Source: Planctomycetia bacterium
GTDB lineage: Bacteria > Planctomycetota > Planctomycetia > Gemmatales > Gemmataceae
DNA: 41,821 nucleotides
Assembly: GCA_005808665.1 (NCBI GenBank)
Contig: SYLG01000028.1
Span: forward strand, 1 to 41,821
Reading direction: 5' to 3'
Below are positions 1 to 41,821 of this stretch, piece by piece. The notes below the pieces were generated by a model. That model ran no database searches, was not told the DNA's origin, and saw only the letters and a list, made by a program, of their open reading frames with translations. A program made the translations under genes and the position numbers. The first letter of the stretch is position 1; the number at the start of each line of letters is the position of its first letter.

Positions 1-1
1 A

Positions 2-127
2 CTCAGGAAGGAAACCGAGGCATGGTACATCCACACAAATGCCAAAACCCGTAGGGTCGATTGGCAAATGTCCATTGGAGATGCCAGAATTAAACTAAAG
101 TCCGTTTATCCTGTATTTATTGAGTGA
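2..127 (+). CDS. C-terminal end of an unidentified protein (cut by window start)
   Basis: The second forward frame is open from the window edge to a TGA at 125-127, giving 41 residues that end in ...KLKSVYPVFIE. The composition is protein-like, with alternating hydrophobic and charged residues (WYIHT, VDWQMSIGDARIKL), but no family can be named from so short a piece. Its stop lies inside the 3' end of the AAA NTPase gene on the opposite strand, so the two genes converge and overlap by about 22 bp. It could also be a chance open frame; tail-to-tail overlaps elsewhere in this window make a real gene end reasonable. Confidence 0.45.
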   Translation, partial: LRKETEAWYIHTNAKTRRVDWQMSIGDARIKLKSVYPVFIE

Positions 128-744
128 CAAAGCACTAGTGCCGCCCGGATTTTTTTTCCAAAATCACCTGCCTGGATGAGAATTCGATTGGGGTGGCCGG
201 CCCATACCAATTGGGACAAACGCTCCCTTAATAAGGCTTCGTGTGTGTCCTCATACCGGGTTGCGTTATTGTCCCGGCCAAAGGAGTCCTGGTTGCAAAC
301 AACCACACTTTCCAGGTGAATCACCAAATCATAGCGGTTATAAATCTCTGTCAAATCCAATGCAAAATGTTTTGTAAAATCGGTTAATCCCTCTGGCCAA
401 TAGGCCGCTCCATCCAGGATGCCACGATCACAGATCATTGCACTTGCCCCACATTCCAATCCCAAGGAATGGAATGTGGCTTCCAGGTGCTTTTGGGTGG
501 CAAGGATCTGGGATTGAAACGCTCGTCGCCAGGTGCCTCCTGGAATCAGGGATTTGGGCCAATCGGCGTGTCCCATAGGTGGGGGAATGTTTCCGGATAA
601 AAGAAGGGTTGAGGCTTCGGGTACCAAAATCACCTTTTGGCCAAAGTTTCTTCCCATTTCTTTCAAGCAAAGGGTTTTGCCCGCACAAGGCCCTCCCGTT
701 AGAACAATTCGTTTTGGTTTTTGGCCTTTCCCCAAGGATTCCAA
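106..744 (-). CDS. AAA_28-type (NadR/Ttd14-like) P-loop NTPase
   Basis: The protein is 212 residues with a Walker A motif near the N-terminus (GGPCAGKT, about residues 17-24). A region resembling a kinase LID or Walker B follows (MICDRGILDGAAYW, about residues 103-116), and then an aspartate-rich strand (YDLVIHLESV). This pattern matches the AAA_28 family of small NTPases or kinases related to the NadR kinase domain and animal Ttd14. The substrate is unknown. The start is a TTG at 744: an in-frame stop lies just upstream and a good AGAGGAG Shine-Dalgarno sequence sits 7 nt before it. The gene is monocistronic, is divergent from ribF and converges on the gene end at the window edge. Confidence 0.72.
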   Translation of the reverse strand: MESLGKGQKPKRIVLTGGPCAGKTLCLKEMGRNFGQKVILVPEASTLLLSGNIPPPMGHADWPKSLIPGGTWRRAFQSQILATQKHLEATFHSLGLECGASAMICDRGILDGAAYWPEGLTDFTKHFALDLTEIYNRYDLVIHLESVVVCNQDSFGRDNNATRYEDTHEALLRERLSQLVWAGHPNRILIQAGDFGKKIRAALVLCHSINTG

Positions 745-751
745 GGCGTTA

Positions 752-758
752 CTCCTCT
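752..758 (-). promoter_or_regulatory. Shine-Dalgarno that fixes a TTG start
   Basis: The minus strand reads AGAGGAG, then seven bases, then TTG at 744. An in-frame TAA overlaps this site, so no upstream start is possible. This supports TTG as the initiation codon of the AAA_28 NTPase. Confidence 0.6.
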
Positions 759-877
759 CATTTTTGGGAATCCTGCCCCGGTTCCCGGTAATATCTTAAG
801 ATTTCAAAAGTGGGCGGCGGAATTGACCCGGCAATTCTGTTGGAAAAGGAAAAGGATAGGTCGAATGGACTTTTTGC

Positions 878-2110
878 ATGATGCATAGTGAATGGATTGA
901 TATTTCCCCCTCCCATTGGAGAGCATTGACCCCTGAGGCTTTGCCTGAACCATTTCGAAAATCCATAGTTAGTGTTGGCAATTTTGACGGGGTCCACCTC
1001 GGACATAGAGACCTTTTTACCCATGCAAGGCGGTTGGCCCGACCAGCCCAAAAGGTGATTGCCGTAACATTGGACCCTCACCCCAGGGCACTTCTTCGAC
1101 CAGAAGACACCGGCCCACCTATCCTGTCCCTTGAACGCAAAGTGCAAAAACTACGCCAATGTGGCGTGGACCAAGTGGTTGTCTTCCGGATTGATTCTTC
1201 ATTCCTTGAGCTTAGTGCCCAAGACTTTTTTGACCGCCTTATCCGGGGTATTCTTGATCCTCAGGGCCTCATTGAGGGGGAAAATTTTTGTTTTGGAAGC
1301 AAAAGGCAAGGGACGATTAGCCAACTAGGTCAACTTTGCAATTTGTCGGGAATCGTGCTCCAAATCCACCCCGGATTATTCGATGACAAGGATTGGATTT
1401 CAACAAGTCGCATTCGAACCCTGTTGTTGGAAGGTGAGGTGGCCAAGGCAGCTCGGCTGTTGGGGGCACCCCATGAAACCACGGGAGAGGTGATCGCAGG
1501 GGCCATGCGGGGAAGGTCGCTTGGGTATCCCACAGCCAACCTTGCCTTGCCCCAAACCATTCTCCCGGCGTTTGGGGTTTATGCCGCAAAGGCAATCCTG
1601 GCCAACGGACAAAGCCATGAGGCCGCGGTTAACCTTGGTCCAAGTGCAACCTTTGGTGAAACAGGGGTGAAAATCGAAGCCCATTTGTTGAATTTTTCAG
1701 GCCACCTCTATGGTCAAACCATTCGCCTGGAATGGATAGACCGGATCCGCAGTCCCCGCTTGTTCACCTCTCCGGACGCCCTAAAGTACCAGATTCAAGC
1801 GGACTTGGTCCAAATCCAAACGGTCCTGTCCGCCTCCCGCTCATCCTCAGGCAATTTGTCCCCAAACAATGAAGGCGAAACTTTTTCCCTGGAAAACGCC
1901 CAACGGGTTGTCGATGCATTGGGGGCCCCACTGGTTGGGGAAGGGGGTAGGGTTTTGGTGGTCGGTCGTTCTGGCCCCGCTTTATTGGTTCAATTGGACG
2001 GATCATGCCAATTTTGCCCCAATAGCCTTAGAGTACTTTTGATGGGGATTGAAGGTGAGCTTGCCAAACAACTTCCGGGTATAGAGTATCTTGAACCGGT
2101 AATGACCTGA
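878..2110 (+). CDS. ribF: Bifunctional riboflavin kinase/FAD synthetase fused to a NifU-like C-terminal domain
   Basis: RibF makes FMN from riboflavin and then FAD. The FAD synthetase nucleotidyl-transfer motif GNFDGVHLGH is at residues 34-43. The riboflavin kinase signature RGRSLGYPTANL lies near residues 210-222, followed by NLGPSATFG and an EAHLLNF...LYG segment. A normal RibF would end near residue 315. This protein runs to 410: after a Ser/Asn-rich linker comes a domain of about 75 residues with the features of the NifU C-terminal (Nfu) Fe-S scaffold. These are VDALGAPLVGEGGRVLVV, then a CxxC (Cys377, Cys380) in DGSCQFCPNS, then GIEGELAKQLPGIEYLEPV. The frame is continuous with no sign of a frameshift. 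The thioredoxin gene follows after 27 bp and is probably cotranscribed. The ATG at 881 is an alternative start. Confidence 0.93.
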   Translation: MMHSEWIDISPSHWRALTPEALPEPFRKSIVSVGNFDGVHLGHRDLFTHARRLARPAQKVIAVTLDPHPRALLRPEDTGPPILSLERKVQKLRQCGVDQVVVFRIDSSFLELSAQDFFDRLIRGILDPQGLIEGENFCFGSKRQGTISQLGQLCNLSGIVLQIHPGLFDDKDWISTSRIRTLLLEGEVAKAARLLGAPHETTGEVIAGAMRGRSLGYPTANLALPQTILPAFGVYAAKAILANGQSHEAAVNLGPSATFGETGVKIEAHLLNFSGHLYGQTIRLEWIDRIRSPRLFTSPDALKYQIQADLVQIQTVLSASRSSSGNLSPNNEGETFSLENAQRVVDALGAPLVGEGGRVLVVGRSGPALLVQLDGSCQFCPNSLRVLLMGIEGELAKQLPGIEYLEPVMT

Positions 2111-2137
2111 TTTGACCTAAAAAGGACGGATGATTGC

Positions 2138-2965
2138 ATGAACGGCCATTGCATTGATGTGTTGGAAGCGGATTTTGACAGGTTGGTTGGGGAGGCGAGT
2201 AAAACCCGCCCTGTTCTCATCGATTTTTGGGCCAAATGGTGCCAGCCTTGCCTCAAACTCAAACCCCTCCTGGAAGCCGCCGCCGAAAAAGCCAGCGGTG
2301 CTTTTTTGTTAGCCAAAATCGACATAGACCAAAACCCGAATCTCGCTTCTGCTTTTCGCATTTCAAGCGTTCCAACCTTAGTCGTTTTTCATGAAGGGAA
2401 CCCGGTTAATCGACACACCGGGATCCTGACGCCCTCGGAAATTGAAGCCTTCCTGCGGCCCTACCTCCCAGGCCCCGCGGAGGAATTCCTAAAAAAGGGA
2501 TTGGAAGCAACCACCGCAGGGGATGATGCCCTGGCTTTAAAATGTGCCCAGGATGCCTTTGCCGCGGATGAAACGGACGATCGGGCCCGTTTGTTTCTGG
2601 TGAAATGCCTTTTGAAATCAGCTTCCGGCAAGCCGGATATTTCGTATATCGAATCGCTTTTGGAGCCATTCTCCGATACAGGACCCCTTGCCGCCGATGT
2701 CCTGAAACTCAAAGGTTCCCTCTTTTTTGTCCAATGCCAACCCGTTACCGGGGTGGGTTCAGAGCTTTATCAACAGGGGTGTGCCAAGGCCTCAACGGGT
2801 GCCCCGGAGGAGGCAATTGAACTCTTCCTGGAGGCCGGGGAGCTCAATGACAATCTCGCCCGTGGGCCTGTTAAATGGGCACTCATTCAAGCATTTCACC
2901 TTTTGGGTGAGGGACATCCCAAGCTTGCCTCATTTCGGTCAAGGTTGATGATGCTCCTTACTTGA
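2138..2965 (+). CDS. Thioredoxin-domain protein with C-terminal TPR-like region (CnoX/YbbN type)
   Basis: Residues 1-110 form a thioredoxin fold with the redox-active WCQPC motif (Cys35 and Cys38; the second X-Pro differs from the usual GP) and the cis-proline segment SVPTLVVF. Residues 115-275 are helical, with repeats reminiscent of the tetratricopeptide half of YbbN/CnoX proteins (for example LALKCAQDAF and APEEAIELFLEAGELN). No signal peptide is visible, so it probably acts in the cytoplasm as a thiol-redox protein or holdase linked to protein folding. An AAGGA ribosome-binding site precedes the ATG. It follows the RibF-NifU gene by 27 bp. Its stop overlaps the end of the opposing gene by 8 bp. 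E. coli CnoX lacks an active CxxC, so the intact pair here suggests an active oxidoreductase. Confidence 0.85.
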   Translation: MNGHCIDVLEADFDRLVGEASKTRPVLIDFWAKWCQPCLKLKPLLEAAAEKASGAFLLAKIDIDQNPNLASAFRISSVPTLVVFHEGNPVNRHTGILTPSEIEAFLRPYLPGPAEEFLKKGLEATTAGDDALALKCAQDAFAADETDDRARLFLVKCLLKSASGKPDISYIESLLEPFSDTGPLAADVLKLKGSLFFVQCQPVTGVGSELYQQGCAKASTGAPEEAIELFLEAGELNDNLARGPVKWALIQAFHLLGEGHPKLASFRSRLMMLLT

Positions 2966-3485
2966 GCGGTGTGTGGGTCCCCCGAATCTCGGTTTCCAAC
3001 TTTCCCTTGGCATCGTCTTTGAAAATGGTCCAAACCTGGCCGCCTGATTTGTCAAAAACGCCCACCATGCGAAGGTTTCCGGAATCATTTGGATCCGGAG
3101 CGTTCCAGGTCATCGTTTGTTTGGCTTCATCCCAAATCCCCGTGAATTCGATCGCATCTCCACTGGAAAAAAACCGCCATGACCTAAACAGCTTTCGTTT
3201 GGGGTCGAATGTAAACAGGTTGGTTCCAGTGAAAGAGGCTGCTCCTTTTTCTTCCTTCAGGTTGAAGGATTGCTGGACAAACCGGCCATCGTGGACCCAT
3301 TTTCCTTCCACCACACCTTTGGCTTTGATAGGTTCCGATACCTCCAACTGAAACTTACCAACAAATACCTTTAATTGGGCTGCCTCCGGGACATCTGGCG
3401 AGGGACCTTTAACATCGTCCCTGGCATTGGCGGCACTTATCAATGGAAGGGCTATCAACAATATCATTCGAGCAAGCCAAGTCAT
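2958..3485 (-). CDS. Secreted DUF1579-like protein
   Basis: The protein is 175 residues. It begins with a Sec-type signal peptide (MTWLARMILLIALPLISAANA, cleavage probably after ANA). The mature part reads as a small beta-barrel or lipocalin-like fold. It has the features of DUF1579: a short acidic start (LKVFVGKFQLEV), GKWVHDGRFVQQSF, YTF-like strand LFTFDPKRKLFRSW, and WDEAKQTMTWNAPDPND. Proteins of this type are common in planctomycetes and have no firm biochemical role. The start at 3485 is preferred: a GGAG lies 9 nt upstream, and the signal peptide begins immediately. The TTG at 3500 is less likely. It is a single gene, divergent from the SNF2 helicase. Confidence 0.68.
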   Translation of the reverse strand: MTWLARMILLIALPLISAANARDDVKGPSPDVPEAAQLKVFVGKFQLEVSEPIKAKGVVEGKWVHDGRFVQQSFNLKEEKGAASFTGTNLFTFDPKRKLFRSWRFFSSGDAIEFTGIWDEAKQTMTWNAPDPNDSGNLRMVGVFDKSGGQVWTIFKDDAKGKLETEIRGTHTPLK

Positions 3486-3812
3486 GGGAGGAATCTCCAA
3501 ATGGGTAATTTCGTCCTTAATTTTTGCATTTTACAAAAGTATGGCAAAAAAAAACAAGTGCTCAGGCACTCTCGCCAGGTTGGCACTTTCCCTTTCTGAT
3601 CCCGATCCCATTTTTTCTGGCAATCTTTCCGGGCATTTAATTCCTACGATCGGTTCCCCCTGTTTGCCCGGCAATATTTAACACCTTTTCTTGCTTGTGA
3701 CTTACAGAAACCTTGGAATCGGCTTCAAAACCGGGCCGATATAGAGCCCTATACAGGGTCGGGTTCGATCACCTAGGACGAAATAACCCCATGGAACGGG
3801 GCGAAGCACCGC
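3486..3812. other. Divergent intergenic region
   Basis: These 327 bp separate the divergent DUF1579-like and SNF2 genes and should hold both promoters. I could not assign convincing -35/-10 pairs. A T-loop-like word (GGTTCGATC near 3763) is present, but no tRNA cloverleaf can be built around it. Confidence 0.35.
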
Positions 3813-5654
3813 ATGAGTTTGACACCCTTGACATCGAAAACCGCGAGCCCGACCCCTGTATTTCTTACAGCCCCAATGCCTGAAGAATCGAATGCGGAAC
3901 CATTCTGGGATACCGTTTCCCTTATGCCTGCCCCGGTTGTTCATACCTATGGATCTCCTGTGATCCAATTTCGGGGGCTCGCCGGGTTTGATAAACCGTT
4001 GACCCCTGCCACCCGTTCGGTGGTCCTCCTTCAAGGGACGCCCTGGATAAAAACGATGGGATCCCTGGCCAGCCCGCTTCAGGTGCAGTCATGGAAATTT
4101 CCCTCGCCTTGGGAAACAAGTTCCGCCTTGGTCCCTCCCAAGGCCGGGGAGGAAATGGCCTTACCGGAAACCGTGGCTCAACCCTGCATGGTTGCCAGCC
4201 TGCCCAAAACGCAAACCAGAATCAAACCACCCGTGGGTATGTCGCATCTGAAAGATAGGCTGCTTTGCCTGTTGCAGCCCCCCTTGGAGGGTATTCTTGG
4301 GCAGGAAATGAAACTCCCGTTTCAACCCTACCCGTATCAACTTCAGGGAATTGCTTTCCTCATGCCAAGGGACAATGCCCTTATCGCCGACGAAATGGGT
4401 TTGGGAAAAACGATTCAGGTGATTCTTTCGATTCGGCTAATGGTCCAAAGGGGACAACTCAATCGTATTTTGGTGATCTGCCCAAAGCCATTGGTCCACA
4501 ACTGGATGCGTGAATTCCGGCTTTGGGCTCCAGAAATTCCTTTTGAATCGATCACCGGGAATTCCGAAGAAAGACGCCGCAGTTGGCAATTATCCAACGC
4601 TCCGGTGAAAATCGCCAATTATGAGATTGTCACTCGCGACGAGGAAGATTTCATTCGCAATGAGGTGGCCTTTGATTTGGTTGTCCTGGATGAAGCCCAA
4701 CGGATCAAAAACCGCGATGGCAAAACTTCACTGGTTGTAAAGTCGCTCAAACGCAACAAAAGCTGGGCCATGTCTGGTACACCGATCGAAAACCGGGTAG
4801 ACGATATGGTCAACCTGTTTGAATTCATTGCACCCGGATTGATTCCCCCGGCCACCCCATTTCGAACCATCCCAAGTATTGTAAAAGATCACATCATCCG
4901 CCGAACCAAGGAGATGGTTGCCGGGCATATGCCCCAGAGGATCTACCGCGACCTGACCTTGGACCTCTGTCCTGAGCAGCAAGAAACCTATGATTTGGCC
5001 GAAAAAGAGGGCATTGTTCACCTGAACCAATTGGGTGATACGATCACCGTCCAACATGTTTTTGAATTGGTCATGCGGCTCAAACAGATTTGCAATTTTG
5101 ATCCCAGGACGAACAAAAGCGCCAAGTTGGAACGCCTTGTCGCCGACATGGAGGAAGTTTCCGCAAGTGGGCGAAAGGCAATCGTGTTTTCCCAATGGGT
5201 GGACCCGTTGGAAATCATTGCGATTGCCCTCAAGGAGCATAATCCCCTTTCGTACCATGGTAGGATCCCTTCAAAAAGTCGGCAACCGATCCTGGATCGA
5301 TTCAAGGAGGATCCGGATGCCCATGTCCTTTTGATGAGTTATGGTTGCGGAAGTGTCGGGCTCAACCTTCAGTTCACCAACTATGTTTTCCTGTATGACC
5401 GTTGGTGGAACCCGGCGATTGAGGATCAGGCCATCAATCGGGCCCATCGGCTGGGGCAAAAAAGCGAGGTTTTCATTACCAGGTTTACCAGCACCGGCAC
5501 GGTGGAGGAACGCATTGCCGCTGTGCTTGACAAAAAGCGGCAACTATTCGATGAGATGCTTTCGCAAAATGGCCCGCCCCTTAGTCTTGGCCTTTCGGAA
5601 AAGGATATTTTTGGGCTATTTAATATCAAAGCTAGGCCTAAACGGTTGGCGTAA
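3813..5654 (+). CDS. SNF2-family DEAD/DEAH-box helicase (ATPase)
   Basis: The protein is 613 residues with the full set of SNF2 motifs: motif I DEMGLGKT (about 192-199), motif Ia ILVICPKPLVHNW, motif II DEAQ (about 293-296), motif III SGTPIENR, motif V GSVGLNLQ and motif VI QAINRAHRLGQ (about 540-550). It would be an ATP-driven duplex-DNA translocase or nucleoprotein remodeller. The first 170 residues are Pro/Thr-rich and match no domain I know; there is no SWIM zinc finger or nuclease. The start at 3813 is the only ATG available before an in-frame TAG at 3774, but its ribosome-binding site is weak. It stands alone, with no methylase or restriction gene nearby, so a defence role is not supported by context. 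Confidence 0.9.
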   Translation: MSLTPLTSKTASPTPVFLTAPMPEESNAEPFWDTVSLMPAPVVHTYGSPVIQFRGLAGFDKPLTPATRSVVLLQGTPWIKTMGSLASPLQVQSWKFPSPWETSSALVPPKAGEEMALPETVAQPCMVASLPKTQTRIKPPVGMSHLKDRLLCLLQPPLEGILGQEMKLPFQPYPYQLQGIAFLMPRDNALIADEMGLGKTIQVILSIRLMVQRGQLNRILVICPKPLVHNWMREFRLWAPEIPFESITGNSEERRRSWQLSNAPVKIANYEIVTRDEEDFIRNEVAFDLVVLDEAQRIKNRDGKTSLVVKSLKRNKSWAMSGTPIENRVDDMVNLFEFIAPGLIPPATPFRTIPSIVKDHIIRRTKEMVAGHMPQRIYRDLTLDLCPEQQETYDLAEKEGIVHLNQLGDTITVQHVFELVMRLKQICNFDPRTNKSAKLERLVADMEEVSASGRKAIVFSQWVDPLEIIAIALKEHNPLSYHGRIPSKSRQPILDRFKEDPDAHVLLMSYGCGSVGLNLQFTNYVFLYDRWWNPAIEDQAINRAHRLGQKSEVFITRFTSTGTVEERIAAVLDKKRQLFDEMLSQNGPPLSLGLSEKDIFGLFNIKARPKRLA

Positions 5655-5849
5655 GGGCATGGGAAATTCCTTGGGTATGCTGGTTGTTCAGGCGACCCAA
5701 ATTCCGCCGGCAAAGGTTTTATAAGCTACGATTTTGAAGCTAATTACGAATTGCCCGTTATTCAAAACATAAAGATAAAGTGGTCACCTTGAAACTGGTT
5801 TTGTGGTGAAGGTCCGCTTTGTTAAACTGGCAAACTGTAAATTTGGATT

Positions 5850-6308
5850 ATGTTTTTCCAAGCAATCTTTGGATGCCACCCAGAGGGATTACGCCAGGTT
5901 TTTTTAAAAGGCAAACGAAACCAAATGACAAATCGGTGGTTTGGAAGGCCATTATGGTTCCTGTTGTTGGTGGTTTGGACCACCCTGCTATTACGGCCGG
6001 AACCGGTCACCATTCAGGAGGAGGCGGTGCCCATTGCTTGGCGTTATGGCCTGGCCAAGGGATTACATGTAGGAGTTTATTCCCTCCTTTCGGGTTGGGG
6101 CTGTTTGCTTTTCCTCAGAAAATGGTGGTTTTTAGGCGTTAGCCTTTTGTGTCACGGAGCCCTCACGGAGTACCTTCAAACATTCACAAACTACCGGAAG
6201 GGCGATTGGGTTGATGTGGCTTGGGATGGCTTGGGAATAGGTATCGGAATGGGGGTGGCAAGGGTGATTTATGGGCTATTTTCGAGATCGGACATAGTTG
6301 CTAAATAG
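5850..6308 (+). CDS. VanZ-like small membrane protein
   Basis: The protein is 152 residues with about four hydrophobic segments (PLWFLLLVVWTTLLL, HVGVYSLLSGWGCLLFL, WWFLGVSLLCHGA, GLGIGIGMGVARVIYGLF). It carries the family-like motif TEYLQTF...RKGDWVDVAWDGLG: a glutamate, a glutamine and aspartates placed around a transmembrane helix, as in VanZ proteins. VanZ itself gives low-level teicoplanin resistance, but most relatives have no known role. The ATG at 5850 has only a short GGA before it. An ATG at 5925 (MTNRWFG) begins just before the first membrane helix and may be the true start. The 3' end overlaps glnE by 40 bp in convergent orientation. Confidence 0.68.
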   Translation: MFFQAIFGCHPEGLRQVFLKGKRNQMTNRWFGRPLWFLLLVVWTTLLLRPEPVTIQEEAVPIAWRYGLAKGLHVGVYSLLSGWGCLLFLRKWWFLGVSLLCHGALTEYLQTFTNYRKGDWVDVAWDGLGIGIGMGVARVIYGLFSRSDIVAK

Positions 6309-9300
6309 GCGGATCGAATGGCCCCCATTGCCTCGTAAACAGAATGTTGGAGGGCTGACCCATTGGAATACCCTAATTGGGATGCCAAAATGTCAAGGGC
6401 CGTTGGGGAATCGGGAAGGGTATCAATGGAACGGTTAAAAAGGAGGCGGACCCGATTTTGAACTTTGCTCAAATGGGAATAATGGGTTAACAAAGCTTCA
6501 GCCCGTTCCTTGGGCAGGCATGAAGTCTCTCCAAGTTGGATGAGGGCCGAAAAAGTGTTGGGATCCAAAATTTGGGATAGGGAAGATCCATGACGAAGCT
6601 GCATCAGCTCCACTACGAATTCGACATCTACCATTCCACCCGGGGCCCGTTTGAGATCCCTTCCGCTCCCGGGAGAGGAGGGAAAGTGCGAAATCCGGCT
6701 AACCTCCAATTTTTTGCGCATTTGATGGGCTTCCGCAACCCATGAAGTTTGCCAGGTGTTTTGGGTCAGGATTCGGTGAATGGCGTTTTGGACCAAAGCG
6801 GCCAAGGGACAGGAAACACCCAGAATCCGGAAACGGGTTAAGGCCATTCTTTCCCATAACCGACCCGGGCCCTGGCCGCTGTGATACCGGACAAACTCAC
6901 TTAGGGGCAAAGCAAGGCTTCCTGAACGGCCGGTAGGTCGAAGCCTAAGGTCGATCTCAAATAGGGGTTTATTTCCACCCGCATGGGCCGATTCACGAAC
7001 CAATCCCTGGGCAAGGGCCGTATACCATTGATGTAAATCGCCCTCAGGGGTTCCCTGGTGCCTTGAGCCTTCATAGATCCAGATCAAATCCAGGTCGCTG
7101 AAATAACTCAGTTGCCCTGCACCCAATCGTCCTAGTGCCACCAAAACATGTTGGGAGGGACTGTTTGGGCAAATACAGGGAATTCCCTTTTCCTGTTCCA
7201 GGTTCCATTGATTTTGGGTTGCCATCGCCAAAAGCAAAATTTCCGCAAGGTCGGTAATGGCCCGATTCGTAGCCGCAATTCCCTCTCCCCCCGTCATTTC
7301 CCGGATGCCAATTCCAAGCAGTTCTTTATCCCGGAAACTTCGAAGGATCAGGTGTCGGTCCTTTGCCCCGCGTAGGAGGCCGCCCAATTCGGTGGATAAC
7401 TCCTGATAGGTCCTGGCATGTCCCAGCAGCAGGGCATCGAGCAATTCATCAATCATCCCTGGGTTATCAACAAGAAGTTCACCCAACATGCGACCACTGG
7501 AACAGAGATCCACCAAAAGTTTCAGGGAGGGTTTGTGAAAGTTGAGTAACTCCCAAAGACCAGATTTTCCTCCCAGAGAGGAGGTAATGCGTTCCAATTG
7601 GGAAAGCGTGGCATCCGGATCGGCGGTAAGGGAAGTGGAGTGAAGGAGCGAAGGGGCGATACTGGAAAAGAAATGTCTGGTCCGGAGAGAGGAAAGAAAA
7701 GGGCTGGGTTCCCTGGCAAGTCTTAAAAGATTTTTGTGAGCCAAATCCGGAGAGGAAAACCGGTGCTTGGTCAAAACTTCATACACATCCCCGGGATTCA
7801 GGTCGGGATCAAAAAGTATATCGGTTTCCGTTTCTGCTTGCTCTGATTTGTCGGGAAAAACCTGGTGGACCAAATGGTTCAGAATCGTGTGGATAGGTCC
7901 TGTCCGATTGCCAAGTTGCACCTGTAAAGCATTCCAGGGGTCCTCAATGGCAAGGTCTGTAATACCCATGCGTCTGGCCAAACCCAGGCGGGCGGAATCG
8001 GATTGGGGAATACGATGGGTTTGCAGGTCAGAGACAAGTTGGAGTTTATGTTCGACCTGGCGAAAAAAACGGTAGGAATCATCCAGGACGCGAAATTCCT
8101 GATCTGTAAGGCAGCCATGTCGTTCCAGGGCGGCCAATGCCAAAAGCGTATTTTTTTGTCGGATATCGGGTAGGGTGCCACCATTAAGTAATTGGAGAAA
8201 CTGGATGGTGTATTCGATGTCGCGAATTCCACCACGGCCTGTTTTGATATCAATACCCCCTGAGCCACCCACCGATCTCCTTTCAATACGCCTTTTAAGA
8301 GCCTTAATTTCGGAAATTTCGGAAAATGAAAGGTAATTACGATAGACAAAGTCCTGAATATCGAGGCAAAAATGTCTTCCAAGGAGTACATTCCCGGCCA
8401 CGAACCGGACTTTTATCAAGGCTTGCCTTTCCCAGGTGCGACCATGGTTGTCGTAATAGGCAAGGGTTGGCCCCAAGGCCATGGCCAAGGGCCCGCTTGC
8501 GCCGTTTGGCCTTAGCCTAAGGTCGATTCGCCACCCAATACCTTCCTCGGAATGGGCAGAAAGAAGCCTGATCATTTCACTAATCAATCGGCCATGATAC
8601 TCCGCCGCGGTTACTTGCGTCTTCCCATTAATGGTCATGCCTTCTGCGGAATAGATCATTAATACATCAATATCGCTGGAATAATTCAGCTCTTCGCCAC
8701 CCAATTTTCCCATGGCAAGCAAGCAACAACTGATTTCCCGGTCATTGGATTCAAAGGGAAAACCAAACCGGGGAGCAAGACGCTGACCAGCGATGTATAG
8801 CGATACTTCAAGTGCCGCCTCCGCAACACGGCTAATATCCTTGGTGATTTCCTCGAGAGGTCTTTCACGAAACAGGTCGTTGATTGCAATGCGAAGCAAC
8901 TGATCCATGCGAAAACGGCGCAGGATCCGGATTTGACCAGGTTCGTCTGAAACATGCTCCAGGGTATTTTGTAATTGGCCAACCATTTCCCCCAAACCGA
9001 GTGATCGCCTTACCGGATGAAGAATTGCTTCAATAGCCTCGGGATGGCGCGAAAGGTGATCGCCAAAAACTTTGCCTGAACCAAGGACCCGGAGCAGGCA
9101 ATCAAGTGTCCTCCCTTTGCCCTCCCACAGGCTACCAAGGGGAATGGGTGCGGCGGATTTCATATTGGCCAATTGCCATTTGGCCAATTGGCCAAGGGCA
9201 AGTTCTGGATCGGCTGTTTTGGCGAGGAATTTGCCAAGGAAAGGGTCGTGATCCCGAATCAGTTCAGGGGCAAACTGTTTGAGAAAATCGAAATTGGCAC

Positions 9301-9379
9301 GGGTTCTGGGATTGTCCCAAAAATCCTCAGGCATTCCAGACCGGGATTGTCGATTGACCGGTTGTTTTGCCTGATTCAT
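6269..9379 (-). CDS. glnE: Bifunctional glutamine synthetase adenylyltransferase/adenylyl-removing enzyme
   Basis: GlnE attaches AMP to and removes it from glutamine synthetase in response to nitrogen status. The protein is 1036 residues, somewhat longer than the 946 of E. coli. It has two nucleotidyltransferase modules, each with the G-x-LGxxxLxxxSDxD pattern: GKLGGEELNYSSDIDVL near residue 230 (deadenylylation half) and LGRLGAGQLSYFSDLDLIWIY near residue 755 (adenylylation half). The conserved RLRPxGxSGxLA segment follows each (RLRPNGASGPLA and RLRPTGRSGSLA). A helical linker lies between them. It is the last gene of def-fmt-miaB-glnE, starting 21 bp after the miaB stop. No glnA or glnB lies in the window. 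Confidence 0.95.
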   Translation of the reverse strand: MNQAKQPVNRQSRSGMPEDFWDNPRTRANFDFLKQFAPELIRDHDPFLGKFLAKTADPELALGQLAKWQLANMKSAAPIPLGSLWEGKGRTLDCLLRVLGSGKVFGDHLSRHPEAIEAILHPVRRSLGLGEMVGQLQNTLEHVSDEPGQIRILRRFRMDQLLRIAINDLFRERPLEEITKDISRVAEAALEVSLYIAGQRLAPRFGFPFESNDREISCCLLAMGKLGGEELNYSSDIDVLMIYSAEGMTINGKTQVTAAEYHGRLISEMIRLLSAHSEEGIGWRIDLRLRPNGASGPLAMALGPTLAYYDNHGRTWERQALIKVRFVAGNVLLGRHFCLDIQDFVYRNYLSFSEISEIKALKRRIERRSVGGSGGIDIKTGRGGIRDIEYTIQFLQLLNGGTLPDIRQKNTLLALAALERHGCLTDQEFRVLDDSYRFFRQVEHKLQLVSDLQTHRIPQSDSARLGLARRMGITDLAIEDPWNALQVQLGNRTGPIHTILNHLVHQVFPDKSEQAETETDILFDPDLNPGDVYEVLTKHRFSSPDLAHKNLLRLAREPSPFLSSLRTRHFFSSIAPSLLHSTSLTADPDATLSQLERITSSLGGKSGLWELLNFHKPSLKLLVDLCSSGRMLGELLVDNPGMIDELLDALLLGHARTYQELSTELGGLLRGAKDRHLILRSFRDKELLGIGIREMTGGEGIAATNRAITDLAEILLLAMATQNQWNLEQEKGIPCICPNSPSQHVLVALGRLGAGQLSYFSDLDLIWIYEGSRHQGTPEGDLHQWYTALAQGLVRESAHAGGNKPLFEIDLRLRPTGRSGSLALPLSEFVRYHSGQGPGRLWERMALTRFRILGVSCPLAALVQNAIHRILTQNTWQTSWVAEAHQMRKKLEVSRISHFPSSPGSGRDLKRAPGGMVDVEFVVELMQLRHGSSLSQILDPNTFSALIQLGETSCLPKERAEALLTHYSHLSKVQNRVRLLFNRSIDTLPDSPTALDILASQLGYSNGSALQHSVYEAMGAIRSAYLATMSDLENSP

Positions 9380-9400
9380 GGAGGGCCCCTTTCCCTGGCA

Positions 9401-10924
9401 TTAGGCCATGGGGAGGGAAATATTTCCTTCCTTGGGCGTAGGCGAGGGGTTAAATCTTGCGGCGGCATGCCTGGCCTGAGCCATTTGTTTTTCATTCAAA
9501 GTGGTTTGGTTTTCCACGGTTGCGATTTGGCCAAACAGGGTGAATGCGGTTGTATCGGTAATGTGGACTTTGGCCATGGATCCGGCAAGCCTGGGCATTC
9601 CATCAAAAACCACAATGAGGTCGTGCATGGTTCGACCTGTCATCTGCACAGGGCTATCGGCATGAGGCAGGAAACCTAGGCGTTTGACTTCGCGTTGGGT
9701 GGTCAAGCTTAACCCTTCCACCAAAACCTCGACTTCTTTTCCAATCCAATGGCGATGGAGGAACAAACTTTGCTGATTTTGGGCAACCAAAAGGTCATTG
9801 TTCCGGCGTTTTTTGACCTCTTCGGGAACATCATCAACATATTTATCAAACGCCCTGGTTCCCTCCCTGGGGCTGTACTTGAAAATATAACTGTTTTTGA
9901 AGGCAGAACGATTGACAATATCCACCGATTTCTGGAAGGATTCCTCGGTTTCGCCACTAAAACCAACGATAAAGTCACTGGAAACGGATGCCTCAGGGGC
10001 CCGATCACGAATCCGTTGACGCATTTCATCGTATTGGGAAATGGTATATTGGCGCTTCATTCGCAACAGCACTTCGTCACAGCCAGACTGGGCGGGCACA
10101 TGGAAATATTTTACCATTTTGGGTAAATCGCGCACGGCGTCGATCAGGTCGTTGGTCATATCGAGAGGGTAATTGGTGACAAACCGGATCCGGTCCAAAC
10201 CATTGATGCCAGATAACCTTATTAAAAGATCTGACAAACAGGTTTTGCGGCCATCCCCATGGTCAAACCGGTAACTGTTTACCGTTTGACCCAACAAGGT
10301 AATTTCGCGACAACCCTGATCGACAAGCTGGTTCGCTTCGGAAAGGATATGTTCAGGAGAACGACTCTGTTCCGGCCCACGGGTTGAAGGCACAACGCAA
10401 TAGGTGCAAAACTTGTCACATCCTATTTGGATCCGCAAATAAGCTTGAAACGGGGTGGGACGCATTGAGGCATCGCGGATTGGGTCATAGCTGATAAAAC
10501 TGGCTTCGACATCATGCCTTGTGGCCTCCTTCCGGCCAAGGCTCAGAGCCATTTGGGGCCTGCCGCTTGCTTTGGCGGCCTCAATGAGTTCCGGAACCCG
10601 TTCCAGTTGGCCAGGTCCGCAAACAAGGTCCACATGGGGGGCGCGCTTAAGGATCTTATCCTGATCTTTTTGTGCCATGCACCCTAAAATACCCAGCACT
10701 TTTTCTGGATGTTCATTCATATGTTCCCGGAGGCGACCAAGGGCACTATATATTTTATCCTCCGCATGGGCCCGAACACTACAAGTGTTGAAAAGGATAA
10801 CCTCTGCCTCAAAGGCCGTTTCTGCCAGCGAATAGCCCTCCTTGCGAAGGGAACCAATGACCAATTCACTGTCCAGAACATTCATCTGGCAGCCAACCGT
10901 TTCGATGTAAACCTTGCGTGTCAT
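9401..10924 (-). CDS. miaB: tRNA-2-methylthio-N6-dimethylallyladenosine synthase MiaB
   Basis: MiaB is a radical-SAM methylthiotransferase that modifies i6A37 of tRNAs reading UNN codons. The N-terminal UPF0004 domain holds three cluster-binding cysteines (ETVGCQMN, NTCSVR, GILGCMAQ). The radical-SAM domain has CDKFCTYC, the CxxxCxxC that binds the second 4Fe-4S cluster, followed by VVPSTRGPEQSR. A TRAM RNA-binding domain follows at the C-terminus. An ATG at 10924 gives the usual MTRKVYIETVGCQMN start with GGA 7 nt upstream. A TTG at 10936, with AAGG six bases upstream, is also possible. The gene sits 30 bp after fmt and 21 bp before glnE. Confidence 0.96.
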   Translation of the reverse strand: MTRKVYIETVGCQMNVLDSELVIGSLRKEGYSLAETAFEAEVILFNTCSVRAHAEDKIYSALGRLREHMNEHPEKVLGILGCMAQKDQDKILKRAPHVDLVCGPGQLERVPELIEAAKASGRPQMALSLGRKEATRHDVEASFISYDPIRDASMRPTPFQAYLRIQIGCDKFCTYCVVPSTRGPEQSRSPEHILSEANQLVDQGCREITLLGQTVNSYRFDHGDGRKTCLSDLLIRLSGINGLDRIRFVTNYPLDMTNDLIDAVRDLPKMVKYFHVPAQSGCDEVLLRMKRQYTISQYDEMRQRIRDRAPEASVSSDFIVGFSGETEESFQKSVDIVNRSAFKNSYIFKYSPREGTRAFDKYVDDVPEEVKKRRNNDLLVAQNQQSLFLHRHWIGKEVEVLVEGLSLTTQREVKRLGFLPHADSPVQMTGRTMHDLIVVFDGMPRLAGSMAKVHITDTTAFTLFGQIATVENQTTLNEKQMAQARHAAARFNPSPTPKEGNISLPMA

Positions 10925-10954
10925 CCTTTTTTCCAATTAAGGCCTTAAGACCTA

Positions 10955-11932
10955 TTATGCCTCAAAACCCATACCAAGGCGATCCCCAATCGCCAAAGGA
11001 TTTCCCCGAAGGTAATCCGGGGCGGGCATGGGTGATTTCCCTGCAGGCTGAACCAGCAAAAGGGCCAGGGCTCCATTCCCGGTTTTTACAATAATTTCCT
11101 GACCCTTTGTAGGTGTGGAAAAAAGTGTTCCCGGAGCAGCATTGGGGTCAAAACCGGTTGTTTGGGTCGCCTTGATGATTTGGAGCCGACTGGGAGCGGA
11201 TCCCACTCGTTGACGAAAGGTAAATGCGGTTGGCCAAGGCTGCATCGCCCGAATTTGTCGGAGGATATCTTCGGTGGATTTTTCCCAATCGATGTTCCCG
11301 GCTTCTTTTTTCAGACGGGGTGCCTTTGTAATCAGGAGGGGATCCTGGACATTGCCCTTTACAGTGCCAAGGGCGATTTCCTCAATCGTTGAAAGGGCCA
11401 AATGAGCTGCCATGATGGACAACCGGTTTTCCAGAGTCTCGGCAGTTTCTTCAGGATCAATGGCGGTTTTCACCATGCCAATGATTTCTCCAGCATCAAG
11501 CCCCGCATTCATTCGAATGACACTAACACCGGTTTCTGCGTCTCCGGCCAAAATGGCGTGGGCGATGGGTGATGCTCCCCTATGGCGGGGAAGGAGTGAG
11601 GCATGGAGGTTGATTGAGCCAAGCCTTGGAATGGATAACGCTTTTGGGGAGAGAATTTGTCCGTAAGCTGCAACAACCAGTAAATCCGGGGCCAGTTTTT
11701 CCAACAGGGAAATACCCTCGGGATCGTTGATAGAAGCTGGTTGATAAACAGGAACCCCCCCTTTCAAGGCAGGGCCCTTGAGGCCAAGACCAACCAGCCG
11801 ACTGGAACTTCTGGGTGAGGACCCGGGTTTATCCGGTTGGGTAACCAGGGCCATTGGTCGATATTGCGAGTCAACCATGGCTTCAAAGGCCGGCATGGCG
11901 AACCCCCCCGTTCCCGCATAAACAAGTCGCAT
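10955..11932 (-). CDS. fmt: Methionyl-tRNA formyltransferase
   Basis: Fmt formylates initiator Met-tRNA using 10-formyl-tetrahydrofolate. The 325 residues fit the family. The N-terminal Rossmann-like domain begins MRLVYAGTGGFAMPAFEA. The catalytic SINLHASLLPRHRGASPI segment carries the conserved Asn, His and downstream Asp (ETGVSVIRMNAGLDAGEI). The C-terminal beta-barrel includes RQIRAMQPWPTAF. The gene starts 8 bp after the def stop, so the pair is likely translationally coupled; def and fmt are neighbours in many bacteria. No strong Shine-Dalgarno is visible, which also fits coupling. Confidence 0.96.
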   Translation of the reverse strand: MRLVYAGTGGFAMPAFEAMVDSQYRPMALVTQPDKPGSSPRSSSRLVGLGLKGPALKGGVPVYQPASINDPEGISLLEKLAPDLLVVAAYGQILSPKALSIPRLGSINLHASLLPRHRGASPIAHAILAGDAETGVSVIRMNAGLDAGEIIGMVKTAIDPEETAETLENRLSIMAAHLALSTIEEIALGTVKGNVQDPLLITKAPRLKKEAGNIDWEKSTEDILRQIRAMQPWPTAFTFRQRVGSAPSRLQIIKATQTTGFDPNAAPGTLFSTPTKGQEIIVKTGNGALALLLVQPAGKSPMPAPDYLRGNPLAIGDRLGMGFEA

Positions 11933-11940
11933 GTTTCGGT

Positions 11941-12528
11941 TTATGCCTCACAAGCAAGCGAATCGAGAATCTGCCCCAGTTCCAGGTCTTTGGGAACCTC
12001 CCCTTTTTTCTGGGCCTGGCGAAACTCCGCCTCCATTTCGCCCAGAGTGGTTTTCGAGGAAATTCGAGAAACCAAGCTCATTTTGTCCACAAAAAGTACG
12101 CCATTCAGATGGTCAATTTCATGCTGCCAAGCCCTTGAAGCAAGCCCGGTTGCCTCGATTTCCACGGCCTCGCCTTTAATGTTGTAGGCCTGGACCATAA
12201 CCGATTTGGCCCGCCTGATCCTTTGATAAAGTCCAGGAAAGCTCAAACACCCCTCACTATCGTCAATCGACCCTTTTCGTTCAACAATTACAGGGTTGAT
12301 GAATACCTCTTCTGCCTCTTTTTGGGAAGGATCACCCGTGATGTTCAAAACCAGAAACTGGTGCGGGATGGCCACCTGGTTGGCGGCCAATCCGAGCCCT
12401 TTGGCTTCATACATTAGTTCAAACATCCGACCTATTCGGAGGTGGAATTCCTTATCGATTGTGGAAACCGGTTTTGCCTTGAAGCGAAGGGCCGGATGCG
12501 GATATTGAACAATCTTCATGGATTGCAT
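11941..12528 (-). CDS. def: Peptide deformylase
   Basis: The enzyme removes the formyl group from nascent protein N-termini. All three catalytic motifs are present: motif I GLGLAANQV, motif II EGCLSFPG (metal-binding Cys) and motif III WQHEIDHLNG (HExxH, two metal-binding His and catalytic Glu). The length of 195 residues includes a C-terminal helical extension (MEAEFRQAQKKGEVPKDLELGQIL). The ATG at 12528 has an AGGA about 10 nt upstream; the ATG at 12519 (MKIVQYPHPAL) is an alternative that matches the usual start. It begins the def-fmt-miaB-glnE run and lies 69 bp downstream of the DUF1080 gene. Confidence 0.96.
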   Translation of the reverse strand: MQSMKIVQYPHPALRFKAKPVSTIDKEFHLRIGRMFELMYEAKGLGLAANQVAIPHQFLVLNITGDPSQKEAEEVFINPVIVERKGSIDDSEGCLSFPGLYQRIRRAKSVMVQAYNIKGEAVEIEATGLASRAWQHEIDHLNGVLFVDKMSLVSRISSKTTLGEMEAEFRQAQKKGEVPKDLELGQILDSLACEA

Positions 12529-12597
12529 GGAAAACGGATCCTAAAAGGGCAAGGAAGCCGGGGGTCACCTGGACTTCCCTCAAGGTTAGTCAAATGG

Positions 12598-13560
12598 TTA
12601 TTTCGATTCTACCACCCAGATATTCCGGTAGGCGACAGGGTCGCCATGGTTTTGAAAGTGAAAGCCACCCGGTGTCGCCGCCTCTTTCGGGTCCCCTCCG
12701 GGGCTAAGTTTTAGAGCCAATTTGTCGTGAATGACGACCCCATTATGGCGAAGTGTAAGGATCGCATCGGCGGTTTTGACCCCGGCAGAATCAAACTTTG
12801 CGGCGATAAAGTCGATATCGTAGGTCTGCCAGGACAAAGGGGCCAGTGCCATATTTACCGCGGGTTTGGCCTGTTTGTAAATCCCGCCGCATTCGTTATC
12901 CTCCCCGGCAAGGCCAAATGAGTCGAGCACTTGTATCTCGTACCGACCTTGGACATAAACCCCGCTATTTCCGCGACCCTGGCCCCGTGATTGGGGCATG
13001 AATGGGGTGCGGAATTCGATGTGCGCCTTGAAATCGCCGAATTTTTTCTTGCTGGTCACCCCGACACCAAGGAGTTTGTCCTCCGAAAGTTTGCCGTTGG
13101 TCCATTCCGAAGCACTTGTTCCATCGAAAAGAACAATGGCACCTTCAGGGGGTTTATCTCCCATTGTTGGACTTTTTCGGGTAACCTTTGCAAGGGACCC
13201 CAAGTATTTCCCCTTGGTGATTTCGATTTTGTCACCTCCGATAGTTCCTTCTGTTTCAGGGAATTCAATGACGGCTTTTTCTGACCCCTCTGCCAATTTT
13301 GCTTTCCCCAAAGGAAGTTCGGCCCCGTCCGAACCGGCACCCGGTAGTCCTCCATGGTAAGGCCTGAAAGTGAATGCACCTTTGCCCTCGGCAATCACCT
13401 GAACCCCAATCTTGACGGGATTTCCGGATTCGTCTTTCAGCTCACCGGCGTATTCGCCTTGAATGGCAAAGTCGATGCCTGCCTTGGCTGGGTCGGTAAA
13501 ACTGGGAGCTTTATCCGCAGAAAAACTGAGTAGAGTTGCTGCTAAAATGCTGGAAATCAC
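12598..13560 (-). CDS. Secreted DUF1080 (3-keto-disaccharide hydrolase-type) protein
   Basis: The protein is 320 residues with a short signal peptide (MISSILAATLLSFSA). The C-terminal half, about 140-320, carries the DUF1080 concanavalin-like signature: EGAIVLFDGTSASEW near its start, then FGDFKAHIEFRTPFMP, GNSGVYVQGRYEIQVLDS and, at the end, GGFHFQNHGDPVAYRNIWV. Some members hydrolyse 3-keto-glycosides and most planctomycetes have many copies. The first half is a less conserved beta-rich region. The start is a GTG at 13560 with a perfect AAGGAG seven bases upstream. It diverges from rpsO. Confidence 0.88.
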   Translation of the reverse strand: MISSILAATLLSFSADKAPSFTDPAKAGIDFAIQGEYAGELKDESGNPVKIGVQVIAEGKGAFTFRPYHGGLPGAGSDGAELPLGKAKLAEGSEKAVIEFPETEGTIGGDKIEITKGKYLGSLAKVTRKSPTMGDKPPEGAIVLFDGTSASEWTNGKLSEDKLLGVGVTSKKKFGDFKAHIEFRTPFMPQSRGQGRGNSGVYVQGRYEIQVLDSFGLAGEDNECGGIYKQAKPAVNMALAPLSWQTYDIDFIAAKFDSAGVKTADAILTLRHNGVVIHDKLALKLSPGGDPKEAATPGGFHFQNHGDPVAYRNIWVVESK

Positions 13561-13567
13561 GAGGTTG

Positions 13568-13573
13568 CTCCTT
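13568..13573 (-). promoter_or_regulatory. Shine-Dalgarno AAGGAG that fixes a GTG start
   Basis: The minus strand reads AAGGAG, seven bases, then GTG at 13560. This decides the start of the DUF1080 gene. Confidence 0.65.
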
Positions 13574-13698
13574 AAAAAAAATGAGTAGGAAAAGGATTTT
13601 TAATCCTTCAAACCGCCTTCGACCCTGAAATCTTAGGCCTTTATCAGGTTTATGGGTGAACTTTCCATTTTCACGAATCGTTCTTTGCAAAAATCGCC

Positions 13699-13726
13699 TT
13701 GCTTTGGCCCATCCTTCTGCTAGAAT
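13699..13726 (+). promoter_or_regulatory. Candidate extended -10 promoter for rpsO-pnp
   Basis: The -10 candidate is TAGAAT (13721-13726), preceded by TG one base upstream (extended -10, TGcTAGAAT). A weak -35, TTGCTT (13699-13704), lies 16 bp further up. Transcription would begin near 13733, so the leader hairpin at 13757-13773 would be part of the mRNA. Confidence 0.45.
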
Positions 13727-13756
13727 ACCGTTTCAACCATGGGATTGGGCAAGTGA

Positions 13757-13773
13757 GTCAGCACGGGGCTGAC
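13757..13773 (+). promoter_or_regulatory. Leader hairpin upstream of rpsO (possible S15 autoregulatory site)
   Basis: The perfect inverted repeat GTCAGC / GCTGAC encloses a five-base loop ACGGG, ending 25 bp before the rpsO start codon. Several unrelated leader structures bind S15 and repress rpsO in different bacteria. This hairpin is in the right place for one, but I have no direct match to a known class. Confidence 0.4.
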
Positions 13774-13798
13774 AATTGGTGGAAATGGGAGCGTTAGT

Positions 13799-14065
13799 GT
13801 GATTACCAAGGAGCGTAAGACAGATATCATTGGCAAATTTGCCAGGTCAGCCGGCGACACGGGCTCCCCCGAGGTGCAGATTGCTCTGCTGACGGCACGG
13901 GTCAATGAGCTTCACGAACACATGAAGGGCAACAAAAAGGATCATGCAAGCCGAAGGGGCCTTCTGCAAATGGTCAGCCGCCGTTCTTGTTTGCTAGGTT
14001 ACCTCAAGGAAAACGATCGTGAGCGGTACGCTGCTGTGATCGCCTCGCTTGGCTTGCGCAAGTAA
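13799..14065 (+). CDS. rpsO: 30S ribosomal protein S15
   Basis: S15 is a primary binder of the 16S rRNA central domain. The protein has the standard 88-residue length and the family signature: [23 protein letters not shown], then [26 protein letters not shown]-type sequence (here [12 protein letters not shown]) and the C-terminal [12 protein letters not shown]. The start is GTG at 13799 with GGGAG seven bases upstream. It is followed by pnp after a 233-bp gap, the common rpsO-pnp order. Confidence 0.98.
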
Positions 14066-14234
14066 GCTGTTTCGGGGTCCCTGATTTTGGCAATGAAGGC
14101 CAAGGCTCTTTGAAAGTTTCCCATTTCTATCGGTTCGGCTTGGTTGCCGGGCCGTTGATGCATTCGCTCTTTCCCATTGCTTTAGCCGTGTTGGCCAACC
14201 ATTCCCGCAAGTGTTTTGGGGATTTGGAAGGTTG

Positions 14235-14250
14235 CCTCGTTGGTTCGAGG
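14235..14250 (+). other. Stem-loop in the rpsO-pnp gap
   Basis: CCTCG, a six-base loop TTGGTT, then CGAGG followed by TTTT. The stem is only 5 bp, so it is a weak terminator at best. In E. coli an RNase III-processed hairpin in the same gap mediates PNPase autoregulation; a similar role here is inference only. Confidence 0.3.
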
Positions 14251-14298
14251 TTTTAGCGGCGGTTTGATCCCTCAAGGGGACTTTGGGAGTATTGATTG

Positions 14299-16581
14299 AT
14301 GATTGTACACAAGCTTGAAATCGCTATTGGTTCCGGAACGCTATCCCTTGAAACAGGCAAATTAGCCAAACAGGCGCACGGAGCTGTCGTTGTTACCTTT
14401 GGCGAAACCATGGTTCTTGCCACCGCCGTGGAAGGTGCAGAAGACCCGCGGAGGGATTTCTTTCCCCTGGTGGTAGATTACCGGGAAAAATTCTACGCAG
14501 CCGGGGTTTTCCCGGGCGGTTATATCAAGCGTGAAAATCGTCCCTCCCTTAAAGAAACGCTCACAGCGAGGCTTATTGACCGACCCATTCGCCCCCTATT
14601 TCCGGCCAACTACCTTCGCGAAGTCCAAATCATGGTAAGCACCCTTACCGCAGATCGCCAAAATGATCCGGACATCCTGGGTATGATCGGGGCAAGTGCG
14701 GCCCTCCACATTAGCCACCTTCCCTTTCTCCATCCAACTGCGGCCGTTCGAATTGGCAGGGTGAATGGCCAGCTCATTCCCATGCCCACGCAGGAGCACC
14801 TGGAGCAATCCGATCTGGATCTGGTCATCGCCGGAACCAAAGCCGAAGTAACCATGATTGAGGGCTTTGCCCGCGAAATGCCAGAAGACCAGATGATTCA
14901 AGCCATTGTTTATGGCCAAAGCCTGATCACGCGGATCGTTGAGGCGATAGAGAAGTTCCGTGAAATTGCCGGCCTTTCCGCCAAGCAATATCCCGCGGAA
15001 CCACCTGTCAATCCGCTTATTCAGGAATTCAAGACGAAATATTATGCCGAGTTTACTACCGCCAAGGTAAACGCCATCAAAGCGGATCGGTATGCAGCTG
15101 TCAAGGCACTTAAGGAAAAGGTGAAAGCAGAATACCTTGCGGAGGGCCGCCAACCTGCATTCACTGGGGCCCAGGTGGAAGGTGCATTTGCATGGTTGGA
15201 AGAGCGTATTGTTCGTGACCAGATCCTGGGGGGCCGCCGCATTGATGGCCGGGCCATGGATGAAATTCGGCCCATTCATTGCGAAACCGGCCTACTTCCA
15301 AGGGTTCATGGATCCGCACTGTTCCAAAGGGGTGAAACCCAAGCCTTGGTAACCGTTACTTTGGGAACCTCTTCGGATGAACAAGCCATTGAAGGCTTGA
15401 ATGGAAAGTTTTCCAAGAAGTTCATGTTGGATTACAATTTCCCTCCCTTTAGCGTGGGTGAGTGCAAGCCAATTCGGGCTCCAGGCCGGCGCGAAATGGG
15501 CCACGGCGCCTTGGCCGAACGGAGTCTCAAACCAGTGCTTCCTGTTGTAGAGGACTTCCCCTACACCATTCGTCTGGTTTCAGACATTCTGGAATCCAAC
15601 GGATCCTCCAGTCAAGCAAGCGTTTGCGGGGGAACATTAGCCTTGATGGACGCAGGTGTCCCCATTACCAACCCGGTTGCCGGAATTTCCATTGGGCTAG
15701 TCATGGAAGGGGACCGCCATATTCTCCTCACCGATATTCAGGGAGATGAAGACCATTTTTGTGACATGGACTTCAAGGTTGCAGGAACAGGGGTTGGCAT
15801 AACCGGAATCCAGCTAGACTTGAAAATCAATGGCATCAACGAGGCAATTATTCGGGATACGCTCGAACAAGCGCGGCTTGGTCGCCGCCACATCCTGAAA
15901 CAAATGCTCGGCGTATTGCGTCAACCCAGGGAGGAAATTTCCCAAAATGCACCTCGCCTCCTTACGGTACAAATCAATCCTGAAAAAATTGGAATGCTCA
16001 TTGGTCCCGGGGGCAAAAATATCAAGGGAATCCAGGAATCCACAGGTGCCAAGATCAACATCGAGGATGATGGAACGGTCTACATCAGCCATATTGATGC
16101 AGCGGGGGCTGAAGCAGCTCGCCGTCGGGTAGAGGCCATCACCGAGGAGATCAAGGTAGGAAAGACCTACGAGGGCAAGGTCACTTCGATCAAGGAATTT
16201 GGGGCATTTGTTGAAATTGCTCCGGGGCGGGATGGCCTATGCCATATTTCCGAACTGGATGACCGTTACATCGAAAGAGTGGATGAGGTTTGCAAGATCG
16301 GCGACATCCTTCAGGTCCGGGTTATCGCCATTGATGAACATGATCGTGTGAAACTTTCCCGAAAAGTCATCCTGCGGGAATTGGCAGGAAAACCACCTGA
16401 ACCCCCACGCGAAGAACGGGGTGGGGACAGGGGTGGCGATCGTGGTGGCCGCGGTGGCCGTGGTGGCGATCGTGGTGGCCGCGGTGACCGGGGTGGAGAT
16501 CGTGGTGGCGACCGAGGCCATCGTGAACCCCGTGGGGATGATCGTGGCCCGGATAGGCCTCGCGATGAACGAAATGATTGA
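14299..16581 (+). CDS. pnp: Polyribonucleotide nucleotidyltransferase (PNPase) with an Arg-Gly-Asp-rich tail
   Basis: PNPase degrades RNA 3' to 5' by phosphorolysis and is a core degradosome enzyme. Two RNase PH domains are visible: one after the start (GETMVLATAV, DRPIRPLFP) and one near residues 320-550 (RIDGRAMDEIRPI, GRREMGHGALAERSL, SDILESNGSSSQASV). A KH domain (MLIGPGGKNIKGIQ) and an S1 domain (EGKVTSIKEFGAFVEI) follow, near residues 560-695. The last 60 or so residues are a low-complexity run of RGG, RGD and GGDRGG units not found in standard enzymes of about 700 residues. ATG at 14299 with GGGAG nine bases upstream is preferred over the TTG at 14296. A strong terminator follows the gene. 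Confidence 0.97.
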   Translation: MIVHKLEIAIGSGTLSLETGKLAKQAHGAVVVTFGETMVLATAVEGAEDPRRDFFPLVVDYREKFYAAGVFPGGYIKRENRPSLKETLTARLIDRPIRPLFPANYLREVQIMVSTLTADRQNDPDILGMIGASAALHISHLPFLHPTAAVRIGRVNGQLIPMPTQEHLEQSDLDLVIAGTKAEVTMIEGFAREMPEDQMIQAIVYGQSLITRIVEAIEKFREIAGLSAKQYPAEPPVNPLIQEFKTKYYAEFTTAKVNAIKADRYAAVKALKEKVKAEYLAEGRQPAFTGAQVEGAFAWLEERIVRDQILGGRRIDGRAMDEIRPIHCETGLLPRVHGSALFQRGETQALVTVTLGTSSDEQAIEGLNGKFSKKFMLDYNFPPFSVGECKPIRAPGRREMGHGALAERSLKPVLPVVEDFPYTIRLVSDILESNGSSSQASVCGGTLALMDAGVPITNPVAGISIGLVMEGDRHILLTDIQGDEDHFCDMDFKVAGTGVGITGIQLDLKINGINEAIIRDTLEQARLGRRHILKQMLGVLRQPREEISQNAPRLLTVQINPEKIGMLIGPGGKNIKGIQESTGAKINIEDDGTVYISHIDAAGAEAARRRVEAITEEIKVGKTYEGKVTSIKEFGAFVEIAPGRDGLCHISELDDRYIERVDEVCKIGDILQVRVIAIDEHDRVKLSRKVILRELAGKPPEPPREERGGDRGGDRGGRGGRGGDRGGRGDRGGDRGGDRGHREPRGDDRGPDRPRDERND
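16431..16520 (+). repeat. Tandem 30-bp repeat encoding the RGG/RGD tail of PNPase
   Basis: The blocks 16441-16470 and 16471-16500 match at 27 of 30 positions, and a partial third copy begins at 16501. Each is built of smaller GGTGGC and GATCGT units. This in-frame repeat makes the low-complexity tail and also explains long open frames on the opposite strand. Confidence 0.75.
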
Positions 16582-16596
16582 TTCCTTTTAACCGCA

Positions 16597-16632
16597 CCAA
16601 ACCCGGGTAACTCTCCGGGTTTGGACTTTTTT
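16597..16632 (+). terminator. Strong intrinsic terminator of rpsO-pnp
   Basis: A perfect 10-bp stem (CCAAACCCGG / CCGGGTTTGG) with an eight-base loop is followed by AC and six T residues. It lies 15 bp after the pnp stop. Confidence 0.92.
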
Positions 16633-16667
16633 CAGCATGTGGTTAGCCAACCTCGGGTTGCCAAACA

Positions 16668-17363
16668 ATGCTATCTGATTCGGATATCGAACTGGCCGAG
16701 CTTGCGGGTGCCTTCATCCATGAGCTGAAAAATCACATTTCAACGCTTAACCTGAATCTTCAAATACTTGCAGAAGAATTTGAGGAAACGCAAAACCCCA
16801 GGGAACGAAGGGTCCTTGACCGCATCCAGAGGTTGCAGGGGGAATGCACCAGAATGGTCGATGTTTCAAATGATTTCAACCGGTTTGCCCGTTTGGTCAA
16901 TTTGAATAAAAGCCCGGAACGAATCGATGCAATCCTGGGTGATGTCCTCGATTTTTTCATGCCCACGGCACGCGCCAACAATATCGAAATCCACACTTTT
17001 TTTCCTTCCGACCTCCCCTTGGTGAATCTTGATTCAGAGGTATTCAAACAGGCCATCCTCAACCTGTTGCTGAATGCCTTTCAAGCCCTTCCCATTGGGG
17101 GCGAAATCACCATTCAACTATCCCTCGAAAAAAGCCATTGTGTTTTGAGGATCATTGATACCGGCCACGGGATGGCTCCCGAGGTGGTTTCCCGTGTTTT
17201 CAAACCGTATTACACCACCAAACCAGGTGGAAGTGGCCTCGGATTAGCCACCACCAGAAAAATCATTGAAGCCCATGGTGGATCGATCGGGGTGGAGTCA
17301 GAATCCAGGCGGGGAACTTGCTTTACCATATGTCTACCCCTAATTGGTAGTGGTCCTGGTTAG
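16668..17363 (+). CDS. Soluble sensor histidine kinase lacking a sensor domain
   Basis: The protein is 231 residues. The HisKA-like dimerisation helix begins almost at the N-terminus with the phosphoacceptor His18 in FIHELKNHISTLNLNL. The HATPase_c domain has the N box (QAILNLLLNAFQALP), G1 box (DTGHGMAPE), F box (YYTTKPGGSGLGLA, merged with G2) and the closing GGSIGVESESRRGTCF. The HELKN H box resembles NtrB/AtoS-type kinases. There is no membrane segment or PAS domain and no response regulator is adjacent, so input and partner are unknown. The start lacks a clear ribosome-binding site. The aminotransferase gene follows after 42 bp. Confidence 0.88.
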   Translation: MLSDSDIELAELAGAFIHELKNHISTLNLNLQILAEEFEETQNPRERRVLDRIQRLQGECTRMVDVSNDFNRFARLVNLNKSPERIDAILGDVLDFFMPTARANNIEIHTFFPSDLPLVNLDSEVFKQAILNLLLNAFQALPIGGEITIQLSLEKSHCVLRIIDTGHGMAPEVVSRVFKPYYTTKPGGSGLGLATTRKIIEAHGGSIGVESESRRGTCFTICLPLIGSGPG

Positions 17364-17405
17364 GGGAACAGTCGGGATCCTGCAACCTTAGATGGAGTTT
17401 CGTTA

Positions 17406-18311
17406 ATGTCCTTCCATACCAATCGTGAACCGATTGCCTCCGTTCAGGGGGTCATTACTCCTTTGTCAAAGGCCATGGTCCCTGCGTTGGACAGGGGGTT
17501 TTTATTTGCCGATGCGGTTTACGAAGTATTGAGGACCTATAAAGGCCGCCCATTTTTGGCCAAAGGGCATTATCGCCGTTTGGAGCGAAGCCTTGCAACC
17601 CTTCGAATCAAGGGTGTGGATGTGGAGGGGTTGAAAAAGCGTATTCAGGCAGTCCTCCGTGATGGGGGCTTTGATGAGGCCCTGGTTTATATCCAAATCA
17701 GCAGAGGCGTTGCTCCAAGGACACATGGATTTCCGGAGGGAATAAAACCCTTTGAATTTTTCTATGTGGCCGATTATGTTGACTTGACCGCCCCATTACG
17801 GGAAACCGGAGTAACCGTTTCACTACAACCCGATAGGCGGTGGGGGAGGTGTGACACCAAAACCACCAACCTTTTGGGGAATGTCCTCGCCTATCAGGAC
17901 GCCAGGGACCAGGGAGCGTATGAAGCAATCCTTTATAAAGAGGATGGCACGATCACGGAAATGACCCGTACCTCTTTTTTTGCAGTCAAGGATAATATCA
18001 TTTGGACGCATCCTTCAGGACCCCGAATTTTGCCAAGCATTACCAAAGACCTTGTATTTGAAATTTGTGAAAAAATTGGCCAACCCATCCGGTCCCAGGC
18101 TATTCCCCTAAAAGACCTCATGGAGTTTGATGAAATGTTTATGGCAGGGACCACCTCTGAAATTATCCCCATTATTGGGGTAGATGGAAAACCGGTCGGA
18201 AAGGGCACAATTGGACCGGTAACCATGGCCCTACGAAATGGTTTCATGGACCATTTAAACCATTGGCTAGGTCATCCGGATGATGAGATTGAGGGAGACT
18301 TTTCCGACTGA
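17406..18311 (+). CDS. dat: D-amino-acid aminotransferase (class IV PLP enzyme)
   Basis: This fold-type IV aminotransferase most resembles D-alanine transaminase, which interconverts D-amino acids and supplies D-Glu or D-Ala for the cell wall. The substrate-carboxylate motif RGVAPRTHGFP keeps the Arg and His typical of Dat rather than branched-chain enzymes. The PLP-binding lysine is Lys152 in RCDTKTTNLLGNVLA. The Glu that contacts the PLP ring nitrogen is in ITEMTRTSFF, and the phosphate-binding segment is MAGTTSEIIPI. At 301 residues it is slightly long, with an acidic C-terminal tail. A GGAG lies 9 nt before the ATG. Branched-chain or 4-amino-4-deoxychorismate activity is less likely but cannot be excluded. 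Confidence 0.87.
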   Translation: MSFHTNREPIASVQGVITPLSKAMVPALDRGFLFADAVYEVLRTYKGRPFLAKGHYRRLERSLATLRIKGVDVEGLKKRIQAVLRDGGFDEALVYIQISRGVAPRTHGFPEGIKPFEFFYVADYVDLTAPLRETGVTVSLQPDRRWGRCDTKTTNLLGNVLAYQDARDQGAYEAILYKEDGTITEMTRTSFFAVKDNIIWTHPSGPRILPSITKDLVFEICEKIGQPIRSQAIPLKDLMEFDEMFMAGTTSEIIPIIGVDGKPVGKGTIGPVTMALRNGFMDHLNHWLGHPDDEIEGDFSD

Positions 18312-18345
18312 AAAGGCATATCGGCATGTGAAACCATCAAGCCCA

Positions 18346-18373
18346 AGCCTGGCCTGTAACCTGGCCAGGCTTA
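18346..18373 (+). terminator. Perfect 10-bp hairpin without a T-tract, between convergent genes
   Basis: AAGCCTGGCC and GGCCAGGCTT enclose an eight-base loop. No T-run follows on either strand. The location between the convergent dat and ankyrin genes suggests a bidirectional terminator or an mRNA 3'-end stabiliser. Confidence 0.45.
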
Positions 18374-18576
18374 CCTAAAAGGTCAGGGCCTTTCCCAGGG
18401 AGGTGATTACCGAGGTTAACCATTTCGCAAATAGAGTCAACTTTTTTTCACCCTTTGGCAAAATCAAAAAACCGAATGAAATGCCTGGCACCCTGGAAGG
18501 GACATTTGCCTGCAATCCGAATTGTGAATGCGTCTCGATCATGTGTTGGGAAATCGTGGGCAAAAGGTGTTTGAAT

Positions 18577-19200
18577 TTATTTTTTGTTTGGGGTAGGTGA
18601 TTTCTTCAGGAATGGATTGGGTTTCAACTCCATTTTTTTGACGGATTGTAAATAGGCCAGTACCTTTTCTGCATCTTTGCCACCAACCTGGGCATGAAAA
18701 TGCAGGGAAAACCCATGGGGTCCTTTGGCATCAATCAACAATGGTTGCAATGTCAAAAAGGACTTTACTGCTTCCAGTTGTCCCATCATGGCCGCACAAA
18801 ATAGGTCCATTCGTGCTCCTTTGCCAAGGAGGTATTCCACAATGTCTTTACGACCCATGTGGGACGCTCCGCCCAAGCCCGATTCCCAATCCCCACCCCC
18901 CCAGTCGATGCTCGCATTTACCAGGCCGGGTTCCCTTTCAGCCAACTGTTTTACCATGGCTAAATCGCTATGGGCAAAAATTACAAAATCCTGGACAAGC
19001 TGCCGATTGATTTGAAGTTTTTTCCAAGAGGGTTTGAAACCAGGGGCGGGGTAGTTGCGTTCAAAGGGGCCTTCAGCCGGTCCTGCTATAACGGGAGGTG
19101 GATTGGGTTTCTCCTCTTGGGGATAAAGCTCGGCAACACTTCCCAAGACGATCCCTGCCGAAAGTGTGGTAAACGAACGCCTTTTGATCATTGTTGTCAT
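18577..19200 (-). CDS. Exported ankyrin-repeat protein with a twin-arginine-like leader
   Basis: The protein is 207 residues. The start at 19200 is chosen because GGGAG lies about 6 nt upstream and the protein then begins MTTMIKRRSFTTLSAGIVLGS, an RR-x-F Tat-like signal followed by a hydrophobic stretch. Residues 85-180 carry two or three ankyrin-type repeats: DLAMVKQLAEREPGLVNA, then ASHMGRKDIVEYLLGKGARMD and CAAMMGQLEAVKSFLTLQP. The region before them is proline-rich. Ankyrin repeats bind proteins, so an envelope or periplasmic partner is likely but unknown. It is monocistronic and converges on dat. Confidence 0.72.
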   Translation of the reverse strand: MTTMIKRRSFTTLSAGIVLGSVAELYPQEEKPNPPPVIAGPAEGPFERNYPAPGFKPSWKKLQINRQLVQDFVIFAHSDLAMVKQLAEREPGLVNASIDWGGGDWESGLGGASHMGRKDIVEYLLGKGARMDLFCAAMMGQLEAVKSFLTLQPLLIDAKGPHGFSLHFHAQVGGKDAEKVLAYLQSVKKMELKPNPFLKKSPTPNKK

Positions 19201-19538
19201 AGTTTCTCCCATCAAATCCTTGGATCCAATAAAGCTTTCAAAACCATTTCTTCCTAATGATTCTAGCGTTAATTTGCATCGTCCGCGGCTAACCCACAAA
19301 AGGTGTTGGTAAAAGCAACTTGCCCGGAGGGAGTAAACCTGGGTACCCGCGGAAACCTCGCCTTGATTCCTTTTTCAACGGCGTTTAGGCTTATCCCAAT
19401 TGGCAGGTGTTACCGCAGGGGCTATTGCGGCAAAGCTGTGCAAATGGTATGAGTACTTTTCGGAATTACCTTGGGGGAAAGGTGGTTTCGGCGGGTTAGC
19501 CATATTGGCAAATCCTTAGTCCGGCATGGAGGCTGGCC
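19201..19538. other. Divergent intergenic region
   Basis: These 338 bp lie between the divergent ankyrin and peptidase-MA-like genes. The two ribosome-binding sites (GGGAG on the minus strand near 19206-19210 and GGAGG on the plus strand near 19529) are clear. I could not assign promoters and saw no RNA gene. Confidence 0.35.
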
Positions 19539-21209
19539 ATGGTTTTTATTCATTCCCCTAAAAAATCATTTTTATGGATCTTTATTTGCATTGTTCCTGT
19601 TTTCATGGCATGTAAATCCTCCAATGCCCAAAATTCCCAACCCAATGCCGCAACCATTTCCCCAAGTCAACAACAAAAATTAACAAAGCTTTTGGCGGTT
19701 CATCGTGCCCTTTCCGAGGGTTTGGACCTCCTTCGTAAGGGGCGCCATGAAGAGGCGGTTACCCAGCTCGAAAAGGAATTACCCAATATCGAAGGCGACC
19801 GGGAATATTTGCGAACCCTTCAGGATGCCTATCAGGGGGCCATTCAGGACCTGGCCCGATCAGGACATGCTGTCGAAGCGGATGCCTATATCCGCCGCCT
19901 GAGTACGCTCCAGGCTCCCAACCAACAATATAGCCCTAACCCTTTGGGGCTGTCCAAGTCAGCCAATGCAGCCCCTATTCCAATCCGTTTGGATTCCCAA
20001 CCCACCGATATCAACCCTTTAACACCGGTGAGCAAGGGGCCTCCGGCCATTGTGTCGGCAGTGCCTGTCCCAGGATTTGTAGGGACCAATAATTCTGTGG
20101 ATGATCCTTTTTCTCCGGCAAATTTTGACAAACCCATTCAAAAAATACTTCCTGCCCTCCGGGATGCCGAAACCGCATTTCTCGCCGCCAAATATAACCA
20201 GGCGGCTGGACTTTATGATCGGGCCTATCGGCAAGGTGAAGCTTTGGAAGGTATCCAACAAGAACGATGGGGTTACTGCAAATTGGCGGCCTTGGTCGAA
20301 TCCTTCAACAAAGGTCAAGTCCATGAAGCCATGATCATCGAAGCGGATCAAGCCGTCACCCTGTCTCCAAAGCTTTCCGGGGTGGCAGGGAAGGTTAAAA
20401 GTCAAGTTTTGGCTTCCCTTTCTCAAACCGGGCAACAGGCGGAGGCGGTTGAAAAAGTTGAAATCAAGCGGGTTCAAGGCAACGGCATTTGGCAAGCGGT
20501 AGAATCGTCCTGGTTTCGGGTGTTTCACCAAAACAACGAGGAAATTGCGGTTCAGGTTGCCCGCCAGGCAGACGCAGCCAAGGCAAGTGCCAGCCGCCGT
20601 TGGCTTGGAACCACTGGGGAGCATTGGCCTTTTCGGTGTGATATTTGGCTTTACCCAACCGGGGAAATGTATTCAAGGGCCACCGGGGTCGCCGGAAATT
20701 CGCCTGGGCATTCTACATTTCAAGCAGAAAGTACTCGGGTCCTTGGCCGCAAAATAGAACTCCGGATGGATCACCCAAACCTATTGGATGCGGTCTTGCC
20801 CCACGAGGTAACCCATGTGGTGTTGGCGGGTCAATTTGGCAAAAACTTCCTGCCAAGGTGGCTTGATGAGGGCATGGCGATTTTGGCAGAACCTCGTGAA
20901 CGGATTCGGCGTCACACAGACCATATTCCCCGTTATGCCACAGAAGGTAGTCTTTTGAATTCGGGCCAATTGATCACCCTTTCGGATTATCCGGATGCAA
21001 GCAAGGTGGGGATTTTCTACGCACAAAGCGTTTCTCTGGTGGAATATCTGTGCAGCCTCAAAGGAACCCAGGCTTTCACGCTTTTTGTCAAGGATGCGGT
21101 GGGGGGGAATTGGGAAGCGGCTTTAAAACACCACTATTCCATAGACGGATTTGCAGGCTTGGATCGCCAATGGCGAGGGGACTGGGTAGCCCTTGGAAAC
21201 CCCAAATAG
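19539..21209 (+). CDS. Peptidase-MA-like metallopeptidase, secreted or lipoprotein
   Basis: The protein is 556 residues. The N-terminal hydrophobic segment SFLWIFICIVPVFMAC could be a signal peptide with a weak lipobox (FMAC, Cys25) or be cleaved later at SNA. Residues 40-110 and 195-290 are helical, with TPR-like character (EGLDLLRKGRHEEAVTQLEKELP, AKYNQAAGLYDRAYRQG). The C-terminal part holds a gluzincin-type zinc site: His422 and His426 in HEVTH, then WLDEGMA supplying the downstream Glu. This matches the peptidase-MA-like family and planctomycete DUF1570 proteins. Substrate unknown; envelope protein processing is an inference. A GGAGG site six bases upstream supports the ATG at 19539. Confidence 0.78.
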   Translation: MVFIHSPKKSFLWIFICIVPVFMACKSSNAQNSQPNAATISPSQQQKLTKLLAVHRALSEGLDLLRKGRHEEAVTQLEKELPNIEGDREYLRTLQDAYQGAIQDLARSGHAVEADAYIRRLSTLQAPNQQYSPNPLGLSKSANAAPIPIRLDSQPTDINPLTPVSKGPPAIVSAVPVPGFVGTNNSVDDPFSPANFDKPIQKILPALRDAETAFLAAKYNQAAGLYDRAYRQGEALEGIQQERWGYCKLAALVESFNKGQVHEAMIIEADQAVTLSPKLSGVAGKVKSQVLASLSQTGQQAEAVEKVEIKRVQGNGIWQAVESSWFRVFHQNNEEIAVQVARQADAAKASASRRWLGTTGEHWPFRCDIWLYPTGEMYSRATGVAGNSPGHSTFQAESTRVLGRKIELRMDHPNLLDAVLPHEVTHVVLAGQFGKNFLPRWLDEGMAILAEPRERIRRHTDHIPRYATEGSLLNSGQLITLSDYPDASKVGIFYAQSVSLVEYLCSLKGTQAFTLFVKDAVGGNWEAALKHHYSIDGFAGLDRQWRGDWVALGNPK

Positions 21210-21638
21210 GTGGTGGGGTCGCATTGTTCAGGAAAAATCCCAGCCAACCCAATGACCCGAATAAGGAGGAGACTACCTTTTTCGCAAATTGATTAGGCCT
21301 GGACCTACCCGATTGACCGAAATTGGGTTTTCAATATCGGGCAGTTTGGTATTTTTCAAAGGTATGAAAAAGCGGAAATCCCATCCTGAAACGAGGAAGA
21401 GGAGCGGGGCCACTCTGTTTTGCCTTTGCGGGCAATTCAGGTATTCGAAAAATAGTGTTCCCTACCGGATCCAATGGGGTCGCCATCAAGGAAAGGATCA
21501 TTCAGGAATTTGGGATAACCTTACAACCGAATCCCTCGTTTTGGATCCCTGGCTTCCAATGCTTAATTCCCAATCAGCCAACCCATTTGGCTGGAAATGG
21601 CCATTCCTTAAGGCAAAGTCGTCCACCCCAAACCCAAA
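21210..21638. other. Convergent intergenic region with one hairpin
   Basis: These 429 bp lie between convergent genes. Two forward open frames cross it, but neither has a ribosome-binding site, a recognisable motif or protein-like composition. The only clear structure is the hairpin at 21575-21593. It could contain a decayed gene, but I see no evidence strong enough to call one. Confidence 0.35.
21575..21593. terminator. 7-bp hairpin without a T-tract between convergent genes
   Basis: CAGCCAA and TTGGCTG enclose a five-base loop. No T-run follows on either strand. Its location 46 bp past the small acidic-protein gene, between convergent transcription units, suggests a transcript 3' end. Confidence 0.35.
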
Positions 21639-21989
21639 TTAGTAATCGGGTTGGACCGGATCCCCGGTGGAAGGCAAAAAGGGGCCTTCCTCCTTTTTGA
21701 TTTCCTTTTCCCTACGCCGTGAAAGGTGTTTTGCCGCAGCATCTTCGATGAGAGGGCTTAGGATGGTTGCTGCCCCGAAATAGACTGTTGCCGCCTCGGT
21801 AAATGCATCATCATGGTTAGACGGTTTGGGGCTCATCGGATCGAATAATCCAGGCAATTGGTTTTCCCAATGATGAGCCGGTTGATTGTTGTTCCAATGT
21901 TCTTCTTCGCAGCGCAAATGCTCCGTATCGGTAACCAAAAAGGGAAGTTGCAGGTTGGCAAGATGGCGGGCATTTTCCTGATCACTCAT
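21639..21989 (-). CDS. Small acidic protein of unknown function
   Basis: The protein is 116 residues. It is rich in Glu, His and Asn at the start (QENARHLANLQLPFLVTD, HLRCEEEHWNNNQPAHHWE) and has a more ordered central helix (AFTEAATVYFGAATILSPLIEDAAAKHL) followed by a basic-acidic tail. I recognise no domain and no signal peptide or membrane segment. A GGGAGG ribosome-binding site six bases before the ATG and a start 24 bp after the FkbM gene stop support a real gene at the end of the SDR-FkbM run. Its role is unknown. Confidence 0.6.
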   Translation of the reverse strand: MSDQENARHLANLQLPFLVTDTEHLRCEEEHWNNNQPAHHWENQLPGLFDPMSPKPSNHDDAFTEAATVYFGAATILSPLIEDAAAKHLSRRREKEIKKEEGPFLPSTGDPVQPDY

Positions 21990-22013
21990 ATTCGCCTCCC
22001 GTTTGATATCATT

Positions 22014-22994
22014 CTACCCGATAATCCAGGGTCGGGCATCCATTTCCTCTGGAATAAGGAGGATATTATCCGAAAAGGGCCCATCCACACCCATGGCCCA
22101 CCGGGGTTTGCCGGTGGCGGGATCAAAAAAGGCGACCTTGTAGTCCAGTCCCCGAAATTGGTTCAGGATTCTTATGGTGCTGGATCCCATGGCATTCAGG
22201 GCCCTTTCCATAACCTCCATCATCAGGACTGGTCGATATTTTTCCAAGGTCCGTTGAGCCCCACCCAGAACCAACGCCTCCCCTCCTTCGACATCCAACT
22301 TGATTAGATCGATTCGGTCGGGATTTTCCTCGAAGACCAAATCATCCAAGCGTCGCATGGAAACCCCAACGGTAGCCAATGCGGCGATGGGGTAGGAAAA
22401 AAGGCCAAGCGTATTTTGCCCGGCATGGACGCTTTCGGCAATTTTGAGGATTGCAGTCCCGTTTTTGTTGCCCAGGGCCAAGGGAAAGAGAGTGAATGGA
22501 AAAGCTGCGTTGATAGTGGCATTGGCCTGAAGGACGGAAAATTCGCGTGGGGAGGGTTCAAAGGACCAAACTTTTCCATGGGGGCCCACTTTTGCGGCAA
22601 AGAGGACGCTATAGCACCCTTCATTGGCGCCTATATCCATCGCCGTCATTCCCGGTTTGAGGAAGGCATCTACAAAAGCCATCTCGTTTGGTTCCAAACA
22701 ACCGGAAACAAACAATTGTTGGCTGACATCGTTGGATAAAACAACCCGCAAAAGGGTTTCATAATGCCAGGGAATATCTACTGGTAGAAATTGCCCCTGG
22801 TCCCGGAAATGCTCCCAAATGGCCCTTCGCTGAGGAATGTTCCATTGCGAATTCTCCCAATCCGCATTGAATCGCCAATGGGGATAAGGGATAAGGGGCC
22901 GAGCCCAGGCCATATTTTTGGCTTGGGCCAACCACTCAGAATCGGTTGTTGGAGGCACCCTATCTTCCCCCAGCCCATACCGATCGGCCCCCAT
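22014..22994 (-). CDS. FkbM-family SAM-dependent methyltransferase
   Basis: About 326 residues. The SAM-binding region reads AMDIGANEGCYSVLFAAKVG, with the following FEPSPREFSVLQAN, the FkbM family layout. The downstream DLIKLDVEGGEALVLGGAQ is the other FkbM hallmark. Family members methylate sugars or small-molecule hydroxyls; the substrate here is unknown. The frame stays open well into the upstream SDR gene, so the start is uncertain. ATG at 22994 overlaps the SDR gene by 35 bp but has no good ribosome-binding site. GTG at 22958 starts just after the SDR stop and has a purine-rich GGGGGA stretch about 7 nt upstream, so it may be the real start. Either way the pair is coupled. Confidence 0.85.
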   Translation of the reverse strand: MGADRYGLGEDRVPPTTDSEWLAQAKNMAWARPLIPYPHWRFNADWENSQWNIPQRRAIWEHFRDQGQFLPVDIPWHYETLLRVVLSNDVSQQLFVSGCLEPNEMAFVDAFLKPGMTAMDIGANEGCYSVLFAAKVGPHGKVWSFEPSPREFSVLQANATINAAFPFTLFPLALGNKNGTAILKIAESVHAGQNTLGLFSYPIAALATVGVSMRRLDDLVFEENPDRIDLIKLDVEGGEALVLGGAQRTLEKYRPVLMMEVMERALNAMGSSTIRILNQFRGLDYKVAFFDPATGKPRWAMGVDGPFSDNILLIPEEMDARPWIIG

Positions 22995-23709
22995 CCACCG
23001 TAAGGGAGGCTCCGGTAATGAAGGAATTGTCGATGAGTGACCACACTGCTTGGGCGACATTTTCGGGTGACCCTTCGGTTTGGACGAGGGTGGCGGCGAT
23101 AGCCTCGTTTTTGTCGAGTTTGGAAAGAGTATCGGGAAGCATGGCAGGCCCTGGTTCGACACAATTTACACGGACTTTGGGATTTTCCGTTCCCAATTCC
23201 ACCGCAAGGGCACGAGTAAGGGTTGGGATTGCACCTTTGGAAGCAAAATAGGCCAAATATTGGCAATAGGGGCGAGAAATGGCCCAATCCCCCAAAAGTG
23301 TAATGGTCCCGCCTTCCGGTTGGGAAACCATCCGCTTTCCCGCTTCAATAACAGGAAGCAAAAGTCCAAGGGTGTTTGCCCGAAAATGCTCCTCAATGTC
23401 AGCGGCACGAGTTTCCCGCCAGGGTATCATCCGCCAAAGGCCCGCAGCATGAACCAGGGCGTCCAACCTGACGGAATGGGTATCAAGGGATTCAAACAGG
23501 GCCTTAACCTGACCCTCTGAGGCAAGATCTGCCTGGAACCAAACCGGGTTCGCCCCCAATGCTTTGAGTTCGGCATCCATTTCGGACCTTTCGTGGTGAT
23601 CCGTCCGGAAGTGCATGAAGGTGCGGAATCCTTTTTGGGCCAGAAAGCGGGCCACGGAATAACCAATCCGTTTTCGCCCGGCACCGAGTATAAGTACCAT
23701 GGGTTGCAT
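22960..23709 (-). CDS. Short-chain dehydrogenase/reductase (pteridine reductase-like)
   Basis: The protein is 249 residues. The nucleotide-binding motif is GAGRKRIG, with a basic Arg where classical SDRs have Gly. This resembles the Arg of the TGx3RxG motif of pteridine reductases and FolM, but shifted by one residue. It is followed by the NAD(P)-pocket residues FRTDHH, DALVHAAGLW and the active-site YFASK (Tyr and Lys four apart), then NCVEPGP and a C-terminal ITGASLTVDGG. NADPH is likely. A dihydromonapterin or pteridine substrate is plausible but not shown; an ordinary ketoreductase is possible. A GGAGG site precedes the ATG at 23709. The methyltransferase gene overlaps its 3' end. Confidence 0.8.
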   Translation of the reverse strand: MQPMVLILGAGRKRIGYSVARFLAQKGFRTFMHFRTDHHERSEMDAELKALGANPVWFQADLASEGQVKALFESLDTHSVRLDALVHAAGLWRMIPWRETRAADIEEHFRANTLGLLLPVIEAGKRMVSQPEGGTITLLGDWAISRPYCQYLAYFASKGAIPTLTRALAVELGTENPKVRVNCVEPGPAMLPDTLSKLDKNEAIAATLVQTEGSPENVAQAVWSLIDNSFITGASLTVDGGRSVWAGGR

Positions 23710-23863
23710 ATGGCCTCCGTTATCGTTTTAAACTATTGCTAGGGACTCTTGGACTTGGTTGAAAACGGTTTGCATCGAAAGGTCCAATGTCGGGGAGAGA
23801 TTCGCAGGTTCATCGGGCACCGGGATCCTTAGGATATAGGCAAAGGAACAGGAGGGAAAAACT

Positions 23864-24439
23864 ATGGATTGGAACCGGGATACCTTGATGGGGGCCGCAA
23901 TTGGCGTAGTTTTACTCGTTTTCCTCAAAACGGTGGTCCTCCTGATATTCACCAAAGGATCGTTTAGCCGAATATTTGAAGCAAGGCGGGTTGCCCTTTC
24001 CATGTTGAAAGGGAAAAATTTTGTAGAAGCTGACAATACACCATCCTTCAACACCTCCGATTATGGCCCACAACTCCGGTTGCTTGGTTTGTTGCAAAGA
24101 GACGCCAAGCTGTTGGATTTTTTAATGGAGGATATCAGGGGTTTGGAGGATGCTTCGATTGCTGCGGCGGTCCGGGATATTCAGCCTAAGGCGAGGCAGG
24201 CCCTTGGAAAATATTTGACCGTTGCGCCTTGCGTGGACGAAATGGAGGGAACCCAATTGGAAATTCCAAAAGGGTACAACCCCTCCCAATACAGCATTAC
24301 AGGGAATGTACCACCCCAGGCACCCTATAAAGGCGAAGTGCGCCATCGGGGTTGGAAAGCTATTTCCATAAACCTTCCTCCCTTGGCCAAAGGGGACAAT
24401 GGGCTCACTTTGGCACCTGTTGAGGTGGAGGTTGCCTGA
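23864..24439 (+). CDS. DUF2760 protein with an N-terminal membrane anchor
   Basis: The protein is 191 residues. A single hydrophobic segment (LMGAAIGVVLLVFLKTVVLLIF) is near the N-terminus. Residues 65-170 carry DUF2760 features: LRLLGLLQRDAKLLDFLMED, DASIAAAVRDIQPKAR, GYNPSQYSITGNVPPQAPYKG and RHRGWKA. The family is often encoded beside an Hsp70-family ATPase, as here, and its biochemical role is unknown. AGGAGG lies about 7 nt before the ATG. The stop at 24437-24439 abuts the TTG start of the Hsp70 gene by one base, so the two are probably coupled and act together at the membrane. Confidence 0.8.
   Translation: MDWNRDTLMGAAIGVVLLVFLKTVVLLIFTKGSFSRIFEARRVALSMLKGKNFVEADNTPSFNTSDYGPQLRLLGLLQRDAKLLDFLMEDIRGLEDASIAAAVRDIQPKARQALGKYLTVAPCVDEMEGTQLEIPKGYNPSQYSITGNVPPQAPYKGEVRHRGWKAISINLPPLAKGDNGLTLAPVEVEVA
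24427..24431 (+). promoter_or_regulatory. Shine-Dalgarno GGAGG fixing a TTG start
   Basis: GGAGG, nine bases, then TTG at 24441. This sits inside the last codons of the DUF2760 gene, so the Hsp70-family gene is translationally coupled to it. Confidence 0.55.
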
Positions 24440-24440
24440 T

Positions 24441-26264
24441 TTGGATCCGAAAAAATCGAGCCCATCGCGTTTTGTGGTTGGAATCGACCTAGGCACAACC
24501 AACACCGCCTTGGCTTTTGCAGACACAGAAGGGAACGAATCGCCTGGGGTTGAAGACCTGAAAATACCTCAGCTGCTTCAGCCTTGCCAGGTGGAAGCCC
24601 TTTCCGTTTTGCCTTCGTTTTTGTATCTACCATCCGATGGTGAGTTTCCGAGGGGAAGCTTGGACCTCTTATGGGCGCCAAACCGGCAAATGATTTTGGG
24701 GGACCTGGCTCGTCAACAGGGATTTAAGGTGCCTGGTAGGCAGGTGGTATCTGCCAAAAGTTGGCTTTCGCATCATTTGGTTGATCCGAGGGCCCCTATT
24801 CTCCCATGGAAGGCGCCGGCCGGGTCCAGGATGATTTCACCTTTGGAGGCTTGTACCCACTACCTTGGGGAGTTGGTTCATGCCTGGAATAATGTTCACC
24901 CTGATGAACCGTTGGGTTCCCAAGAAATTGTCCTTACGGTCCCGGCCAGTTTCGACCCGGCGGCCCGAGAATTGACTTTGGAGGCTGCCCACAAAGCCGG
25001 ACTTGAAAAGGCCCAGTTATTTGAAGAACCACAAAGTGCTTTTTATTCCTGGATTCAAAGCAGGGGGGATTCCTGGCGTAAGGAAACCGAGGTTGGGGAG
25101 GTGGTTTTGGTTTGTGACATTGGAGGGGGAACCACTGACTTTTCCCTTATCCTGGTTGGGCAATCGGAAGGAAACCTTGACCTTCAACGACTGGCTGTCG
25201 GTGACCACATCCTTTTGGGTGGTGACAATATGGATTGGGCTTTGACCCATTTGGCTGCAAAGGACTTGGATGTACTGGGAAATAAGCTGGATTATGCCCA
25301 AACGCTCATGCTTTTAGCGGGTTGCCGCCAAGCAAAGGAGGCACTTCTGGGGGAGGTCCCTCCAGAATCAATTGAGGTTAGGGTATTGGGGCGAGGAAGT
25401 CGGCTAATGGCTGGAACCCTCAAGGTAGGCCTTGAACGGGAACATGTCAGCCAAACCATTCTCGAAGGCTTTTTTCCAATCATCCCGTTGGAAACCCCAC
25501 TTCAAAGGGCTAAAAGTTTTGGCCTTGTGGAAATGGGATTGCCTTACGCACATGATCCTGCCATAACCAGGCACCTGGCACAATTCCTTCGTCGAAATGC
25601 TTCATTAATTGCCGAAAAGCTTTTGGAACTGGGGAAAACCGGAACCCTTCCTACCGCAATCCTTTTTAACGGGGGAATGTTAAAGGCCAATGCCGTTCGC
25701 CAGCGTCTTGTGGACCAAATGAATGTTTGGCGTCAGGCCCAATCCCTTAATCCGGTCAAAATATTAATCCAGGATGACCTGGATTTGGCAGTGGCCCGCG
25801 GTGCGGTGGTTCAGGGTCTTGCCAAAAGGGGAAAAGGAGTCAGGATTCGGGGGGGATCCGCACGGTCTTATTACCTCGGGGTGGAAATCCCGGCCCCGGC
25901 GGTTCCTGGTGCCCCTCCTCCCATAAAAGCACTTTGTGTGGTGCCTTTTGGCATGGAGGAGGGAACTTCGGTGGAAATCCCAGGGGTGGAACTGGGTCTA
26001 TTGGTTGGTGAACGAGCCGATTTTCGGTTTTTTGGTTCAAACCGGCGCAGGGCAGACGACATCGGGGTTTGGCTTGATCCCCTCCCGGAGGATCTGGAAG
26101 AATTACCCCCCCTGGAAACAACCCTAACAGGGTCAACTGGGGAGGTAATTCCCGTCCGTCTAAAGTCGGTATTGACGGAATTGGGAACTTTGGAATTGTG
26201 GTGCCAATCCACGGATGTCGCCAAAAATTGGCGCCTGGAATTTCGGACTCGGGAAGGTGCATAA
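24441..26264 (+). CDS. Hsp70-family (DnaK-like) ATPase partner of DUF2760
   Basis: About 607 residues. The Hsp70/actin-type nucleotide-binding motifs are phosphate-1 FVVGIDLGTTNTALAF near residues 11-26, connect EPQSAFYSW, phosphate-2 VCDIGGGTTDFSLILV near residue 225 and adenosine site AILFNGGMLKANAVRQR. It lacks the typical DnaK substrate-binding lid sequence; the C-terminal 130 residues (EEGTSVEIPGVELGLLVGE and after) form a beta-rich segment, probably a shortened or diverged substrate domain. The predicted TTG start has GGAGG nine bases upstream. This is a non-canonical Hsp70 whose client is unknown. It ends at a strong terminator. Confidence 0.85.
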   Translation: MDPKKSSPSRFVVGIDLGTTNTALAFADTEGNESPGVEDLKIPQLLQPCQVEALSVLPSFLYLPSDGEFPRGSLDLLWAPNRQMILGDLARQQGFKVPGRQVVSAKSWLSHHLVDPRAPILPWKAPAGSRMISPLEACTHYLGELVHAWNNVHPDEPLGSQEIVLTVPASFDPAARELTLEAAHKAGLEKAQLFEEPQSAFYSWIQSRGDSWRKETEVGEVVLVCDIGGGTTDFSLILVGQSEGNLDLQRLAVGDHILLGGDNMDWALTHLAAKDLDVLGNKLDYAQTLMLLAGCRQAKEALLGEVPPESIEVRVLGRGSRLMAGTLKVGLEREHVSQTILEGFFPIIPLETPLQRAKSFGLVEMGLPYAHDPAITRHLAQFLRRNASLIAEKLLELGKTGTLPTAILFNGGMLKANAVRQRLVDQMNVWRQAQSLNPVKILIQDDLDLAVARGAVVQGLAKRGKGVRIRGGSARSYYLGVEIPAPAVPGAPPPIKALCVVPFGMEEGTSVEIPGVELGLLVGERADFRFFGSNRRRADDIGVWLDPLPEDLEELPPLETTLTGSTGEVIPVRLKSVLTELGTLELWCQSTDVAKNWRLEFRTREGA

Positions 26265-26322
26265 ACCCCAACCTGGATGGCAAGATTATTTTTGCCAGGT
26301 TTGATTGGGGGTTTGTTTTTTT
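26263..26322 (+). terminator. Strong intrinsic terminator of the DUF2760-Hsp70 pair
   Basis: Nested stems AAACCCC/GGGGTTT (outer) and AACCTGG/CCAGGTT (inner) enclose a loop in which GGCAA/TTGCC can pair instead. The structure ends in seven T residues (26316-26322). It begins at the Hsp70 stop codon. Confidence 0.85.
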
Positions 26323-26366
26323 GCGGAAATAAGTAGTATTATCAGGGTGACTGGGGATGAACGGAC

Positions 26367-27002
26367 ATGGCAAAGAATCGGCAACCTGAATCCATGCAAA
26401 CATTTGGAACAGTTGTGGCAATCGCCCTGGTTTACAGCTTTTGCTACCGAATCGTACCTGGATGGGTGATCCCCAATTTGGCCCCCATTGGGGCATTGGC
26501 GTTTTATTGTGGCTATGCCGGAAATCGTTGGGCTTTTGCCCTTATCCCGGTATGCCTGATGGGTTTGACCGATACGGTACTTTATTTCACCGTGGGCTAT
26601 CCAGCGGTCCCTTCCGTTTATGTTTCCATGGTGGTTTATACACTTTTGGGTTTGGTTGGAGTAACCCTTTCATGGGGAAGCCGTGCCGGATTACTTCTGG
26701 CCGGATCGGTGTTCTTTTTTGTGGTTACAAACTTTGGCAATTGGTTGATAAGCAGGGTACCGTCCGAACAACTCGGAGGGGCTACCTATGCGGTGTTGCC
26801 TTCGGCAATCTATCCCTTTGAGATAAAATATGCGAATGATATTTGGGGGTTATTTGCGAACTATGGCATGGCACTAGGATTTTTGGGAAGGACCTTGGCG
26901 GGGGATTTAGGGTTTAGTGCTGTTTTGGTGTCATTAACTTTGGCCATTTCCGCACATCCTTATGGCAAACCGCTTTTGGTTCGTTCAAAAAACCAATCCT
27001 GA
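26367..27002 (+). CDS. DUF6580-like integral membrane protein
   Basis: The protein is 211 residues with about six hydrophobic segments (FGTVVAIALVYSFCY, LAPIGALAFYCGYA, WAFALIPVCLMGLTD, VYVSMVVYTLLGLVGVTL, LLLAGSVFFFVVTNFGNWL, and one near the C-terminus). The APIGALAFYCG start of the second helix, the LMGLTDTVLYF segment and the FFFVVTNFGNWL helix resemble the DUF6580 family, which includes predicted vitamin or metabolite transport-like proteins. No function is established. It starts 45 bp after the upstream terminator and has a weak GGGGA site. It converges on the DUF1573 gene, ending 8 bp from that gene's stop. Confidence 0.65.
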   Translation: MAKNRQPESMQTFGTVVAIALVYSFCYRIVPGWVIPNLAPIGALAFYCGYAGNRWAFALIPVCLMGLTDTVLYFTVGYPAVPSVYVSMVVYTLLGLVGVTLSWGSRAGLLLAGSVFFFVVTNFGNWLISRVPSEQLGGATYAVLPSAIYPFEIKYANDIWGLFANYGMALGFLGRTLAGDLGFSAVLVSLTLAISAHPYGKPLLVRSKNQS

Positions 27003-27010
27003 ATCAGGTT

Positions 27011-27952
27011 TTAATCCAGATCAATAATCAACACACCCAACTCGGGTTTCTCAAAGACAACCCGCAATTGGGAACCGGCTGGAATCGGCCCGGATCGTGA
27101 AAAACAGAGGGTTGACCTCGGACCAGGCCCCCGTTGAATGTCGACAGAAACTTCGGGGGGGCAATCTACCCGGGTGACCCGGACCAATAGGTCCCCCGGT
27201 CGGGAAAGAACGACCCGGCATGTATTTTTTTCATTCCAAGCCAAACGGGATGGAGTCCTTTCCACCTTATTTGTGAAGGATTCCTCAATCAGAATGGGTA
27301 TTTCGATCCTGGGCCTTGTCGCATCGGTAGTTTCCAGGATCAGGAATCCATGCCCTTTGGCTTGTGCTTCCTTGTTGATGACAATTATTTGAAGGCGGGG
27401 GTTTTGGGTTTCCGAGCCGACCAATTTAATTCCTGAAACCCCTTGAATGCTGGAGGTAACCTTTTGGATTTGGATAGGGGGAATCCGCATATCCTCGATT
27501 TGGATTTTGGTCTGTTGGATTCCTGAGCCACGAAAAGAGAGAATTGTCGGTTCAATTCGCAAATCGGCAACCAATTCCGCCTTGGCAAGTACGGTCAAGA
27601 CCTCGGGTTGGGTAGGGTTCCCGTGGCTAATGGCTACCTTCCAGATTGTTTTACCACCTGGTTGGGATAGGGTGCGAATGGTGCCATGAATTCGCATGGA
27701 TTCCCCGGGTCCAAGCAGTGTTTTTTCAACCAGAGGATTGACACAATGGCAACTTGCAGAAACATTCAAAATCTTTTGCAATTTTCCGGAGGTGTTGGTT
27801 ATGGTCCAAATGGCCTCACCTGACCAGCCACGGCCAAGTTTACCCAAATCCAAAATCATCGGTTGGGCAACAAGAGTTTGGCCGTAACCCGGATTGGGAA
27901 ATAGCAAAAGCAAAAGGAACAGGAACAGGAACAAAAATCCCAAACGACTCAT
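27011..27952 (-). CDS. Secreted DUF1573 protein
   Basis: The protein is 313 residues. A very hydrophobic leader (LFLFLFLLLLLFPNPGYG) is an evident signal peptide, with cleavage after GYG. Residues 30-130 form a DUF1573-type immunoglobulin-like domain: DLGKLGRGWSGEAIWTITNTSG, then the ASCHCVNP turn with paired Cys, and LGPGESMRIHGTI. A second beta domain (MRIPPIQIQKVTSSI...) follows. The family is abundant in planctomycetes and is probably exported and structural or carbohydrate-binding; a specific role is not known. ATG at 27952 has GGAAGGGG about 8 nt upstream; a GTG at 27961 is unlikely. Confidence 0.8.
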   Translation of the reverse strand: MSRLGFLFLFLFLLLLLFPNPGYGQTLVAQPMILDLGKLGRGWSGEAIWTITNTSGKLQKILNVSASCHCVNPLVEKTLLGPGESMRIHGTIRTLSQPGGKTIWKVAISHGNPTQPEVLTVLAKAELVADLRIEPTILSFRGSGIQQTKIQIEDMRIPPIQIQKVTSSIQGVSGIKLVGSETQNPRLQIIVINKEAQAKGHGFLILETTDATRPRIEIPILIEESFTNKVERTPSRLAWNEKNTCRVVLSRPGDLLVRVTRVDCPPEVSVDIQRGPGPRSTLCFSRSGPIPAGSQLRVVFEKPELGVLIIDLD

Positions 27953-28312
27953 TGGCGGCACCCCTTCCTTGGGTTTCGTTTTTTTCCATTGGGGGCATCA
28001 TTAGGGCCTGAACGCAATAGGTATTTCTCCAGTGGGCTTGGTGCAAGCCCAAGGGTCCTACCTCTCCTATCTGGCCCAAAGGAAAGCCGCTTGGCTGAGG
28101 TGGTGGGGCAGGGCCTTTGGCAAAGGCATTGGCGGCGGGTGGACATGGTTCCTGATTTCTTGGAAATTCATAAGTGTAAACGCTTGGCGACCCCACGGGG
28201 GTGGTTCGTTGGCATGGGTGGTTTTTGGCGTAACCTTGAAATCGTGAACTTTGCCAAATTGGGGTTCCCCCCAAGGGACACTTCCTGAGAAAATCTGTTG
28301 TGAGGAACCTCT
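27953..28312. other. Divergent intergenic region with a small hairpin
   Basis: These 360 bp separate the divergent DUF1573 and 709-residue protein genes. One clean hairpin lies at 28034-28050 (GGGCTTG, GTG, CAAGCCC). Open frames in both directions have no ribosome-binding site or motif and I reject them. No promoter could be assigned. Confidence 0.35.
28034..28050. other. Perfect 7-bp stem with a 3-base loop in an untranslated region
   Basis: GGGCTTG and CAAGCCC enclose GTG. No T-run follows, so it is not a terminator. It could be a 5' UTR structure of either divergent gene or a chance palindrome. Confidence 0.3.
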
Positions 28313-30442
28313 ATGCGTTTGACCCTGAAAAAACTGCTCGATTACCGGGATGACCGGCTCTCACCGGTGGAAACCAGGGAATTGGGGAAAATCCTGGCGG
28401 AGAATGCCGAAGCGTGCAAATGGCTTGATCAGTTGGACAAGGCCCTTTGGGAAAGCCCCCCGATAGAGTCAGCTGGGACGGCAGAACCCATTGCGACAAT
28501 TGCGCGTTATTTGGACAATCGGCTCGATTCGGCCGCCGAGTCCGAATTGGAAAAACGAGCCCTTCTTAACCCGGCCTTATTATTGGAAATCGCCCGGTGT
28601 CATCAATTGGTTTTCACCCCCCAACCCAAGGTTCGGCGAGTAAATCCGGATGGTGTGGAAAATTCCGATGGATCACTTTTGGAATGGTCCGAAGGTCAAT
28701 TGGACCTTGAGGATTTAACTCTGGATAACCTTGCAGCTTTATCCGAAGAAAAACCCGAAAGGATTATCCCAGACTATGAAAACCCGTTAGAAATTCTGGG
28801 TGAACATTTTCAGGCAAAAACCGAAGTTCCAAAGACCCTTTCCCCAGAGGACGGGGATGCGATTGGAGCGATTTGGCGTTTGGCATTGATCGGGTTTTGT
28901 TTTGTTGGATTGTCGGGTTTGATGGGGAATTGGAATGGGCCAGAGGGAAAAGCAAACGCCACCCTGGCATTCGAAAACTCCATGGAAGCAATGGGAACGA
29001 AAAAGACCAAAAACCAATTGGATATCGAAAAGGGCGTTGGATTGAACCCAATAGTTTCCCTGAATTTGGACCAAAACAGGGTCAATTTTCCTAACCAGGC
29101 AAATCGTGATTTGGCCCAAAAAATGTTTCCTCAAACTTTTGAAAAAGAAAAGGAGACAACTCCTTCCACGGTCCTAGGAGCCAAGGGAAGTCCCTTTCCA
29201 AGTCCTCCTGCCAAGGTTGAAAAACAAGCTGGACAGGTAACAATTCTTGGCCTCGAGGGAACCATTCTTGATGGCCATCCTGGTTTGGTTTGGACCAAGG
29301 GCCAATACCATGAAAGGCGTTTGCCCGGGGATTCTGTTTCCTGGGGTCGGGACATATTCATTCCCCCTGGTTTCGTAGCTGGTTTGGATCCCAAAACCGG
29401 GTGTAAAGTTTTTGGCATTGGGCTGTGCCCTACCACTTCGGGTGCCGAAAAACCGTTAGGTACCAAACTCAGATTTGAACCAGGCCCAATGCCGGATAAA
29501 CCGGTCCTTCACCTTGAGGAAGGGCAGGTGGAAATCCATTTCGATTTTGTGCCAGAAACCCGAAAACAACCCGGTGGCTACCTTCTCCATCTCAATGGAC
29601 AATTGGTTTCGTTAAATCCTGGAGCCAAATCAAAGGTCGTAGTCGAGGTGATGCCCAGACCCGCAAACAGCAAACGACCGGATTGGGAAATTCACATCCT
29701 GGAAGGTATGGTGGAATTTCAGGCCGCAGATGGCCAATCCGCTGTGAATATGTTTGCGACCCCAGGGGTTTGTGTTGCCAGACACAGTTTTTCAGGGGGT
29801 ATATCCCTGGAAAAACGGGGAACAACACCAGCTGGATTTGGGGTTTTGTGGTGGAAATCCCTACCACGAAGTAAGGAATTTGCTGCCGCAGCAGGTGAAA
29901 TCCTATCCTTCTCGGGGACCAATTGGAATTCTCCAAAAAAAATCCAGGGCATCCTGAGCCAACCCTCCGGAAATTTGGCAAGAAAGGTTTTGTGTGTTCA
30001 ATTAGTTTGTTGGTTAGGGGCCCCCGAATTGGCCATTCAGCAGGTGGGCGATCCTCGGGCCTCCATGAAGGAGTTGCGTGCAGCAGCTTTGGCCGGATTG
30101 GCGCAAACTTCCCGACGGGATCCCAATTCCTGGAGCCGGTTATTTGATCCTTCTGCTAAAGGGAGTCTTTTGCCGGCTGATTTGGAATCGTTTGGGGAAA
30201 CGATGGTTTTTCGACAGCTTGTGGAATCTTTGGGGCGTGGCGAATCCTTGCCGGCATTTGTCAATCATTCGCTCCTCCTTTTGGCCGAGGGCAAAAGTCT
30301 TTGGGTCCGAGAGGTTGCCTATGGTTACCTATTGGAAGCCATCCGACCTGCCCTTGGACCCCGTTTTGACCCGGCAGGCACGGATAAAGCACGACAGGGT
30401 AGTCAGGTTTTATGGGCCCGACTTTTCGCAAATGCAGGTTAA
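28313..30442 (+). CDS. Large anti-sigma/FecR-like membrane protein
   Basis: The protein is 709 residues. Residues 1-100 contain two similar helical modules: TLKKLLDYRDDRLSPVETRELGKIL and IATIARYLDNRLDSAAESELEK, resembling N-terminal modules of planctomycete anti-sigma proteins. A single membrane helix is at about 188-206 (WRLALIGFCFVGLSGLMG). The large outer part includes two FecR-like beta regions: GHPGLVWTKGQYHERRLPGD with IFIPPGFVAGLDP, and HLEEGQVEIHFDF with LNGQLVSLNPGAKSKVV. A helical C-terminal part may be HEAT-like (ASMKELRAAALAGLAQTSR). It probably links an envelope state to a cytoplasmic partner. No sigma factor is adjacent. The ATG lacks a strong ribosome-binding site. Confidence 0.7.
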   Translation: MRLTLKKLLDYRDDRLSPVETRELGKILAENAEACKWLDQLDKALWESPPIESAGTAEPIATIARYLDNRLDSAAESELEKRALLNPALLLEIARCHQLVFTPQPKVRRVNPDGVENSDGSLLEWSEGQLDLEDLTLDNLAALSEEKPERIIPDYENPLEILGEHFQAKTEVPKTLSPEDGDAIGAIWRLALIGFCFVGLSGLMGNWNGPEGKANATLAFENSMEAMGTKKTKNQLDIEKGVGLNPIVSLNLDQNRVNFPNQANRDLAQKMFPQTFEKEKETTPSTVLGAKGSPFPSPPAKVEKQAGQVTILGLEGTILDGHPGLVWTKGQYHERRLPGDSVSWGRDIFIPPGFVAGLDPKTGCKVFGIGLCPTTSGAEKPLGTKLRFEPGPMPDKPVLHLEEGQVEIHFDFVPETRKQPGGYLLHLNGQLVSLNPGAKSKVVVEVMPRPANSKRPDWEIHILEGMVEFQAADGQSAVNMFATPGVCVARHSFSGGISLEKRGTTPAGFGVLWWKSLPRSKEFAAAAGEILSFSGTNWNSPKKIQGILSQPSGNLARKVLCVQLVCWLGAPELAIQQVGDPRASMKELRAAALAGLAQTSRRDPNSWSRLFDPSAKGSLLPADLESFGETMVFRQLVESLGRGESLPAFVNHSLLLLAEGKSLWVREVAYGYLLEAIRPALGPRFDPAGTDKARQGSQVLWARLFANAG

Positions 30443-30547
30443 ATAACACTTAATCGGGACAACCAGATTGCTAAGTTCCCCCCTGTAGTCGTAAAAAAAC
30501 GAGTATACCATCGTACCTGATTTCTTTGTTTTGAAGGGACGGAATCA

Positions 30548-31546
30548 TTGAACGCAATCCTTTTAGACCAAACCGGTCCTGCTGAAAACCTGAGGTTGGG
30601 AAAATCAAATCCGGTTCCTGTCGGCCCAGCGGAAGTCCGGGTGAAAATCAAGGTTGCCTCTTTGAATCCGATAGACATTTACATCCGTGCCGGGACGATT
30701 CCAATGGCTCTTCCCAAGCCGTTTACTCCGGGCTGCGATTTTGCAGGTGTGGTTGAGGAGGTGGGATCCCAGGTTGTGGGTTTTCGCCCGGGACAACGCA
30801 TTTGGGGCTCCAACCAGGGCCTTTTGGGTCGCCAGGGAACACTCCGGGAACAAGCAAACATTGCTGCCCATTTTGCATACCACGCACCGGATGGAGTGGA
30901 CGATGAAACCTTGGCGGGGACGGCCCTGACCGGAATCACCGCCCACTTGGCTCTTTTCGCCAATGCACAAATCCAGGAGGGCGAAACGGTTGTAATCCAG
31001 GGGGGTACCGGGGGCGTGGGAAGTCTTGCCATTCAAATGGCGAGGGCCGCGGGAGCCAGGGTGATTACCACGGTTCGTAACGAGGAAAAAGCACAACTTG
31101 CCCTGTCGTTGGGAGCGGAAAAAGCGGTCCATTTTGGTGGAAACATATTTGAAGAAATCCGTGCCCATTCCGAGGGCAAAGGGGTTGACGCCTGGATTGA
31201 AACCCAAAGGGAGCCCGATTTCATGAATATTGTACCCACCATGGCTCCGCGTGGACGAATTGTTGTTCTTGCCGGCCGCACTGCCCAACCTCTTTTTCCC
31301 GTGGGGCCTTTCTATGTCAAAGGCTTGACCCTGAAGGGATTTGCCATGTTCAATGCCACCCCCGCTGAGCAGGCCACATGTGCCGGGGATATCACCAAAT
31401 GGCTTGAAAACGGTACCATCAAGTGTCCGGTGGGCAAAATATTTCCCCTGGAGGAAACCGTCCATGCCCATAAATTTCTTGAAGAGAACACCTTGGGTTT
31501 TGCCGGGAATTTGACCGGGAAAGTCTTGATTCGGGTGAGTGGATAA
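30548..31546 (+). CDS. NAD(P)H:quinone oxidoreductase-type medium-chain reductase
   Basis: The protein is 332 residues of the zinc-free MDR superfamily. The N-terminal GroES-like fold shows FTPGCDFAGVVEEVGSQVVGF, and the Rossmann domain has the nucleotide-binding GGTGGVGSLAIQMARAAGARV with the following VRNEEKAQLALSLGAE. There are no catalytic zinc cysteines. It probably reduces quinones or other unsaturated carbonyls with NADPH. The start is a TTG at 30548, with AAGGGA about 9 nt upstream. The stop is only 2 bp before the HD-GYP gene, so the two are likely cotranscribed. Confidence 0.85.
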   Translation: MNAILLDQTGPAENLRLGKSNPVPVGPAEVRVKIKVASLNPIDIYIRAGTIPMALPKPFTPGCDFAGVVEEVGSQVVGFRPGQRIWGSNQGLLGRQGTLREQANIAAHFAYHAPDGVDDETLAGTALTGITAHLALFANAQIQEGETVVIQGGTGGVGSLAIQMARAAGARVITTVRNEEKAQLALSLGAEKAVHFGGNIFEEIRAHSEGKGVDAWIETQREPDFMNIVPTMAPRGRIVVLAGRTAQPLFPVGPFYVKGLTLKGFAMFNATPAEQATCAGDITKWLENGTIKCPVGKIFPLEETVHAHKFLEENTLGFAGNLTGKVLIRVSG

Positions 31547-31548
31547 GG

Positions 31549-33081
31549 ATGCCAACCGATCCAACCATTTGCCTGAAGGGAACATCCGGTTCTGCCACCA
31601 ATCACTCTTATGAGCTGGTTGGGTCGGGCCGGATTGGGAGGATGGAATCTCTGGATGTGGTCGTGGATGACAATTCCGTAAGTCGTCAACATGCCGAATT
31701 ACGGGTGACGGATTTGGGTTGGAGACTGGTGGACCTTGGAAGTACAAACGGGACCTACCTGAATGGCCACAAATTGGGCTTGGGCCAATGGCCGGTCCGC
31801 CTCCGGGACCTGATCAAATGTGGGGATGTACAGTTCCGGGTTGAATCCATGACACATCCCAACACCCCTTTTGGAGAGGTGGATGCCGGGACGGACATCA
31901 TCAAGGTGGACTCGATTCAATGTCAACCATGGGATGGATCGCTAAGTGTGGTTGTCGGCCAGATGACGGATTCCCCGGAAATCCAAAAACGCTTGATTGC
32001 CTTGCTTCGGGCTGGATCTCACCTCAGTCAATTGAGCAATGAAGCCGACCTTTTAAAAAATATTTTGGAGGATGCGGTGGGTACCTTGAATGCCCAAAGG
32101 GGGGCAATCGTTTTGGCAGAGGGAAATCCATCCAAGCTGAAAATCCGTGGGCTTTGCGAGGGCAGGCGTAATGCCACCCAACGCCTATCTCCCCCTGGTC
32201 CGGCCTACAGCCAAAGCCTTGCCAGGCGCTGTTTTGATTCCGGGGAATCCATTCTTTGCCGCAAAGTAGAGGACGAGCCCATACTTTCAGGTTCACAAAG
32301 CATTGCTGATGGCAAAATGACTTCAATCCTTTGCGTTTTACTTCGCACGCCCAGGACAAGGCTTGGGATTTTACATTTGGACCGTGGTCCTGGTCAAAAG
32401 CCATTTTCCAACGATGACCACAAATTGGCGGATGCCCTGGCGGCCCAGGTTTCCATTGGAATTGAGGCGGCCCAATTGCTCAAGCAGCAAAGAACCCGCT
32501 TTTTGGAAGTGATTCAAACGCTTGCCCAAATCATCGAGGTCAGGGACGACTATACAGGGGGCCATACAAGGCGGGTTACCCGATATGCTGAAATATTGGG
32601 AAAAGCACTTGAACTTTCCCAAGACGAAATGGACCTTATTTGTCTTGGAACTCCGTTGCACGACATTGGAAAAATTGGCGTGGACGATGCCATTTTGAGA
32701 AAACCAGATCTTTTAACACATGGTGAATTGGCCAAAATGCGTGCCCATACCACGATCGGTGCCCAGATTCTTGGTACGATTCCTGATTTGGTAACCGTTA
32801 CCCCTATTGTCCGAAACCACCATGAAAGGTTTGACGGAAAAGGCTATCCCGATGGTTTGGCCGGGGAAGCCATTCCCAAACTGGCTCGTGTGGTTGCCAT
32901 TGCGGATGCTTTTGATGCCATGACCACGGATCGCCCTTATCGTCCTGCCATGACTCCCGAATTGGCATTCACGGAAGTTTTACACCTTTCCGGGTCGCAA
33001 TTTGATCCCGGAATGGCCAAAGTATTTATTCAAATTCGGGATAAAATTGAGTTGGAGTGGGCATTCCAGCATGGAAAATAA
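31549..33081 (+). CDS. FHA-GAF-HD-GYP signalling protein (predicted c-di-GMP phosphodiesterase)
   Basis: The protein is 510 residues with three signalling domains in order. Residues 10-100: FHA (GRIGRMESLDVVVDDNSVSRQHAEL, then DLGSTNGTYLNG), which binds phosphothreonine. Residues 150-310: GAF-like (LLKNILEDAVGTLNAQRGAIVL, LGILHLDRG, FSNDDHKLADALAAQVSIGIE). Residues 320-500: HD-GYP with GGHTRRVTRYAEILG, HDIGKIG (His371, Asp372) and HHERFDGKGYPDGL (about 424-437), so both metal-site and GYP signatures are intact. It probably degrades cyclic di-GMP under the control of a phosphorylated partner and a small ligand. It starts 2 bp after the reductase and its stop overlaps the transporter start by 11 bp. 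Confidence 0.9.
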   Translation: MPTDPTICLKGTSGSATNHSYELVGSGRIGRMESLDVVVDDNSVSRQHAELRVTDLGWRLVDLGSTNGTYLNGHKLGLGQWPVRLRDLIKCGDVQFRVESMTHPNTPFGEVDAGTDIIKVDSIQCQPWDGSLSVVVGQMTDSPEIQKRLIALLRAGSHLSQLSNEADLLKNILEDAVGTLNAQRGAIVLAEGNPSKLKIRGLCEGRRNATQRLSPPGPAYSQSLARRCFDSGESILCRKVEDEPILSGSQSIADGKMTSILCVLLRTPRTRLGILHLDRGPGQKPFSNDDHKLADALAAQVSIGIEAAQLLKQQRTRFLEVIQTLAQIIEVRDDYTGGHTRRVTRYAEILGKALELSQDEMDLICLGTPLHDIGKIGVDDAILRKPDLLTHGELAKMRAHTTIGAQILGTIPDLVTVTPIVRNHHERFDGKGYPDGLAGEAIPKLARVVAIADAFDAMTTDRPYRPAMTPELAFTEVLHLSGSQFDPGMAKVFIQIRDKIELEWAFQHGK

Positions 33082-34024
33082 GGATCCGATTGATAAAGTT
33101 TCCAACCTGGTGCACCTTCCAAACTCCTCAATCAACGCAACCAGAACTATGGAACCCTATGCATGGATGCTGGCGGGAAGTTTCGCCTTTACCTGGATGG
33201 GAATTTGGACTTTTTTATTGGCACAAGAGGCTAAAAATGGCGAAATGGCCGGCGATTGGCGAGTCATTGCTTTTTTTCGCAGTTTTGTGGCTTTCCTGGG
33301 GGCGTGGCTGATTTGCAGGATCCGACGCACCAGCCTGATCCTGTTTCGTCCTACCATGATTTGGGTGCGAAGTTTGGCCGGGAGTTTAAGCCTGATTTGT
33401 ACATTTTTTGCCCTTACTCGCCTTACGACACCGGAGGTACTTACATTTACCAACACCTATCCACTTTGGATTGGCCTTTGTGCCGGTTGGGTTTTGAACG
33501 AATGGCCTGGTTGGGGAACTCTTATCGCCGCAGGGGTCGGGGTGGCAGGTGTGGCCTTTGTGCAACAGCCCCACGGAAATTCGAATCCTTTGGCAGTTTT
33601 GGCTGCCCTTGGTGCTTCGGGTTTTACCGCCATCGCAATGATGGGGCTCAACCGGCTTAAAGGGCTTGATAACTGGGCCATTGTTACCCATTTCTCCGCC
33701 GTTGCCTTGTGTTCCTGTTTATTGGCCCTTATCCCTGATCACGACTGGATGATCCGCCTTGGGGAAACGCTAACCACCAAACAAGGATTTCTCCTTTTTG
33801 GAGTTGGAATATCCGCACTCCTTGGTCAATTCTGCCTTACCCAGGCATTTACCAATGGCATAGCTGCCAGGGTATCCATTGTGGGCCTAAGCCAAATTCC
33901 GTTGGGATTATTGATCGATACGATGTTATTTGACCGGGTTTTGAACTGGTCAAGTGTGGTGGGAATGATTATGGTTTTACTTCCAACAGCGTGGGTGATG
34001 AGTCAAAGAAAATCGTCAAAATAA
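33071..34024 (+). CDS. EamA/DMT-superfamily transporter
   Basis: About 317 residues with about ten hydrophobic segments in two EamA-like halves; the first ends near GTLIAAGVGVAGVAFVQ and the second near VVGMIMVLLPTAWVMS. Features include IRRTSLILFRPTMIWVRSLAGSLSLICTFFALTRLTTPEVLTF-type layout in the first half (shown here only in part: FFALTRLT and FTNTYPLWIGL) and FTAIAMMGLNRL in the second. The DMT family exports or imports small metabolites; substrate unknown. The ATG at 33071 overlaps the HD-GYP stop by 11 bp; a later Met (MEPYAWML) could be used if the first 26 residues are not translated. It is last in the run. Confidence 0.82.
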   Translation: MENKDPIDKVSNLVHLPNSSINATRTMEPYAWMLAGSFAFTWMGIWTFLLAQEAKNGEMAGDWRVIAFFRSFVAFLGAWLICRIRRTSLILFRPTMIWVRSLAGSLSLICTFFALTRLTTPEVLTFTNTYPLWIGLCAGWVLNEWPGWGTLIAAGVGVAGVAFVQQPHGNSNPLAVLAALGASGFTAIAMMGLNRLKGLDNWAIVTHFSAVALCSCLLALIPDHDWMIRLGETLTTKQGFLLFGVGISALLGQFCLTQAFTNGIAARVSIVGLSQIPLGLLIDTMLFDRVLNWSSVVGMIMVLLPTAWVMSQRKSSK

Positions 34025-34084
34025 TTGATTAAAGGTAGTTAGGGATCAATGGGCTTTAATTTTGTATATCCCAACACGAAATAC

Positions 34085-34789
34085 CTATGGGACCGGGTTG
34101 GCTGGGGCGGGGTTATCATCTTCAACGGAGCTTCCGCGAATTACCAATAGGCCTTTATCAATAGCCAAGCTCTTTAACAAAAAGGTCGGCCTGGGACGAT
34201 CCGCTTGAAAACGAAGGATGGCCACCGGGCAACCTTGGTGACGAAACCAACTCACATCCATTCCATTCAAGGTTGCACTTTCCGAGATTCGTTCCAATAT
34301 GGCTTGGGGATGAATGGGAATCGCCCCGGCTTTGGCGGAAACAATACGAATGGCAACGGTGTTGGCCTCACCTTGGGCCAACCATAATTGAGCCTCCATA
34401 TGAATCACCGGATCAAAGGGACCAATGCGATGGCGAAAGCCAACCGAAAGCTTGTCGCCTTCCATGGCAAAGCGCATTCCTTTGAGTTTTTCATTCCAAT
34501 CGGAATTATCCAAACCCAGCTGAACACTACCCTCGGATAAGTAGGCATTGATTTGATTTTGATGAAAACGGGCGAACCATTCCTTTTCACCGCCGGTGAC
34601 CGCATTAATCAGTTCGCCAAACTCGCTAACAAATTCTTGGGCTAGTGTATCTTGTTTAGCTGCCTTGGTTTGCGTTAATTCAAGGTAAAAGGAAGGGGTA
34701 TGATTGAGGGCGATAGTGGTGCCTGTCACGGTTCCGGCAAGAATCAAGATTACCACAGAAAGGCTTGCTATTGTTGTCCACCTTATCAT
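34085..34789 (-). CDS. Membrane-anchored or exported protein of unknown function
   Basis: The protein is 234 residues with an N-terminal hydrophobic segment (TTIASLSVVILILAGTVTGTTIAL) that could be a signal peptide or a single anchor. The rest has alternating strands and helices: QEFVSEFGELINAVTGGEKEWFARF, a region DNSDWNEKLKGMRFAM, a strand-rich VIHMEAQLWLAQGEANTVAIRI and a proline-rich tail. I recognise no family. ATG at 34789 with a purine-rich GGGAGGGCGAGGG leader is chosen because the hydrophobic segment begins right after it; the upstream in-frame extension has no such signal. It is monocistronic and convergent with the transporter. Confidence 0.62.
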   Translation of the reverse strand: MIRWTTIASLSVVILILAGTVTGTTIALNHTPSFYLELTQTKAAKQDTLAQEFVSEFGELINAVTGGEKEWFARFHQNQINAYLSEGSVQLGLDNSDWNEKLKGMRFAMEGDKLSVGFRHRIGPFDPVIHMEAQLWLAQGEANTVAIRIVSAKAGAIPIHPQAILERISESATLNGMDVSWFRHQGCPVAILRFQADRPRPTFLLKSLAIDKGLLVIRGSSVEDDNPAPANPVP

Positions 34790-35061
34790 TCCCTCGCCCT
34801 CCCAATCTGAATGAAAAATAGCCCAGACAGGCGATTCAAAACAAGGCAGAAGGTCATTAGAACCATTCAAAAATGTTAATTTGAGACAAATGCATGGTCT
34901 GCGATGAGATTCGAGGTTGGTTGGTAACGATTTTTTCAAGCACGCGGATAATTCAGCCGATTTGCATTGTGTGGGATCTCCGATTTGCAAGGGTTGACCC
35001 AGAAGAGCGGTTTTCCTTTTTGCAGGGTGTACCCCAAGTGGGTTGTGTCAAGGGGTGAATC

Positions 35062-36174
35062 ATGACTAGGTGGGCGAAGTCATTGGGCGGGTTGGCCATT
35101 TGGGCTGCCTGTGTTTTAGGTGCTCAAGCGCAATTCCCCGGGGATGGTGGTTTGGGTGGTATGCCTGAACCTCTTGGTGTGCCTTTGGGTGGGGAATTGA
35201 TTCCTGGACCGGTTTCGCCTCTCAATGCTCCTCCGGGACCGGGTGACATTTTTAGCTTACCAGCATCAAGCCCTTCGGCTTTTATGGATGATCCGAGGCC
35301 CTTGGAAACGGCAGTATTCATTCATGTTGGGGCTATGGCGTTGGCACGCTTTGGGCCTGCCGGGCCGGTTGTGGCAACCAGTTCCGGAACATCGATGAGT
35401 TATGGGACGGTAATACCCCAAATGGATTGGGGTGGTCGAGGCACGCTTGGGATTCTCCATGAAAATCATGCTTGGGAATTAACAGGGTTTTATGTTCCAA
35501 ACCAAAGCTCCAGTGCCAACACAAGTAATCCGGCGGGAATGACCATCCCCTTTGGTGCCATTCCTCCGGAAATGGCAGCGGCTGGGCTGACCAACACAGC
35601 CACCGGGGTGATCCAGAGTTATTCGACTTCCTTTGGGAATATCGAGCTGAACTATCGGACCACAAATCTGAGTATTTTTAATTTCGAGGGTATCATTGGG
35701 CTACGCTATTCGGATATTCAAGAGTCGGCAATTACAAATTATATAGGATCGACACCCTCCAATGGAAGCTCTTACGTGGCCACGACCTACAACCGGATGG
35801 TATTGCCTCAAATTGGAATTGAACACAACCTTCAACCTTGGCATGGCATCAGCATGGGTTCGCAATACAAGGTTGCACTCGGTCCGAACTTTACGGAAAG
35901 CCAACTTAGCCTTACCCAATCCACCGGGTTGAATCAATTTTCAAATAGTGCGACCAACACGGTTTTTGGACAGGTTTATGAAATCAACCTTTTTGCCAAC
36001 CTCTTTATTTTGGAGAGGTTCCGATTTCGGTTGGGAATGGATATGATCTGGGCCAATGGGATAGCCACCCCTGGAAATATCTTCACCTACGACATTGCCA
36101 ACCCTGCCATAAGTAACAGGACTGGTTCCGGGTTTTATTGGGGACCAAACTTTGAATTCCAATTCCTTTTCTAA
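35062..36174 (+). CDS. BBP7-type outer-membrane beta-barrel protein
   Basis: The protein is 370 residues. A signal peptide (LGGLAIWAACVLGAQAQ) is followed by a Gly/Pro-rich segment to about residue 75 and then a beta-barrel made of alternating strands. Features include VFIHVGAMALARFG, WGGRGTLGILHENHAWELTGF, NIELNYRTTNLSIFNFEGIIGLRY and a last strand FYWGPNFEFQFLF ending in Phe, as outer-membrane barrels do for BAM recognition. The layout fits planctomycete BBP7 family porin-like proteins. An AAGGGG site lies about 8 nt upstream. It ends at an intrinsic terminator. Confidence 0.8.
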   Translation: MTRWAKSLGGLAIWAACVLGAQAQFPGDGGLGGMPEPLGVPLGGELIPGPVSPLNAPPGPGDIFSLPASSPSAFMDDPRPLETAVFIHVGAMALARFGPAGPVVATSSGTSMSYGTVIPQMDWGGRGTLGILHENHAWELTGFYVPNQSSSANTSNPAGMTIPFGAIPPEMAAAGLTNTATGVIQSYSTSFGNIELNYRTTNLSIFNFEGIIGLRYSDIQESAITNYIGSTPSNGSSYVATTYNRMVLPQIGIEHNLQPWHGISMGSQYKVALGPNFTESQLSLTQSTGLNQFSNSATNTVFGQVYEINLFANLFILERFRFRLGMDMIWANGIATPGNIFTYDIANPAISNRTGSGFYWGPNFEFQFLF

Positions 36175-36201
36175 GAGCCAAGCTTGAGACCAAAGGAAAA
36201 T

Positions 36202-36230
36202 GACCGGGGGGTAAGCCTTCGGTCTTTTTT
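36202..36230 (+). terminator. Intrinsic terminator of the BBP7 gene
   Basis: GACCG pairs with CGGTC, with GGGG/CCTT able to extend the stem through two G-T pairs, followed by six T residues. It lies 27 bp past the stop codon. Confidence 0.72.
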
Positions 36231-36260
36231 CTATTATTGGAACAAAATCGTTAATAATTG

Positions 36261-37157
36261 TCAGGCTGGGATTTCCACAGCACGGCGTATTTCGACCATC
36301 CCTGGCGCTCCCAGGGCAAAATCGAATTTGGTGTCCGGGCTTGCGGCAGCACCGAAACGGCCATCGGGCGCCAAAGCAATAAAGGCTGCCCGCACAGCGT
36401 GTTTACCTCGCCTTGTGGCGACCTTATGAAGTCTCCTTACCGCCTCCTCGCAGGCATCCTGGGGCGATAGACCCCGCCGCATTGATTCCACAATGCGAAA
36501 GCTTCCACAGATCCGGAGAATTTCCTCGCCAACTCCTGTCGCCCCGGCCGCCCCGGCTTCATCATCCACATACAAACCCGATCCAATAATCGGAGAGTCG
36601 CCCACACGGCCATGGAGTTTGTGAGCCAATCCCGAGGTGGAACAACAGCCACCAAGGGTTTTATTGTTTCCACGAACGAGTACTGTGACGGTGTCGTGGT
36701 TATCCACGCCACCTGGGACCGCCTGGGGCAGGGTAGGTTTGGGCCGTGTCGCATACCATTCTTTAACGCTTGCATCTGTGGAAAGTTGTTCCAAACGGAA
36801 ACCGTTCTGTTGGGCAAAGTCTCTTGCTCCTTCTCCGACAAGGATGACATGGGGTGTTTTGCGGGCGACCAAAAGGGCCAATCGTGCAGGGTGGCGAATG
36901 TTTTCTATCCCTGCCACGGATCCACAATCCAAGGATTTCCCATCCATTACCGAGGCGTCCAGGGTAACCACGCCCAAGGAATCGGCCAACCCTGCAAAGC
37001 CTACGGAGTGTACAGTGGGGTCATCCTCGACCGTCTGGGCACCGTCCACCGCAGCATCAAGTGGACCTTTCCCCAGGAGCAGGGATTTCAGTGCTGATTG
37101 AACAGCCGTTTTTCCAAAAGGCCAGGTGGCAATAACCGAGGCTGTAATGATTTGCAT
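36261..37157 (-). CDS. Aspartylglucosaminidase/isoaspartyl peptidase-like Ntn hydrolase
   Basis: The protein is 298 residues of the asparaginase-2 (T2) family, which self-cleaves before a nucleophilic Thr. The nucleophile is Thr156 in GGVDNHDT, and the substrate-binding segment HGRVGDSPIIGSGLYVDDEAGAAGATG follows as in aspartylglucosaminidases. The N-terminus ITASVIATWPFGKTAV aligns with the start of these proenzymes. After the Thr the usual I-G is replaced by V-T. There is no evident signal peptide, so it may work in the cytoplasm on isoaspartyl or glycosylated Asn residues. ATG at 37157 with GGGAG eight bases upstream is preferred to upstream starts. Confidence 0.83.
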   Translation of the reverse strand: MQIITASVIATWPFGKTAVQSALKSLLLGKGPLDAAVDGAQTVEDDPTVHSVGFAGLADSLGVVTLDASVMDGKSLDCGSVAGIENIRHPARLALLVARKTPHVILVGEGARDFAQQNGFRLEQLSTDASVKEWYATRPKPTLPQAVPGGVDNHDTVTVLVRGNNKTLGGCCSTSGLAHKLHGRVGDSPIIGSGLYVDDEAGAAGATGVGEEILRICGSFRIVESMRRGLSPQDACEEAVRRLHKVATRRGKHAVRAAFIALAPDGRFGAAASPDTKFDFALGAPGMVEIRRAVEIPA

Positions 37158-37463
37158 GATAGAACTCCCAGGTAACAAATGAGGGCGAGCTGGCAGCTGC
37201 CAAAATCTTTGGGCAAGGAAAACCCTATTTTCACGGGGTTTTTGATGAGATAGAGGCTACTTACCTTGATAATTAAGGGGTTTTTGGGCATCCACCAAGA
37301 AAATAATCCGAAAAACAGCGAGATTTTACGCTTCCCATCGTTGACATACCCAAGTCAAACACTTAGGGTTTACACAAGTGGGGGTTTGAATTCCCCTTCA
37401 TTTCCGCTTGGCAGGCTGCCATTTCAAGCATCATGTCAGGCCAATTTTCCAGAGGTATACCCA
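37158..37463. other. Divergent intergenic region carrying the HU promoter
   Basis: These 306 bp lie between the divergent Ntn-hydrolase and HU genes. The plus-strand promoter is listed separately. No other structure stands out. Confidence 0.4.
37341..37369 (+). promoter_or_regulatory. Candidate promoter of the HU gene
   Basis: A perfect TTGACA -35 (37341-37346) is followed 17 bp later by a weaker -10, TAGGGT (37364-37369). The transcription start would be near 37376, giving a leader of nearly 90 nt. Confidence 0.5.
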
Positions 37464-37775
37464 ATGTCCAAGGCATTGACCAAGTCTGCGGTTGTGAAAA
37501 GCATCGGAGACACCACCACCAAAAGTAACAAGGAAGTCATTGCGTTCCTTGATGCCCTCACCGAATTGGTGAAGGAACAACTGGGCAAAAAAGGCCCCGG
37601 GGTTTTCCAAATTCCAGGCCTTATCAAGCTGACCCTGGTTAAGAAACCGGCCACCAAGGCACGCAAGGGAATCAATCCTTTTACCAAACAGGAGCAAACC
37701 TTCAAAGCCAAACCCGCTTCCAATGTGGTAAAGGCAAAGGCACTTAAAGCATTCAAGGAAAGCATCAAGGCCTAG
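37464..37775 (+). CDS. HU-family DNA-binding protein
   Basis: The protein is 103 residues. The N-terminal helical dimerisation region reads LTKSAVVKSIGDTTTKSNKEVIAFLDALTELV, and the DNA-clasping arm segment is PGLIKLTLVKKPATKARKGINPFT. It ends in a Lys/Ala-rich KAKPASNVVKAKALKAF. The length and arm match HU/IHF-type nucleoid proteins; the extended arm is the form common in planctomycetes. An AGAGG site eight bases before the ATG supports the start; the open frame reaching further upstream is not expected to be translated. A strong terminator follows. Confidence 0.88.
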   Translation: MSKALTKSAVVKSIGDTTTKSNKEVIAFLDALTELVKEQLGKKGPGVFQIPGLIKLTLVKKPATKARKGINPFTKQEQTFKAKPASNVVKAKALKAFKESIKA

Positions 37776-37849
37776 TTCCTTTTCCCCATTTGGCTAACCG
37801 CCATGGGGTTATTTGGGGTTGGGTTTGGTCCGGATTTTTAAGGTCGGGG

Positions 37850-37878
37850 TTCACCTGATCGCAACTTTCTGCCATAAT
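37850..37878 (+). promoter_or_regulatory. Candidate promoter overlapping the HU terminator
   Basis: A -35 TTCACC (37850-37855), 17 bp, then an extended -10 TGcCATAAT (core CATAAT at 37873-37878). Initiation would fall near 37885, inside the hairpin of the HU terminator, so the new transcript would not form it. Confidence 0.45.
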
Positions 37879-37918
37879 AAAAGGGTCTGTTACCTCAATG
37901 GTTGACGGACCCTTTTTT
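37879..37918 (+). terminator. Intrinsic terminator of the HU gene, ending at the next start codon
   Basis: AAAAGGGTC and GACCCTTTT form a perfect 9-bp stem with two further T residues; the T-run ends two bases before an ATG at 37920. Confidence 0.75.
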
Positions 37919-37919
37919 C

Positions 37920-38423
37920 ATGGATGAGCATTTGACCCCTGGCGCAGCAAACTCTGAAACCATTCAACCATTTTCCATCGAGGAAAGGGTAGGTCGTTTG
38001 GAGGATCAGGTCTGGGAACTTCGAAGCAAAATCAACAAACTATCCTACCCTTCCAAAACATCTCATTATCCATCCCCATTGATCAGGCCAACGGGATTTG
38101 CTCCCGTTATGCTTTTTCTTGCCAAAGTGGGAGGGTGGTTAGGAATCTGGATCATGGCTTTGTTACGCCCTTTCCGTTCATGGAGTTGGCTTAGGAGGGG
38201 CCTGGTCCTGGTATTAGGTGGAGCCATCCTGTTGTCGAACTGGTGGTTGCCCCTTTCGGGCATTTGGTTTTTGGGCAATCTATTGGAACGATTGGTGATT
38301 TTGCTCCTTGCCGGGGTATGGTGGTTTCTCATTATGGGTGGCAAAATTTCCCCGCCATGGAACAACCCAATCCAACAAAAAGGTAGCCGGTTTTTCAGAT
38401 GGTTCAGTTCGCGGGCCTCCTAG
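37920..38423 (+). CDS. Coiled-coil membrane protein of unknown function
   Basis: The protein is 167 residues. Residues 22-42 (SIEERVGRLEDQVWELRSKIN) form a short heptad-like helix likely to be a coiled coil. Two or three hydrophobic segments follow (VMLFLAKVGGWLGIWIMALL, GLVLVLGGAILLSNWWLPL, LVILLLAGVWWFLIMGG), then a basic tail. No family is recognised. ATG at 37920 has no real ribosome-binding site because the upstream 20 bases are the terminator arm; a TTG at 37902 would be inside the hairpin. If the nested promoter is used, the leader is about 35 nt. The pdxJ gene follows after 34 bp. Confidence 0.65.
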   Translation: MDEHLTPGAANSETIQPFSIEERVGRLEDQVWELRSKINKLSYPSKTSHYPSPLIRPTGFAPVMLFLAKVGGWLGIWIMALLRPFRSWSWLRRGLVLVLGGAILLSNWWLPLSGIWFLGNLLERLVILLLAGVWWFLIMGGKISPPWNNPIQQKGSRFFRWFSSRAS

Positions 38424-38457
38424 CGGTTTTGCCTTTTCCAAAAATCCTTGACGGGAA

Positions 38458-39210
38458 ATGATTATGATCCGACTTGGCGTCAATATCGACCATGTGGCAA
38501 CCTTGAGACAGGCAAGGATGGGATTGGAGCCCGACCCGGTCGCAGCGGCCGTGGAAGCGGTTTTGGGTGGGGCTGATGGCATTACTGTTCACCTTCGTGA
38601 GGATCGTCGCCACATTCAGGAACGGGATGTCCGCATTTTGCGACAGGTGGTCCCTTGCAGACTAAACCTCGAGATGGCAGTGGCTCGTGATATTATTGCT
38701 TTCGCCTGTGAAATCCTGCCGGAGGAAGCCACGCTTGTTCCCGAAAAACGGGAGGAACTGACCACCGAAGGAGGTCTGGATGTTTTGACCCATTTCGCGG
38801 GGATAGAGGAATGCATGGGCCAACTCAAGGATCGGGGAATTCTGGTTTCGCTATTCATCGACCCTGATCCCCGGCAAATTGAAGCGGCCCATCGTTTGGG
38901 AAGTTTTGCAGTCGAATTTCAAACCGCATCGTATTCCGAAGCCAAAACCACAAGGGCCAGGTCCGACTGTTTGCAGCGATTGGTGGACTCCTCGCGATTG
39001 GCAGCAAACCATGGCATTCATGTCCATATGGGGCATGGACTCAACTATCAAAATGTGTTTCCGATCGCAGCCATTCCCCAAGTCGAGGAATTAAACATCG
39101 GCCACAGTATTGTAAGCAGATCGATTTTGGTTGGTATGAGGCAAGCGGTCCTCGGCATGAAGGGGGCTATTTCCCAAGGGCGAAATCTGGCCTCCCTACG
39201 CCACAACTGA
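38458..39210 (+). CDS. pdxJ: Pyridoxine 5'-phosphate synthase
   Basis: PdxJ joins 1-deoxyxylulose 5-phosphate and 3-amino-2-oxopropyl phosphate to make PNP, the last ring-closing step of DXP-dependent vitamin B6 synthesis. The 250 residues form the TIM barrel with the family sequence LGVNIDHVATLRQAR near the N-terminus, then DGITVHLREDRRHIQERDV and the substrate-binding ATLVPEKREELTTEGGLDV. The end has HMGHGLNYQNV and EELNIGHSIVSRSILVGM. ATG at 38458 or the ATG at 38464 (MIRLGVNID) could be used; GGGA sits better for 38464. The 3' end overlaps lspA by 15 bp, convergent. Confidence 0.97.
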   Translation: MIMIRLGVNIDHVATLRQARMGLEPDPVAAAVEAVLGGADGITVHLREDRRHIQERDVRILRQVVPCRLNLEMAVARDIIAFACEILPEEATLVPEKREELTTEGGLDVLTHFAGIEECMGQLKDRGILVSLFIDPDPRQIEAAHRLGSFAVEFQTASYSEAKTTRARSDCLQRLVDSSRLAANHGIHVHMGHGLNYQNVFPIAAIPQVEELNIGHSIVSRSILVGMRQAVLGMKGAISQGRNLASLRHN

Positions 39211-39804
39211 TTCTTCCCCTTGGGGTTGGTGTTCTTGGGTTTTCGCACTTTTGTCTTCAGCATATTCGGGTAAAAAAAGCGATTGCACCAAAAGCATTCC
39301 CGCCCCAGTAACCAGCCAACAATCGGCCAGGTTAAATACAGGCCAATCAAACCAATGGTTCCAATGGAGGAAATCCCGGACTCCTCCAAATACAATCCGG
39401 TCGTGAAAATTTCCAAGGGTTCCCCCCAGGATCAAACCCAGTGCTGTCGTGAGCCATATTTGGCGGATGCCTTTGCCAAAAATGGTCCAGGCAATGACTG
39501 CCACAGCGGCGGTTAAACTAACCAGGGCAAAGGTGCCATTGGCCAGATTTTTGTGTTGGCCACCCATGCCAAACAAAGCACCGCGATTGACCCTTGGGAC
39601 CAGGACCCCATCCAAAAACTCAAATTGGGCAACCAGTTGAAAACCGGTTTCCGGAGTTGCTTCCCAAAGCCTGAAATACCCGGGGGTTTTGGGATCTCCA
39701 AGCCATGAAAAAACCTGATGTTTCGACCAAAGGTCAAGGATCAACCCTAACAAAGCCAAGGTCCAGAAAAGGGTTCGGTAAGTCCGGATTCCCGATGTCG
39801 ACAT
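39196..39804 (-). CDS. lspA: Signal peptidase II (lipoprotein signal peptidase)
   Basis: LspA removes signal peptides from prolipoproteins at the inner membrane. The protein is 202 residues with four hydrophobic helices. The N-terminal helix ends LILDLWSK and the conserved NRGALFGMG motif is in place. The catalytic aspartates are in NFHDRIVFGGVRDFLHW and FNLADCWLV. It is longer than the usual 160-170 residues, mainly from an extended loop between the first helix and NRGALFG (about residues 35-78) and a charged C-terminal tail. ATG at 39804 with GGAGG six bases upstream is preferred over the ATG at 39819. Confidence 0.95.
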   Translation of the reverse strand: MSTSGIRTYRTLFWTLALLGLILDLWSKHQVFSWLGDPKTPGYFRLWEATPETGFQLVAQFEFLDGVLVPRVNRGALFGMGGQHKNLANGTFALVSLTAAVAVIAWTIFGKGIRQIWLTTALGLILGGTLGNFHDRIVFGGVRDFLHWNHWFDWPVFNLADCWLVTGAGMLLVQSLFLPEYAEDKSAKTQEHQPQGEESVVA

Positions 39805-39911
39805 TCCTTGCCTCCGCATTCAACCAACCCAACCAGCCAACAACAGGCCATGGCAAGGTTTGAGGATAGCCCAATGTCACTTCCCGGGCAAAGGGCATTC
39901 TGGAAACGGGG

Positions 39912-41255
39912 CTAGCCTCGGTACAAGGCTTCGATCGGTTGTCCCTGCATAAGGTTTAGTCCACGCCCTAATGGATCAAGGATGGTGGTTTCCGTTCCCA
40001 GGCCAAGTGCGTGATAAATGGTGGTGCCCAGGTCCATGGGTGAGTAAGCTTGGCTAACCGGGTAGCCGCCTTTGGAATCTGATTTGCCAATCACTTGCCC
40101 GGTTTTTATACCCGCTCCAGCCAATAGCCCCGAATAGCAGGACGGCCAGTGGTCACGCCCGGGGGTTTGATCGGGGGATAACCTTGAAATTTTTGGCGTA
40201 CGACCAAACTCGCCGACCACCACAATCAAAGTAGTATCCAGCAACCCGGTGGCGGCCAAGTCTTCCTCAAGGGCGGTAATGCCTTGTTCCGTCCAAGGGA
40301 GAAGTTGATTTTTCAATCGGCCCCAATTGTCTGAGTGGGTATCCCAAGTTTGGACTATCCCCATGTTCGCCTGAACGATTGGCACGCCTGCCTGTAGCAA
40401 CCTTCGGGCCAACAGAATGGACTGGCCGAACAGATTCCTTCCAAACCTTTCCCGGTTGCGGTCCGGTTCAAGGTCCAGGCGAAAAGCCTGCGAGACTTTG
40501 CCTGACAACAGGAGGTCAAAAGCGGCTGTTTGATTAACCTTCAGGTCTGAATGTTGGTCGATTTTCCCTAGTAAGTTTCGTCGGCTTTCCATGCGTGAAA
40601 CATCAAAGCCCGGTCCCATGGATAGACTTTCCATTCGAAAGTTAGGGCTATTGGGATCTTGGGTTACAAAAAGGGGATCATAGTGCGGGCCAAGGATACC
40701 CGCATGTTGGCCAGGCCAGGTGAGCGGTCCCTCGATCAAGGGATGAGGCAAGGTTACCCCGGAAGGAATACCATCCTTTCGAGAACGAATTTGAGCCAAA
40801 GCCGCACCAAAGCAAGGCCAATCCCGCCGGGAGAGGACATTATCCAAATCGGATGGGCGTTGATTGGGCATGGGCTGGCCGGTGAGCAAGCGATGCGTCC
40901 CGGGAAGGTGCCCCCCTTCCCCGTGAGAAAAACTTCGCACAAGGGCCCACCGATCCAAAGTGTTAGCCAATTTGGGTAAATGTTCACAAAGTGCCACTCC
41001 CGGATGTCTTGTGGAAATGGTTTTGAATTCCCCACGAATCTCAACGGGAGCCAACGGCTTGGGGTCGAGGCTGTCAATATGGCTTAAGCCACCCGTGAGG
41101 TTGATTAATACGACCGATTTGGCCTGACCAAAGCCTTGGGTTAATCCATTAGAATTGGCCCTTAAAAACGAACTTAAACCCAAACCCAAGAGGGTGGAAC
41201 CACCCGCTTGGACAAAGCTCCTTCGAGACCAGGGGGGAAGGGGAATGTTTTTCAT
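39912..41255 (-). CDS. DUF1501 protein with a twin-arginine signal
   Basis: The protein is 447 residues. A Tat-type leader WSRRSFVQAGGSTLLGLGLSSFLRA is at the N-terminus, so it is probably exported folded. The body matches DUF1501, a sulfatase-like, alkaline-phosphatase-superfamily relative common in planctomycetes: VVLINLTGGLSHIDSLDPK, RSFSHGEGGHLPGTHRLLTG, VQTWDTHSDNWGRL and VVVGEFGRTPKISRLS...GRDHWP. Many DUF1501 genes follow a DUF1549/DUF1553 gene in this phylum; here none is adjacent. The exact reaction is unknown. The start is the only nearby ATG with a purine-rich region upstream. Confidence 0.9.
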   Translation of the reverse strand: MKNIPLPPWSRRSFVQAGGSTLLGLGLSSFLRANSNGLTQGFGQAKSVVLINLTGGLSHIDSLDPKPLAPVEIRGEFKTISTRHPGVALCEHLPKLANTLDRWALVRSFSHGEGGHLPGTHRLLTGQPMPNQRPSDLDNVLSRRDWPCFGAALAQIRSRKDGIPSGVTLPHPLIEGPLTWPGQHAGILGPHYDPLFVTQDPNSPNFRMESLSMGPGFDVSRMESRRNLLGKIDQHSDLKVNQTAAFDLLLSGKVSQAFRLDLEPDRNRERFGRNLFGQSILLARRLLQAGVPIVQANMGIVQTWDTHSDNWGRLKNQLLPWTEQGITALEEDLAATGLLDTTLIVVVGEFGRTPKISRLSPDQTPGRDHWPSCYSGLLAGAGIKTGQVIGKSDSKGGYPVSQAYSPMDLGTTIYHALGLGTETTILDPLGRGLNLMQGQPIEALYRG

Positions 41256-41670
41256 AAGGCGACTCAGGAAACGAATCTGGGGGGCAGGCTAAGGGTATTC
41301 TAACCCCAAAAGGGGACTGAAACCAGCGCAAAGGAAGATCGGCCCTAAAGATTATTCTTCTTAAAATGTCGACCGAAACAACGGAATCCTAATGGTATCC
41401 CAAATTCCACATGAAGAAGGAAACCATCCGTGAACCATTCTCCAATGGAAAGCAAACAACATTTTTCAAACAAATGGCGGATTCCCTCCTGTTATTGGTC
41501 GTTTTAGGGAAAAACCCACTCCTTGGATTATCGATTCGTCGTTTGGGGGAAGAGCATTCCCAAACTATTTTCATTGAGGATTTACCTTCATCAGCCAGGA
41601 AGGCATGGGGCGAAAGGGAGGGACCACGACATAACTCTTGATACAATCTCCAAAGGTCAAAAATCCCTCA
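41256..41670. other. Intergenic region, low-confidence small frame only
   Basis: These 415 bp lie between the divergent DUF1501 gene and the gene at the window edge. A 76-codon forward frame (ATG at 41411) has no ribosome-binding site and no known motif, and an opposing frame covers the same bases. A TACAAT (41642-41647) could be a -10 for the downstream gene, but no -35 fits. Confidence 0.3.
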
Positions 41671-41821
41671 ATGGGTGCCCCTATGAATCTCGTCAAAATC
41701 CTAATGTGCATTCTTGGCTTGTCATTGATTCCTGGTTTTTATGTTGGCCGCAAATGGGGAAATAAAGCTGGAACATTTGTATTTGCATTGGTTGCAATGG
41801 CTGGGGGTGGATTATGGTGGC
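41671..41821 (+). CDS. N-terminal part of a small membrane protein (cut by window end)
   Basis: An open frame runs from ATG 41671, or in-frame ATG 41683 (MNLVKILMCILGLS), to the window edge. It encodes two hydrophobic stretches, LVKILMCILGLSLIPGFYVG and AGTFVFALVAMAGGGLWW, separated by a short charged segment (RKWGNK). It therefore looks like the start of an integral membrane protein. No family can be named from 50 residues. Confidence 0.5.
   Translation, partial: MGAPMNLVKILMCILGLSLIPGFYVGRKWGNKAGTFVFALVAMAGGGLWW

Follow-up and report, generated by a model that had tools for sequence, protein, structure and literature searches.

In a 41,821-nucleotide stretch of planctomycete DNA (family Gemmataceae, order Gemmatales; hereafter the window, meaning the whole stretch analysed), one open reading frame joins a riboflavin kinase/FAD synthetase (RibF) to a NifU-like tail, which raises the question of whether two genes have truly become one, by which route, and to what effect. 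The best explanation, held at a probability of about 0.75, is that operon partners were fused, and that one protein makes FMN/FAD and carries Fe-S clusters side by side.

The architecture is that of a RibF followed by an additional C-terminal domain (Table 1). An earlier note on this DNA had described RibF and a NifU-like tail in one frame at 878-2110, and both its coordinates and its domain calls were right (ORF, Pfam); the CxxC that it placed at Cys377 and Cys380 is read directly in the sequence. The FAD_syn module precedes Flavokinase, both above the Pfam gathering scores, and the fused protein scores 232 bits with the ribF model TIGR00083 (NCBIfam), whose cut-off is 184. The motifs GxFDGxHxGH, ISSSxxR-like (ISTSRIR) and PTAN were all read in the protein and in its alignment to solved RibF chains. 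Known RibF (TIGR00083; 2x0k, 3op1, 1mrz) thus shares the same two catalytic modules in the standard order, above curated cut-offs, but the standard chain ends where the linker begins here and has no Nfu tail. The alignment to solved chains spans residues 20-319 at most, which agrees with the proposal that the fusion is foreign to standard RibF. In family searches the fused protein was the sole RibF and also the sole Nfu domain found in the genome, and with both in one polypeptide, both jobs depend on it. AlphaFold2, run on the fused protein with a two-sequence input, gave a mean pLDDT of 37, and the model was neither used nor searched.

Table 1. Features of the fused gene, its product and the genes downstream in the window.
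Feature	Position	Strand	Basis
Fused RibF-Nfu gene, 410 aa	878..2110	+	single ORF, ATG to TGA; fused orthologue at 75% identity in G069/L003
FAD_syn (FMN adenylyltransferase) module, residues 27-177, with GNFDGVHLGH	956..1408	+	PF06574, 1.7e-35; alignment to solved RibF structures
Flavokinase module, residues 195-316, PTAN at 218-221	1460..1825	+	PF01687, 2e-33; alignment to C. ammoniagenes RibF
Variable linker, residues 317-346	1826..1915	+	37% identity, dN/dS 0.54 vs G069; stop and nfu start here in G070
Nfu (NifU C-terminal) domain, residues 347-410	1916..2107	+	PF01106 at 351-403, 34 bits; 88% identity, dN/dS 0.088 vs G069
CxxC motif, Cys377-Gln-Phe-Cys380	2006..2017	+	sequence; Cys377 = 2006-2008, Cys380 = 2015-2017
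Thioredoxin + TPR_20 protein, 275 aa, with WCQPC	2138..2965	+	Pfam
613-aa ORF, SNF2-type helicase motifs (e.g. DEMGLGKT)	3813-5654	+	sequence motifs

The tail belongs to the Nfu family. The NifU profile search that had been suggested for it returned a PF01106 match over residues 351-403 (E-value 4.4e-7 in the whole protein, 3.7e-8 and 33.8 bits with the isolated tail), the 30-34 bits of the fused-protein match lying above the gathering score of 27 bits. In phmmer queries with the tail, solved Nfu domains ranked first, 2z51 at 1.6e-8 and then 2jnv, with 1xhj, 2m5o and 1veh also found. The match covers positions 12-64 of the 67 in the profile, and the N-terminal helix region, though divergent, can be aligned; the Nfu of the window genus scores 34 bits, when stand-alone Gemmatales copies mostly reach 50-70. 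The tail is called divergent on account of this low score and of the 11 unmatched N-terminal profile positions. All 46 Nfu domains in the alignment for the order keep the CxxC, among them those of both fused species of the genus and of the third species, G070. Single-domain Nfu proteins (e.g. S. epidermidis Nfu, PDB 1XHJ) are of the same family and have the CxxC, and relatives of the window have such an nfu beside ribF, whereas here the domain is attached to RibF and its N-terminus diverges. A carrier Nfu module at the C-terminus also occurs in known multidomain proteins: NfuA combines it with a degenerate A-type domain, and NifU with NifU_N and a central ferredoxin-like part. In these the partner is an Fe-S-related module, in contrast to the flavin-cofactor enzyme of RibF-Nfu, and the fused protein fails the equivalog models of both NifU (TIGR02000, 10.7-14.1 bits vs a cut-off of 273) and NfuA (TIGR03341, 11.4 bits vs 269).

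Binding and transfer of [4Fe-4S] clusters is documented for Nfu domains (PMC8593673). Since the genome encodes IscU at another locus, “carrier” would, on the model of single-domain Nfu proteins, be a better name for the tail than de novo scaffold; of the “Fe-S scaffold” label in the earlier note, the Nfu family assignment therefore stands and the scaffold role gives way. In six loci with a stand-alone nfu beside ribF (L015, L021, L024, L026, L031, L034), the proline after the CxxC is replaced, and some of these copies are also altered in the DGG region; judging by these residues, their carrier function may differ.

The possibility that two genes are joined only through a frameshift or a misassembly was considered, as the assembly of the window is fragmented (186 contigs) and most relatives have two genes. 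It can practically be dismissed: in the independently assembled second species of the genus (G069, also labelled L003 and L056) the fusion is likewise uninterrupted, at 75% identity, so that the frame in which a frameshift had been feared is open in both, the substitutions across the G069 fusion follow a coding-like pattern, and three other genera have the fusion as well. Between the two species (NG86), constraint is highest on the Nfu part (88% identity, dN/dS 0.088), followed by the RibF part (76%, 0.148), and lowest on the linker (37%, 0.538). By this pattern, selection acts on the tail as a protein domain and constrains it no less tightly than RibF. That it could instead be a decaying, non-functional Nfu remnant, as its low PF01106 score beside those of stand-alone relatives might suggest, is very improbable: no other segment is as conserved between the fused species, the CxxC is retained, and no other Nfu was found in the genome.

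The third species of the genus, G070 (L033), points to the route of fusion. There the RibF C-terminus stops at a TGA and the nfu ATG follows about 44 nt further on, in a different frame; the G070 contig ends here and includes no more than 23 residues of RibF, and one wrong base could make a fused gene look like two. The spacer of the window and of G069 is about 40 nt shorter and has neither that stop nor that ATG. The linker (residues 317-346) is, from this comparison, the likely counterpart of the former intergenic spacer. In the proposed course of events, ribF and nfu would have started as adjacent, co-oriented neighbours, as they are in most members of the order, where the stop of one and the start of the other often overlap; shortening of the spacer in the ancestor of the two species would then have eliminated both the ribF stop and the nfu ATG, merging the frames.

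The same region bears on whether the fusion is partly cosmetic, i.e. whether free Nfu is translated from an internal TTG or GTG start, the long product being chiefly a RibF that carries its tail as a passenger. The window has in-frame TTG codons at 1856 and 1919, from which additional free Nfu could be made; the TTG at 1856 aligns near the ATG of the separate nfu of G070, and G069 has an in-frame GTG close to that position. The original nfu ATG, however, is lost in both fused species, there is no good Shine-Dalgarno stretch upstream of the TTG, and near-start codons are expected by chance in a linker of 30 codons, all of which makes a merely cosmetic fusion improbable.

Synteny extends downstream. 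A thioredoxin/TPR_20 gene starts about 28 nt after the fused gene in the window and is also directly downstream in G069 (85%) and G070 (65%); it was not detected at the other Gemmatales loci compared. It is probably an operon partner of the fused gene in this genus. Its dN/dS between the window and G069 (NG86) is 0.115.

Linkage of the two genes was surveyed in 102 genomes of the order, “directly downstream” being defined as nfu within about 250 nt of ribF. The genes were fused in 6 genomes and nfu was separate and directly downstream in 51, giving 57 of 102 with an adjacent or fused pair. In three more, nfu lay beyond the adjacent class at no more than 600 nt from ribF. It was located elsewhere, unlinked to ribF, in 25 genomes, some only through contig breaks, absent from 12, and undetermined in 5. 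Among 39 separate pairs inspected, 17 had the usual ATGA overlap: the nfu ATG is in frame and lies at -4, counted from the end of the ribF stop. No RibF ORF was seen in flanks of about 1.5 kb at any of the 50 Nfu loci examined outside the order.

Besides the window, the fusion occurs in the second species of the genus and in three other genera of the order: G032 in g11 (locus L032), G130 and G146 in g40 (loci L058 and L080), and G263 in g44 (locus L057). Linkers differ among the fusions of separate genera, and that of G032 has none. A RibF tree with 65 rows requires about four changes of the fused label; the backbone is weak and the fusions were not dated from the tree, so that independent origins are likely, not proven. 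The best reading of these sequences is a recurrent ribF-nfu fusion that joins operon partners into one polypeptide. The tree also places a RibF from outside the order (L053) beside the window with non-starred support of 85/94, a position set aside as probable long-branch attraction.

At five further loci (L008, L013, L019, L051, L086), ribF and nfu share a frame and are separated by one stop (TGA, TAA or TAG); a single substitution or readthrough would fuse them. Recoding was rejected for the g36 matches, in which multiple stops belong to the spacer between two separate genes.

As for the Fe-S assembly setting, contig 64 of the genome has a complete and compact iscR-iscS-iscU-iscA-hscB-hscA operon, in which the hscB call rests on position and sequence, as no Pfam match passed 1e-5. 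SufB/D had no match in the genome, with the control positive in 14/14 genomes. Across the 102 genomes of the order, 30 had SUF only, 59 a strong IscU match only, and none had both, a distribution suggesting that within the order one Fe-S assembly system has been replaced wholesale by the other. SUF was lacking in 50 of 60 genomes with linked ribF and nfu and in 17 of 37 with unlinked or no nfu (Fisher p 2e-4, uncorrected for relatedness). A tie between SUF loss and the linkage was not built on, given this lack of correction and the even split of the fused genomes for SUF presence (3/3).

By analogy with the two families, the N-terminal modules would carry out riboflavin phosphorylation and FMN adenylylation, and the tail would bind a [4Fe-4S] cluster through its CxxC, take it from the ISC machinery (IscS/IscU/IscA, HscB/HscA) and hand it on to apo-proteins. 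In Nfu domains a single cluster is usually bridged by two CxxC motifs, and from this family knowledge cluster loading should pair two RibF-Nfu polypeptides. Enzymatic activity, cluster type, cluster transfer and Nfu-mediated dimerisation are all expected here from what is known of the families. The two activities are assumed to sit side by side on a flexible linker, without mutual regulation. The joined flavin and Fe-S supply proposed in the earlier note thus holds as a single polypeptide, the extent to which the sequences speak for it.

Functional coupling would go further: the Fe-S state of the tail could regulate FMN/FAD synthesis (e.g. through RibF dimerisation), or the same flavo-Fe-S clients could receive both FAD and cluster. 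The linkage is widespread in one order, Nfu stays constrained after fusion, and recurrence, with four label changes and different linkers, makes the pairing more than a one-off. Coupling is nevertheless rather unlikely, as no conserved interdomain interface is visible in so poorly conserved a linker, nfu is unlinked or missing in the 25 and 12 genomes counted above, and plain operon co-expression accounts for the linkage equally well. Unlikely, too, is its more specific form, a dual-cofactor station in which cluster loading, by pairing polypeptides, gates FMN/FAD synthesis, or in which FAD and [4Fe-4S] are co-delivered to flavo-Fe-S enzymes; if true, the Gemmatales ribF-nfu pair and its repeated fusion would reflect a real link between flavin and Fe-S supply. 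The simplest reading remains that co-expressed neighbours were fused, and that the fusion was tolerated and maintained by natural selection.

A literature search on RibF or riboflavin kinase together with NifU or Nfu found no relevant paper within a coverage that leaves out most subscription journals. All parts of the protein are known, and within the literature covered it is the domain architecture and the order-wide ribF-nfu pairing that appear to be new. Flavin synthesis and Fe-S delivery, normally studied apart, are neighbours across a planctomycete order and joined in four genera, and a gene fusion ranks among the better clues that proteins work together. If the link is functional, RibF-Nfu would offer a direct route to test the coordination of FAD and Fe-S supply; if it is not, it would still be a clean case of operon partners turned into one essential protein.
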